This document shows positions 1 to 41,149 of a DNA stretch of 41,149 nt, one piece after another. The position numbers and the translations under genes were made by a program. Below the pieces are notes generated by a model. That model was given only the letters and a program-made list of their open reading frames with translations, did not search any database and was not told where the DNA came from. Origin of the DNA: a virus. Numbering within the stretch: the first letter of the stretch is position 1; the number at the start of each line of letters is the position of its first letter. The stretch lies in IMG/VR virus record IMGVR_UViG_3300042392_000746, positions 1 through 41,149 of that record, one strand, 5' to 3'.

Positions 1-204
1 AAGTGCTTGCTCTGTCAACATTATTGCCCACTCAATATTTGGTGAGTTTTCGGCAATAAGCTTTGCATGTAGTTTAGCTAGCCCCTGCCATTGGGGTTTT
101 GTGTAAAGCAGTTTTTCCTCAATGGCATTAGCAATTAGTCGGCGCTCTTGCGTCTTATCTTTGCTGCGCTGCTGAAAGCAGTCGTGGATTTCTTCGTCTG
201 TCAT
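1..204 (-). CDS. Small phage protein, 3' end cut by the window edge
   Basis: This is the truncated copy of the 74-residue gene complete at 38539-38763; only the last 21 bases, including the stop, are missing here. The start codon (204-202) overlaps the stop of the upstream gene as ATGA. The visible part has a short motif LYTKPQWQGL near residue 33 that also occurs in the next gene downstream on the circle (38307-38546). Function unknown. Confidence 0.8.
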   Translation of the reverse strand, partial: MTDEEIHDCFQQRSKDKTQERRLIANAIEEKLLYTKPQWQGLAKLHAKLIAENSPNIEWAIMLTEQAL

Positions 205-374
205 TCGTTCTTCTCCTTTTCTTTTGGTCCGTTAAACATAGCCACGCCAAGCTGATCAAGCATTACTGCCTTCAAGTTCTCCCGATCTTTTTCTGGAAGT
301 TTATTGACAACTTCTTCCATGATTTTCCAAATGCTTGCAGCAACTTCTTTTGCCGGGATGATGGTGTTCATCAT
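201..374 (-). CDS. 57-aa hypothetical protein
   Basis: A 58-codon frame starts with two consecutive ATG codons (374 or 371) and ends with a TGA that overlaps the next start by 4 nt. The protein is helical and charged, with a motif KIMEEVVNKLPEKDRENLK in the middle and a lysine/glutamate-rich tail. It is shorter than usual gene-calling cut-offs, but the unbroken chain of 1-4 nt overlaps with both neighbours supports it as a real member of the leftward operon. Function unknown. Confidence 0.7.
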   Translation of the reverse strand: MMNTIIPAKEVAASIWKIMEEVVNKLPEKDRENLKAVMLDQLGVAMFNGPKEKEKNE

Positions 375-520
375 TGCGCTCTCCGGTGAACATATACCGA
401 TACTCCCGTATCGGGGTCTGTGTAATCTAATGCGGGTTCACACCAGCAGGTCTCACTATCAATGTGCTCAGGTTCGGGCAGGTCTTCCTCCCCTTCAGTT
501 TTCCCCCAGTCGCATGACAT
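371..520 (-). CDS. 49-aa acidic small phage protein
   Basis: The ATG at 520-518 overlaps the TAA of the upstream gene by one base (TAATG), and its TGA overlaps the next start. The product is acidic in its first half and carries CWCEPALDYTDPDTG followed by VYVHRR near the C-terminus. Small proteins ending in DPDTG..V.VHRR are, from memory, common in podovirus accessory operons, but no function is known to me. Translational coupling with both neighbours is the main support. Confidence 0.7.
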   Translation of the reverse strand: MSCDWGKTEGEEDLPEPEHIDSETCWCEPALDYTDPDTGVSVYVHRRAQ

Positions 521-789
521 TACGGTTTCACCTTTCTATTCCTTGCCAGCGTAGCAACAACGTTTGTCTCTGACCTGCCCTGTTCATACCCGATAAGATA
601 CATCTCTACGAGTGACCAATCATATAACCGGGCAATGACAACGTCTTTGCCGTAGGGCGGCTTGTCCGCAACAATGTTGATGGTGTTATTGCCATCCCCA
701 CGCTCAAGACGGAACCCATTGTGTGCGGCCATGTCTTTGCAGTATTCAATGCGGGATTCGATTATCCAAGGGTTTGGGTTTACGCTCAT
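520..789 (-). CDS. 89-aa hypothetical protein
   Basis: This is an intact 89-residue frame coupled to its neighbours by ATGA at its start and TAATG at its end. The protein is mixed alpha/beta in appearance, with aromatic N-terminus (NPNPWIIESRIEYCKDMA) and a basic C-terminal tail (ARNRKVKP). I see no membrane segment or catalytic motif. It belongs to the leftward accessory/lysis operon; its function is unknown. Confidence 0.75.
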   Translation of the reverse strand: MSVNPNPWIIESRIEYCKDMAAHNGFRLERGDGNNTINIVADKPPYGKDVVIARLYDWSLVEMYLIGYEQGRSETNVVATLARNRKVKP

Positions 790-992
790 GGCTCAATCCC
801 AAAATGGTTCATTATCAAAGACTTAACGGTATCGCCGCAGTAACATTCTTCCGCCAACTCGGCGCACTCCATGATGATACGGTCGGCGAACTTCTCCACG
901 TTGATGTAGTCGGCGGTGCATTCCTCCCGCCCGCGACTGTCAACCGTAACGTCAAAGCAGCCGTCCATTAGTTTTCTAATTCTTTCGTTCAT
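786..992 (-). CDS. Small MNERI-type protein, tandem paralogue 1
   Basis: A 68-residue protein begins MNERIRKLM, has a central segment EKFADRIIMECAELAEE and ends NHFGIEP. The next upstream gene (989-1195) shares the MNERI start, the central helix (FTELVVLECARV) and the FHFGVEP end, so the two are tandem duplicates. The third gene (1192-1422) starts MTDERI and looks more distant. All are joined by ATGA overlaps. Such proteins are frequent in phage accessory operons; no function is known to me. Confidence 0.8.
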   Translation of the reverse strand: MNERIRKLMDGCFDVTVDSRGREECTADYINVEKFADRIIMECAELAEECYCGDTVKSLIMNHFGIEP

Positions 993-1195
993 GGCTCAAC
1001 TCCAAAATGAAACCTGATGGCCGTTACCCCAGACGCCCCTTGGGGGCCGCTCGCCTTCACCACTCGGGCGCACTCCAACACCACAAGCTCGGTAAATTCT
1101 TCCAACGATGCTTTCTGCACCGGGCCAATGCTGACCCAATCATTTAAACGCTCAAGCCCAGGGCGAGCAAGTATTTCTTTAATTCGTTCGTTCAT
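989..1195 (-). CDS. Small MNERI-type protein, tandem paralogue 2
   Basis: This 68-residue protein begins MNERIKEILARPG, has the helix EEFTELVVLECARVVKAS, and ends IRFHFGVEP, matching the layout of the adjacent 786-992 product with low identity elsewhere. It lacks the extra cysteine pair (CYCGD) seen in that neighbour. It overlaps both neighbours by 4 nt. Tandem duplication followed by divergence is inferred; the role is unknown. Confidence 0.8.
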   Translation of the reverse strand: MNERIKEILARPGLERLNDWVSIGPVQKASLEEFTELVVLECARVVKASGPQGASGVTAIRFHFGVEP

Positions 1196-1422
1196 AACTC
1201 AACCCTCTGATTAATGCCCAACATCTCTCGATGCAGGTTCTCCAGCATCACCCGGTAGGGTGACTGGGGCAGGCAGTCCGTTGCCAGCTTGCATCGTTCT
1301 GCAAATGCATCAGTGCGTACAGCTTCGCGTACAACGGCCCGCACCTTGGCAAGCATGTCGTCAGGGTGAACACTGGTCGGCCAATGCCACCCCATCAGTT
1401 CGGCAATGCGTTCATCGGTCAC
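1192..1422 (-). CDS. Small MTDERI-type protein, possible third paralogue
   Basis: This 76-residue protein starts MTDERIAELMGWHWP and ends LENLHREMLGINQRVEL. The opening resembles the MNERI proteins downstream, but the C-terminus lacks the FHFG.EP ending, so common descent is only suggested. It follows the holin gene directly with a 4-nt overlap. No membrane segment or known motif is visible. Confidence 0.75.
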   Translation of the reverse strand: MTDERIAELMGWHWPTSVHPDDMLAKVRAVVREAVRTDAFAERCKLATDCLPQSPYRVMLENLHREMLGINQRVEL

Positions 1423-1796
1423 GATGCAACTCCTTTCGTCTTCTCAAAAGTTCTGAGGCCACCGAGCCCGAGCATCCCCAACATCAACTGCCACAAGTTA
1501 TCGTCGATGCCAGGCAGCGCAGGCAGCGGGTGGTCAAGCACAATACCGGTCCACTGGACTAGCGGCCTGGCGATATATTGACACGCCAGCGCCGACGCGC
1601 AGACCCAGCCAATCGCTGGGCGCCAGCCGCTGGTAAACGCGCTGGGGCTAGACGCCTCGGCCTTGTTCACATCGAGTTGACCTTGCACGATGGCGACCTG
1701 AGCGGCAAGTTGCGCCGCCTCGGCGGCTGACTTGTCCGGCCAAATTCGGGTGATGACTGTTTGCGCCAGTTCGACGCCTGCGGTCAGTGGGTCCAT
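1419..1796 (-). CDS. Putative holin, 3-TM family
   Basis: The protein is 125 residues from the ATG at 1796, which has GGAG 8 nt upstream; longer in-frame starts lack such a site. An N-terminal amphipathic region with alanine-rich helix is followed by WRPAIGWVCASALACQYI and a second hydrophobic stretch NLWQLMLGMLGLGGLRTFEK. The order WRP.IGW plus GLRTFEK is typical of the holin of 3 TMs (PF11351 as I recall). It lies immediately downstream of the lysozyme, overlapping it by 13 nt, so it probably permeabilises the inner membrane to release that enzyme. The family assignment rests on motif memory only. Confidence 0.85.
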   Translation of the reverse strand: MDPLTAGVELAQTVITRIWPDKSAAEAAQLAAQVAIVQGQLDVNKAEASSPSAFTSGWRPAIGWVCASALACQYIARPLVQWTGIVLDHPLPALPGIDDNLWQLMLGMLGLGGLRTFEKTKGVAS

Positions 1797-2206
1797 TCGC
1801 CTGTCTCCATCTGTAGTGCCATGCGATGCGCTCGTGCTGGCGTCTGCCGTGCCCAAGTGCTCTCCACCATCTGCGCAGCAGCCTCAAAGTACTGGCCGTC
1901 CTCAACCGCCGATAGCATCCGCTTGAACTGAAGCAAACCCTTCATACCCATCTGGAACGCCATGCCGATCAGCACGGCCTGACGCGGCTCGGACAGTCTA
2001 GGCATCCACGGCAGCGCCAACAATACCTCGCGGGTCTTGGTCTTGATGTCGTTCTCAAGCAGGAAGTCGATCTCGTCTGGCGACAGCCCGCCGCCCTTGC
2101 GCGAGTCAATCAAGCGGCCCACGCCGATGGTCCAGTATCCAAGCGAGTCTTGGTAGGCGCAGGACTCGGCGCCCTCTTCCCGCAGCAGTTGGCTCTTCAA
2201 GTCCAC
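1784..2206 (-). CDS. Endolysin, T4-type lysozyme (GH24)
   Basis: The enzyme should cleave the MurNAc-GlcNAc bond of peptidoglycan. From the GTG at 2206 it is 140 residues and the catalytic triad falls at E11, D20 and T26, exactly the T4 lysozyme numbering, within REEGAESCAYQDSLGYWTIG. That start also has GGGAG 7 nt upstream; an ATG at 2221 has no ribosome site, so I prefer GTG. No signal peptide or transmembrane anchor is present, so it depends on the neighbouring holin. It overlaps the upstream membrane-protein gene by 10 nt and the holin gene by 13 nt. Confidence 0.92.
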   Translation of the reverse strand: MDLKSQLLREEGAESCAYQDSLGYWTIGVGRLIDSRKGGGLSPDEIDFLLENDIKTKTREVLLALPWMPRLSEPRQAVLIGMAFQMGMKGLLQFKRMLSAVEDGQYFEAAAQMVESTWARQTPARAHRMALQMETGEWTH

Positions 2207-2385
2207 AATGTTGCTCCCCATGCAAGGACTAAAACCCAGAGAACAAAAACCACGGCGCGGTTGACCCCGCTCCACCGGTTTCGGTAGTGGGTGATGGCGT
2301 AACCGTCGCCGCCGAAGGCTTCGTCAAGCGACCGTGCAAACCGCTTAGTTGTTCCGTTGTGCTGAACCTGTGTTCGTTGTAACAT
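2197..2385 (-). CDS. Small C-terminal membrane protein before the lysozyme
   Basis: The ATG at 2385 has GGAG 9 nt upstream and gives 62 residues; an in-frame TTG at 2400 is less likely. The first 45 residues are polar and basic and include KRFARSLDEAFGGDGY, then a single hydrophobic segment VVFVLWVLVLAWGATLW reaches the C-terminus. Position directly before the endolysin suggests a lysis accessory role such as antiholin or pinholin, but this is inference. It overlaps the zinc-binding frame 2229-2468 over 157 nt in another frame. Confidence 0.7.
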   Translation of the reverse strand: MLQRTQVQHNGTTKRFARSLDEAFGGDGYAITHYRNRWSGVNRAVVFVLWVLVLAWGATLWT

Positions 2386-2468
2386 TTGTATCGTCTCCAA
2401 GTTAGGTTATCGGGGCGTTGCCGAGTCTCAAGCACGCCGGCTGGCGCGTTACAGCGGGGGCACTGCAT
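2229..2468 (-). CDS. Small zinc-ribbon-like protein (Ogr/NrdR-like start)
   Basis: From the ATG at 2468 the frame gives 79 residues. The N-terminal 40 carry CPRCNA...LETRQR...TWRRYKCYNEHRFSTTEQ, a pattern like NrdR or Ogr zinc ribbons (C-x2-C, then C and H), common in small phage regulators. The last 38 or so residues lie opposite another coding frame of the same strand (2197-2385) and are low-complexity, so they may be only an out-of-frame extension. It overlaps the end of the 43-aa gene upstream by 20 nt. Function as a nucleic-acid-binding protein is inferred. Confidence 0.6.
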   Translation of the reverse strand: MQCPRCNAPAGVLETRQRPDNLTWRRYKCYNEHRFSTTEQLSGLHGRLTKPSAATVTPSPTTETGGAGSTAPWFLFSGF

Positions 2469-2580
2469 ACAACGGCACCGCATCGCATCCAAGGTCTACC
2501 CAGTACTGCATCTCTTCGCGGCGCCGAGTGAGCAAGATGCAAACATTGCTCTCAAGGATCATCCAACCGATGTGCGTCAT
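2449..2580 (-). CDS. 43-aa hypothetical protein
   Basis: The ATG at 2580 overlaps the TGA of the upstream 34-aa gene as ATGA; the frame ends in TAA at 2449. The product has MTHIGWMILES at the start and a C-terminal DLGCDAVPLYAVPPL; endings with AVPLY are common in small podovirus proteins. It is shorter than most gene callers report. No function is known. Its coding region lies wholly inside the redundant segment, so a complete second copy exists at 41008-41139. Confidence 0.65.
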   Translation of the reverse strand: MTHIGWMILESNVCILLTRRREEMQYWVDLGCDAVPLYAVPPL

Positions 2581-2681
2581 GCCAACCACGCAATCAGCGC
2601 CACTAGGGCGACGATCCAGACGGCCGCAAACAGGCTCTGGCGGGCCGCAGCCTTACAGAAGTACTCTTCTCTGTCTTTCAT
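2577..2681 (-). CDS. 34-aa single-pass membrane peptide
   Basis: An AGGAG 6 nt upstream of the ATG at 2681 supports this very short gene. The product has a charged N-terminus (MKDREEYFCK) and one hydrophobic segment AAVWIVALVALIAWL that ends the protein. It is coupled to both neighbours by 4-nt overlaps. It may be an auxiliary lysis or membrane-modulating peptide; nothing in the sequence fixes the role. Confidence 0.65.
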   Translation of the reverse strand: MKDREEYFCKAAARQSLFAAVWIVALVALIAWLA

Positions 2682-2875
2682 GTCTTGCTCCTCTCTGGCC
2701 AACTGTCTGGCCTTGGATACCACTTGACGTCATCGGTTGATTCCCTGGCGCTGTACCGCGCTATCCAGTACTCGTTGTCGCTGTCTAGGCAAGTCCAGGA
2801 CCAGTACTTGCCGTTCCACCAGCGCACCTTGTGCTCGCCGGTCGGCCACCATCCGATGCTTGGCGGCTTCCTCAT
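2678..2875 (-). CDS. 65-aa tryptophan-rich hypothetical protein
   Basis: The 65-residue product is unusually rich in tryptophan and tyrosine (WWPTGEHKVRWWNGKYWSW near the start, EYWIARYSA later). Such W-rich small proteins occur in phage accessory operons, but I know no activity. It is joined to both neighbours by ATGA overlaps and ends in a basic tail. Confidence 0.75.
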   Translation of the reverse strand: MRKPPSIGWWPTGEHKVRWWNGKYWSWTCLDSDNEYWIARYSARESTDDVKWYPRPDSWPERSKT

Positions 2876-3063
2876 GCCGCCATCGCCCCGCGCAGGATCA
2901 GGATGCGCTCGCGCTCAAGGCGCAAGACGCAGTACCGCTGGTGCAGGCGCAGCAGGATGGTGATGCGGTTGGCCCCGGCCTGCTCCTCTTGCAGCAACTT
3001 CAGCACTTCCTCTTCAGACAGTTTCGTCAGCACCTCGTGCATGCTTCTCCAAGTCAGCTTCAT
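2872..3063 (-). CDS. 63-aa helical hypothetical protein
   Basis: The product is strongly helical, with an acidic first half (EVLTKLSEEEVLKLLQEEQ) and a basic second half (RLHQRYCVLRLERERILILR), suggesting a coiled-coil or DNA-adjacent small protein. It follows the helicase gene with a 4-nt ATGA overlap, so it is translated with it. No catalytic motif is visible. Confidence 0.75.
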   Translation of the reverse strand: MKLTWRSMHEVLTKLSEEEVLKLLQEEQAGANRITILLRLHQRYCVLRLERERILILRGAMAA

Positions 3064-4322
3064 TTCAACTCCTCTATGGCTATGTCAGAAATCGTTCGCT
3101 TGTCGCGCAGCGCGCGCCAAATCTTCTCATCGACCGTCTTGTCGGTGATCATCAGGTAGACCCAAACCGGATGCGCCTGACCGCTGCGGTGCAGCCGGCC
3201 TATGGTCTGCTCGTACAACTCCAGCGACCAGGGCAGCGACAGGAACACCACCTTGCAGCCGCCGTACTGTAGGTTCAGCCCGTGGCCTGCGCTCTTGGGG
3301 TGAACCAGTAGTAGTTCGACCAGACCCGCGTTCCACCGCTCGATGACGTTGTCGTCGTCCAGCGTCTGCGCGTGCGGGTAGCGCCGCTTCAGTTCAGCCA
3401 GTTCAGCCTTGAAGTTGTACGCGATCAACGTGTTGGCGCGTTGATTCTCGGCCAGCAGATCGTCCAGCGCGTCAAACTTGTGGGGTGACATCCACTGCGG
3501 CGCGCCGTCGGCGTAGACGAACCCTGAGGCCATCTGCTGGAGCTTGCCCGTCACCACGCCAGCGTTGACCGCAATGGCGCGGGCGTCGGGGAACTCCAGC
3601 ACCATGTCCTTCTTCATCTGCTTGTACTTGGCCAAGTCCATCGAGCAGCGCACCTCGACCACGTTCAGGTCTGGCAGCGTGTAGGACTCCAACAGGAACG
3701 TGGACGGCTTGATGCGCTCCATCACCTGCGCCAACGCTCCAGCGCGTGGCTCCCACTGGTTGAACTCCTTGTTGACCAGCATGAAGTACTGCTGCTGGAA
3801 GGCGCCTTTGGTGCGGCCCAGCAACGCCGTGTCGATGATCTTGCATTGGCCAAAGACATCTTCCAGACCGTTGCTGGTGAAGCTGCCGGTCAGACCCCAA
3901 CGGATGTTGACCTCGCGCAGGAATTTCTCCAGCAGCTTAAACCGCTGGCCGCTTGGGTTCTTCAGCCTGGTCAACTCATCGAACACCACCGCGTCGAACC
4001 CGCCCGTGGGCAGGTTCTCGTAGTTGGTCACCACCACCTGCACGTCGGCCCGCAGCGCAGCGCCGCGCTGCTTGGCCGTGCCCACGGCGATGGCCATCGT
4101 GATCTCAGGCGCCCACTTCGCCTTCTCTTCTAGCCAGACATGTTCAGCCACGCGCTTGGGCGCCAGCACAAGGAACCGACTGGCGTGGCCATCGCGCAGC
4201 ATCTCGCGCATGGCGGTTAGCGTGATAGCTGTCTTGCCCGCGCCGACCGGCGCGAGGATCATCGCCCGGTCATGCTCGTACAGGAAGTCAGCCGCAATGG
4301 ATTGATACGAACGTAGCAACAT
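3060..4322 (-). CDS. SNF2-like superfamily 2 DNA helicase/ATPase
   Basis: The 420-residue protein has the SF2 motifs in order: Walker A LAPVGAGKT (about residues 23-31), VLAPKRV, DEAH-like FDELTRLKN (114-121), GLTGSF (143-148), GHGLNLQ near 350, and QTIGRLHRSGQ near 384, the arginine-finger motif of SNF2 helicases. It should use ATP to move on or remodel dsDNA and is common in podoviruses next to VRR-NUC genes. The ATG at 4322 starts the family-like MLLRSYQ; a slightly longer frame begins at 4343. It overlaps the nuclease gene upstream by 35 nt, suggesting co-production. Confidence 0.93.
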   Translation of the reverse strand: MLLRSYQSIAADFLYEHDRAMILAPVGAGKTAITLTAMREMLRDGHASRFLVLAPKRVAEHVWLEEKAKWAPEITMAIAVGTAKQRGAALRADVQVVVTNYENLPTGGFDAVVFDELTRLKNPSGQRFKLLEKFLREVNIRWGLTGSFTSNGLEDVFGQCKIIDTALLGRTKGAFQQQYFMLVNKEFNQWEPRAGALAQVMERIKPSTFLLESYTLPDLNVVEVRCSMDLAKYKQMKKDMVLEFPDARAIAVNAGVVTGKLQQMASGFVYADGAPQWMSPHKFDALDDLLAENQRANTLIAYNFKAELAELKRRYPHAQTLDDDNVIERWNAGLVELLLVHPKSAGHGLNLQYGGCKVVFLSLPWSLELYEQTIGRLHRSGQAHPVWVYLMITDKTVDEKIWRALRDKRTISDIAIEELK

Positions 4323-4566
4323 CTTCTTTATTCCACAACACAATATAGTTTTGACCTAACGCGGCCATGTCGGACGAAAAGACCTGCTGCAACGCCGACA
4401 GGCGCCCGCCCTTGACCTTAAGCTCAACAAACCAGACGCGCCCGCCAGGTAGCACGACCAAGCGGTCGGCCACGCCTGCGCGGCCTGGCGAGACGAACTT
4501 GTACGCCTTGCCGCCGGCCTTCTCGACCAACTTGACCAGGTGGCGTTCAACGTCAGCTTCCTTCAA
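4288..4566 (-). CDS. VRR-NUC domain nuclease
   Basis: The 92-residue product begins at a TTG (4566), giving KEADVERHLVKLVEKAGG, the usual start of stand-alone phage VRR-NUC proteins. The PD-(D/E)xK core is visible as GRAGVADRLVVLPGGR, then FVELKVKGG (the ExK pair) and a following glutamine helix (LSALQQ). These enzymes cut branched or structured DNA and often sit beside an SNF2-like helicase, as here. No ATG start is available downstream of the preceding stop, and longer in-frame starts run back into the upstream gene, so the TTG is an inference. Confidence 0.88.
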   Translation of the reverse strand: MKEADVERHLVKLVEKAGGKAYKFVSPGRAGVADRLVVLPGGRVWFVELKVKGGRLSALQQVFSSDMAALGQNYIVLWNKEDVATFVSIHCG

Positions 4567-4852
4567 CTTCGGGCTCTGACGGGTTGAGACGCGCAACGCG
4601 GTCGGGCAGCGGGTGGTACAGCAAGATGTGGTCTCCAGAACCATAGGCCGCAAGAGTCCAATGGCTGTTCAACGCAAAGTACTGCTGGATGTAGTCCTCG
4701 GTCGAGCCAAAAATTTTTGGAAAACTGCGCTTGTGGGCTTTGATCTTGGTTGGCTTGAGCGGCTTGAGGCCGGCAAAGAGATCGCGCATTGACTGCGCGT
4801 GGGCCTCTGTTACAGTGGCTGTCCCTCGCGGGGCGGTCTTGAAAGTGATCAT
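4553..4852 (-). CDS. 99-aa hypothetical protein, first gene of the leftward operon
   Basis: The ATG at 4852 has AAGGAG 6 nt upstream. The protein has basic segments (LKPLKPTKIKAHKR) and a later stretch EDYIQQYFALNSHW, but no motif I recognise. It is the gene nearest the divergent promoter region and overlaps the VRR-NUC gene by 14 nt. Being first in the operon it may be an early protein; function unknown. Confidence 0.75.
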   Translation of the reverse strand: MITFKTAPRGTATVTEAHAQSMRDLFAGLKPLKPTKIKAHKRSFPKIFGSTEDYIQQYFALNSHWTLAAYGSGDHILLYHPLPDRVARLNPSEPEVEGS

Positions 4853-4873
4853 GTCTGCTCCTTGTGAGGCACA

Positions 4874-4886
4874 ACTGTAACACAGT
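4874..4886. promoter_or_regulatory. Operator-like inverted repeat ACTGT-AAC-ACAGT
   Basis: A 5-3-5 inverted repeat covers the -10 of the leftward promoter. TACAGT also occurs at 4811-4816, 4920-4925 and 4948-4953, so the same half-site may be bound at several places around the divergent promoters. No obvious repressor gene lies nearby, so a regulator, host or phage, is only inferred. Confidence 0.4.
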
Positions 4887-4903
4887 AAAAAAGTTCTTGA
4901 CAA
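4874..4903 (-). promoter_or_regulatory. Leftward sigma70-like promoter
   Basis: On the minus strand TTGTCA (complement of 4898-4903) is followed after 18 bp by TACAGT (complement of 4874-4879). It precedes the 99-aa gene whose start is 22 bp downstream. Its -35 element overlaps that of the rightward promoter on the other strand. Assignment is by consensus match only. Confidence 0.5.
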
Positions 4904-4925
4904 GTCTTTTTTCGTCCGCTACAGT
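4897..4925 (+). promoter_or_regulatory. Rightward sigma70-like promoter for replication genes
   Basis: A perfect TTGACA (4897-4902), a 17-bp spacer and TACAGT (4920-4925, four of six matches) lie 32 bp before the first rightward gene. The spacing and the position at the head of the replication block make this the best promoter in the window. Confidence 0.65.
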
Positions 4926-4956
4926 TCAGGTTCCATCAACCAAGGAGTACAGTAAA

Positions 4957-5130
4957 GTGAAGATCACCCTAGACGACGCAGACATCAAAGACATCTTGAC
5001 CTCGCACATCAAGAGGCGCTACGGCTCTCAATTCGAACTGGAGGAGTTGAGGGGTTACAGCTACACCACGACAGCGGTGTTTGCCGAGGTTCAGGAAGAA
5101 GAAGAGGCGCAAGATGACGACGCACTCTAA
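4957..5130 (+). CDS. 57-aa acidic protein opening the replication operon
   Basis: The GTG at 4957 has AAGGAG 9 nt upstream; the in-frame ATG at 4864 lies upstream of the promoter and is unlikely. The product starts KITLDDADIKDILTSHI and ends with an acidic tail EEEEAQDDDAL. The N-terminal half could form a small helical fold. It overlaps the DUF2800 nuclease by 17 nt. Function unknown; position suggests an early protein. Confidence 0.75.
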   Translation: MKITLDDADIKDILTSHIKRRYGSQFELEELRGYSYTTTAVFAEVQEEEEAQDDDAL

Positions 5131-6175
5131 GATCGTCGGCGGCTCGACCGCCAGCCGGGTCATCAACTGCCCCGGCTCCGTCGCCCTGACGGCCAAGATG
5201 CCGCCCCAGGCTGAGAGCAAGTACGCCGCCGAGGGTACGCTGCTGCACGATGTCATCGCGGCCATCATCGATGGTAAGAAACCGCAAAGCATCACCGAGG
5301 AACTGCACGACACCAAGATCATGCCGGCACTGGCGCTGCTGGATCAGGTCGATCCAGACAAGACGATGGAGTTGATGGTCGAGGTGCGCGTCGACTTCGG
5401 CGACTTCATCCCCGGCGTCTTCGGGTCGGTCGATGTGCTGGGCAAGATCGGCAACCGCGCCGTCATCCTCGACTGGAAGTTCGGCGATGGCGTTATCGTT
5501 GAAGCCCAAGAAAACATGCAGTTGATGTTCTACGCCGCTGCTGCGCGCCGGTCCCAGCCTTGGGCCTTTGAGGGTGTGACCGAGGTCGAGTTGGTCATCA
5601 TCCAGCCGCCGATGATCAAGCGCTGGGTCACCACTCGCGCCCGGATCAGTCGGTTCGAAGACCAACTGTTCGACGCGGTGCAGCAGGCCGTCAAGCCCGA
5701 CGCGGCGCTCAAGAGCGGCGAGCACTGCCGCTGGTGTACCGCCAAGCCAGTCTGTCCCATCCTGACCGGCGCAGTCGACCGCGCCGTCAAGGTGCAGTTC
5801 GACGCGCTGGACAAGCAGCAGATCAGCATCTACTTGCAGCAGGCCGACCTGCTCGACAGTTGGATCGCCGGCCTGCGCGAGTTGGCGCAGCGCGCACTAG
5901 ACAATGGCCAGGTCATCCCTGGTTTCAAATTGGTCGCGAAACGCGGCACAAGAAAATGGCTGGACGAAGACAAGGCGCGGGTTGCCTTGATCGAGGCCGG
6001 CCTGAAAGACCCCGACGTCACCACATTGGTCTCGCCAGCAGTGGCCGAAAAGAAGCTCAAAAAGCTCCCAGACGGTCTCACTGTCAGCGTGTCGTCGGGT
6101 AACACAATGGCACCGGATACCGACCCCCGGCCTGCCATTCTCCAATTGGGTCAACTACTCCAGAAGGTAATATGA
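5114..6175 (+). CDS. DUF2800 family PD-(D/E)XK exonuclease (Cas4/AddB-like)
   Basis: The 353-residue protein begins MTTHSKIVGGSTASRV, as expected for DUF2800 phage proteins, from the ATG at 5114. The nuclease core is seen as GSVDVLGKIGNRAVILDWKFG followed by the QENMQLMFYA helix (QxxxY-type motif). A cysteine near the start (NCPGS) and three late cysteines in CRWCTAKPVCP match the four-cysteine iron-sulfur arrangement of AddB/Cas4 nucleases. Its probable role is DNA end processing in recombination or host DNA degradation. It is coupled to the next gene by a 4-nt overlap. Confidence 0.88.
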   Translation: MTTHSKIVGGSTASRVINCPGSVALTAKMPPQAESKYAAEGTLLHDVIAAIIDGKKPQSITEELHDTKIMPALALLDQVDPDKTMELMVEVRVDFGDFIPGVFGSVDVLGKIGNRAVILDWKFGDGVIVEAQENMQLMFYAAAARRSQPWAFEGVTEVELVIIQPPMIKRWVTTRARISRFEDQLFDAVQQAVKPDAALKSGEHCRWCTAKPVCPILTGAVDRAVKVQFDALDKQQISIYLQQADLLDSWIAGLRELAQRALDNGQVIPGFKLVAKRGTRKWLDEDKARVALIEAGLKDPDVTTLVSPAVAEKKLKKLPDGLTVSVSSGNTMAPDTDPRPAILQLGQLLQKVI

Positions 6176-6795
6176 CAAATCTCGTAGCGTTCAAATCAGC
6201 CGGCTTGCCGGCAGTCGCATCCCTTGCTCAATCGTTGCGCGCCATTGCGCCGCGTGAGGCGCCTGGTGTTGCCATCCTCAAGATGGACCGCACCGGTCAT
6301 TGGGTCTTTGGCAGCGATCAGGATGAGGCCGAGGCCGGCTCGACCTGGGCGGTTAATCCGTTCGCCTTTGTCCACGGCTGGATTGCGTGGGGCGATGGTG
6401 AAGTTCTTGGTGAAATGATGGCATCGGTGTCTGAGCCGTTGCCAGAGCATGGCCCGGTGCCTGCCGGTGCGAAGAAGGGCTGGGAGCAGCAGGTCGGCAT
6501 GAGCTTGAAGTGCCTGACCGGTGAGGACAAGGGGCTGGAAGTGCGTTATAGCTCTACCAGCGTCGGCGGTAAGCGCGGTGTCCAGACCATCGCGGTGGCC
6601 ATCGCTGCGCAGGTCGAGGCTGACCCGAGCAAGCCGGTGCCGGTGATCGTGCTGAACAAGGAGTTCTACCAGCACAAGTCGTACGGCAAGATTTACACGC
6701 CGCTGTTTGATGTGCAGTCGTGGATTGGCATGGAGGGCGAAGAAGAGGCGCCCTCCGATACGCCTGCCGAGCCGACCCGTCGCCGCCGGGCTTAA
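6172..6795 (+). CDS. Putative ssDNA-binding/replication accessory protein
   Basis: The 207-residue protein lies between the nuclease and the DNA polymerase, a fixed position in many podoviruses. It has a central region with WAVNPFAFVHGWIAWGDGE and GWEQQVGMSLKCL, and later VIVLNKEFYQHKSYGKIYTP. The C-terminus is acidic (GEEEAPSD) but ends with an arginine run, unlike bacterial SSB tails. I infer single-strand DNA binding from context and a beta-rich appearance; no diagnostic motif proves it. Confidence 0.6.
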   Translation: MTNLVAFKSAGLPAVASLAQSLRAIAPREAPGVAILKMDRTGHWVFGSDQDEAEAGSTWAVNPFAFVHGWIAWGDGEVLGEMMASVSEPLPEHGPVPAGAKKGWEQQVGMSLKCLTGEDKGLEVRYSSTSVGGKRGVQTIAVAIAAQVEADPSKPVPVIVLNKEFYQHKSYGKIYTPLFDVQSWIGMEGEEEAPSDTPAEPTRRRRA

Positions 6796-6798
6796 CCG

Positions 6799-8667
6799 GT
6801 GATTTGGGTCGATTTTGAGACCCGTAGCGCCTGCGACCTGAAAAGCGCAGGCGTCTACAACTATGCGCAGAGCCTCAGCACAGAGGTTCTGTGCATGGCA
6901 TATGCGTACGATGACGGCGAGGTTCAGATGTGGACCGGTGGCCCTCTGCCTGACTTCACAGGCCATCAGATACGCGCCCACAACGCCGCTTTCGAGCGGC
7001 TCATTTTCTGGTACGTCCTCCAGCAGGACTACCCGCTAGAACAGTTCTACTGCACGGCCGCGCAGGCCCGCGCCAACTGTGCGCCTGGCAGCCTAGAAGA
7101 CGCTGGCCGGTTCGCCGGCGCGTCGATGCGCAAGGACCATCGCGGTGACCACCTAGTGCGGCAGTGCTGCATACCGCCCTACAACACCGCGCTGCTTCCT
7201 GAGCTGTTCGACTACTGCGCGCAGGATGTCCGCGCCATGCGCGCCATCAGCAAGGGCATGCGCGGCCTGTCCGACGATGAACTGCTCGACTACCATGTCA
7301 ACGAGCGCATCAACGACCGGGGCGTGCTAGTCGATGTTAGGCTAGCACGTTCTGCGGTACGCTACGCCAGCGCCGAGTTGATTGAGATACAGGACACTGT
7401 CGCCAAGGTGACGCAAGGCGCAGTGACATCTGTCCGCTCGCCCCGTATGCGTCAGTGGGTGCAAGACCGCGTCTCTCCTGAGCAGCTAAAGCTGATGACG
7501 GTCGAGGACAAGATCAGCATCGACAAGACCGTCCGCGCCAACCTGCTGGCCTGCGACGATCTCGACCCGGATGTGCGCGAGGTTGTCCAGTCCGCTGACG
7601 ATCTATGGGCGTCGTCCGTTGCCAAGTTCGCCCGCATGGCGGCGCTGGCTGATGAGGAGGACCATCGCGTGCGCGGTGCGTTCGTCTTCAACGGCGGCGC
7701 TGCCACTGGCCGCTTGTCCAGCTACGGCCTGCAAGTCCACAACTTCACACGCAAGTGTGCCAAGGAGCCGCAGCAGGTGCGCGACTCAATGGTAGCAGAC
7801 GCGCCCATCGTGCCGGCCTTCGGCAAGCGCGTCACCGATGTGCTCAAGAGCATGCTCCGGCCTGCGCTGATCCCGGCTGCGGGCAAGCAGTTTGTCGTGG
7901 CCGACTGGTCGGGCATCGAGGCGCGGTGCAACCCTTGGTTGTCAGGCAACGGCGACGAAGTGCTCAATGTGTTCCGCTCCGGTCAGGACATCTACGTTCG
8001 CGAGGCGTCGCTGATCTTCAAGACCGAGGATGTCACGCCTGACATGCGCCAGGTCGGCAAGGTGGCGATCCTAGCCTGCGGCTACGGTGGCAGTGTGGGC
8101 GCCTTTGCCGCTATGGGCCGCAACTACGGCGTCCACCTGCCCGAGGCCGCTGCCAGGCGCACGGTGGACGCTTGGCGCCGCGCCAACCAGTGGGCCGTGC
8201 GGTACTGGCAGGCGCTGGAGTCGGCCTACATGCGCGCCATGCGCAACCCGAATCAGGAGTTCGTCGCTGGCCGCGTCACTTACCTGTTTGACGGCGTCCA
8301 TCTGTGGTACGCGCTGCCCAGTGGCAGGGTACTATGCTACCCCTATGCGCGCTTCGAACCGGATGGTGTGTCCTATGCCAAGTGCGCTTGGAAACCCGAG
8401 CAAGGCGCGACTGAGTGGCCCCGAGCGCGGCTCTGGAGCGGTCTGGCGGCTGAGAACGTCTGTCAGGCAGTGGCCAACGATCTGCTGCGGCACTCGCTGC
8501 GCCAGGTCAAGGATGTTGTGTTGACTGTCCACGATGAGATCGTCATCGAGACCGCTTCGCCTGACGTAGATGCGCTGCGCCAGGTGATGTGTACCCCGCC
8601 CGCATGGGCGTCTGGCTTGCCACTAGCGGTCGACATCAAGGTAATGTCGCGTTACGGCAAGCCCTAA
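6799..8667 (+). CDS. Family A DNA polymerase with 3'-5' exonuclease domain
   Basis: This 622-residue protein replicates the phage DNA. It starts at a GTG and the N-terminus has the DEDD exonuclease motifs: WVDFETRS (D5, E7), AHNAAFE and YCAQDVRAM. The polymerase domain shows motif A as VVADWSGIEAR, motif B region as RQVGKVAILACGYG, and motif C as LTVHDEIVIE. The order and length fit phage family A polymerases, without the 5'-3' nuclease of bacterial Pol I. It follows the putative SSB gene by 3 nt. Confidence 0.96.
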   Translation: MIWVDFETRSACDLKSAGVYNYAQSLSTEVLCMAYAYDDGEVQMWTGGPLPDFTGHQIRAHNAAFERLIFWYVLQQDYPLEQFYCTAAQARANCAPGSLEDAGRFAGASMRKDHRGDHLVRQCCIPPYNTALLPELFDYCAQDVRAMRAISKGMRGLSDDELLDYHVNERINDRGVLVDVRLARSAVRYASAELIEIQDTVAKVTQGAVTSVRSPRMRQWVQDRVSPEQLKLMTVEDKISIDKTVRANLLACDDLDPDVREVVQSADDLWASSVAKFARMAALADEEDHRVRGAFVFNGGAATGRLSSYGLQVHNFTRKCAKEPQQVRDSMVADAPIVPAFGKRVTDVLKSMLRPALIPAAGKQFVVADWSGIEARCNPWLSGNGDEVLNVFRSGQDIYVREASLIFKTEDVTPDMRQVGKVAILACGYGGSVGAFAAMGRNYGVHLPEAAARRTVDAWRRANQWAVRYWQALESAYMRAMRNPNQEFVAGRVTYLFDGVHLWYALPSGRVLCYPYARFEPDGVSYAKCAWKPEQGATEWPRARLWSGLAAENVCQAVANDLLRHSLRQVKDVVLTVHDEIVIETASPDVDALRQVMCTPPAWASGLPLAVDIKVMSRYGKP

Positions 8668-8694
8668 AAAAAAGGGCGCCCTGCAAGGCGCCCT
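8666..8694 (-). terminator. Leftward-facing hairpin terminator between polymerase and primase
   Basis: AGGGCGCC and GGCGCCCT (8673-8680 / 8687-8694) form an 8-bp stem with loop CTGCAA. On the minus strand the stem is followed by eight T residues, the pattern of an intrinsic terminator acting on leftward transcripts, although both flanking genes run rightward. In the rightward mRNA it is a plain hairpin before the primase ribosome site (AAAAGGAG). Confidence 0.55.
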
Positions 8695-8710
8695 AAAAGG
8701 AGTTTTCTAC

Positions 8711-10948
8711 GTGCTGAACTATATCGCATCTTTGGCGGTCGAGGGTGAGACTGCGCTGGTGGTGAAACAAAAAGACAACACTTGGCCGGCATATCTACCG
8801 GAAAAATGGCGCGGCGAGGCGTCGTGGTACTGCAATACCGGTAGTTTCATAGTGTCGAGATTCGTCGACGGTCGAGTGTCGGCATCTGCGTCTAACTGCA
8901 CGCATTGTCTTGCGATGATGTTGGACGATATTGGCACCAAGAGCAAGACGCCGCCGCTGCCGCCGACATGGATCATGGAAACGTCGCCGGGTAACTATCA
9001 GTATGGTTATGCGTTCAACGAACAGCCAACGGTCGGCGAGTTTTCAGCCGCCATCAAGGCCATCGCTGCCGCCGGCTACACCGACCCAGGCGCCTGCAAC
9101 CCGGTGCGTAATTTCAGACTGCCAGGGTCGATCAACCAGAAGAACGGGTTTGCCTCGGTGCTGACTGAGTTCACGCCAGGCCGCGAGTACAGCGTGGGCG
9201 ATATCTGCGCCGCGCTGGGCGTCACGCCAGGCGTGGCCGATACCGCCACAATGCGCCCGGTCGGCCTTGCGGATGATGGCGATGATGACGTGCTGGCGTG
9301 GATTGCCGAGCGTGGTGACCTGTTGGAAAATGCCAACGGCGAGGGCTGGTGCGGCGTCGTTTGCCCGAATGCAGCCGAGCATACCGACGGCAACGCAATG
9401 GGCCGCTACAGGCCCGTCAGTCGCGCCTATACGTGCTTCCACGGTCACTGCGTTGACGAATGGAACTCTGCGCGCTACCTGACATGGGTCGCCGAGCAGG
9501 GTGGCCCTGACCACCAGCACGGTTTGCGCGACGAACTGCTAGCGGTTGTGATGGCCGGCGCGTTGGGCAAGATATCGCCGACGACTGCATTCCCCGATGA
9601 GACCATCGAGATTATCCGCGAGGTCAACCGCAAAGAGATGGGCCGACTTGAGAAGGCCGAATGGTATGAGCGCTTCGCTTATATTATGAGCGATGACGCG
9701 TATTTCGACATGATGGAACGCCGCGAGATCATGCGCAAGTCGTTTAACGCGGTGTTTGCCCATATACCGTGCAAGTCGATTCATGGTGAAGGAAAGACGA
9801 AAGTAGCCGCTAGCGTTTGCTACGATGAGAACCGTCAGGCCAAGGGCGCCCGCACGCTGCAAGGCGTCACTTACGCCGCCGGCGAGTCGGTCCTTGCAAC
9901 GATGGATGGCGCCGTTTTTGGCAACCGTTGGCGCGACGCCAGGCCACCGACCGTTGAGGGCGATGCGTCGCGCTGGCTTGAGCATGTCGAGCGGCTTATA
10001 CCCGAACAGTTTGAGCGCGAGCATGTCTTAGATGTGCTGGCGTATAAGCTCCAGCACGCTGACAAGAAGATCAACCACGCCGTTTTGCATGGCGGGTTGC
10101 CGGGGTCAGGCAAAGACACGCTCTACGCGCCGTTCTTGTGGGCCATCGGTCGGTCGAATGTGTCGATCGTCAAGAACGAAGAACTGTCCAGCTCGTGGGG
10201 GTACGCCCTCGAGGCCGAGGTGATGGTCATCAACGAACTGCGCCAGGCGGAAGCAAGGGACCGTCGAGCGATGGAAAATGTCCTCAAGCCGATCATTGCG
10301 GCGCCGCCGGAATACCTGCCCGTCAACAGGAAGGGCTTGCACCCTTATAACGCGTTGAACCGCATATGGGTCTTGTGCTTTTCGAACGAGCGCGCCGCTA
10401 TCTCGATCCCGTCGAACGACCGCCGGTGGTTTTGCGTGTGGTCGGACGCGCCGCGCATGACTGACGCCGAGGGCGCCGCCATGTGGGCATGGTACGAACG
10501 CGGCGGCTATGCGATTGTCGCGGGCTATCTGGCGTCGCGTGACGTGTCGGCGTTCCTGCCAGGCGCGTCGCCACCGATGACTGAGGCCAAGGCGATCATG
10601 GTGGAGCGCGGTCGGTCGGCCCACGAGGAATATCTGCAACTGCAGATAGAGGCGCGGATAGGCGTATTCTCGCTGGGCGTGATCGCTGGCCCGTGGCATG
10701 CCATCTGCGACGCGTTGACGCAGCCGGGGCAGCACCGGATACACCCATCGGCGCTGATGCACGCCTTGAACGAGGCGGGTTGGCAGGACGCTGGCCGCAT
10801 CATGTCGAAGACGAACACTACCAAGAAACAGGTGTTCGTGTCGGCCGACATGGCCGCGAAATACACGAAGTCGCAGCTACGCGATATGGTAGAGGCGCCG
10901 CTAGAGGTCGGCTTGCGGGTAGTAAAAAACCCGCCAGCGGCGGGTTAG
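8711..10948 (+). CDS. Prim-pol/helicase replication protein
   Basis: The 745-residue protein starts at a GTG with AAAAGGAG upstream. Residues around 85-170 resemble RepB-type archaeo-eukaryotic prim-pol (WIMETSPGNYQYGYAF, then NFRLPGSINQK), and Cys/His residues follow (CPNAAEH...YTCFHGHC near 230-265), a possible zinc element. The C-terminal ATPase has Walker A HGGLPGSGKDT near residue 461, VMVINELRQ as the Walker B region, and a later SNERAAISIPSNDRRW typical of virus DUF5906/D5-like helicases. It should prime and unwind at the replication fork. Confidence 0.9.
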   Translation: MLNYIASLAVEGETALVVKQKDNTWPAYLPEKWRGEASWYCNTGSFIVSRFVDGRVSASASNCTHCLAMMLDDIGTKSKTPPLPPTWIMETSPGNYQYGYAFNEQPTVGEFSAAIKAIAAAGYTDPGACNPVRNFRLPGSINQKNGFASVLTEFTPGREYSVGDICAALGVTPGVADTATMRPVGLADDGDDDVLAWIAERGDLLENANGEGWCGVVCPNAAEHTDGNAMGRYRPVSRAYTCFHGHCVDEWNSARYLTWVAEQGGPDHQHGLRDELLAVVMAGALGKISPTTAFPDETIEIIREVNRKEMGRLEKAEWYERFAYIMSDDAYFDMMERREIMRKSFNAVFAHIPCKSIHGEGKTKVAASVCYDENRQAKGARTLQGVTYAAGESVLATMDGAVFGNRWRDARPPTVEGDASRWLEHVERLIPEQFEREHVLDVLAYKLQHADKKINHAVLHGGLPGSGKDTLYAPFLWAIGRSNVSIVKNEELSSSWGYALEAEVMVINELRQAEARDRRAMENVLKPIIAAPPEYLPVNRKGLHPYNALNRIWVLCFSNERAAISIPSNDRRWFCVWSDAPRMTDAEGAAMWAWYERGGYAIVAGYLASRDVSAFLPGASPPMTEAKAIMVERGRSAHEEYLQLQIEARIGVFSLGVIAGPWHAICDALTQPGQHRIHPSALMHALNEAGWQDAGRIMSKTNTTKKQVFVSADMAAKYTKSQLRDMVEAPLEVGLRVVKNPPAAG
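10924..10946 (-). terminator. Terminator of the leftward accessory operon
   Basis: AACCCGCC-AGC-GGCGGGTT forms an 8-bp stem at 10928-10946. Read leftward it is followed by a T6 tract (complement of 10924-10929), so it should end the leftward transcript. It lies inside the last codons of the rightward prim-pol gene, so both convergent transcripts share it. Confidence 0.7.
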
Positions 10949-11007
10949 AGATCGAGCAACGCGGCGAGTAATAGGGCTAGCAAGCCCACGAGCAGCGCGG
11001 TTACCAT
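10945..11007 (-). CDS. 20-aa hydrophobic micropeptide
   Basis: A 21-codon frame starts at the ATG overlapping the end of the methyltransferase gene (stop TAA 11001-11003, start 11007-11005) and ends on the terminator stem. The product is almost entirely leucine, alanine and valine with a single acidic residue near the end, so it would be a bare membrane helix. Its length makes chance occurrence possible; the operon position and overlap favour a real gene. Confidence 0.35.
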   Translation of the reverse strand: MVTALLVGLLALLLAALLDL

Positions 11008-11579
11008 TGGGCCGCCATAGCATCAGCGATGCCCTGAAACGTGGCCGAGCGTATCTTCCAACGGTCGGCGCTGGGCGGCAAGTTGTACCATGTCGGCAGG
11101 CTCTTCCCTGACTTCGTGACATGCCGCGCCCCTTTGCCGACGATATTGGTCGGCGCCAGTGGCGGCAGCCCCTTGAGCCATAAACAAGTCGTTTTGGTGG
11201 CCTCATGGCCGAACTGCCACGGTTGGATTATCTGATCCGGCTTGCGGATGCGAGTGCTGATGATCGATACCGGGTTTTCGACGCATATGCGCGGAATAGG
11301 CGCGTCCATGAGCAATTGGACGAAGTCCAACGCGGCTGCCTGCCGACCGTCCGCCTGTTTTTGGGGGAACCATTTGGCGCCAGAGACAGCCAGATGAGTG
11401 CATGGTGGATGCGCGATCATCAAGTCCCAGTCGTCGCGCAGAATGTCGACAATGTCGCCCTGATAGTGCTGCCCAGGGCGGTCGGTCGGTAGCAGGTCGC
11501 ATGACATAGCGTCATGCCCTTGCGCGATGAACGCATCGCGTACCGTCCCCGAGTACTCGCACGCGATCAGTACCCGCAT
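11001..11579 (-). CDS. DNA cytosine methyltransferase-like protein
   Basis: The 192-residue protein starts MRVLIACEYSGTVRDAF (SAM-binding motif I-like), then has DLMIAHPPCTHLAVSGAKW, where PPCT corresponds to the PC catalytic motif IV of C5-cytosine methyltransferases, and ICVENPVS, matching the ENV motif VI. The target recognition domain is missing or very short compared with classical enzymes (over 300 residues), which is usual for this phage family. It may methylate phage DNA against host restriction. There is no matching endonuclease nearby. Confidence 0.82.
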   Translation of the reverse strand: MRVLIACEYSGTVRDAFIAQGHDAMSCDLLPTDRPGQHYQGDIVDILRDDWDLMIAHPPCTHLAVSGAKWFPQKQADGRQAAALDFVQLLMDAPIPRICVENPVSIISTRIRKPDQIIQPWQFGHEATKTTCLWLKGLPPLAPTNIVGKGARHVTKSGKSLPTWYNLPPSADRWKIRSATFQGIADAMAAQW

Positions 11580-11755
11580 GGCACGCGTGTCCAGTCGGGT
11601 GGCGTACCTTCATAATACTCGCCGTTCGCGTCTAGCTCGTCGTTCCAGACATGAGCGTAGGTGTACGCTTCGGCAGTGCGGCCGCTGAGCCAGTCCGTCG
11701 TCGATAGTTGAAACTGATAACCCTCGTCGGGTTTGTTGGTGGCGTAGATGTTCAT
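11567..11755 (-). CDS. 62-aa acidic hypothetical protein
   Basis: The ATG at 11755 overlaps the preceding TGA as ATGA. The product begins MNIYATNKPDEGYQFQLST, is acidic in the middle (HVWNDELDANGEYYEG) and ends WTRVPCGY. It overlaps the methyltransferase start by 13 nt. A longer open frame upstream exists but is probably read-through of other genes. Function unknown. Confidence 0.65.
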   Translation of the reverse strand: MNIYATNKPDEGYQFQLSTTDWLSGRTAEAYTYAHVWNDELDANGEYYEGTPPDWTRVPCGY

Positions 11756-11943
11756 ACGATTCCTGATAGAGTTTGAATAATGTCGCGGCGGGTCGAGCGC
11801 GTCGGCAGCCATGCTTGCCGGGTCAGGACATAGGCGCCGCTGATGAGACGCCATTGCTGCCACCGGATGCGACGCAGCCCGTTGACGGTCGCGCAGTCGC
11901 CGAGCGTGTAGCGGGCTTGATCGTGATAGAACGAGCGTGTCAT
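11752..11943 (-). CDS. 63-aa basic hypothetical protein
   Basis: I chose the ATG at 11943 because it forms the same ATGA overlap seen throughout this operon; ATGs at 11964 and a TTG/GTG-like site at 11979 are alternatives. The product is basic and aromatic (RRIRWQQWRLISGAYVL, TRSTRRD). It may bind nucleic acid, but there is no recognised motif. Confidence 0.6.
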   Translation of the reverse strand: MTRSFYHDQARYTLGDCATVNGLRRIRWQQWRLISGAYVLTRQAWLPTRSTRRDIIQTLSGIV

Positions 11944-12206
11944 ATCGTGCAGCACCCGCAGCATGGCGCATCCTCGCAACGTCCGGCGCGGTTACGGTAG
12001 AAGGTGCGGTCGCCGAACTGGATCGTATCGCTGATGTCACCCGGCCGGATTGCGCGGCCCGCTGGCGCCGCGCTATCGTGCCAAAAAATGGCCGGCGCGG
12101 CGGCAGTGACTAGCACGGCCTTCCGCGCGCTGGTGAACGTGATCACGTCACCGGGCCGGATAGCCCGGCCCGTGCGTGCGCACGTGCCGGGATAGCGGGC
12201 GATCAT
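11940..12206 (-). CDS. 88-aa protein with two GRAIRPGD repeats
   Basis: The product carries TGRAIRPGDVITFTS near residue 12 and AGRAIRPGDISDTI near residue 50, an internal duplication that suggests two small beta-barrel (SH3-like) units. The C-terminus has a cysteine cluster (CCGCCTI). It has 4-nt overlaps at both ends. Function unknown; the family is not one I can name. Confidence 0.75.
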   Translation of the reverse strand: MIARYPGTCARTGRAIRPGDVITFTSARKAVLVTAAAPAIFWHDSAAPAGRAIRPGDISDTIQFGDRTFYRNRAGRCEDAPCCGCCTI

Positions 12207-12319
12207 GACAGCAACAGCCGTTTGAGGGCCGCGACGGTCAACCCGGTGAGAGCTGACAACTCTCGCAAGGTCAGCATAGGATTGTTGTCGTACATCCGTT
12301 TAATGTCTTCGGTTGTCAT
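12203..12319 (-). CDS. 38-aa helix-turn-helix miniprotein
   Basis: The ATG at 12319 overlaps the stop of the preceding micro-ORF as ATGA. The product reads MTTEDIKRMYDNN, then LTLRELSALTGLTVAALKRLL, a typical HTH with a turn at TGLT. Such single-HTH proteins could regulate the operon. A longer frame exists upstream to 12469, but the coupled start is more likely. Confidence 0.6.
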   Translation of the reverse strand: MTTEDIKRMYDNNPMLTLRELSALTGLTVAALKRLLLS

Positions 12320-12390
12320 GCTGATAACCCATAAAAAAGAAAAACGGCGCCAGCGATGCCCAGCGCAAATGCGAACAGAATATCCCTCAC
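12316..12390 (-). CDS. 24-aa single-TM micropeptide, GTG start
   Basis: A GTG at 12390 overlaps the TGA of the upstream 70-aa gene as GTGA, and the frame ends with a TGA overlapping the next ATG. The product is one hydrophobic helix, RDILFAFALGIAGAVFLFYG. Double coupling in a chain of overlapping genes argues for a real peptide, but its short length leaves doubt. Confidence 0.45.
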   Translation of the reverse strand: MRDILFAFALGIAGAVFLFYGLSA

Positions 12391-12599
12391 GCGCCGAAAC
12401 CAACGCCCGTGCGGCCCTTTGCCATCTGGGCGATCCAGCCGATGGCGCTGCCACCGACGAAAGACCCATACGTATGGGCGCGGATTTTCAGCGTGCGCAA
12501 CGTGGTGCCGGCGGCGCGGCAACGCGCCCGGGCTTCGGTTGCGCCGATGGCACGTTGTTGGCCATCGCGCTCGACAGCCCAGAATGTATGCTTTTTCAT
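12387..12599 (-). CDS. 70-aa hypothetical protein
   Basis: The ATG follows AAGGGTAAAAA. The product starts MKKHTFWAVERDGQQRAIGATEARARC and has GSFVGGSAIGWIAQMAKGR near the end. No known domain; the early basic segment might bind nucleic acid. It follows two strong RNA hairpins and so heads a sub-operon of four tightly coupled small genes. Confidence 0.65.
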   Translation of the reverse strand: MKKHTFWAVERDGQQRAIGATEARARCRAAGTTLRTLKIRAHTYGSFVGGSAIGWIAQMAKGRTGVGFGA

Positions 12600-12613
12600 T
12601 TTTTACCCTTAGT

Positions 12614-12653
12614 CGGACCGGATTGTCCGGGCATGCGCCGCTAGCGCATGCCC
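12614..12653 (-). other. Paired RNA hairpins after the 249-aa gene
   Basis: GGGCATGCGC and GCGCATGCCC (12629-12653) form a perfect 10-bp stem with a 5-nt loop, and CGGAC/GTCCG (12614-12629) forms a second small stem next to it. They lie between the stop of the 249-aa gene and the ribosome site of the next gene. There is no T run, so attenuation, mRNA protection or processing is more likely than classical termination. Confidence 0.5.
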
Positions 12654-12659
12654 TGAGAA

Positions 12660-13409
12660 TCACACTGTTGCGATGCGCACAACGCGGCGCTTGTGTCCCA
12701 AAGCGTGATCTATGATCACGATATCTTTGGCGCGCTTCGACGTGCCTGAGCAAAGCAAGCATGCGTTACACGTTGTCTTCTGGCCGGCTTCCTTGCTCGC
12801 TGGACAGCGCGCTTCGGTGGTCGCTTTGTCTTCGTTCAGCGCGACCCTGAACGTGCGCCATCCAAGCGCAATCGCATTGGCGCGCTCTTGCACGCTGTCG
12901 ACGCTGGCCATAAGCATGCCTGACCAATCGCTTGCGTTGACGTTGCGCCATTGGTGGCTGTAGCCCACCCAATCGGCGCAGTATCGGATTAGGCGATGCC
13001 ACACGACTGCGGGAGCCGCAGCGGGATCACCATAGGTTCCCATGCGCAGATTTTTGCCGGCCAGAGCAAGCGCTATGGTTTCCAAGGGCGCTTTGATGTA
13101 GCGCCCGCGTTTGTATGCATCGTACACGCTGCGCACGCTGCGGCCGACGTTGACGTAGCACGGCGCTTCGCCGTTGCTTGCAGCGAGCAAAGGGCGATGC
13201 TTGCAGTCGCCGCAAACTGACTCGTCGTCGCCCGTTTTCAGCGCTTCAGTCGGTGGCACGTCGCTGCGGATGATGAACGACTGCACAAGCGCGCCCGTTT
13301 TTGCGTTGTCGCTGCTTTCGTCGATCCTGTTTATGATCACGACAATCGGCGCGCCGTCGATTGTGCTTGGACCTTCGTACGCGATGAAACCGATGAAGTC
13401 TTGTGCCAT
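12660..13409 (-). CDS. 249-aa conserved phage protein with cysteine motifs
   Basis: The largest gene of the leftward accessory operon. The N-terminal half has YEGPSTIDGAPIVVIINR and CGDCKHRPLLA, followed by CYVNVGRSVRSVYDAYKRGRY; the C-terminus has CPASKEAGQKTTCNACLLC, which could bind zinc. I recognise this arrangement from many phages and plasmids (DUF7227 by memory, uncertain), but its function is not established to my knowledge. Strong hairpins flank it on both sides. Confidence 0.8.
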   Translation of the reverse strand: MAQDFIGFIAYEGPSTIDGAPIVVIINRIDESSDNAKTGALVQSFIIRSDVPPTEALKTGDDESVCGDCKHRPLLAASNGEAPCYVNVGRSVRSVYDAYKRGRYIKAPLETIALALAGKNLRMGTYGDPAAAPAVVWHRLIRYCADWVGYSHQWRNVNASDWSGMLMASVDSVQERANAIALGWRTFRVALNEDKATTEARCPASKEAGQKTTCNACLLCSGTSKRAKDIVIIDHALGHKRRVVRIATV

Positions 13410-13430
13410 TTTTGTTTACTCTACTAGTGA

Positions 13431-13447
13431 CGCGGCCGGTGGCCGCG
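13431..13447 (-). other. GC-rich hairpin upstream of the 249-aa gene
   Basis: CGCGGCC-GGT-GGCCGCG gives a 7-bp stem in the 48-nt spacer before the 249-aa gene. No U tract follows in the leftward direction. It could be a partial terminator or a 5' stabilising element. Confidence 0.4.
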
Positions 13448-13457
13448 CCGGGTTGAC

Positions 13458-13646
13458 TTAGCAAATGATGAACTCAACGTGCTTGCTGACGCCGAGCGCG
13501 ACAGCCAGCGCCAGCAACTCTTGCTTGTCGCTGTTGCGCATGCTGGCGCGGTGGCACGCGCTCAGGATGCGTGCGGCCATGTCCGGATGACCCATGGCGC
13601 ATGCGGTGGCGGCTGTCTTTGCTTCGCGTGTGTTGATTTTGTTCAC
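13458..13646 (-). CDS. 62-aa hypothetical protein
   Basis: It starts at a GTG (13646). The product is helical with AKTAATACAMGHPDMAARIL and LLALAVALGVSKHVEF. It resembles small regulatory or structural helices but has no motif I can name. It lies 9 nt after the preceding gene of the leftward operon. Confidence 0.65.
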   Translation of the reverse strand: MNKINTREAKTAATACAMGHPDMAARILSACHRASMRNSDKQELLALAVALGVSKHVEFIIC

Positions 13647-13655
13647 TGTGTTGCC

Positions 13656-13850
13656 CTAGTTGCGCTTGCGCGGGATTGCGTTGGCGTGCAAGTAATGTAA
13701 CATGCTTTGCAGCATCGCAAAGCCCTTCGTTTTTGTAGGGGCTTTCACCCTGGTAGCGCGGTAGTCTTCTAACGCGGTTCGGGCAGCGGTTCGGTAGTCG
13801 AGCGATAGCCATGGGGTGTCGCCGGGCGTGTAAGCGATATAGTCACTCAC
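13656..13850 (-). CDS. 64-aa hypothetical protein, first of the accessory operon
   Basis: It starts at a GTG (13850) at the edge of the long repeat region, making it the promoter-proximal gene of the leftward block. The product has AYTPGDTPWLSLDYRTAART and a basic C-terminal region (KAPTKTKGFAML, IPRKRN). No clear ribosome site or promoter is visible upstream. Function unknown. Confidence 0.6.
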   Translation of the reverse strand: MSDYIAYTPGDTPWLSLDYRTAARTALEDYRATRVKAPTKTKGFAMLQSMLHYLHANAIPRKRN

Positions 13851-13917
13851 TGTGTTATTGCTAGGGAAATTAGTAACACACTATGTAGCGTAACGTATAT
13901 GAGCGACTGAAAACGGA

Positions 13918-13942
13918 ATGACTACCGACTATATGACTACCG
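13918..13942. repeat. Two copies of ATGACTACCG
   Basis: The 10-mer occurs at 13918-13927 and 13933-13942, 15 bp apart, at the left edge of the repeat region. Confidence 0.7.
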
Positions 13943-13943
13943 G

Positions 13944-13971
13944 CCGACAGCTCCGCGCCGACAGCTCCGCG
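13944..13971. repeat. Tandem 14-bp duplication CCGACAGCTCCGCG
   Basis: Two exact head-to-tail copies, 13944-13957 and 13958-13971. Confidence 0.9.
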
Positions 13972-14010
13972 CTCGCAACCCGCAGCTAAATGGACGCGCA
14001 GCACTTCGCA

Positions 14011-14112
14011 CGCATGGCTATGGTGACTATGGCTAGCAGCTGCGTGCGCATGGCTATGGTGACTATGGCTAAATGCTTGCAGCGGTTCAAACCGCATGGC
14101 TATGGTGACTAT
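14011..14112. repeat. Three direct iterons of 20-25 bp
   Basis: CGCATGGCTATGGTGACTAT begins at 14011, 14047 and 14093. The first two copies are identical over 25 bp and the third over 20. Starts are 36 and 46 bp apart. The unit contains two ATGGCT words, so it may hold two half-sites. Confidence 0.92.
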
Positions 14113-14137
14113 TGACTACGGGCCGCAGCCGCTGGCG

Positions 14138-14230
14138 CATGTTGCAGTGCGGCATACTTGCCTAGGCAATGTTTGCCTAAACAATGGTTGCCTGGGCAAT
14201 GGTTGCCTAGGCATGGACATGTTGCAGTGC
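14138..14230. repeat. 13-bp direct repeats bracketing the palindromic array
   Basis: CATGTTGCAGTGC occurs exactly at 14138-14150 and 14218-14230, on either side of the four palindromic iterons. Confidence 0.88.
14158..14216. repeat. Four tandem 15-bp palindromic iterons
   Basis: Consensus TTGCCTAGGCAATGG, repeated at about 14158, 14173, 14188 and 14203. The core TTGCCTAGGCAA is a perfect 12-bp palindrome in the first copy, with changes in the second and third and one deletion in the fourth. The 15-bp period would place a dimeric DNA-binding protein at regular intervals. Confidence 0.92.
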
Positions 14231-14241
14231 AGCAATCGAGA

Positions 14242-14268
14242 GGGGGGGGGCAGGGCCGGCGACCGGCC
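14242..14268. other. G9 run and GGCCGG-CGA-CCGGCC inverted repeat
   Basis: Nine Gs (14242-14250) are followed by a 6-bp inverted repeat at 14254-14268. The GGCGACC core superficially recalls lambda-type cohesive ends, but that similarity is too short to be evidence of a cos site. Confidence 0.5.
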
Positions 14269-14359
14269 GGTCACGCTGGCGAAGGGTCCGCGAACAAAAT
14301 TTTTTCCTACACCATGTCGTAACACAACAAGTAGCAACAATCAAGGTATACTTCCGCGC

Positions 14360-14770
14360 ATGAAATCCCTACCGCTAGAAATTAGGGAGATCAGGGCGAC
14401 TGAGGCGCGACTGCAACAGATTTACGAAGCAGCGCGCTTGGGCCTAAAAGGCGACAGTTTGGCTCTGGCCTCCGGCATGCTGCCAGTTGAATACAGGCGG
14501 CTGTGTCAGCTAGACCCCATCGCCGAGATGGCGGCGCAAAAAGGCAAAGCCGACGCTGAGATGGCGCATGCAGGCAAACTGTCCGAAGCGTCGATGAACG
14601 GCGACGCCAAGGCCAGCCTAGCAATCCTTCAGCATGTCCACGGTTGGACTGCCAAGCAAGAGATCAGCGTTGATGTCTATCAGAAGATCAGCGTCATCAC
14701 CGCGCTTGAAGAAGCCCGTGCTCGTCTAACCTACGTCGAAGATGCAACTCCCAATCTACACATCCGCTGA
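14360..14770 (+). CDS. Putative terminase small subunit
   Basis: The 136-residue protein begins at the ATG at 14360; a longer in-frame start at 14096 would run through repeats. It is helical, with an HTH-like segment around SLALASGMLPVEYRRLCQ and a later ALEEARARL helix, and its C-terminal part overlaps the large-subunit gene by 29 nt. Small terminases recognise the packaging site on the DNA; the adjacent iteron region is an obvious candidate target. The assignment rests on position, size and the HTH-like segment. Confidence 0.8.
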   Translation: MKSLPLEIREIRATEARLQQIYEAARLGLKGDSLALASGMLPVEYRRLCQLDPIAEMAAQKGKADAEMAHAGKLSEASMNGDAKASLAILQHVHGWTAKQEISVDVYQKISVITALEEARARLTYVEDATPNLHIR

Positions 14771-16265
14771 AGAACAGCGCCTGATGGTCGAGTTGTGGTC
14801 ACCCGCGCTTGCGGATGACCCCGAGGCGTTTGTGCGCTTCGTGTTTCCCTGGGGGCAGAAGAACACCCCGCTGGCGCAATTCAAAGGCCCGCGCAAATGG
14901 CAACGCGAGGTGCTCAACGACATCAAGGCGCACATCCAGCGGAACAAGGGGAAGGTCCAGATGGACACCCTACGGGAAGCGGTCTCCTCCGGTCGGGGTA
15001 TTGGCAAGAGCGCCCTAGTATCTTGGCTGGTGCTGTGGATGCTGACCACGCGCATCGGCGGGAGCGTAGTGGTCAGCGCCAACTCTGAGAACCAGTTGCG
15101 GTCGGTGACTTGGGCAGAACTGACCAAGTGGGCGGCGATGGCGATGCACTCGCACTGGTGGGAAGTGAGCGCCACCAAGCTGGTGCCCGCGAAGTGGATC
15201 ACTGAACTGGTCGAGCGTGACCTGAAGAAAGGCACGCGCTACTGGGCCGCAGAGGGCAAGCTGTGGTCAGCCGAGAACCCTGACAGCTACGCGGGCGTCC
15301 ACAACCAAGACGGGATGATGCTGATCTTTGACGAGAGCAGCGGCATACCAAACCCGATCTGGGAAGTGGGGGCGGGGTTCTTTACAGAGAACACGCCCGA
15401 CAGGTACTGGTTCGCCTTCAGCAACCCGCGCCGAAACGAAGGCTACTTCTTTGAATGCTTTAACGCCAAGAGGGCGTTCTGGAACGCCCGGAGCGTGGAC
15501 GCTAGGACGGTCGAGGACACGGACAAGGCGGTATACGACCAGATCATTGCGGAGTACGGCGCGGACTCATCCCAAGCCAAGGTGGAGGTGTACGGTGAGT
15601 TCCCCAGCGCAGGCGAGGATCAGTTCATCAGCCCGACAGTGGTGGACGAGGCGATGAAGCGGCCACGGTACAAGGACAGTTCGGCGCCAGTGGTCATAGG
15701 GATCGACCCGGCACGGGGCGGCGCGGACTCAACGGTCATACTGGTGCGCCAAGGGCGGGACATCGTGAGCATCAAGCGGTACTCGGGTGAGGACACCATG
15801 ACCATCGTCGGTCGGGTGATCGACGCCATCGAGGAGTTCAAGCCGGTGCTGACGGTGATTGACGAGGGTGGGCTAGGGTACGGTATACTTGACAGACTGA
15901 ACGAACAACGGTATAAGGTACGCGGAGTGAACTTTGGCTGGAAGGCCAAGAACTCGGTGATGTGGGGCAACAAGCGGGCTGAGATGTGGGGCACGATGAA
16001 GGACTGGCTGCGAAGCGCATCCATACCCGAGGATCGGCAACTCAAGGCAGACCTGGTGGGGCCAACCAAGAAGCCTAACTCTAGCGGTACAATCTTCTTA
16101 GAAGGCAAGAAGGAAATGCGCTCAAGAGGTCTTGCCAGTCCTGATGCTGCTGACGCGCTGGCGGTGACGTTCGCGTTCCCGGTGGCGCATCGGGAGTATG
16201 TAGACAGGTCTCCTCGTAAAACCTATGCGCCGCAAGGCGTCCTAACTAGTTGGATGGGAAGTTAG
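14742..16265 (+). CDS. Terminase large subunit (packaging ATPase/nuclease)
   Basis: The 507-residue motor protein has Walker A SSGRGIGKS (84-90), Walker B LIFDESS (194-200) and a C-terminal RNase H-like nuclease with GIDPARGGAD (D322), TVIDEGGLG (D374) and SPDAADALAVTF near the end. It pumps DNA into proheads through the portal and cuts the concatemer. The P22-like portal downstream suggests headful packaging. Complete, with no sign of interruption. Confidence 0.96.
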   Translation: MQLPIYTSAEEQRLMVELWSPALADDPEAFVRFVFPWGQKNTPLAQFKGPRKWQREVLNDIKAHIQRNKGKVQMDTLREAVSSGRGIGKSALVSWLVLWMLTTRIGGSVVVSANSENQLRSVTWAELTKWAAMAMHSHWWEVSATKLVPAKWITELVERDLKKGTRYWAAEGKLWSAENPDSYAGVHNQDGMMLIFDESSGIPNPIWEVGAGFFTENTPDRYWFAFSNPRRNEGYFFECFNAKRAFWNARSVDARTVEDTDKAVYDQIIAEYGADSSQAKVEVYGEFPSAGEDQFISPTVVDEAMKRPRYKDSSAPVVIGIDPARGGADSTVILVRQGRDIVSIKRYSGEDTMTIVGRVIDAIEEFKPVLTVIDEGGLGYGILDRLNEQRYKVRGVNFGWKAKNSVMWGNKRAEMWGTMKDWLRSASIPEDRQLKADLVGPTKKPNSSGTIFLEGKKEMRSRGLASPDAADALAVTFAFPVAHREYVDRSPRKTYAPQGVLTSWMGS

Positions 16266-16670
16266 ATGTCAAATTCACAATCTACCGGCATCGCTTACGC
16301 GGACCCGGAGTTCACCACTTGCTACGCCACCCAAGAACTTGGGTACTCGACCGCTGCTCAAACTGCGGTGACGCAGGCTACCAGCAAGTCCACCGGCGTG
16401 ACGGTCAACACCAGCGCTGGGCAGATCACAATGGATGCCGCATCGCTTGCTGGCACCACCAACGTGACTTTTACGTTGACCAACAACCGGTTGTCGGGCA
16501 AGGACGTCATCATCGTCAACGTGGCGAGCGCCAACGCTACGGCAGGCGCTTACAATTGCTGGGTCTCCAGCATGTTGGCCGGCTCGGCGACGATCACGCT
16601 GCGCAACATCACTGCCGGCGCGCTGCTAGAGGCTGTGGTCATCAACTTTGCGATCATCCATGCGCAATAA
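16266..16670 (+). CDS. 134-aa virion-associated hypothetical protein
   Basis: The product is rich in Thr, Ala, Ser and Val with alternating beta-like patterns (TNVTFTLTNNRLSG, VIIVNVASANATAG). It resembles the 25495-25926 product in composition and beta-rich style. It sits between TerL and portal and may be a head decoration or structural protein. No ATPase or membrane features. Confidence 0.65.
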   Translation: MSNSQSTGIAYADPEFTTCYATQELGYSTAAQTAVTQATSKSTGVTVNTSAGQITMDAASLAGTTNVTFTLTNNRLSGKDVIIVNVASANATAGAYNCWVSSMLAGSATITLRNITAGALLEAVVINFAIIHAQ

Positions 16671-16803
16671 ACCTGGTCTCTATGCTAATATCAATGCTAA
16701 GCAAGACCGAATTGCGGCGGGTAGCAAAGAGAAGATGCGCAAGCCCGGTACGCCGGGAGCGCCGACAGCCAAGGCGTTTGTGCAGTCAGCAAAGAAGAAA
16801 TGA
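16660..16803 (+). CDS. 47-aa basic phage protein (GLYANI..KMRKPG type)
   Basis: The ATG at 16660 lies inside the end of the preceding gene and the TGA overlaps the portal start as ATGA. The product begins MRNKPGLYANINAKQDRI and has SKEKMRKPGTPGAPT in the middle, ending in lysines. I recognise this pattern from many phages, always next to head genes, without known function. It is very lysine-rich, so it may bind DNA. Confidence 0.82.
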   Translation: MRNKPGLYANINAKQDRIAAGSKEKMRKPGTPGAPTAKAFVQSAKKK

Positions 16804-18935
16804 ACTCTGACATCAAAGCGGCTAAGTCAGTCGCCGGCGGCAACGCCGACGATCTGAACACCATGCGTAGCCGCTTTACGATGGCTGTGTCGGCCTACAG
16901 CGAGTCCCGCGAGGATGAGCTAGACGACCTGCGTTTTGCCGCAGGCAGTCCCGACAACCAGTGGCAGTGGCCAGCAGATGTGCTGGCAACGCGAGGCAGC
17001 GTCCAAGGGCAGACGATCAACGCCAGGCCATGCCTGACGATCAACAAGCTGCCCCAACACGTCAAGCAGGTCACGAACGACCAGCGGCAGAACCGGCCCA
17101 GTGGCAAGGTCATCCCGGTGGACGACAAAGCCGACGTAGAGGTCGCTGAGATATTCGACGGCATCGTGCGGCACATCGAGTACATTTCGGACGCTGACGT
17201 AGCCTACGACACCGCCTGCGAGAACCAGGTGACGTACGGTGAGGGCTACATCCGGCTCCTGACCGAGTACTGCAACGACGACAGCTTTGAGCAGGACATC
17301 CGGATCGCTCGGGTGCGCAACTCGTTCAGCGTGTACATGGACCCGACGATCCAAGACCCCTGCGGCTCGGACGCGGAGTGGTGCTTCATCACCGAAGACC
17401 TGACGGCTGACGAGTACGAGCGCCAGTTCCCCGACGCATCGCCGATATCGACCATGATGCAACGCGGCGTGGGCGACCAGAGCCTGAGCCCGTGGATTAG
17501 CGAGAAGACGGTACGCATTGCGGAGTACTTCTACACCGAGCACACGCCGGCAACGCTGCATCTGTACCACGGCAACGTGTCGGCGATGGAGAACTCGCCC
17601 GAAGACCGCCAGATGCGCATGATGGGCATGAAACCCATCAAGACGCGCATCGTGGATCAGAAGAAGATCAAGCGGTGCAAGACAAACGGGTTCGAATTCA
17701 TCGAAGAACACGAGTGGGCGGGCAAATCCATACCCGTTATCCGCGTTGTTGGCAACGAATTTGAGGTTGACGGTCGTTTGTACGTCTCTGGGCTGATCCG
17801 CAACGCCAAAGACGCCCAGCGCATGTACAACTACTGGGTCAGCCAAGAGGCTGAGATGCTCGCACTGGCGCCAAAAGCCCCGTTTATCGGGTACGGCGGT
17901 CAGTTTGAGGGCTATGAGAACCAGTGGAAGACCGCAAACACGACAAATTGGCCGTATTTGGAGGTCAACCCTGACGTTACAGACGGCGCAGGCGGCGTAC
18001 TGCCCCTACCGGCACGGTCACAGCCCCCAATGGCCTCCAGCGGGCTCCTACAGGCCAAGGCAGGCGCTTCTGATGACATCAAGAGCACTACCGGCCAATA
18101 TGACTCTAGTTTGGGCGCCACAAGCAACGAACGCTCTGGCCGAGCGATCTTGGCGCGTGAAAAGCAGGGCGACACAGGCACCTACCACTACGTCGACAAT
18201 CTGGCGCGGGCGATTCGGTACACCACTCGGCAGATTGTGGACCTGATCCCGAAAATCTACGACACCCAGCGCATTGCCCGCATCATCGGCATCGATGGGG
18301 AAACGGATTCGGCAATGATCGACCCGAATCAGCCGCAGCCGGTGCGCAAGATCGTGGACCAGGCGGGGATTGTGATCAAGAAGATCTACAACCTCGGTGT
18401 TGGCCAGTACGATGTGTGCGTGACGACTGGTCCGAGCTACATGACCAAGCGCCAAGAGTCGCTGGATGCCATGAGCCAGTTGTTGCAGGGCAACCCGCAA
18501 CTGTGGGGCGTGGCGGGTGACCTGTTCATCAAGAACATGGACTGGCCGGGTGCTCAGGAGATGAGCAAGCGGTTTGCCAAGACCATCGACCCGAAACTGC
18601 TGGCCGATGATGACGATCCGGCACTCCAGGCCGCGCAGCAGCAGATGCAGGCGATGGGCCAGGAGATGGAGCAGATGCACCAGATGCTCCAGAACGTGTC
18701 GAAGTCGATGGAAGCGCAGGACTTGCAGGTCAAGCAGTTCGACAGCCAGGTCAAGGCTTACGATGCTGAGACCAAGCGGATCAGCGCCACGATGGCTGGC
18801 ATGACGCCTGACCAGATTCAGGAAATAGTCTTGGGCACGGTCCACGGCATGATTACCAGCGGCGACCTCATAGGCGAGATGCCTGGCCGGGATGTGGACA
18901 TGATGCCGCAGGAGCAGCAAGATGAAATGCAATGA
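16800..18935 (+). CDS. Portal protein, P22-like
   Basis: The 711-residue protein should form the dodecameric DNA channel at one head vertex. The N-terminus has FTMAVSAYSESREDELDDLRF, then RPCLTINKLPQHVKQVTNDQRQN, and YGEGYIRLLTEY, matching the P22-type portal family (PF16510 by memory). A long C-terminal Gln/Met-rich helical region (about residues 615-660) resembles the barrel of P22 portal. It supports placing the phage among P22-like podoviruses. Confidence 0.93.
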   Translation: MNSDIKAAKSVAGGNADDLNTMRSRFTMAVSAYSESREDELDDLRFAAGSPDNQWQWPADVLATRGSVQGQTINARPCLTINKLPQHVKQVTNDQRQNRPSGKVIPVDDKADVEVAEIFDGIVRHIEYISDADVAYDTACENQVTYGEGYIRLLTEYCNDDSFEQDIRIARVRNSFSVYMDPTIQDPCGSDAEWCFITEDLTADEYERQFPDASPISTMMQRGVGDQSLSPWISEKTVRIAEYFYTEHTPATLHLYHGNVSAMENSPEDRQMRMMGMKPIKTRIVDQKKIKRCKTNGFEFIEEHEWAGKSIPVIRVVGNEFEVDGRLYVSGLIRNAKDAQRMYNYWVSQEAEMLALAPKAPFIGYGGQFEGYENQWKTANTTNWPYLEVNPDVTDGAGGVLPLPARSQPPMASSGLLQAKAGASDDIKSTTGQYDSSLGATSNERSGRAILAREKQGDTGTYHYVDNLARAIRYTTRQIVDLIPKIYDTQRIARIIGIDGETDSAMIDPNQPQPVRKIVDQAGIVIKKIYNLGVGQYDVCVTTGPSYMTKRQESLDAMSQLLQGNPQLWGVAGDLFIKNMDWPGAQEMSKRFAKTIDPKLLADDDDPALQAAQQQMQAMGQEMEQMHQMLQNVSKSMEAQDLQVKQFDSQVKAYDAETKRISATMAGMTPDQIQEIVLGTVHGMITSGDLIGEMPGRDVDMMPQEQQDEMQ

Positions 18936-19284
18936 TTTCATGGGCTTGCTCTTCTTGGGCCGGGATGTAGCGCACAGCGTCCATCTCAACACGCGCAGCT
19001 TCAGCAAGCACGAGGCGCTCAACATCTTCTACAACCGCATCATTGGTGCGGCTGATGACTTTGCTGAGGCGTACCAGGGCCGGTACGGGCTGATCGGCGG
19101 GATCACTTTGCAATCATCCAAGAAAACGACTAATATTGTCGAGTTCTTGCAGGCGCAGTTGGATGAGATCGAGTCTGTGCGGTATGACGTATGCGACAAG
19201 ACTGATTCAGCGTTGCAGCAGTTGATCGACAACATTGTCGAGATTTATCTCCGAACGCTCTACAAATTGAAATTCTTGGGGTAA
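18922..19284 (+). CDS. DUF5856-like phage protein
   Basis: The 120-residue protein starts at an ATG with AGGAG upstream and overlaps the portal by 14 nt. Motifs MKCNDFMGLLFLGRDVAH, VHLNTRSFSKHEAL and DDFAEAYQGRYGLIG match proteins I remember as DUF5856, also found in other podoviruses. It has a helical, ferritin-like appearance. Its role is unknown; it is often placed beside head genes. Confidence 0.82.
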   Translation: MKCNDFMGLLFLGRDVAHSVHLNTRSFSKHEALNIFYNRIIGAADDFAEAYQGRYGLIGGITLQSSKKTTNIVEFLQAQLDEIESVRYDVCDKTDSALQQLIDNIVEIYLRTLYKLKFLG

Positions 19285-19287
19285 GAC

Positions 19288-19590
19288 ATGGAACTTCTAC
19301 GACCGCTAGCAGATGCTGAATTTCCGGCCAGAAGCATTACCTACACGGGCACTGCTGGTGTGACGGGCACTTGGCCCGCTGGGCCTCAAGGTGTGGTTGT
19401 GTGGTCTGATCAGCCCTGTTATGTGCTGGTTGGCGAAAATGTGACGGCTACGACCAGCAGCACGCCGGTGCCGGCGTACACGCCAATTCCGTTTGTTGTG
19501 CCTCCGGCCACGGGCGCTGCTTGGCGTGTTAGTGCAATCCAGGTGTCGACTGGCGGTACGATCTACTGCAAGCCAACGAGCAAGCAATGA
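19288..19590 (+). CDS. 100-aa putative virion structural protein
   Basis: Beta-rich, Thr/Pro-rich protein with GTAGVTGTWPAGPQGVVVW and YTPIPFVVPPATGAAW. It lies just after the DUF5856-like gene. The pattern recalls small phage tail or head surface proteins, but there is no diagnostic motif. Confidence 0.65.
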   Translation: MELLRPLADAEFPARSITYTGTAGVTGTWPAGPQGVVVWSDQPCYVLVGENVTATTSSTPVPAYTPIPFVVPPATGAAWRVSAIQVSTGGTIYCKPTSKQ

Positions 19591-19748
19591 GCTTTGGCGT
19601 CGGCCTTCGTAACGCGGTTGCCATTGGACTTGGCGGCATTGCCACGTTGTTTTCTGGCTATGCTAGCGCCCAGGCGCAAAGCAATCTTATAACCGAATCG
19701 GTCGACAACCTCGTTACCGAGGCTAGCGGTCTAATCCTCACGGAGTAA
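19587..19748 (+). CDS. 53-aa hydrophobic small phage protein
   Basis: The ATG overlaps the preceding TGA. The product begins SFGVGLRNAVAIGLGGIATL, then FSGYASAQAQ, and ends with LVTEASGLILTE. I recognise this GLRN..GLGG pattern as common in podovirus and siphovirus virion blocks. The hydrophobic start could be a membrane segment. Function unknown. Confidence 0.75.
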   Translation: MSFGVGLRNAVAIGLGGIATLFSGYASAQAQSNLITESVDNLVTEASGLILTE

Positions 19749-19751
19749 TTT

Positions 19752-20780
19752 ATGGCAGACGTTAAAATCAGTGCCCTCCCGGCAAGTACCACGCCCCTAG
19801 CGGGCACCGAGGTCTTGCCGATTGTCCAAAGCGGGGCGACTAAGCAGGTCTCGGTGGCCAACCTGACCGCTGGGCGGGCTGTGAGTGCTTTGAGCCTCAC
19901 TTCGACCACAACGCTTGGTGTCACAGGCGTCTCAACCCTGACTGGCGGCGCAGTGATCCAAGGTCTGACCGTGGGGCTGGGGGCTAACGCTGTTGCCAAC
20001 AATACTGCGGTTGGTGTTAACGCGTTGGCTAGTGGTACGCTGAGTGGCGCAAGTAATGTGGCAGTTGGGACTGCTTCTTTAACGGCAAATACTACTGGCA
20101 ACAATAATACGGCAGTTGGTTACGCGGCGCTATATACAAATCAAACAGGTATATATAATTCTGCTGTTGGGCAAGCTGCATTGTTTGCCAGTACTGGTAA
20201 CTTTAATACGGCTGTCGGTATGTCTGCGCTTACAGCAAGCACTGGTGCTGTCAACTTAGCCCTAGGCCAAAATGCAGGCTCCGCCCTAACCACAGGCAGC
20301 AACAACACGATCATAGGATCAGTTGCCGGGACTGCTGGCCTTAGCGATACTGTGATCATTGCTGCGGGCACAACCGAGCGGATGCGGATTAATAGCTCGG
20401 GGGTCATTTCCTACACCGGCTCCCTGACTGTATCCGCATACACTGAGACCATAGTAGCCAGCGGCACAGTAGGAGCATCAGCGACCCTGGCAATCACTGC
20501 CGGTACTGTACTTACTGCTACGCTGACCAGCGCTACGGCATGTACTATTACTTTGCCACCTGTTTCACCTGCAGGTAAGTCCTTTATTTTGCTGCTCAAA
20601 CAACCAGCATCGGGCACGGCAACAACTGCTACGTTTATTACTAGCCCGGCTTCGCACATTATGTGGAACTCCTCCGGCGCACCAACCATCACCGCCACAG
20701 TGGGGAAGATGGACATTCTGACGTTTGTGTCCGACGGCACAAACTGGTACGGCTCATACTCACAAGGCTACACACCATGA
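19752..20780 (+). CDS. Tail-fibre-like protein with NNTAVG repeats
   Basis: The 342-residue protein begins with a VKISALPASTTPLAGTEV module that recurs at the start of the 30964-32136 fibre. Residues about 75-190 carry repeated GxNN(T/N)AVG motifs (NNTAVGVNAL, NNNTAVGYAAL, FNTAVGMSAL), typical of trimeric adhesin-head beta-rolls. It probably forms a trimeric appendage. It lies between portal and scaffold rather than with the other tail genes. Confidence 0.82.
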   Translation: MADVKISALPASTTPLAGTEVLPIVQSGATKQVSVANLTAGRAVSALSLTSTTTLGVTGVSTLTGGAVIQGLTVGLGANAVANNTAVGVNALASGTLSGASNVAVGTASLTANTTGNNNTAVGYAALYTNQTGIYNSAVGQAALFASTGNFNTAVGMSALTASTGAVNLALGQNAGSALTTGSNNTIIGSVAGTAGLSDTVIIAAGTTERMRINSSGVISYTGSLTVSAYTETIVASGTVGASATLAITAGTVLTATLTSATACTITLPPVSPAGKSFILLLKQPASGTATTATFITSPASHIMWNSSGAPTITATVGKMDILTFVSDGTNWYGSYSQGYTP

Positions 20781-21073
20781 CCTCATTCATCTGGACTATC
20801 AACGATCTGGAACGCACCACTGCGGATGGGTTTGTCATCCTGGCGAAGTTTGGTGTAACTGCCAATGACGGTGTGAACACTACAGGGATGACCAGCGCAG
20901 CCTGCTGGACTCAAGACCCTGATAAGGCGGTGATTCCCTATGAGGACCTGACTGAAGAGATCGTGCTGGGCTGGGTCAAGGAAGCCGCACCTGATACAGA
21001 AGCCAATCTGCAAGTCACGCTTGATCTGATGGCGGCTCCTACTCAGGCTGCTGGAATGCCCTGGGAGGCATAA
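20777..21073 (+). CDS. 98-aa hypothetical protein (DUF7936-like)
   Basis: It begins MTSFIWTINDLERTTADGF and ends TQAAGMPWEA, features I recall for DUF7936 phage proteins near fibre genes. The ATG overlaps the preceding stop as ATGA; a longer frame from 20663 lies inside the fibre gene. Function unknown; possible fibre chaperone or tail component. Confidence 0.75.
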   Translation: MTSFIWTINDLERTTADGFVILAKFGVTANDGVNTTGMTSAACWTQDPDKAVIPYEDLTEEIVLGWVKEAAPDTEANLQVTLDLMAAPTQAAGMPWEA

Positions 21074-22671
21074 TGTTTGCAGCAATCAATGCTTTCTTGA
21101 CAGGCAGTGCGGACTACCTGCTAGCCAAATCCCTGCGCTTCCGGTCTTCTGCGAGTGCGTATTTGAACAGGACTCCTGCTACCACAACCAACCAGAGGAC
21201 TTGGACCTGGAGTGCTTGGGTTAAGCGCGGGATTTTGGGTAGTAGCACTCAGGATTTATTTATAGGAACGTCTGGTGGCGATTTCAATGGCGTTAGAATT
21301 ATTGCTGACCAGATATATGTACAAGACTACCAAGCCAGCGTATACAATATTTTTTGGACAACCACGGCAGTTTATCGCGACCCTGCCGCTTGGTATCATG
21401 TTGTAGTTAATTATGATACAACACAAGCATCATCTACAAATGCAGTATCTATTTGGATTAATGGTACTATTCAAGCCGTAACGTTTACCGCCTCACTTGG
21501 CGCTTATGTTCAAAACAGAACTGGTTTTATAAACACTGCAAGTACTGCCCACTATTTTAGCAATGGCGCTTCAGCACAGTATTACGACGGCGAAATGGCC
21601 GAGATCAACTTCGTAGACGGTCAAGCCCTAGCCCCCACAGCCTTCGGCGCAACAGGCGCCAATAGCCAGTGGCTTCCCAAAGCCTACACGGGCACATACG
21701 GGACCAATGGCTTCTATTTGCCGTTCACGAACACCACCAGCACATCCACTCTAGTAGCAGACTCCAGCGGCAACGCCAACAACTGGACACCCAACAACAT
21801 CAGCCTCACTGCCGGGTCCACATACGACTCCCTGACTGATGTGCCGACACTGACCTCGGCTACGGTGGCGAACTATGCTGTGTTGAACCCCGTAAATCCA
21901 AAAGGTAATTCTACGGTTTCAAACGGTAACTTGACTGAAGTCATAACCACAGTGACCGGTGCGGGCCGAGGGACTACTATTGCCGTAACGTCAGGGAAGT
22001 TCTACGTTGAAGCCACTGCTGTTGGTGGCGGCGCTATGGTAACGGTAGTAGGCATTACAAGCCCATCAGCATCAACGTATCAACTCTATCTAGCCGGTGT
22101 TGGTTATTACAGTAACAACGGTAACAAGTATATTTCAGGTGTTAGTTCTGCTTATGGTACTGCGTGGGCAAGTGCTGGAACATATGTCATAGGCATGGCC
22201 CTAGACGTTGGCGCGGGGACAATTCAATTCTACCTAAACAATGTTGCTCAAGGTAATATCACGCTACCAGCAACGCCTTCTGATGGTTGGATATTTGTAG
22301 CTGATTGGGAGTCTGGCTCTGGTTCCGTAACGTACAACTGGAATTACGGCCAGCAACCATTCGTCTACACCGCCCCCAGCGGTTTCCTCCCACTCAACAC
22401 TTTCAACCTCACGGCAGGCACAGTCACCACCAGCGGCACGTTCACCGGCAACCTCAGCACCGATGGCCCGTTTGTGTTCCTGAACGGCACCCCCACGGCG
22501 ATGACAATCAACGGCAACGCAGTGACCTTCGGAACCCAAGCCGACAAGCTGGCAAACGGCTTTAAGGTGCGCAGCAGTTCAGCAAGCTACAACCTCGTAG
22601 GCAGCAACACTTACGTTGCCACGACTGTCGGGGCTGTGTTCAAATACGAAGACGCTCAATCTAACCCGTAA
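21073..22671 (+). CDS. LamG/SPRY-like fibre or receptor-binding protein
   Basis: The 532-residue protein has a concanavalin-like (LamG) domain in about residues 20-220: SLRFRSSASAYLNRTP, TWTWSAWVKRG, WYHVVVNYD and DGEMAEINFVDGQAL. A second SPRY-like half is seen around 290-440 (GKFYVEATAVGG, YVIGMALDVGAGTIQFYLNN). These folds bind carbohydrates, so the protein may contact host glycans. It starts with a one-base overlap with the preceding stop. Confidence 0.82.
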   Translation: MFAAINAFLTGSADYLLAKSLRFRSSASAYLNRTPATTTNQRTWTWSAWVKRGILGSSTQDLFIGTSGGDFNGVRIIADQIYVQDYQASVYNIFWTTTAVYRDPAAWYHVVVNYDTTQASSTNAVSIWINGTIQAVTFTASLGAYVQNRTGFINTASTAHYFSNGASAQYYDGEMAEINFVDGQALAPTAFGATGANSQWLPKAYTGTYGTNGFYLPFTNTTSTSTLVADSSGNANNWTPNNISLTAGSTYDSLTDVPTLTSATVANYAVLNPVNPKGNSTVSNGNLTEVITTVTGAGRGTTIAVTSGKFYVEATAVGGGAMVTVVGITSPSASTYQLYLAGVGYYSNNGNKYISGVSSAYGTAWASAGTYVIGMALDVGAGTIQFYLNNVAQGNITLPATPSDGWIFVADWESGSGSVTYNWNYGQQPFVYTAPSGFLPLNTFNLTAGTVTTSGTFTGNLSTDGPFVFLNGTPTAMTINGNAVTFGTQADKLANGFKVRSSSASYNLVGSNTYVATTVGAVFKYEDAQSNP

Positions 22672-22679
22672 TACCCGTA

Positions 22680-22711
22680 CTGGTGCGGCTCACCAGGGAA
22701 TCGAAGGATTC
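22680..22711 (+). promoter_or_regulatory. Two small hairpins before the scaffold gene
   Basis: CTGGTG-CGGCT-CACCAG (22680-22696) and GAATC-GAAG-GATTC (22698-22711) are adjacent stems upstream of the scaffold start. The second stem includes the GAAGGA ribosome site (22703-22708). They could tune translation or stabilise the mRNA of the abundant scaffold and capsid genes. Confidence 0.45.
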
Positions 22712-22716
22712 ACACA

Positions 22717-23448
22717 ATGTCTGAAGAAGTACTAGCGGAAGTACCCGCGCCGGAACAGGAAGCCACGGCGGCACCTGAACCCGTAGAAGCACAGCCGGTA
22801 AAGGCGTTCACTCAAGAAGAGTTGGATGCCGCAATAGGAAAGAGGCTCGCACGCGAGCAACGAAAGTGGGAACGAGAGCGGGTAGTTGCTGCCCCTGTCG
22901 TCGCTGCTGATCCCAGACCGGAGCAGTTTGACTCGACTGAATCCTACGCCGATGCATTGGCGATGAAGAAGGCCGAGCAGCTACTCTACGAACGGGATGT
23001 GCAGCGCCAGCAGACAGAAGTTCTCGGTGCTTATCACGACAGGGAAGAAGAGGCAAGGAACAAGTACGATGACTTTGAACAGGTCGCGTACAACCCAAGC
23101 CTCAAGATCACGACCGTGATGGCACAGACGATCCAATCGTCGGATATTGGCCCTGATGTAGCCTACTACCTCGGTGCTAACCCGAAAGAAGCAGATCGTA
23201 TTTCCCGCTTGGCGCCTTATGTGCAAGCCAAAGAGATCGGACGTATCGAGGCCAAACTGGCCTCGGAACCGATGGTCAAAAAGACTTCTAGTGCTCCCCC
23301 GCCTTTTACGCCTGTCACGGCCAGCAGCAAGGGCGCATCGACCTACGATACAACTGATCCCCGCTCCATCAAGTCGATGAGCACTTCAGAATGGATCGCA
23401 GCCGACCGCGCTCGACAGGTGAAGAAGATGGAAGCACGCCTCCGCTAG
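22717..23448 (+). CDS. Scaffolding protein
   Basis: The 243-residue protein is acidic and helical. It has a Pro/Ala/Glu-rich start, FTQEELDAAIGKRLAREQRKWERER (a common scaffold signature) and a C-terminal basic helix (RARQVKKMEARLR) that may contact the capsid protein. It directly precedes the capsid gene, the usual order. It should guide procapsid assembly and then be released. Confidence 0.88.
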   Translation: MSEEVLAEVPAPEQEATAAPEPVEAQPVKAFTQEELDAAIGKRLAREQRKWERERVVAAPVVAADPRPEQFDSTESYADALAMKKAEQLLYERDVQRQQTEVLGAYHDREEEARNKYDDFEQVAYNPSLKITTVMAQTIQSSDIGPDVAYYLGANPKEADRISRLAPYVQAKEIGRIEAKLASEPMVKKTSSAPPPFTPVTASSKGASTYDTTDPRSIKSMSTSEWIAADRARQVKKMEARLR

Positions 23449-23476
23449 TTTTTAACCCTGAAAGGAATGTTAGGTC

Positions 23477-23529
23477 ATGTCAAACTCGATTCTTACCATC
23501 GACATGATCACCCGGAAAGCTCTGGAGAT
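23477..23529 (+). CDS. Major capsid protein, exon 1
   Basis: AAAGGA lies 10 nt upstream of this ATG. The exon gives MSNSILTIDMITRKALE plus the first two bases of an isoleucine codon. SILTIDMITR.AL is the standard start of P22-like and related capsid proteins. In unspliced RNA the frame stops after 19 residues (stop 23534-23536), so full capsid protein needs removal of the intron. Joining 23529 to 24286 gives KALEI-LENNLV, restoring both frame and family spacing; the joined length is 402 aa. Confidence 0.92.
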
Positions 23530-24285
23530 TAACTAATCGGTCTCCCCTGACGGCAACGTCAAGAAAAAAATTGTGTGAATTCGGTGGACGTCATGTAGAA
23601 TGATTACATGAAAATACCGAGCCAAGCCAAAGAAGAAGGTAATACGGAACTTGACGAAGCAACACGGGCTAAGAACCGTGAAGCGGCTGCTAGGTACCGT
23701 GAACGTAACCGGGAAGTCTTCAATCAGCGAATGCGCGATTGGCGAGCCAACAACCGAGAGAAGTCTCGGGAACACTCTCGCGAATGGCGCAACCGAAAGA
23801 TTGCAAATGGAACGCCAGAAGAAGTAACCGCCATGCGGCTTGCTGAAGCTGAAAAGACCAAGCGCAATCAGGACAAGCAACGAGAAGCAGTGTATGGCGC
23901 CTACGGCGGCTACAAATGCAACTGTTGCGGTGAAGCTGAGAAGATGTTCTTGTCAATAGACCACGTGCACAATGACGGGGCCGACATGAGAAAAGCCAAG
24001 TTGTACTCCGGTAGCGGAACAGGCTTTTATCTGTGGCTCGTCAAGAACAAGTTCCCTGAGGGGTTCCAAGTTCTGTGCATGAACTGTCAAATTGGCAAGC
24101 ACAAAAACGGCGGCGTTTGCCCTCATCAGCGGAAGGTGTAACGACTATCCCGAAAGGGAGTACAGCCAAGTGGCTGGAAGCGCACAACCCCTAGCAATAG
24201 GGTGAAGAGATAGTCTGCTCTGCATGGTGACATGCAGCAGCCCGAAAGGGCGGTTCAAGCCTAACGACCTTGAGCGAACACATGG
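23530..24285 (+). ncRNA. Group I self-splicing intron in the major capsid gene
   Basis: The intron catalyses its own removal. P1 pairs exon GGAGAU (ending 23529) with GUCUCC (from 23540), putting a U-G wobble at the 5' splice site. P2 is TGACG-GCAA-CGTCA (23548-23561). P3 pairs TTGTGTG (23571-23577) with CGCACAA (24181-24187). P7 pairs GACTA (24143-24147) with TAGTC (24211-24215). P8 is CCCTA-GCAA-TAGGG (24189-24202) and P9 CTGCATG-GTGA-CATGCAG (24220-24237). Extra GAAA-loop stems lie at 24148-24159 and 24240-24251. The last base is G. Stems between P7 and P3 suggest subgroup IA. The HNH gene sits between P3 and P7, in the P4-P6 region. Confidence 0.93.
23608..24141 (+). CDS. HNH homing endonuclease in the intron
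   Basis: The 177-residue protein has an Arg-rich N-terminus (residues about 20-65, three RxxN/RxW-like repeats) that should grip DNA, then an HNH nuclease with zinc ligands: KCNCCG (104-107), SIDHVHNDGADMRK (119-129), LCMNCQIGKHKNGG (156-169) and CPH (171-173). It should cut intron-less capsid alleles at the insertion site, letting repair copy the intron. Its stop codon ends one base before P7, so its mRNA overlaps the ribozyme core. No good ribosome site precedes the ATG, suggesting low translation. Confidence 0.93.
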   Translation: MKIPSQAKEEGNTELDEATRAKNREAAARYRERNREVFNQRMRDWRANNREKSREHSREWRNRKIANGTPEEVTAMRLAEAEKTKRNQDKQREAVYGAYGGYKCNCCGEAEKMFLSIDHVHNDGADMRKAKLYSGSGTGFYLWLVKNKFPEGFQVLCMNCQIGKHKNGGVCPHQRKV

Positions 24286-25441
24286 CCTAGAGAACAACCT
24301 GGTGCTCACCCGCAACGTCAACCGCCAATACGACGACTCGTTCGCCGTTGAAGGTGCAAAGATCGGCTCCACCCTGCGCATTCGTCTGCCCGACCGTGCT
24401 CTGGTGACCGATGGCGCCGCCCTGCAAGTTCAGGACGACAACGAGCAGTTCACCACGCTGACGGTCGCAAGCCAGAAGCACATTGGTGTCAACTTCACAT
24501 CTGCTGAACTGACCATGCAGTTGGACGACTTCGCGGAACGGGTTCTCAAACCCCGTATCTCGCAGTTGGCCTCCAGCATCGACGCTGATGTCGCCAACTC
24601 CTACAAGTCGATCTTCTCGACTGTTGGTACGCCTGGCACCACGCCGTCCACCTCGCTGGTTCTGCTGCAAGGCAACCAGAAGCTGAACGAGTACGCTGCT
24701 CCTATGAACGACCGCTACGCAACGGTGAACCCCGCCGCCAATGCGAACTTGGTCGAGGGCATGAAAGGCTTCTTCAACCCAACGTCTACTATCAGCCGGC
24801 AATTCACCGCAGGCATGATGGGCACTGGCGTTCTGGGCTACGACGAAGTCAACATGTCGCAGTCGATTGGGAACCACACCACTGGGTCACGCGCCGGCAC
24901 CACCTTGGTCAATGCAACGACCTTCACCCAAGGTCAGGCCACCATCACTCTGGACGGCTTTACCAGCGACACTACCGTTACTGTTGGTGATGTGTTCACG
25001 ATTGCTGGTGTGTACAGCGTCAACCCGCAGACCCGCCAATCGACCGGCAGTTTGCAGCAGTTTGTGGTGACCGTTGCCCAGACCGCATCCGGCGCTGACA
25101 TGGCAAACATGGCAATTTCGCCGCCCATGTACACCTCCAGCAACGCGCTGGCAACCATTGACGCCTTCCCTGCGAACAACGCAGCGGTCACTTTCGTCGG
25201 CGCGGCCTCCACGGGCTACCCGCAGAATCTGATCTACCAGAAGAATGCGATCACGTTTGCTACAGCTGACCTCTTGCTGCCGCAGGGCGTGGACATGGCT
25301 TCGCGCCAGGTCCATAACGGCATCTCGATGCGTATTGTTCGTCAGTACGACATCAACAATGACCGTATGCCTTGTCGTATCGACGTTCTGTACGGGTACA
25401 GCGTCATCCGTCCGCAAATGGCCGTGCGCCTCTGGGGCTAA
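24286..25441 (+). CDS. Major capsid protein, exon 2
   Basis: This exon encodes the rest of the shell protein. It reads on as LENNLVLTRNVNRQYDDSF, then AKIGSTLRIRLPDRA, DNEQFTTLTVASQKHIGV and DDFAERVLKPRISQLASSID, matching the P22-type (HK97-fold) capsid family. The spliced length of 402 residues is normal. A start at 24224 lies inside the intron and is not used. The 3' splice site after G24285 is the only choice that keeps the frame, uses a terminal G and keeps the usual NVNRQYDD spacing. Confidence 0.95.
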
Positions 25442-25494
25442 CTTGAGATGGGGCTTTGGCCCTGTTTCAACCATCTTCTTAAAAGGAAATTATC

Positions 25495-25926
25495 ATGGCT
25501 CTCCCTAATGGTTCTGGCGGTTACCAACTCGGTGACGGCAACACTGGCGAAATTCTGTTTGTTGCGCAACCCACGCCAACTTCAATTGCTGCCGGCAACG
25601 CTACGTTGACTGCGGCTCAGTTGGCGACTAAGATTCTTCTTGGCTCGCCAGGCACCAGCGCAGCAGCGTACACGCTGCCGACTGCTGCTTTGATGGACGC
25701 TGCGTTCCCCAGCATGCCCAACAATTCGTCTTTTGACTTCACCGTGATCAACGTTGATGGCTCAAGCTCCGGCGTCATCACGATGACCGCAACCGCAGGT
25801 ACGGGTTGGACGATTGGCACTTCTGGGTCGCAAGGCCTTATGACTGTTGCTGCTACCGCAGGCACCTCAATTAGCTTCCGCGCTCGCAAAACGGGCGATG
25901 CTACTTGGGCGTTGTACCGCCTCTAA
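25495..25926 (+). CDS. 143-aa head-associated protein, decoration candidate
   Basis: A ribosome site AAAAGGAA precedes the ATG. The product starts MALPNGSGGYQLGDGN and is rich in Ala, Thr, Gly and Ser; short beta strands such as FDFTVINVDGSS, VITMTATAGTGW and SISFRARKTG dominate. Position right after the capsid gene suggests a decoration or head-stabilising protein. It resembles the 16266-16670 product in style only. Confidence 0.75.
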   Translation: MALPNGSGGYQLGDGNTGEILFVAQPTPTSIAAGNATLTAAQLATKILLGSPGTSAAAYTLPTAALMDAAFPSMPNNSSFDFTVINVDGSSSGVITMTATAGTGWTIGTSGSQGLMTVAATAGTSISFRARKTGDATWALYRL

Positions 25927-25937
25927 TTGAGGCACTC

Positions 25938-25966
25938 CCCTCCTGTGCTCACAAGGCGCAGGAGGG
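25938..25966 (+). terminator. Strong hairpin after the capsid genes
   Basis: CCCTCCTGTGC pairs with GCGCAGGAGGG (11 bp, one G-U) around a 7-nt loop. No U run follows, only CCAAATTCT, so it may be a rho-assisted or partial terminator, or a processing site that lowers expression of the downstream tail genes. Confidence 0.6.
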
Positions 25967-25986
25967 CCAAATTCTAGGGGCGATCT

Positions 25987-26142
25987 GTGGTAATCTATCT
26001 GAAGCACCCTGTACACGGCACCAAGGTTGCTATGGCAGAACTTGAGGCCGAGCAAGACGAAAAGAACGGCTGGGTAAGGTATACTCCGGGCGAGCAGGCA
26101 CCAGTGAATGAACTGAGGCGCCGTCGCAAGGAGTCTGAATGA
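25987..26142 (+). CDS. 51-aa conserved small phage protein (YLKHP..GTKVA type)
   Basis: It starts at a GTG and its TGA overlaps the next ATG as ATGA. The product reads VIYLKHPVHGTKVAMAELEAEQDEKNGW, then RYTPGE, and ends with an Arg run. I recognise this pattern from podovirus virion blocks between capsid and gp4-like genes. It is too short for default gene callers. Role unknown. Confidence 0.85.
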   Translation: MVIYLKHPVHGTKVAMAELEAEQDEKNGWVRYTPGEQAPVNELRRRRKESE

Positions 26143-26852
26143 CCACCACTGCCGGGGACCAGATCAACGGGGCGCTGCGCCTGATCGGCCAACTAGCCGA
26201 GGGTGAGACGCCTTCCGCTGCTACGTCCCAGGACGCGCTCACTGCCATGAATCAGATGATTGATTCGTGGAGCACTGAACGTCTGGCGGTGTTCAGCACC
26301 CAAGACCAAGTGTTCAGTTGGCCTCCCGGCGCTATCAGCCGCACGCTTGGCCCGACCGGCGACTTTGTTGGCAACCGGCCAATTCTGCTAGACGACTCGA
26401 CGTACTTTCGCGATCCCGCGAACAACATCTCGTTTGGCATCAAGATTCTCAACCAGCAGCAGTACAACGGTATTGCGGTAAAGACTGTGACCAGCACCTA
26501 CCCACAGGTGATCTGGGTCAACATGACCTACCCCGACATCGAGATGTACATCTACCCGGTGCCAACCAAAGTGTTGGAGTGGCACTTTGTCTCGGTGTCT
26601 GAGTTGACCCAGCCGGCCACGCTGGCGACGGTGTTGTCCTTCCCGCCAGGCTATCTGCGGGCGTTCCGGTACTGCCTGGCCTGTGAGATCGCTGCTGAGT
26701 TTGGTGTCGAGCCATCGCCGCAAGTCTCGCGGATCGCCATGACATCCAAGCGCAACTTGAAGCGCATCAACAACCCGGATGACATCATGTCGCTGCCGTA
26801 CAGCATCGTAGCTTCTAGACAAAGATATAATATTTTTGCAGGAAACTACTAA
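26139..26852 (+). CDS. P22 gp4-like tail accessory factor
   Basis: The 237-residue protein has DQINGALRLIGQLAEGETP and ALTAMNQMIDSWS at the N-terminus, typical of gp4-type head-completion factors. A C-terminal CLACEIAAEFG and SKRNLKRIN add helical portal-binding segments. In P22, gp4 binds the portal and starts tail assembly; the next gene is gp10-like, as in P22. It ends in TAA directly before the unusual start of that gene. Confidence 0.88.
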   Translation: MTTTAGDQINGALRLIGQLAEGETPSAATSQDALTAMNQMIDSWSTERLAVFSTQDQVFSWPPGAISRTLGPTGDFVGNRPILLDDSTYFRDPANNISFGIKILNQQQYNGIAVKTVTSTYPQVIWVNMTYPDIEMYIYPVPTKVLEWHFVSVSELTQPATLATVLSFPPGYLRAFRYCLACEIAAEFGVEPSPQVSRIAMTSKRNLKRINNPDDIMSLPYSIVASRQRYNIFAGNY

Positions 26853-26854
26853 GT

Positions 26855-26884
26855 ATGTTTAACCTGCCTGGAGCCGGAAATTAA
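26855..26884 (+). CDS. Nine-codon minicistron before the gp10-like gene
   Basis: ATG TTT AAC ... AAT TAA gives a nine-residue peptide MFNLPGAGN. Its stop codon overlaps the proposed ATT start of the next gene (ATTAA). It may couple translation to that gene or be the relic of an original start that lost frame. No independent function is expected. Confidence 0.35.
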   Translation: MFNLPGAGN

Positions 26885-28529
26885 GACCCCCATTCTAGGG
26901 CAGTCATACGTTGCCCGCAGCATCAACGCTGCGGACAACAGGCTCGTCAACCTGTTCCCCGAAGCCATCCCTGATGGCGGCAAGGAAGCCGGGTTCTTGA
27001 ACCGCGCCCCAGGATTGCAGTTCCTCCAGACGGTCGGCACCGGGCCTATCCGGGGTTTGTGGGCGCACCAGACCAACGGGACGGACTTCTATGTTGTCTC
27101 GGGCATTCAGGTCTTCAAGCTCACCAGCACAACGGCAACGCCTGAACTGATTGGCTATGTGTCGGGCACAGGCCCAGTGTCCATCGCGGACAACGGCACC
27201 ACCCTATTCTTTGCCTGCAACGGTCCTAGCTACACCTACCACGAACCAACAGGCTCGTTTGATGCGATCACCAGCCCCGACTTTGCCGGCGCTGTCACTG
27301 TCGCGTACATCGACCAACTGTTTGTCTTCAATGAGCCAAACAGTCAGAACCTGTGGTCTGTGGTCACGCAGACCCTGACCACGCCACCGGTGCAGATATA
27401 CCCGCTGGTGTTCGACCCGCTGACGGTCGCCCCTGCGGATGGCTCTCCTGACGGTGTGGTGGCGATCAACGTAGACCACCGGCAGATGTGGGTGTTTGGT
27501 ACTGACTCGGTCGAAGTTTGGTACAACGCTGGGCTTACCGGATTCCCGCTGACGCCTGTCCAAGGCGCGTTCAACGAGATCGGTTGTGCGGCTCCCTACT
27601 CGGTTGCCAAGCTCGACAATGCGCTGTTCTGGCTGGGCACTGACGCTCGCGGGCAGGGCATCGTCTACAAGAACAACGGCTACAGCGGCGTCAGGGTCTC
27701 GACCCACGCCATCGAGTACGCCATTGCCCAGTATGGCAACATCTCTGACGCGGTAGCCTACACCTACCAGCAAGAGGGCCACGCCTTCTACGTCCTGAAC
27801 TTCCCGTCTGCCAGCAAGACCTGGGTCTACGATGTGTCGGTGCAAGCCTGGCACGAACGCGCCAGCGGCGATGAGGGCCAGTACCGGCACCGGTCGAACT
27901 GCCAGTGCAACTTCGGTGGCACGATCATCGTTGGCGACTTTGAGAACGGCAACATCTACGCTTTTGATCTGGATGTCTACGCCGACAACGGTCAGATTCA
28001 GCGGTGGCTGCGGTCATGGCGGGCGCTGCCGACCGGCCAGAACAACCTGAAGCGCACGGCACATCACTCGCTGCAACTTGACGCTGAGTCTGGCGTCGGG
28101 CTGAACGGGATCGACCCCTCTACGCCGCTGGAACCTTTGTTGGCTGAAACATACGTCGACACTTATCTTACGTCAGAAGCAAGCGACCGCATAATAAGCG
28201 AAGCAGACGATTACATTACAGCCTCGCTACTAGGTGGGGAAGAAGACTTATTGACGGAATCCGGGGAAGACCTTTTGGTTACGGTTGCTACAGTCCAAGG
28301 TGTCAACCCGCAAGCCATGCTGCGCTGGTCGGACGATGGCGGGCACACCTGGTCAAACGAGCACTGGCGCTCGATGGGCGCTATTGGTCAGTACGGTTAC
28401 CGCACCATCTGGCGCCGCCTTGGTATGACCGAAAAGCTCCGGGACCGGGTCTACGAGGTCTCAGGCACTGACCCGGTGAAGATCGCCATCATGGGCGCTG
28501 AACTGTTCATCACCCCGACCAATGCTTAA
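26880..28529 (+). CDS. P22 gp10-like packaged-DNA stabilisation/tail hub protein
   Basis: The open frame has no ATG or GTG that keeps the conserved start. Reading from the ATT at 26880 gives KTPILGQSYVARSINAADNR and NLFPEAIPDGGKE, which looks like the normal start of gp10-like proteins; GGAG lies 6 nt before it. The first usual start (TTG 26997) would drop 39 conserved residues. The protein of about 549 residues then has beta-propeller-like repeats (VGTGPIRGLW, INVDHRQMWVFGTDSVEVWYN). In P22 gp10 follows gp4 on the portal and carries the spikes. Confidence 0.85.
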   Translation: MKTPILGQSYVARSINAADNRLVNLFPEAIPDGGKEAGFLNRAPGLQFLQTVGTGPIRGLWAHQTNGTDFYVVSGIQVFKLTSTTATPELIGYVSGTGPVSIADNGTTLFFACNGPSYTYHEPTGSFDAITSPDFAGAVTVAYIDQLFVFNEPNSQNLWSVVTQTLTTPPVQIYPLVFDPLTVAPADGSPDGVVAINVDHRQMWVFGTDSVEVWYNAGLTGFPLTPVQGAFNEIGCAAPYSVAKLDNALFWLGTDARGQGIVYKNNGYSGVRVSTHAIEYAIAQYGNISDAVAYTYQQEGHAFYVLNFPSASKTWVYDVSVQAWHERASGDEGQYRHRSNCQCNFGGTIIVGDFENGNIYAFDLDVYADNGQIQRWLRSWRALPTGQNNLKRTAHHSLQLDAESGVGLNGIDPSTPLEPLLAETYVDTYLTSEASDRIISEADDYITASLLGGEEDLLTESGEDLLVTVATVQGVNPQAMLRWSDDGGHTWSNEHWRSMGAIGQYGYRTIWRRLGMTEKLRDRVYEVSGTDPVKIAIMGAELFITPTNA

Positions 28530-29232
28530 TCTCACCCAAGTCCCGGCGCCGCGTGTGCCCATCGTTGACAGCAACACAGGTCTGGTGTCGACGGAGTGGT
28601 TTCGGTTCTTCAACGGGCTGTACGCAATTGTTGGGGAAAACCAGAACACCCTTCAGCCAGTCAACGGCGGCACGGGCTTGTCGGCCATACCGACGAATGG
28701 CCAACTGCTCATTGGCAACGCTGTCGGGTACACACTCAACACACTGACGCCAGGCGCTGGCATTGGGGTGACCAACGCCGCTGGCAGCATCACCCTTGCC
28801 AACACGGGCGTTCTGTCTTGGGCTGGCGGCGTCACCGGCCTGACCCCGGCTGCGCCAACCACCGGCGCGGTCACCCTAGCCGGCGTCCTTAACGTTGCAA
28901 GCGGCGGCACCAGTGCGTCCACAGCTAGCATCGTCTCGTTCAACAATATTACCGGCTACAGCGCCGCTGGCGCTACCGGCACGACCAGCACAAACCTGGT
29001 TTTTTCTGCGTCTCCGGTATTTTCTGGAAGCGTTGGTATCGGCGCAACGCCAGCCGCATCCGCCGTGCTGGATGCACAATCAACCACCCAAGGCGTGCGT
29101 TTCCCCAACATGACCACAACGCAGAAGAACGCCATCAGCGCTCCTGCCGCCGGTCTGGTGATCTTTGATACCACGCTTGCCAAACTCTGCGTTTACTCTG
29201 GCGCGGCCTGGCAAACCATTACATCCGTCTAA
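28522..29232 (+). CDS. Tail-fibre-like protein, short
   Basis: The N-terminus reads LTQVPAPRVPIVDSNTGLV then EWFRFFNGLYAIV, a common phage fibre or tail adaptor start. Residues 105-165 hold the modules GVTGLTPAAPTTGAVTLAG and [19 protein letters not shown], also present in the 30964-32136 fibre. The C-terminus (GVRFPNMTTTQKNAISAPAAG) is a frequent fibre end. It overlaps the gp10-like gene by 8 nt. It probably forms part of the fibre complex. Confidence 0.8.
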   Translation: MLNLTQVPAPRVPIVDSNTGLVSTEWFRFFNGLYAIVGENQNTLQPVNGGTGLSAIPTNGQLLIGNAVGYTLNTLTPGAGIGVTNAAGSITLANTGVLSWAGGVTGLTPAAPTTGAVTLAGVLNVASGGTSASTASIVSFNNITGYSAAGATGTTSTNLVFSASPVFSGSVGIGATPAASAVLDAQSTTQGVRFPNMTTTQKNAISAPAAGLVIFDTTLAKLCVYSGAAWQTITSV

Positions 29233-29241
29233 GGCTACGCC

Positions 29242-30954
29242 ATGAGCGCAACTCTTTCTCCCCCTCCAAAGTTGCAGTTCTTCACTGCTGGCGGCATCCC
29301 GCTGGTCGGTGGGCACTTGTACACCTACGCGGCAGGCACCACCACCCCCTTGGCGACCTACACCGACGCTAGCGGCACCACGCAGAACCCGGTGGACATC
29401 GAACTTGACGCCCGAGGCGAGGCGCCCAACGGTGTGTGGCTGAACGGCGCAGCGTACAAGTTCGTGTTGGCGTCTGCTGACGCTCCTGCGGTTCCCATCT
29501 GGACTGTCGACAACATCGAAGCGCAAGAGGCTATCAACGACCTGCTTGCGTTTGAGGCACTGCTGGCCGGCAGCACAGGCTCGACTCTGGTTGGCTTCAC
29601 GCAGACCGGGCCAGGCACCACGCGCACGGTCCAGAGCAAACTAAGCGACTCCTACAGCGTTGCCGACTTCGGGTTCTCCACCAGCGGCAGCGCCGCCGCC
29701 AACACCACTGCGTTTGCCAACGCTTGGAACGTTTCTCGCCAACTGACCATCCCGGCAGGAACCTACAACGTTACCAGTCTGCCCAACTTTGCAATCTTGG
29801 GCGCTCGCATCTACGGCATTGGGCGGGTTGTGCTCAACATCACCGGCGCTGGGCCGGGGCTGGTTGTTGATGCTGGAGCGGCTCCATCCACTACGGTTGT
29901 GCAAGACATTGTGATTGACAACCTGACGATCAACTGCACAGGCGCAGCGACCATCGGCGTCTTCATCCGGGGCATCACGCACAGCCAGTTTAATCGGCTG
30001 CGGCCTATCAATTTCCCCGCCTACGCCATGCTGTGCAACTTCATGGTGTCCAACTCGTTCTATGACTTTTGCCATTCTGGCAATGAGCCTGGCCTCGTTA
30101 CACCATCTGTGATTGGTGTTGGTCTTGGCTTGCGCAATGCTGGCGAACAATGTTCTAACTGCACTTGGATCAACCTCATCATCGAGGGGACCAGCGGCAA
30201 CGGGCTGGTGTTGGACGAAACCGCCATGAACACCTTTGTCGGTGGAACGGTTGAGGGCAACGGTTTTACCTCCGGCTACGGCGGCATCCTCATTGGTCCC
30301 AATAACAGTGAAAACACGTTTATTGGAATGGACCTTGAGGCCAACGGTATTCTTGGAGACGCGACAACGTTCCACATCAAGAATTCTGGCCTAAGAACTT
30401 CGTTCATTAACGTCCTAGCCGACAACACTTTGAGCGGGCTTGTGTGGATGTATGGCGGCAACAGCGCGGCGTTTCATGGCGGGGAAATTTACAATCTACA
30501 GATTGACGCGGGCGTCAAGAACACCGTTACCTATGGCTTAGGCTACAACGGCACCATCACCAACAACGGCACCGACACCCGCCACATTCAACTCTTCAAC
30601 ATCACCGGCGCAACCACGCTGCCCGACTCCTACGTCACCAAGAGCACTTGGACACCGGTTGCAACCAATCTGACGATTGTTGGCACTCCGACCTATGTCG
30701 GCACCTTTGAGCGCATTGGTGACTTCGTCAGCTTCACGATTCGCGTGACCAGCACCACCAGCACCGCAGCGACGGCAGGTACAACCTCTTTCAGCACGCC
30801 CACCTCGACCGTGGTGGCTGGCACTTGCGTTGCCGCATCGAACGTCACGGCACTTGGGTTCGGCACCGGCTTGGTCAACAGCAACGTCATCTATGTGCCG
30901 ACCTGGGCGGCAAGCGCCGACGTTGTCATCACTGGTCAATATTTCGCAGCATAA
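29242..30954 (+). CDS. Tailspike with parallel beta-helix
   Basis: The 570-residue protein has an N-terminal virion-anchor domain (PPKLQFFTAGGIPLVGGHLY, TYTDASGTTQNPVDIELDARG) seen in many spikes. From about residue 135 it continues YSVADFGFSTSGSAAANT, the usual entry to a pectate-lyase-like beta-helix, with rungs such as VVQDIVIDNLTINCTGAAT and CTWINLIIEGTSGNGLV. The C-terminal 100 residues look like a separate beta domain. Such spikes bind and often cleave surface polysaccharide; catalytic residues cannot be assigned. Confidence 0.86.
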   Translation: MSATLSPPPKLQFFTAGGIPLVGGHLYTYAAGTTTPLATYTDASGTTQNPVDIELDARGEAPNGVWLNGAAYKFVLASADAPAVPIWTVDNIEAQEAINDLLAFEALLAGSTGSTLVGFTQTGPGTTRTVQSKLSDSYSVADFGFSTSGSAAANTTAFANAWNVSRQLTIPAGTYNVTSLPNFAILGARIYGIGRVVLNITGAGPGLVVDAGAAPSTTVVQDIVIDNLTINCTGAATIGVFIRGITHSQFNRLRPINFPAYAMLCNFMVSNSFYDFCHSGNEPGLVTPSVIGVGLGLRNAGEQCSNCTWINLIIEGTSGNGLVLDETAMNTFVGGTVEGNGFTSGYGGILIGPNNSENTFIGMDLEANGILGDATTFHIKNSGLRTSFINVLADNTLSGLVWMYGGNSAAFHGGEIYNLQIDAGVKNTVTYGLGYNGTITNNGTDTRHIQLFNITGATTLPDSYVTKSTWTPVATNLTIVGTPTYVGTFERIGDFVSFTIRVTSTTSTAATAGTTSFSTPTSTVVAGTCVAASNVTALGFGTGLVNSNVIYVPTWAASADVVITGQYFAA

Positions 30955-30963
30955 GGAGCCATC

Positions 30964-32136
30964 ATGGCCGGCGTCAAAATATCAAACCTTCCTGCAGCCG
31001 GTGCAATCACCGGCACTGAGCTTGTCGCAGTGGTGCAGGGCGGCGTCACCAAGCAGTCAACGGTTACCGCCACGCAGACCACCGTATCTGGCGGCACTAC
31101 CGGCCTGACACCGGCGACCGCAACTGCTGGCGCCGTTACGCTTGCTGGCACCTTGGCAGTTGCCAATGGCGGTACGAACGCTACCGCAACGCCTACGGCG
31201 GGCGCTGTGCCTTACGGCACCGGCACAGCCTACGCATTCTCTGCCGTCGGCACTGCGGGCCAGGTTCTGCAATCAAACGGCGCAAGCGCCCCGACTTGGG
31301 CAACGGTAACAGGGACTGGCACCGTCACCAGCGTAGCAGCTACCGTACCGGCGTTTCTGAGCGTCACCGGGTCGCCAATCACTACTGCTGGAACGCTTGC
31401 CCTTGCCTACTCCGGCACGGCGATCCCGGTGGCCAACGGCGGTACAAACGCTATCACCGCCAGCATTGCATCGTTCAACAACATCACTGGATACACAGCG
31501 GCAGGCGCAACGGGCACCACAAGTACCAACCTAGTCTTTTCGGAGTCTCCTTCGCTTACCGGCACTGTTGCCATTCCGACCAAAGTTCTGGTGGGTGGGC
31601 CTACGTCTAGCGCAAGTGCATTTGGCGTTCAAGTGTTTGGGGCTGCTACTACGTTTGCACCCAGCATAATACAACGAGGCTATTCCGACACCGCTGCCAG
31701 CGCTGCCGTATATATTCTTAAAACTCGCGGCACAACGGCTACGTCCACCACTGCGGTGCAGCAAAACGACTCGCTTGGCGCGTGGTTGTTTGGCGGCGCA
31801 GATGGCACAAGCAATCAATTCCTAGCCAACATGTCGGTGTATGTTGACGGTGCGGTGTCTGCGGGAACTGTCCCTACAGCCTTCTCGTTTGCCACCGGCA
31901 CCAACAACAGCACCCTGCCGCCAGTGGCTAGGATGCAGATCAGCAGCACCGGCAACATTGGCTTCAACAACGGACAACCCGCTGTCTGGGGCACCAATGC
32001 TGAAAAAGTCATCGGCATTGGCGACGGCACCGCGCCGACAACCTCCCCAGCAGGCATGGGCCAACTCTACGTCGAGGCCGGCGCTCTCAAATACCGGGGC
32101 TCATCGGGCACCGTCACCACGATTGCAGCGGCATGA
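30964..32136 (+). CDS. Tail-fibre-like protein sharing modules with two others
   Basis: AAGGAG precedes the ATG. The 390-residue protein starts [20 protein letters not shown], homologous to the 19752 fibre start. [19 protein letters not shown] and [20 protein letters not shown] match the 28522 fibre. The rest is Gly/Thr/Ala-rich beta structure with [15 protein letters not shown] near the C-terminus, usual in trimeric fibres. Likely part of the adsorption apparatus. Confidence 0.83.
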
Positions 32137-32375
32137 AAACTCCAGCCTGGCAAAGAGCCGAAGGAAAGAACCCCGAGGGCGGCTTGAACGCCAAGGGCCG
32201 CGCCTCGTACAACAAGGCCAACCCCGGCAAGCCTGGGTTGAAGCCACCGCAACCCGAGGGTGGGGCGCGCAAGGACTCGTTCTGCGCTAGGATGGGCGGC
32301 GTGCCTGGCCCGATGAAGGACGCCAAGGGCGAGCCTACCCGCAAGGCGCTGGCGCTTAAAAAATGGAAATGTTGA
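32133..32375 (+). CDS. DUF6321-like small basic protein
   Basis: The ATG overlaps the preceding TGA as ATGA. The 80-residue protein begins [20 protein letters not shown] and has [18 protein letters not shown] and [13 protein letters not shown], the layout of DUF6321 as I remember it. It is lysine-rich and Gly/Pro-rich, so largely unstructured. It overlaps the next gene by 13 nt. Function unknown; usually in virion blocks. Confidence 0.85.
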
Positions 32376-32668
32376 TCCATCACCACTTCAGTTCAGGTGT
32401 GTACGCCAAGGAGGCGCGCATTCCTGCGGGCTACTTGTGTGTGCAGCACAAGCACAAGTTTGACCACCTGTCTATCTTGGCTACTGGGTCGGTTGAACTG
32501 CTGGTTGATGATAAAGTATCGGTTGTTCACGCTCCTGCGTGCTTGACAATTAAAGCGGGGAAAGTCCATAGCATCCGCGCCATTACAGACGTGATGTGGT
32601 ACTGCATCCACGCCACCGATTGCACCGACATCGAATCTGTCGATGAAGTCTTGATAGAGGAGCATTAA
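32363..32668 (+). CDS. Small cupin-fold protein
   Basis: The 101-residue protein reads YLCVQHKHKFDHLSILATGSVELLV, the H-x-H...(E/Q)...G pattern of cupin motif 1, and CLTIKAGKVHSIRAI, with a later histidine as cupin motif 2. This suggests a metal-binding beta-barrel. Cupins are rare among morphogenesis genes, so it may be an enzyme, metal-binding structural part or host-acquired gene. It starts at the ATG at 32363 (ATG 32369 also possible). Confidence 0.75.
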   Translation: MEMLIHHHFSSGVYAKEARIPAGYLCVQHKHKFDHLSILATGSVELLVDDKVSVVHAPACLTIKAGKVHSIRAITDVMWYCIHATDCTDIESVDEVLIEEH

Positions 32669-32669
32669 C

Positions 32670-33386
32670 GTGCCTTTCGCCTTCCTTATCCCCGCTGCTG
32701 CCAGCCTCATCGGCGGCAAGATGTCTTCCGACGCCGCGTCCGATGCCGCTGCTCAAGCCAACGCTCAGAACCAAAGAGGGCTTGATCTTCAGCGGGAGAT
32801 GTTCGACGAACAGAAGCGTCTTTCAGAACCGTATCGCCAGGCCGGCCTGACTGGTCAGAACCGACTGATGGAGATGCTGGGGCTAGGCGGCGACACTGGT
32901 GCAGCGGGGTATGGCAGGTACGCCAAAGACTTCAGCATGCAGGACTACCAGCAAGACCCCGGCTATGCCTTCCGGTTGAGCGAGGGACTGAAGCAGTTGG
33001 GTAGCCAGGCCCGCGCCCAAGGCGGCGCTGGCGGTGGCCGTACGATGATGGGGATGCAAAACTACGCGCAAGGTCTTGCCTCGCAAGAGTACGGCAACGC
33101 TTTCAACCGCTACCAGACCAACCGCCAGAACCAACTGGCACCGTTGGGTAGCCTGATGTCGTCCGGTCAGGCGGCAGCGGTTGGGCAAGCTGGCCAAGCA
33201 GGCCAGTACGGCGCCAACGCAAGCAATATGCTAAGTCAGATGGGCGTCAATACTGGCGGTGCTACCCTCGCCGGCAGTTCAGCGTATGGTAAAGCAATCG
33301 GGGATATTGGCGCGCAGTTCGGACGAAGCCCGCCAAATTTTAACAACATGTTTGGCGGCGGCGTACCTTACGAAGGGACTTACTAA
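32670..33386 (+). CDS. Ejection/DNA transfer protein, gp7-like
   Basis: It starts at a GTG. The first 20 residues form a hydrophobic stretch (FAFLIPAAASLIGGKMSSDA), then comes an Ala/Gln-rich helix and a Gly-rich region with repeats like GQAAAVGQAGQAGQYG. This is the usual appearance of P22 gp7-type injection proteins (hydrophobic start, helices, glycine-rich middle). It should exit the head with the DNA. It overlaps the next gene by one base (TAATG). Confidence 0.8.
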   Translation: MPFAFLIPAAASLIGGKMSSDAASDAAAQANAQNQRGLDLQREMFDEQKRLSEPYRQAGLTGQNRLMEMLGLGGDTGAAGYGRYAKDFSMQDYQQDPGYAFRLSEGLKQLGSQARAQGGAGGGRTMMGMQNYAQGLASQEYGNAFNRYQTNRQNQLAPLGSLMSSGQAAAVGQAGQAGQYGANASNMLSQMGVNTGGATLAGSSAYGKAIGDIGAQFGRSPPNFNNMFGGGVPYEGTY

Positions 33387-34705
33387 TGGCTGCTCTTGAT
33401 TTCTCCCAGCTTACGTCGCAGCCAAGTTTTGGAGAGCGATACGCGCAAGGCCAGCAACAAGCGTTGCAAAATCAGCTAGCCAAGCAGCAGATGCAAATGC
33501 AGTCCGAGAATGCTCTCGGTTTGCGAGAAGAACGGTCTGCATTAGCTGACCAACGCCGCGCCGCAACAGAAGGCGCCGCGCAAAGGCAAGCGTTCTTAAC
33601 TGGACTTGGCGCAAAAATGAGCGAGGGCGGGCACAAATTGGATCGCCCTACGCTGTCCAGTATGCTGCAATTCGGGTTGATGAACAAAGAAGGCAGCGTA
33701 GTAGAACTAGCTACCAAAGGTCTTCGTGCGCTAGATGAAGAAGATGTGTACAGCACGGAATCCGCAAGGCTGGGGGCAGGCGCAACAGATCAAAATTTTA
33801 CGCCCGATCAGATACGAAACATGCTTGTCAGCCCAAGCGCGGGCATGCGCGAACGAGGTAGAGCGTTGGCGCAAATGACGCCAAAAGACGCCCTACTCCC
33901 GCCGGACGTAGAAGCGCAACGAATTCGCATGGAGCTTGCTAAACGCCCAGAACCGGTAGACCGCCTACTCCCGCCGGACGTAGAAGCACAAAGACTCCGT
34001 ATGGCTGCGGCTGCCCGCGCACCAGCGCAGCCTCGCGCTGAATCAGCCCCAGTGCCGGTAGTCGATCCCGCTACAGGTAAGCCAATTCTTGTCAGCCGCG
34101 AACGCGCAATTGCGGAAGGGATGACGCCTGCATCTGCGCAAGAAGGATTGGCTCCAAAAGAAATCCAGCAACGCGAAGCCAAATATCCTCAAGCCACTTC
34201 GGCGCTTAAAACGTTTGAGTCAAAAACTGATTCATTGGTAATTGACCTAGAAAAATTGGCAAACCATCCAGGGTTGTCCGGTATTTCTGGTCTTATCTAT
34301 GGCCGCACACCTGCGGTCACAAAAGAAGCCCGTGCGGCCCAAGCGTTGTACGACAGTATTGTGGCGCGTGGTGGTTTTGCAGAATTGCAATCCATGCGTG
34401 CGGCTTCGCCAACTGGCGGGGCGCTAGGCAACGTGTCTAACCAAGAAGGTCAATATTTGCGCGATGCGTTTGCGCCAATTAACCGCACGCAAGACACGGG
34501 CGACTTAAAAAGAGCTTTGTCAGACGCCGCCAATGTAGCTCGCGTATCCAAACAACGTATGCGAGACGCATACGACATGACTTATGATTATAAGACAGGC
34601 GGGGCGCCGCCAAGCCAAGCTAGACCTGCTGCGGGGCAAAACGCGCTATCGCCCGCAGAACAAACCGAACTCGATCAGCTTCGCAAAAGATTTGGCGGTA
34701 AATAA
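33386..34705 (+). CDS. Putative second ejection protein
   Basis: The 439-residue protein is helical and Gln/Ala-rich at the start (QGQQQALQNQLAKQQMQMQ) with a long coiled-coil-like region. LLPPDVEAQRIRMELAKR and LLPPDVEAQRLRMAAAAR are two copies of an 18-residue repeat 24 codons apart. The rest has KTFESKTDSLVIDLEKLAN and a Pro/Ala linker. Position between gp7-like and the large ejection protein suggests it is injected too. No enzymatic motif. Confidence 0.75.
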   Translation: MAALDFSQLTSQPSFGERYAQGQQQALQNQLAKQQMQMQSENALGLREERSALADQRRAATEGAAQRQAFLTGLGAKMSEGGHKLDRPTLSSMLQFGLMNKEGSVVELATKGLRALDEEDVYSTESARLGAGATDQNFTPDQIRNMLVSPSAGMRERGRALAQMTPKDALLPPDVEAQRIRMELAKRPEPVDRLLPPDVEAQRLRMAAAARAPAQPRAESAPVPVVDPATGKPILVSRERAIAEGMTPASAQEGLAPKEIQQREAKYPQATSALKTFESKTDSLVIDLEKLANHPGLSGISGLIYGRTPAVTKEARAAQALYDSIVARGGFAELQSMRAASPTGGALGNVSNQEGQYLRDAFAPINRTQDTGDLKRALSDAANVARVSKQRMRDAYDMTYDYKTGGAPPSQARPAAGQNALSPAEQTELDQLRKRFGGK

Positions 34706-34707
34706 TT

Positions 34708-37107
34708 ATGGACCCACGCGAAGAATTGGCAGCGCTGCGCCGCATGGCAGAGTTGGAAGCTAAGGCTTCCGGCCAACCAGAACCGACTCGCGGCGCTGCA
34801 ATGAGTGAGATTCCGACCGCTGGTGCGCCGCAAGCGCCTGCGGCAACGCCTGCGTCGCGAATGGATCAGTTCTTCGAAGGCGTGAAGCAGTCCATCCCGG
34901 CACATCTACTGGCCGGTGTAAACCGAGGCGCTCGCGACATCACCGGCACGTTGTTGTCCGCAGTCGGCGGCGCTCCGGCAGAAGCGGCAGAGGCAAAAGC
35001 AAAAGCCGAGTACGATCAACGGTACGGCCAGTCTGCCCTTGCCAGCAGCGCCCGCTTGGGCACCCAGATGGTTGCAACTGCGCCTGTCGGTGGGCTTGTA
35101 GCCGCTCCGCTTACAAAAGTTGCAACGATGGCACCGTCATTGGCTAGGTTCCTGACGCCAGTTGCCACTGCTCTAGAGACATCTGGGTTTGGCCAGACCG
35201 GGTTGACCGGCGTAAAGAACGTTGCTACTCGCGCTGTGGGCGGCGCTGTTCCCGGTGCCATCTCTGCTGGATTGGTGAACCCAGAAGACGCCGGCATGGG
35301 CGCTGCTATTGGCGCAGTAGTTCCTGCCGTTGTAGCACCAGTTGCCAAAATTGGCCTTGAGTTTCGCCGAAAGGTGTTTGCGCCAAAAGAGGCAACTTAC
35401 ATACAGGCAATTGAAGGCAAAGGCCAAGACATCCTCAACGCGCTACGAAGCCCCGAGGCAGTCATTGTGCCTGGCAGCGCCCCTACAGCGGCGCAAGTAG
35501 CTGCGCCTGTAGGTAGCGCCCGGTTCTCTGCGCTTGGGCAGGCGTCTACTGAAGTGCCTGGAATGGCAACCGGGTTTGCCGGCCAAGCTGCGCAAAGCAA
35601 CGCCGCTAGGCTTGCACAAGAAGCGCAGGCGCAAGCGCGTTTTGGCGCTGCTATGGACCGCACCAAGGCAAAGATCGACCGTGGATTGACTGATGTCAGC
35701 CCTCGCGAAGTGGGCGATAGTTTGTTGGGCGCTGCCAAAGCAGAACAAGAAACAGTCAAAAAAGGCGTAATCCAGCCTGCGTACACCGCTGCGTTCAAAG
35801 AAGCCGGCGATGCCGCCATCGATGTGTCGGATGTCGTAGCCAAAGCCGAATCAATCTTAGAGCGCAAACTGTCTAGCTTTGCCCCCGAGTCGGCGCCTGA
35901 CACCGTTCGCAAGTTGCTGTCGTTCAAACCAACTGAACCCCCAGCGCAAGCAATCGGCGGCGGTCTGGTGAGCAAGAACATCAAGGGTGTAGCGCCAAAA
36001 GCTGGCCCGCCCACGGCAACGCTTCAGCAGTTGGACGATCTTCGCAAAGCAGTGAACGCGGACATTGCTGCGGCCAAGTTGGGCACTCAGCCCATGTCGC
36101 CAACTGCGCTGAGAAACCTGTACGACATCCACGGCGCAATCGATGACGCGGTCGGCAAAAGCACCACGCTTCCTGACGTTGCCAAAGAGGCGTATGCAAA
36201 AGCAGTCAACCTGTACCGTACCGAGTACGTCCCTCGATTCAAGACTGGCGTCAACGCAAACCTGTTCAAACAGACCGCGTTGAACGAGCCAAAGGTCAAT
36301 GCGGACGATGTCATCACCAAGTTCTTCAGCAAAGATGGCGAGCGCGAAGCCGGCCAGTTTGTAGACCTTTTTGGCAAGAACCCAGACGCCATGAAGGTGG
36401 CGCGGTCGGGCATTGAAGACCTGTACCGGCGCAAGGTGACAGATGAACTTGGCAACGTCATCCCATCGAAGCAAGCGCAGTTCATGAAGGACTACGCTCG
36501 CCCGTTGGGCATCCTTGACAATGCCGGCATGAACCTGACGCAGCGCCTCGATGTCATCAACAAAGACGCGGCGCGGCTGGCTCGCATTAACCAGATGGCA
36601 AAGGATAGCGGCAACAAGTTGCGTCCCCCTTTGCCGCCAGGCGCCAACGCGCTTGCGGTTGAACAGCGTATTGCTGACCTCACCAAGAACATGACGCCGC
36701 AACAGTTGGCCAAAGTAAATTTGGTGCGGGCTGACCTAGCGCGGGAAGCTGAGTATGAAAGCCTGGCAAAAGCTGGCCGGCCTGCCGGTCCAACTGGCGA
36801 GCGTATTGCAACTGAGGTCGGCAAACAAGCCGGTCTTCCGTTGCCTTCGTTTTTGAACCGGACCATCACCGTGTTCAACGGGGTTTTCAAACAACTCTCA
36901 GGTTCTATGGATGAGAAAATGGCGCTGGAACTGGCGCGTGAGATGTCCAACCCTGCGCTGGCAGCGGCGCAAATAGAGTCGGCGATGGCCAACCGCTCAA
37001 AGCAAGACTTGACCAACGCGCTGCTGCGCCGCGCCGCTCGGCCTGCAACCGCAGGCGGCATTCTTGCCAACACAGAGAACAACAATGCCCTCGCTCCCGC
37101 AAGATAA
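34708..37107 (+). CDS. Large putative ejection protein, gp16-like
   Basis: The 799-residue protein is mainly alpha-helical with Ala-rich hydrophobic stretches (VATAPVGGLVAAPL; AGMGAAIGAVVPAVVAP around residues 190-210) that could insert in membranes. Long coiled-coil-like regions follow and a conserved-looking C-terminal block (ITVFNGVFKQLSGSMDEKMA). Large helical proteins of this size at the end of the virion block are typical ejection proteins such as P22 gp16. No lytic transglycosylase motif is visible. Confidence 0.75.
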   Translation: MDPREELAALRRMAELEAKASGQPEPTRGAAMSEIPTAGAPQAPAATPASRMDQFFEGVKQSIPAHLLAGVNRGARDITGTLLSAVGGAPAEAAEAKAKAEYDQRYGQSALASSARLGTQMVATAPVGGLVAAPLTKVATMAPSLARFLTPVATALETSGFGQTGLTGVKNVATRAVGGAVPGAISAGLVNPEDAGMGAAIGAVVPAVVAPVAKIGLEFRRKVFAPKEATYIQAIEGKGQDILNALRSPEAVIVPGSAPTAAQVAAPVGSARFSALGQASTEVPGMATGFAGQAAQSNAARLAQEAQAQARFGAAMDRTKAKIDRGLTDVSPREVGDSLLGAAKAEQETVKKGVIQPAYTAAFKEAGDAAIDVSDVVAKAESILERKLSSFAPESAPDTVRKLLSFKPTEPPAQAIGGGLVSKNIKGVAPKAGPPTATLQQLDDLRKAVNADIAAAKLGTQPMSPTALRNLYDIHGAIDDAVGKSTTLPDVAKEAYAKAVNLYRTEYVPRFKTGVNANLFKQTALNEPKVNADDVITKFFSKDGEREAGQFVDLFGKNPDAMKVARSGIEDLYRRKVTDELGNVIPSKQAQFMKDYARPLGILDNAGMNLTQRLDVINKDAARLARINQMAKDSGNKLRPPLPPGANALAVEQRIADLTKNMTPQQLAKVNLVRADLAREAEYESLAKAGRPAGPTGERIATEVGKQAGLPLPSFLNRTITVFNGVFKQLSGSMDEKMALELAREMSNPALAAAQIESAMANRSKQDLTNALLRRAARPATAGGILANTENNNALAPAR

Positions 37108-37333
37108 GGCCAACCACGCCGTCTACGGCGCGCTGATCTTCCTGCTGGCGCTGGCCATCCTGCGCCGCCCTGACGCAGCCTATGGCCTCGTGGTGCTAGC
37201 CGCAGTGGGCAAGGAGGTGCTCGACTGGCTCTCCAACCAACGGTCAGAGAGGCCCACGCACGGAGTAGAATGGTTCGATGCCCTGGCGACGTGCGCCGGC
37301 GGGGCGGTGCCACTCCTTGCTAGGATGATCTGA
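37085..37333 (+). CDS. 82-aa putative membrane protein
   Basis: It starts at an ATG inside the end of the ejection gene. It reads DKANHAVYGALIFLLALAIL, a first hydrophobic segment, then GLVVLAAVGKEVLDW and a last stretch FDALATCAGGAVPLLARM. The H..YG...GKE..D layout recalls small phage membrane proteins of the YfiM/VanZ-like type. It may aid lysis or entry, but this is inferred. A one-base overlap joins it to the next gene. Confidence 0.7.
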   Translation: MPSLPQDKANHAVYGALIFLLALAILRRPDAAYGLVVLAAVGKEVLDWLSNQRSERPTHGVEWFDALATCAGGAVPLLARMI

Positions 37334-37569
37334 TGGATTCGCAACACCTGATCGACATTGGCCTTGCTACCGCTTGCGCGGTTACCGGCTGGTTCGCAAG
37401 GGAGTTGTGGTCAGCGGTCAAGGAGTTGAAAGCCGACTTGACCCGCCTGTCGGTCGAGCTACCCAAGACCTATGTGACGCGGGACGATTACCGGTCGGAC
37501 CTCAAAGAGATACGCGACCTGCTGGGGCGCATCTTTGACAAGCTTGACGGCAAGGTCGACCGCTCATAG
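37333..37569 (+). CDS. 78-aa anchored coiled-coil protein, spanin candidate
   Basis: A short N-terminal hydrophobic segment (IDIGLATACAVTGWFA) is followed by a charged helical region with heptad-like spacing (LWSAVKELKADLTRLSVEL, LKEIRDLLGRIFDKLD). Such small anchored coiled coils are found in lysis or virion-assembly modules, including i-spanins. No overlapping lipoprotein frame is seen, so a spanin role is weakly supported. It ends convergently with the leftward block, overlapping it by 6 nt. Confidence 0.65.
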   Translation: MDSQHLIDIGLATACAVTGWFARELWSAVKELKADLTRLSVELPKTYVTRDDYRSDLKEIRDLLGRIFDKLDGKVDRS

Positions 37570-37785
37570 CAGCGCCGAGATACCCACAGTCACCATCTCG
37601 CTCTTGAGCTTGCTAGGGTTGGTCTTCGCCATCACCCGCAACGCCACCGCAGCGAACGTCTCGATGCCGGCCCAGGCGTCCTCTAGATGCGGATCATTGA
37701 GCGCCAGGATGTGCGCTCTGATTGTCAAGACGTCAGCCATGTAGGCCTCGCGGATGGCGTCTATCGCTGCTTTAGTTGGTCGCAT
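37564..37785 (-). CDS. 73-aa hypothetical protein
   Basis: I chose the ATG at 37785, whose product begins MRPTKAAIDAIREAYMADVL; the longer frame up to 37974 is the shadow of the next gene. The protein is helical and ends KSEMVTVGISALL. It overlaps the 133-aa gene by 25 nt. It is the last gene of the leftward operon before the convergent virion block. Function unknown. Confidence 0.7.
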   Translation of the reverse strand: MRPTKAAIDAIREAYMADVLTIRAHILALNDPHLEDAWAGIETFAAVALRVMAKTNPSKLKSEMVTVGISALL

Positions 37786-38162
37786 GGAAAGTCCGCTAGT
37801 TGCCACACGCTGTTGGGCGCGTGAATTTTGAAGGGCTTGGCTACCCGCTTTGGCGCCAGTTCTGACGCAGCCTGGCGGGCAGCGATCCTGCGGTCCCGAC
37901 AGGCCTTGTGCTGTAACTTGCGCTTTGTCCAGCGCCCAGCGTCTAGCTCTGCTGCTCGCTCGGGCGACGCCCATCGAGCAGTGACGCCGCTACCGGCCAC
38001 GCCCAGCAGCCGCGCCTTGCGGGCAAAGCACAGAATCTTGCGGGCCTTGTCGAGCGAGATCGCCATGCGCAGGTGCATGTCGACCGTGCTCACACCGTTT
38101 GGGTACTCGCGCACCAGGTTGGCGGCGAGGTGCATCAGCAACTCGGTGTCAGGATGCATCAT
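37761..38162 (-). CDS. 133-aa putative DNA-binding protein
   Basis: The product begins MMHPDTELLMHLAANLV, then VSTVDMHLRMAISLDKARKILCFARKARLL, which could be a winged-helix or HTH unit. A very basic C-terminal half (RWTKRKLQHKACRDRRIAARQ, PKRVAKPFK) ends with the motif NSVWQLADFPCDQL. It may be an early regulator or replication helper. It overlaps the upstream coiled-coil gene by 14 nt. Confidence 0.72.
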   Translation of the reverse strand: MMHPDTELLMHLAANLVREYPNGVSTVDMHLRMAISLDKARKILCFARKARLLGVAGSGVTARWASPERAAELDAGRWTKRKLQHKACRDRRIAARQAASELAPKRVAKPFKIHAPNSVWQLADFPCDQLKQR

Positions 38163-38310
38163 CTCGCACTCGCAGGGTTCCGGTTTCGTGGATCGCCAAT
38201 AGCAACTGCGTAATAACGATCTCTTGGCGTTTGATTTCGTACTTGAGTCGCTCGTTCTCCGCTAAGGCATCGCCTAGCAAGAGGTCTAGGTTTCTCTCGG
38301 TTTCGGTCAC
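38149..38310 (-). CDS. 53-aa coiled-coil protein, GTG start
   Basis: A GTG at 38310 overlaps the preceding TGA as GTGA, and the TGA lies inside the start of the 133-aa gene. The product reads ERNLDLLLGDALAENERLKYEIKRQE, a clear heptad-rich coiled coil, then ITQLLLAIHETG. Coupling with both neighbours supports a real gene; it is too short for common callers. Function unknown. Confidence 0.6.
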   Translation of the reverse strand: MTETERNLDLLLGDALAENERLKYEIKRQEIVITQLLLAIHETGTLRVRDDAS

Positions 38311-38546
38311 GTGTTCTTCTCTTTGAGCTTTGCTTCTGCTTCTCTAATAAACTCCACAACCTCGCTTTTAAACGCAATCACATCTTGTGTGAGTTTATTT
38401 ACATCAGCCTTCGTCAGCCCCTGCCACTCAGGCTTCGTGTAAAGCGGCAAAGCTCGTTGGCCTTGCTGGATGTCGGTTGGGTTATCGGTTACATACACAG
38501 ACTTCCCGTCTTCTGTGTAAACCATCCATGCTATGGGTTCAGTCAC
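38307..38546 (-). CDS. 79-aa hypothetical protein with LYTKPEWQGL motif
   Basis: The product starts EPIAWMVYTEDGKSVYVTDN and has ALPLYTKPEWQGLTKADVNKL, then a charged helix. The LYTKPxWQGL stretch also occurs in the adjacent 38539-38763 gene, so the two are paralogous or share a module. Small proteins starting EP.AWM..T..G are, from memory, common in phage accessory operons. Function unknown. Confidence 0.78.
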   Translation of the reverse strand: MTEPIAWMVYTEDGKSVYVTDNPTDIQQGQRALPLYTKPEWQGLTKADVNKLTQDVIAFKSEVVEFIREAEAKLKEKNT

Positions 38547-38763
38547 CGTTTTTCTCCTTAAGTGCTTGCTCTGTCAACATTATTGCCCACTCAATATTTG
38601 GTGAGTTTTCGGCAATAAGCTTTGCATGTAGTTTAGCTAGCCCCTGCCATTGGGGTTTTGTGTAAAGCAGTTTTTCCTCAATGGCATTAGCAATTAGTCG
38701 GCGCTCTTGCGTCTTATCTTTGCTGCGCTGCTGAAAGCAGTCGTGGATTTCTTCGTCTGTCAT
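38539..38763 (-). CDS. 74-aa hypothetical protein, complete copy
   Basis: Full-length form of the gene truncated at 1-204. It begins TDEEIHDCFQQRSKDKTQERR, has EEKLLYTKPQWQGLAKLHAK, and a C-terminal MLTEQALKEKNGD. It overlaps its upstream neighbour as ATGA and the 79-aa gene by 8 nt. Part of it lies inside the redundancy. Confidence 0.8.
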   Translation of the reverse strand: MTDEEIHDCFQQRSKDKTQERRLIANAIEEKLLYTKPQWQGLAKLHAKLIAENSPNIEWAIMLTEQALKEKNGD

Positions 38764-38933
38764 TCGTTCTTCTCCTTTTCTTTTGGTCCGTTAAACATAG
38801 CCACGCCAAGCTGATCAAGCATTACTGCCTTCAAGTTCTCCCGATCTTTTTCTGGAAGTTTATTGACAACTTCTTCCATGATTTTCCAAATGCTTGCAGC
38901 AACTTCTTTTGCCGGGATGATGGTGTTCATCAT
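38760..38933 (-). CDS. 57-aa hypothetical protein, second copy
   Basis: Identical to the gene at 201-374, same overlaps on both sides. Confidence 0.7.
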   Translation of the reverse strand: MMNTIIPAKEVAASIWKIMEEVVNKLPEKDRENLKAVMLDQLGVAMFNGPKEKEKNE

Positions 38934-39079
38934 TGCGCTCTCCGGTGAACATATACCGATACTCCCGTATCGGGGTCTGTGTAATCTAATGCGGGTTCAC
39001 ACCAGCAGGTCTCACTATCAATGTGCTCAGGTTCGGGCAGGTCTTCCTCCCCTTCAGTTTTCCCCCAGTCGCATGACAT
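38930..39079 (-). CDS. 49-aa acidic small phage protein, second copy
   Basis: Identical to the gene at 371-520, with the CWCEPAL and VYVHRR motifs. Confidence 0.7.
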   Translation of the reverse strand: MSCDWGKTEGEEDLPEPEHIDSETCWCEPALDYTDPDTGVSVYVHRRAQ

Positions 39080-39348
39080 TACGGTTTCACCTTTCTATTC
39101 CTTGCCAGCGTAGCAACAACGTTTGTCTCTGACCTGCCCTGTTCATACCCGATAAGATACATCTCTACGAGTGACCAATCATATAACCGGGCAATGACAA
39201 CGTCTTTGCCGTAGGGCGGCTTGTCCGCAACAATGTTGATGGTGTTATTGCCATCCCCACGCTCAAGACGGAACCCATTGTGTGCGGCCATGTCTTTGCA
39301 GTATTCAATGCGGGATTCGATTATCCAAGGGTTTGGGTTTACGCTCAT
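39079..39348 (-). CDS. 89-aa hypothetical protein, second copy
   Basis: Identical to the gene at 520-789. Confidence 0.75.
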   Translation of the reverse strand: MSVNPNPWIIESRIEYCKDMAAHNGFRLERGDGNNTINIVADKPPYGKDVVIARLYDWSLVEMYLIGYEQGRSETNVVATLARNRKVKP

Positions 39349-39551
39349 GGCTCAATCCCAAAATGGTTCATTATCAAAGACTTAACGGTATCGCCGCAGT
39401 AACATTCTTCCGCCAACTCGGCGCACTCCATGATGATACGGTCGGCGAACTTCTCCACGTTGATGTAGTCGGCGGTGCATTCCTCCCGCCCGCGACTGTC
39501 AACCGTAACGTCAAAGCAGCCGTCCATTAGTTTTCTAATTCTTTCGTTCAT
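39345..39551 (-). CDS. MNERI-type protein, second copy of paralogue 1
   Basis: Identical to the gene at 786-992. Confidence 0.8.
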   Translation of the reverse strand: MNERIRKLMDGCFDVTVDSRGREECTADYINVEKFADRIIMECAELAEECYCGDTVKSLIMNHFGIEP

Positions 39552-39754
39552 GGCTCAACTCCAAAATGAAACCTGATGGCCGTTACCCCAGACGCCCCTT
39601 GGGGGCCGCTCGCCTTCACCACTCGGGCGCACTCCAACACCACAAGCTCGGTAAATTCTTCCAACGATGCTTTCTGCACCGGGCCAATGCTGACCCAATC
39701 ATTTAAACGCTCAAGCCCAGGGCGAGCAAGTATTTCTTTAATTCGTTCGTTCAT
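39548..39754 (-). CDS. MNERI-type protein, second copy of paralogue 2
   Basis: Identical to the gene at 989-1195. Confidence 0.8.
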   Translation of the reverse strand: MNERIKEILARPGLERLNDWVSIGPVQKASLEEFTELVVLECARVVKASGPQGASGVTAIRFHFGVEP

Positions 39755-39981
39755 AACTCAACCCTCTGATTAATGCCCAACATCTCTCGATGCAGGTTCT
39801 CCAGCATCACCCGGTAGGGTGACTGGGGCAGGCAGTCCGTTGCCAGCTTGCATCGTTCTGCAAATGCATCAGTGCGTACAGCTTCGCGTACAACGGCCCG
39901 CACCTTGGCAAGCATGTCGTCAGGGTGAACACTGGTCGGCCAATGCCACCCCATCAGTTCGGCAATGCGTTCATCGGTCAC
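39751..39981 (-). CDS. MTDERI-type protein, second copy
   Basis: Identical to the gene at 1192-1422. Confidence 0.75.
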   Translation of the reverse strand: MTDERIAELMGWHWPTSVHPDDMLAKVRAVVREAVRTDAFAERCKLATDCLPQSPYRVMLENLHREMLGINQRVEL

Positions 39982-40355
39982 GATGCAACTCCTTTCGTCT
40001 TCTCAAAAGTTCTGAGGCCACCGAGCCCGAGCATCCCCAACATCAACTGCCACAAGTTATCGTCGATGCCAGGCAGCGCAGGCAGCGGGTGGTCAAGCAC
40101 AATACCGGTCCACTGGACTAGCGGCCTGGCGATATATTGACACGCCAGCGCCGACGCGCAGACCCAGCCAATCGCTGGGCGCCAGCCGCTGGTAAACGCG
40201 CTGGGGCTAGACGCCTCGGCCTTGTTCACATCGAGTTGACCTTGCACGATGGCGACCTGAGCGGCAAGTTGCGCCGCCTCGGCGGCTGACTTGTCCGGCC
40301 AAATTCGGGTGATGACTGTTTGCGCCAGTTCGACGCCTGCGGTCAGTGGGTCCAT
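39978..40355 (-). CDS. Putative 3-TM holin, second copy
   Basis: Identical to the gene at 1419-1796; start chosen by the same GGAG site. Confidence 0.85.
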   Translation of the reverse strand: MDPLTAGVELAQTVITRIWPDKSAAEAAQLAAQVAIVQGQLDVNKAEASSPSAFTSGWRPAIGWVCASALACQYIARPLVQWTGIVLDHPLPALPGIDDNLWQLMLGMLGLGGLRTFEKTKGVAS

Positions 40356-40765
40356 TCGCCTGTCTCCATCTGTAGTGCCATGCGATGCGCTCGTGCTGGC
40401 GTCTGCCGTGCCCAAGTGCTCTCCACCATCTGCGCAGCAGCCTCAAAGTACTGGCCGTCCTCAACCGCCGATAGCATCCGCTTGAACTGAAGCAAACCCT
40501 TCATACCCATCTGGAACGCCATGCCGATCAGCACGGCCTGACGCGGCTCGGACAGTCTAGGCATCCACGGCAGCGCCAACAATACCTCGCGGGTCTTGGT
40601 CTTGATGTCGTTCTCAAGCAGGAAGTCGATCTCGTCTGGCGACAGCCCGCCGCCCTTGCGCGAGTCAATCAAGCGGCCCACGCCGATGGTCCAGTATCCA
40701 AGCGAGTCTTGGTAGGCGCAGGACTCGGCGCCCTCTTCCCGCAGCAGTTGGCTCTTCAAGTCCAC
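40343..40765 (-). CDS. T4-type lysozyme, second copy
   Basis: Identical to the gene at 1784-2206, with the same GTG start and E11/D20/T26 triad. Confidence 0.92.
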   Translation of the reverse strand: MDLKSQLLREEGAESCAYQDSLGYWTIGVGRLIDSRKGGGLSPDEIDFLLENDIKTKTREVLLALPWMPRLSEPRQAVLIGMAFQMGMKGLLQFKRMLSAVEDGQYFEAAAQMVESTWARQTPARAHRMALQMETGEWTH

Positions 40766-40944
40766 AATGTTGCTCCCCATGCAAGGACTAAAACCCAGAG
40801 AACAAAAACCACGGCGCGGTTGACCCCGCTCCACCGGTTTCGGTAGTGGGTGATGGCGTAACCGTCGCCGCCGAAGGCTTCGTCAAGCGACCGTGCAAAC
40901 CGCTTAGTTGTTCCGTTGTGCTGAACCTGTGTTCGTTGTAACAT
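40756..40944 (-). CDS. Small C-terminal membrane protein, second copy
   Basis: Identical to the gene at 2197-2385. Confidence 0.7.
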   Translation of the reverse strand: MLQRTQVQHNGTTKRFARSLDEAFGGDGYAITHYRNRWSGVNRAVVFVLWVLVLAWGATLWT

Positions 40945-41027
40945 TTGTATCGTCTCCAAGTTAGGTTATCGGGGCGTTGCCGAGTCTCAAGCACGCCGGC
41001 TGGCGCGTTACAGCGGGGGCACTGCAT
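40788..41027 (-). CDS. Zinc-ribbon-like small protein, second copy
   Basis: Identical to the gene at 2229-2468. Confidence 0.6.
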   Translation of the reverse strand: MQCPRCNAPAGVLETRQRPDNLTWRRYKCYNEHRFSTTEQLSGLHGRLTKPSAATVTPSPTTETGGAGSTAPWFLFSGF

Positions 41028-41139
41028 ACAACGGCACCGCATCGCATCCAAGGTCTACCCAGTACTGCATCTCTTCGCGGCGCCGAGTGAGCAAGATGCA
41101 AACATTGCTCTCAAGGATCATCCAACCGATGTGCGTCAT
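41008..41139 (-). CDS. 43-aa hypothetical protein, second copy
   Basis: Identical to the gene at 2449-2580; the window ends 10 bases upstream of its start. Confidence 0.65.
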   Translation of the reverse strand: MTHIGWMILESNVCILLTRRREEMQYWVDLGCDAVPLYAVPPL

Positions 41140-41149
41140 GCCAACCACG

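Follow-up and report, generated by a model that had tools for sequence, protein, structure and literature searches.

We report that the major capsid gene of a freshwater phage is split at codon 18 by what we read, with a probability of about 0.9, as a mobile, homing group I intron, whose nuclease probably shares its target with a related free-standing nuclease encoded upstream of intact copies of the gene. By "the window" we mean the whole stretch of DNA analysed, the 41,149-nt IMG/VR record IMGVR_UViG_3300042392_000746. New at this locus are the free-standing relatives upstream of intact capsid genes, the co-conversion footprint and the presence of three alleles in one lineage. How mobile introns gain nuclease genes is an open question, the entry of site-specific free-standing nucleases (PMC3984707) standing against nuclease turnover (PMC10448857), and the capsid locus offers an empty site, a free-standing nuclease, an ORF-less intron and an intron with a nuclease at one and the same site, three of these four states being found within near-identical phages. 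A contest of two forms of one selfish element would thereby be observable at a single site of a shell gene. The features of the locus, all on the plus strand of the window, are as follows.

22717-23448, plus: scaffolding protein gene, directly upstream of the capsid gene (phrog_8865, 1.8e-30)
23447-23529, plus: putative co-converted patch, 5' portion, at capsid positions -30 to +53 (the patch runs on to +57 = 24289), from the window against L007
23477-23529, plus: exon 1 of the major capsid gene (17 codons and AT), from the reading frame and the junction against intron-less relatives
23524-23545, plus: P1, predicted between exon GGAGAU (23524-23529) and guide GUCUCC (23540-23545), with U.G at the splice site
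23530-24285, plus: predicted group I intron, 756 nt, with a final G (omega-G), from Rfam Intron_gpI, same-site relatives, helices and covariation
23571-24215, plus: predicted catalytic core, pairs counted over 39 distinct cores, coordinates from sequence; it also holds P6 (which surrounds the ORF), P7.1, P7.2 and P8
23571-23577/24181-24187, plus: P3
23580-23586/23615-23621, plus: P4
23608-24141, plus: HNH nuclease ORF of 177 amino acids in the P6 loop, its ends overlapping the RNA core (phrog_2255, 1.3e-7)
24143-24147/24211-24215, plus: P7
24220-24274, plus: P9, P9.1 and P9.2 hairpins, from the core comparison
24286-25441, plus: exon 2 of the major capsid gene (product matching Pfam P22_CoatProtein, 5.8e-36)

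The ATG at 23477 opens the frame MSNSILTIDMITRKALEI-N-stop, which comprises 17 whole codons and the AT of codon 18 and has TAA as codon 20, and the capsid frame picks up again at C24286. Joining T23529 to C24286 gives a single ORF of 402 amino acids whose full length (1-402) matches phrog_283 (8.4e-76), and this family match over the whole joined protein supports its membership of the P22-like major capsid proteins. Aligned with capsid homologues, the joined protein is matched end to end by the intact IMG/VR capsids L006 and L007 with 100% amino acid identity, by that of MW202483 with 78.6% and by that of OR003940 with 72.5%. Since intact genes encode the identical 402 residues, both the interrupted gene and the place of the insertion are known, and since intron-less relatives are continuous exactly at the window junction (GAG ATT CTC GAG AAC, against GAG AT / C CTA GAG AAC in the window), the cuts proposed in the initial annotation, after 23529 and before 24286, are correct. 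With the 3' junction and the intron nuclease as queries, scans of IMG/VR revealed the identical split at the identical codon in 65 distinct loci, the window record not counted; a few of these loci represent the same phage as the window. Given this recurrence, the split is not due to chance or to an assembly error. The same junction used against bacterial genomes gave 49 matches, none of them with a capsid hit, and we found no description of this capsid locus in the open-access literature, a coverage outside which most subscription journals lie. Exon 1 appears to be under purifying selection, the same-site intron loci differing in it by 392 synonymous versus 72 non-synonymous codon changes, and the GAG AT on the 5' side of the splice site is nearly invariant in the intron loci only (entropy 0.06 versus 0.34-0.41). 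Because exon 1 is only 17 codons long, automatic gene prediction can get the capsid gene wrong in phages of this kind.

The identity of the insert was examined through its RNA. The window scanned against Rfam at the gathering cut-off gave no match, and its ORF-bearing intron scored 27.9 bits with Intron_gpI (E 5.8e-5), under the cut-off of 50, a low score attributable to the 534-nt ORF that sits in P6. The ORF-less introns at the same site (L089, L103, L104 and L127, 248-257 nt long), however, pass this cut-off with 64-75 bits. Across 39 distinct cores, P1, P2, P3, P4, P6, P7, P7.1, P7.2, P8, P9, P9.1 and P9.2 can be formed in nearly all members, the P3/P7 pseudoknot is kept, and compensatory changes are seen in P1, P2, P3, P7.1, P7.2, P8, P9, P9.1 and P9.2; P7 is invariant (GACUA/UAGUC, 39/39). 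The U at the exon end is paired with G at the splice site in every one of the 39 cores, and each same-site intron listed ends in G. The outermost pair of P1 is GC in 29 cores, UA in three and UG in one, with a mismatch in six. Most members show, as judged by eye, only a weak P10 pairing to exon 2. P5 and P6a are folded differently in ORF-less and ORF-bearing introns. Between P7 and P3 lie the hairpins P7.1 and P7.2, with compensatory changes; such extra hairpins mark subgroup IA of the group I introns. Taken together, the splice-site U.G, the terminal G, the scores of the ORF-less relatives and the covarying core helices support the earlier assignment of the capsid insert as a group I intron, and the comparisons lend good support to the view that capsid supply would depend on RNA splicing. 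The initial annotation had overlooked the role of the HNH nuclease, the siblings that lack the intron, the free-standing nuclease and the co-conversion footprint.

The ORF in the P6 loop bears the marks of a homing-type nuclease. Its C-x2-C / FL[ST]IDHxxN / CMNC motif is intact in 88 of 88 nuclease relatives, all of which keep the zinc-type cysteines, the D-H and the central N, so that an intact nuclease ORF of the kind expected of a mobile intron lies inside the insert. Pfam gave the nuclease no clear assignment. The AlphaFold model of the window nuclease is confident (mean pLDDT 86), and neither a profile search of the PDB nor a structure/fold search returned anything significant, the best structural hit being the T5 SciA endonuclease (E 0.16); no protein of an isolate phage matched over 80% of the nuclease length. 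A hairpin around P5, absent from the ORF-less introns, contains the start codon of the nuclease ORF and may hold back its translation in the folded RNA. A P6 loop without an ORF is seen in the ORF-less introns, one of which (L089) and an ORF-bearing one (L151) agree at all 203 core columns compared outside P5-P6 and have different P5-P6 segments, a pattern from which the nuclease ORF appears to have been gained and lost at this intron. As a separate observation made by eye, the C-terminal halves of the HNH proteins of L111, L138 and L168 resemble other HNH lineages, which suggests recombination inside the nuclease gene.

Mobility is indicated by the exon sequence next to the insertion site. 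When the window was compared with the intron-less L007, 32 differences fell in an 87-nt patch versus 22 in the 1876 nt outside it; the patch spans capsid positions -30 to +57, its 3' edge coincides with the insertion site (between 53 and 54), and intron-bearing relatives differ from the window by just 1-3 positions within it. More generally, a patch of about 85 nt separates intron-bearing from intron-less siblings whose surrounding DNA is 96-99% identical. Over all pairs with closely matching flanks, patch divergence had a median of 25% (range 19-29%) between intron-bearing and intron-less phages (42 pairs, which share ancestry and fall into about six independent lineages and thus are not 42 independent events), as compared with 1% between two intron-less phages (62 pairs) and 2% between two intron-bearing ones (30 pairs). 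Co-conversion of flanking DNA is the expected outcome of homing (PMC3984707), and we consider the patch a putative footprint of this process, which, along with the presence and absence of the intron in close relatives, is what a mobile intron should leave.

Relatives of the intron nuclease also exist outside introns. In 35 distinct loci recovered by the IMG/VR nuclease scan they are separate genes that end near the start of an intact capsid gene, placed between the scaffolding and capsid genes, and their products are 66-77% identical to the intron nuclease. The free-standing gene was present in 11 of 111 intact loci of a sample not chosen for it, versus none of the 61 intron loci for which 650 nt or more of upstream sequence was available, counted in the stretch upstream of the capsid gene (Fisher p 0.008, uncorrected for shared ancestry). 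The scaffold side of the pair L015/L210 is 99.7% identical up to the insertion point and the capsid gene differs only to about +57, a position at which the tract ends in 6/7 free-standing-nuclease pairs. Since this transfer tract ends at the intron site, the free-standing homing nuclease probably targets the same capsid codons as the intron nuclease. Moreover, its carriers are recoded there: codon 16 is TTR in 29/31 free-standing-nuclease alleles versus 6/135 empty alleles, and codon 20 is GAA in 27/31 versus 29/135, both changes being synonymous and flanking the intron site on its two sides. One phage lineage holds all three alleles, with L015 (empty), L184/L185 (intron) and L210/L211 (free nuclease) 98.8-100% identical over the compared exon 2. 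The intron-linked exon 1 patches are nearest to the empty allele in 33 cases and to the free-standing-nuclease allele in 6, with 6 ties, and so the latter alleles find no support as the main source of these patches.

From the intron architecture, the empty sites, the allele-linked patches and the shared tract ends, all of which can be read directly in the genomes compared, we infer that the intron splices itself out, that both nucleases cleave near codon 18 and that repair drives the transfer. After transcription the intron RNA would fold, with the exon end GGAGAU pairing to the guide GUCUCC, and would excise itself to leave a joined message for the 402-residue capsid protein. In capsid genes that lack the intron, the HNH nuclease from the P6 loop would make its cut at the insertion site or in its immediate vicinity, and the intron would spread, along with some 80 nt of its 5' flank, when the break is repaired from a copy that carries it. 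The related nuclease encoded upstream of intact capsid genes would probably target the same codons, each carrier being protected by having its target either split, as by the intron, or recoded, as with the free-standing gene.

Two readings would do without splicing or without homing. If the insert were not spliced, exon 2 could be translated from a start inside it, with an altered capsid N-terminus, an arrangement comparable to that of nrdA in Aeromonas phage Aeh1, which is divided by an HNH insertion that is not spliced (PMC7344957), and the window does have a fitting in-frame ATG at 24224 (405 amino acids). However, just 36 of the 66 same-site loci offer any in-frame start codon ahead of exon 2, whereas the joined frame is open in all 66 and the intron length modulo 3 is 0, 1 and 2 in 37, 12 and 17 cases, and therefore unspliced expression and inteins are poor explanations. 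Given in addition the apparent purifying selection on exon 1, whose residues intact relatives keep, and the conserved, covarying RNA core, we regard the unspliced reading as very improbable. An intein is ruled out by the stop codons and by intron lengths not divisible by three, and a programmed frameshift by a gap of hundreds of nucleotides. The divergent 5' patch could instead reflect a hot spot of ordinary recombination where the scaffold and capsid genes meet, with no tie to homing, and 5 of the 62 intron-less pairs do differ by more than 15% in it. A hot spot does not account well for a patch that is conserved within allele classes and differs only between them, nor for its 3' edge, which lies at the insertion site in 6/7 intron-bearing/intron-less comparisons (in L147 it extends to about +120), and we consider this reading unlikely, though less so than that of an unspliced insert.

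A further possibility, compatible with the homing-intron reading, concerns the origin of the intron nuclease, namely that its gene derives from a free-standing gene that was already specific for this site before it entered an ORF-less intron located there, the route described as collaborative homing (PMC3984707). The ORF-less introns at the site, the similarity of the free-standing relatives, their tract end at the intron site and the three alleles of one lineage all agree with it; escape from the intron, or nuclease turnover (PMC10448857), would look similar, the two genes were never found together in the intron loci counted above, and in the HNH tree, which is unrooted, free-standing forms do not branch deeper than intronic ones. 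Rooting this tree with distant phage HNH proteins failed owing to long branches, and a scan for nearer outgroups gave only relatives of 36-50% identity. We put this origin at slightly less than even odds. By a narrow balance we favour a broader interpretation of the homing intron, in which one codon of an essential capsid gene would be contested, inside individual phage species, by an HNH homing nuclease in two alternative forms, the upstream free-standing gene with its synonymously recoded target against the intron copy that splits the target. With transfer tracts that take in the same stretch of about 80 nt, each form would displace the other, and the free-standing form and the ORF-less introns would have supplied the pieces of the mobile intron.

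The initial annotation held introns in capsid genes to be unusual, and this is partly right and weaker than stated, since a capsid intron of mycobacteriophage LittleE has been published, with splicing demonstrated by RT-PCR and protein sequencing, and another is cited for Tuc2009 (both in PMC3706429). LittleE resembles the window in its split major capsid gene, probable group I class, U/G ends, nuclease ORF and intron-less relatives, and differs from it in capsid lineage, in insertion site and in the intron ORF, which is LAGLIDADG-like and on the opposite strand; LittleE is not known to have a same-site intron family or a free-standing counterpart at the site. The F-CphI/psbA system of cyanophage S-PM2 is similar in having a free-standing nuclease beside the gene that is specific for the group I insertion site (PMC6083498). 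However, there the intron and the free-standing nuclease occupy one genome, an arrangement that the upstream stretches of our 61 intron loci lack, whereas at the capsid locus they are alternative alleles; F-CphI has an Endo VII motif (DHHRN) whereas the capsid-locus nucleases are related HNH proteins, and the host gene is psbA rather than a capsid gene (PMC6083498). In T3/T7-like phages and ICP1, too, a free-standing nuclease is paired with an intron at the same locus of a shared genome, in contrast to the alternatives at the capsid locus (PMC10448857). An intron with an HNH ORF is likewise known from the DNA polymerase gene of a T7-like cyanophage (I-PfoP3I, PMC3428280), and HNH group I introns such as this one reside in replication or metabolism genes, unlike that of the window.

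Stretches of the window intron, for the most part in its 3' core, have matches in 645 phage records, with identities of 60-99%. Podoviridae sp. ctDrO704 (MW202512) likewise has a group I core (47.5 bits, E 9e-10) and an HNH protein 41% identical to that of the window, upstream of a split capsid gene, whereas its major head gene belongs to an unrelated capsid family (phrog_334) and is interrupted at another site; this region (L254:2300-3050) was deposited without an intron annotation, as 'icea protein' and a truncated capsid. In MW202674 (L003:1780-2030) the annotation divides a P22-type coat gene into two parts separated by about 220 nt, and the gap, which has no Rfam match at E 0.5, looks by eye like an ORF-less intron at a different site, with GACUA/UAGUC and hairpins. 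ORF01 of Cronobacter phage vB_CsaP_009 (LC519601.1 376-867; L004:2586-3077) is labelled 'major capsid protein' in one record and HNH endonuclease in the RefSeq version; it adjoins primase/helicase and its surrounding DNA matches the window intron, so that the capsid label is likely a mis-annotation, and we rejected it as a case of a capsid intron.

The window carries an exact terminal direct repeat of 2590 bp (positions 1-2590 equal 38560-41149), and the contig is a circular or terminally redundant genome of about 38.56 kb that was read past its own start. Within exon 2, the capsid genes of L106, L101, L150 and L164 differ from the window by 35-57% in one 100-nt block at about nt 650-750 and are 90-98% identical to it outside this block, which suggests the exchange of a surface or insertion domain.
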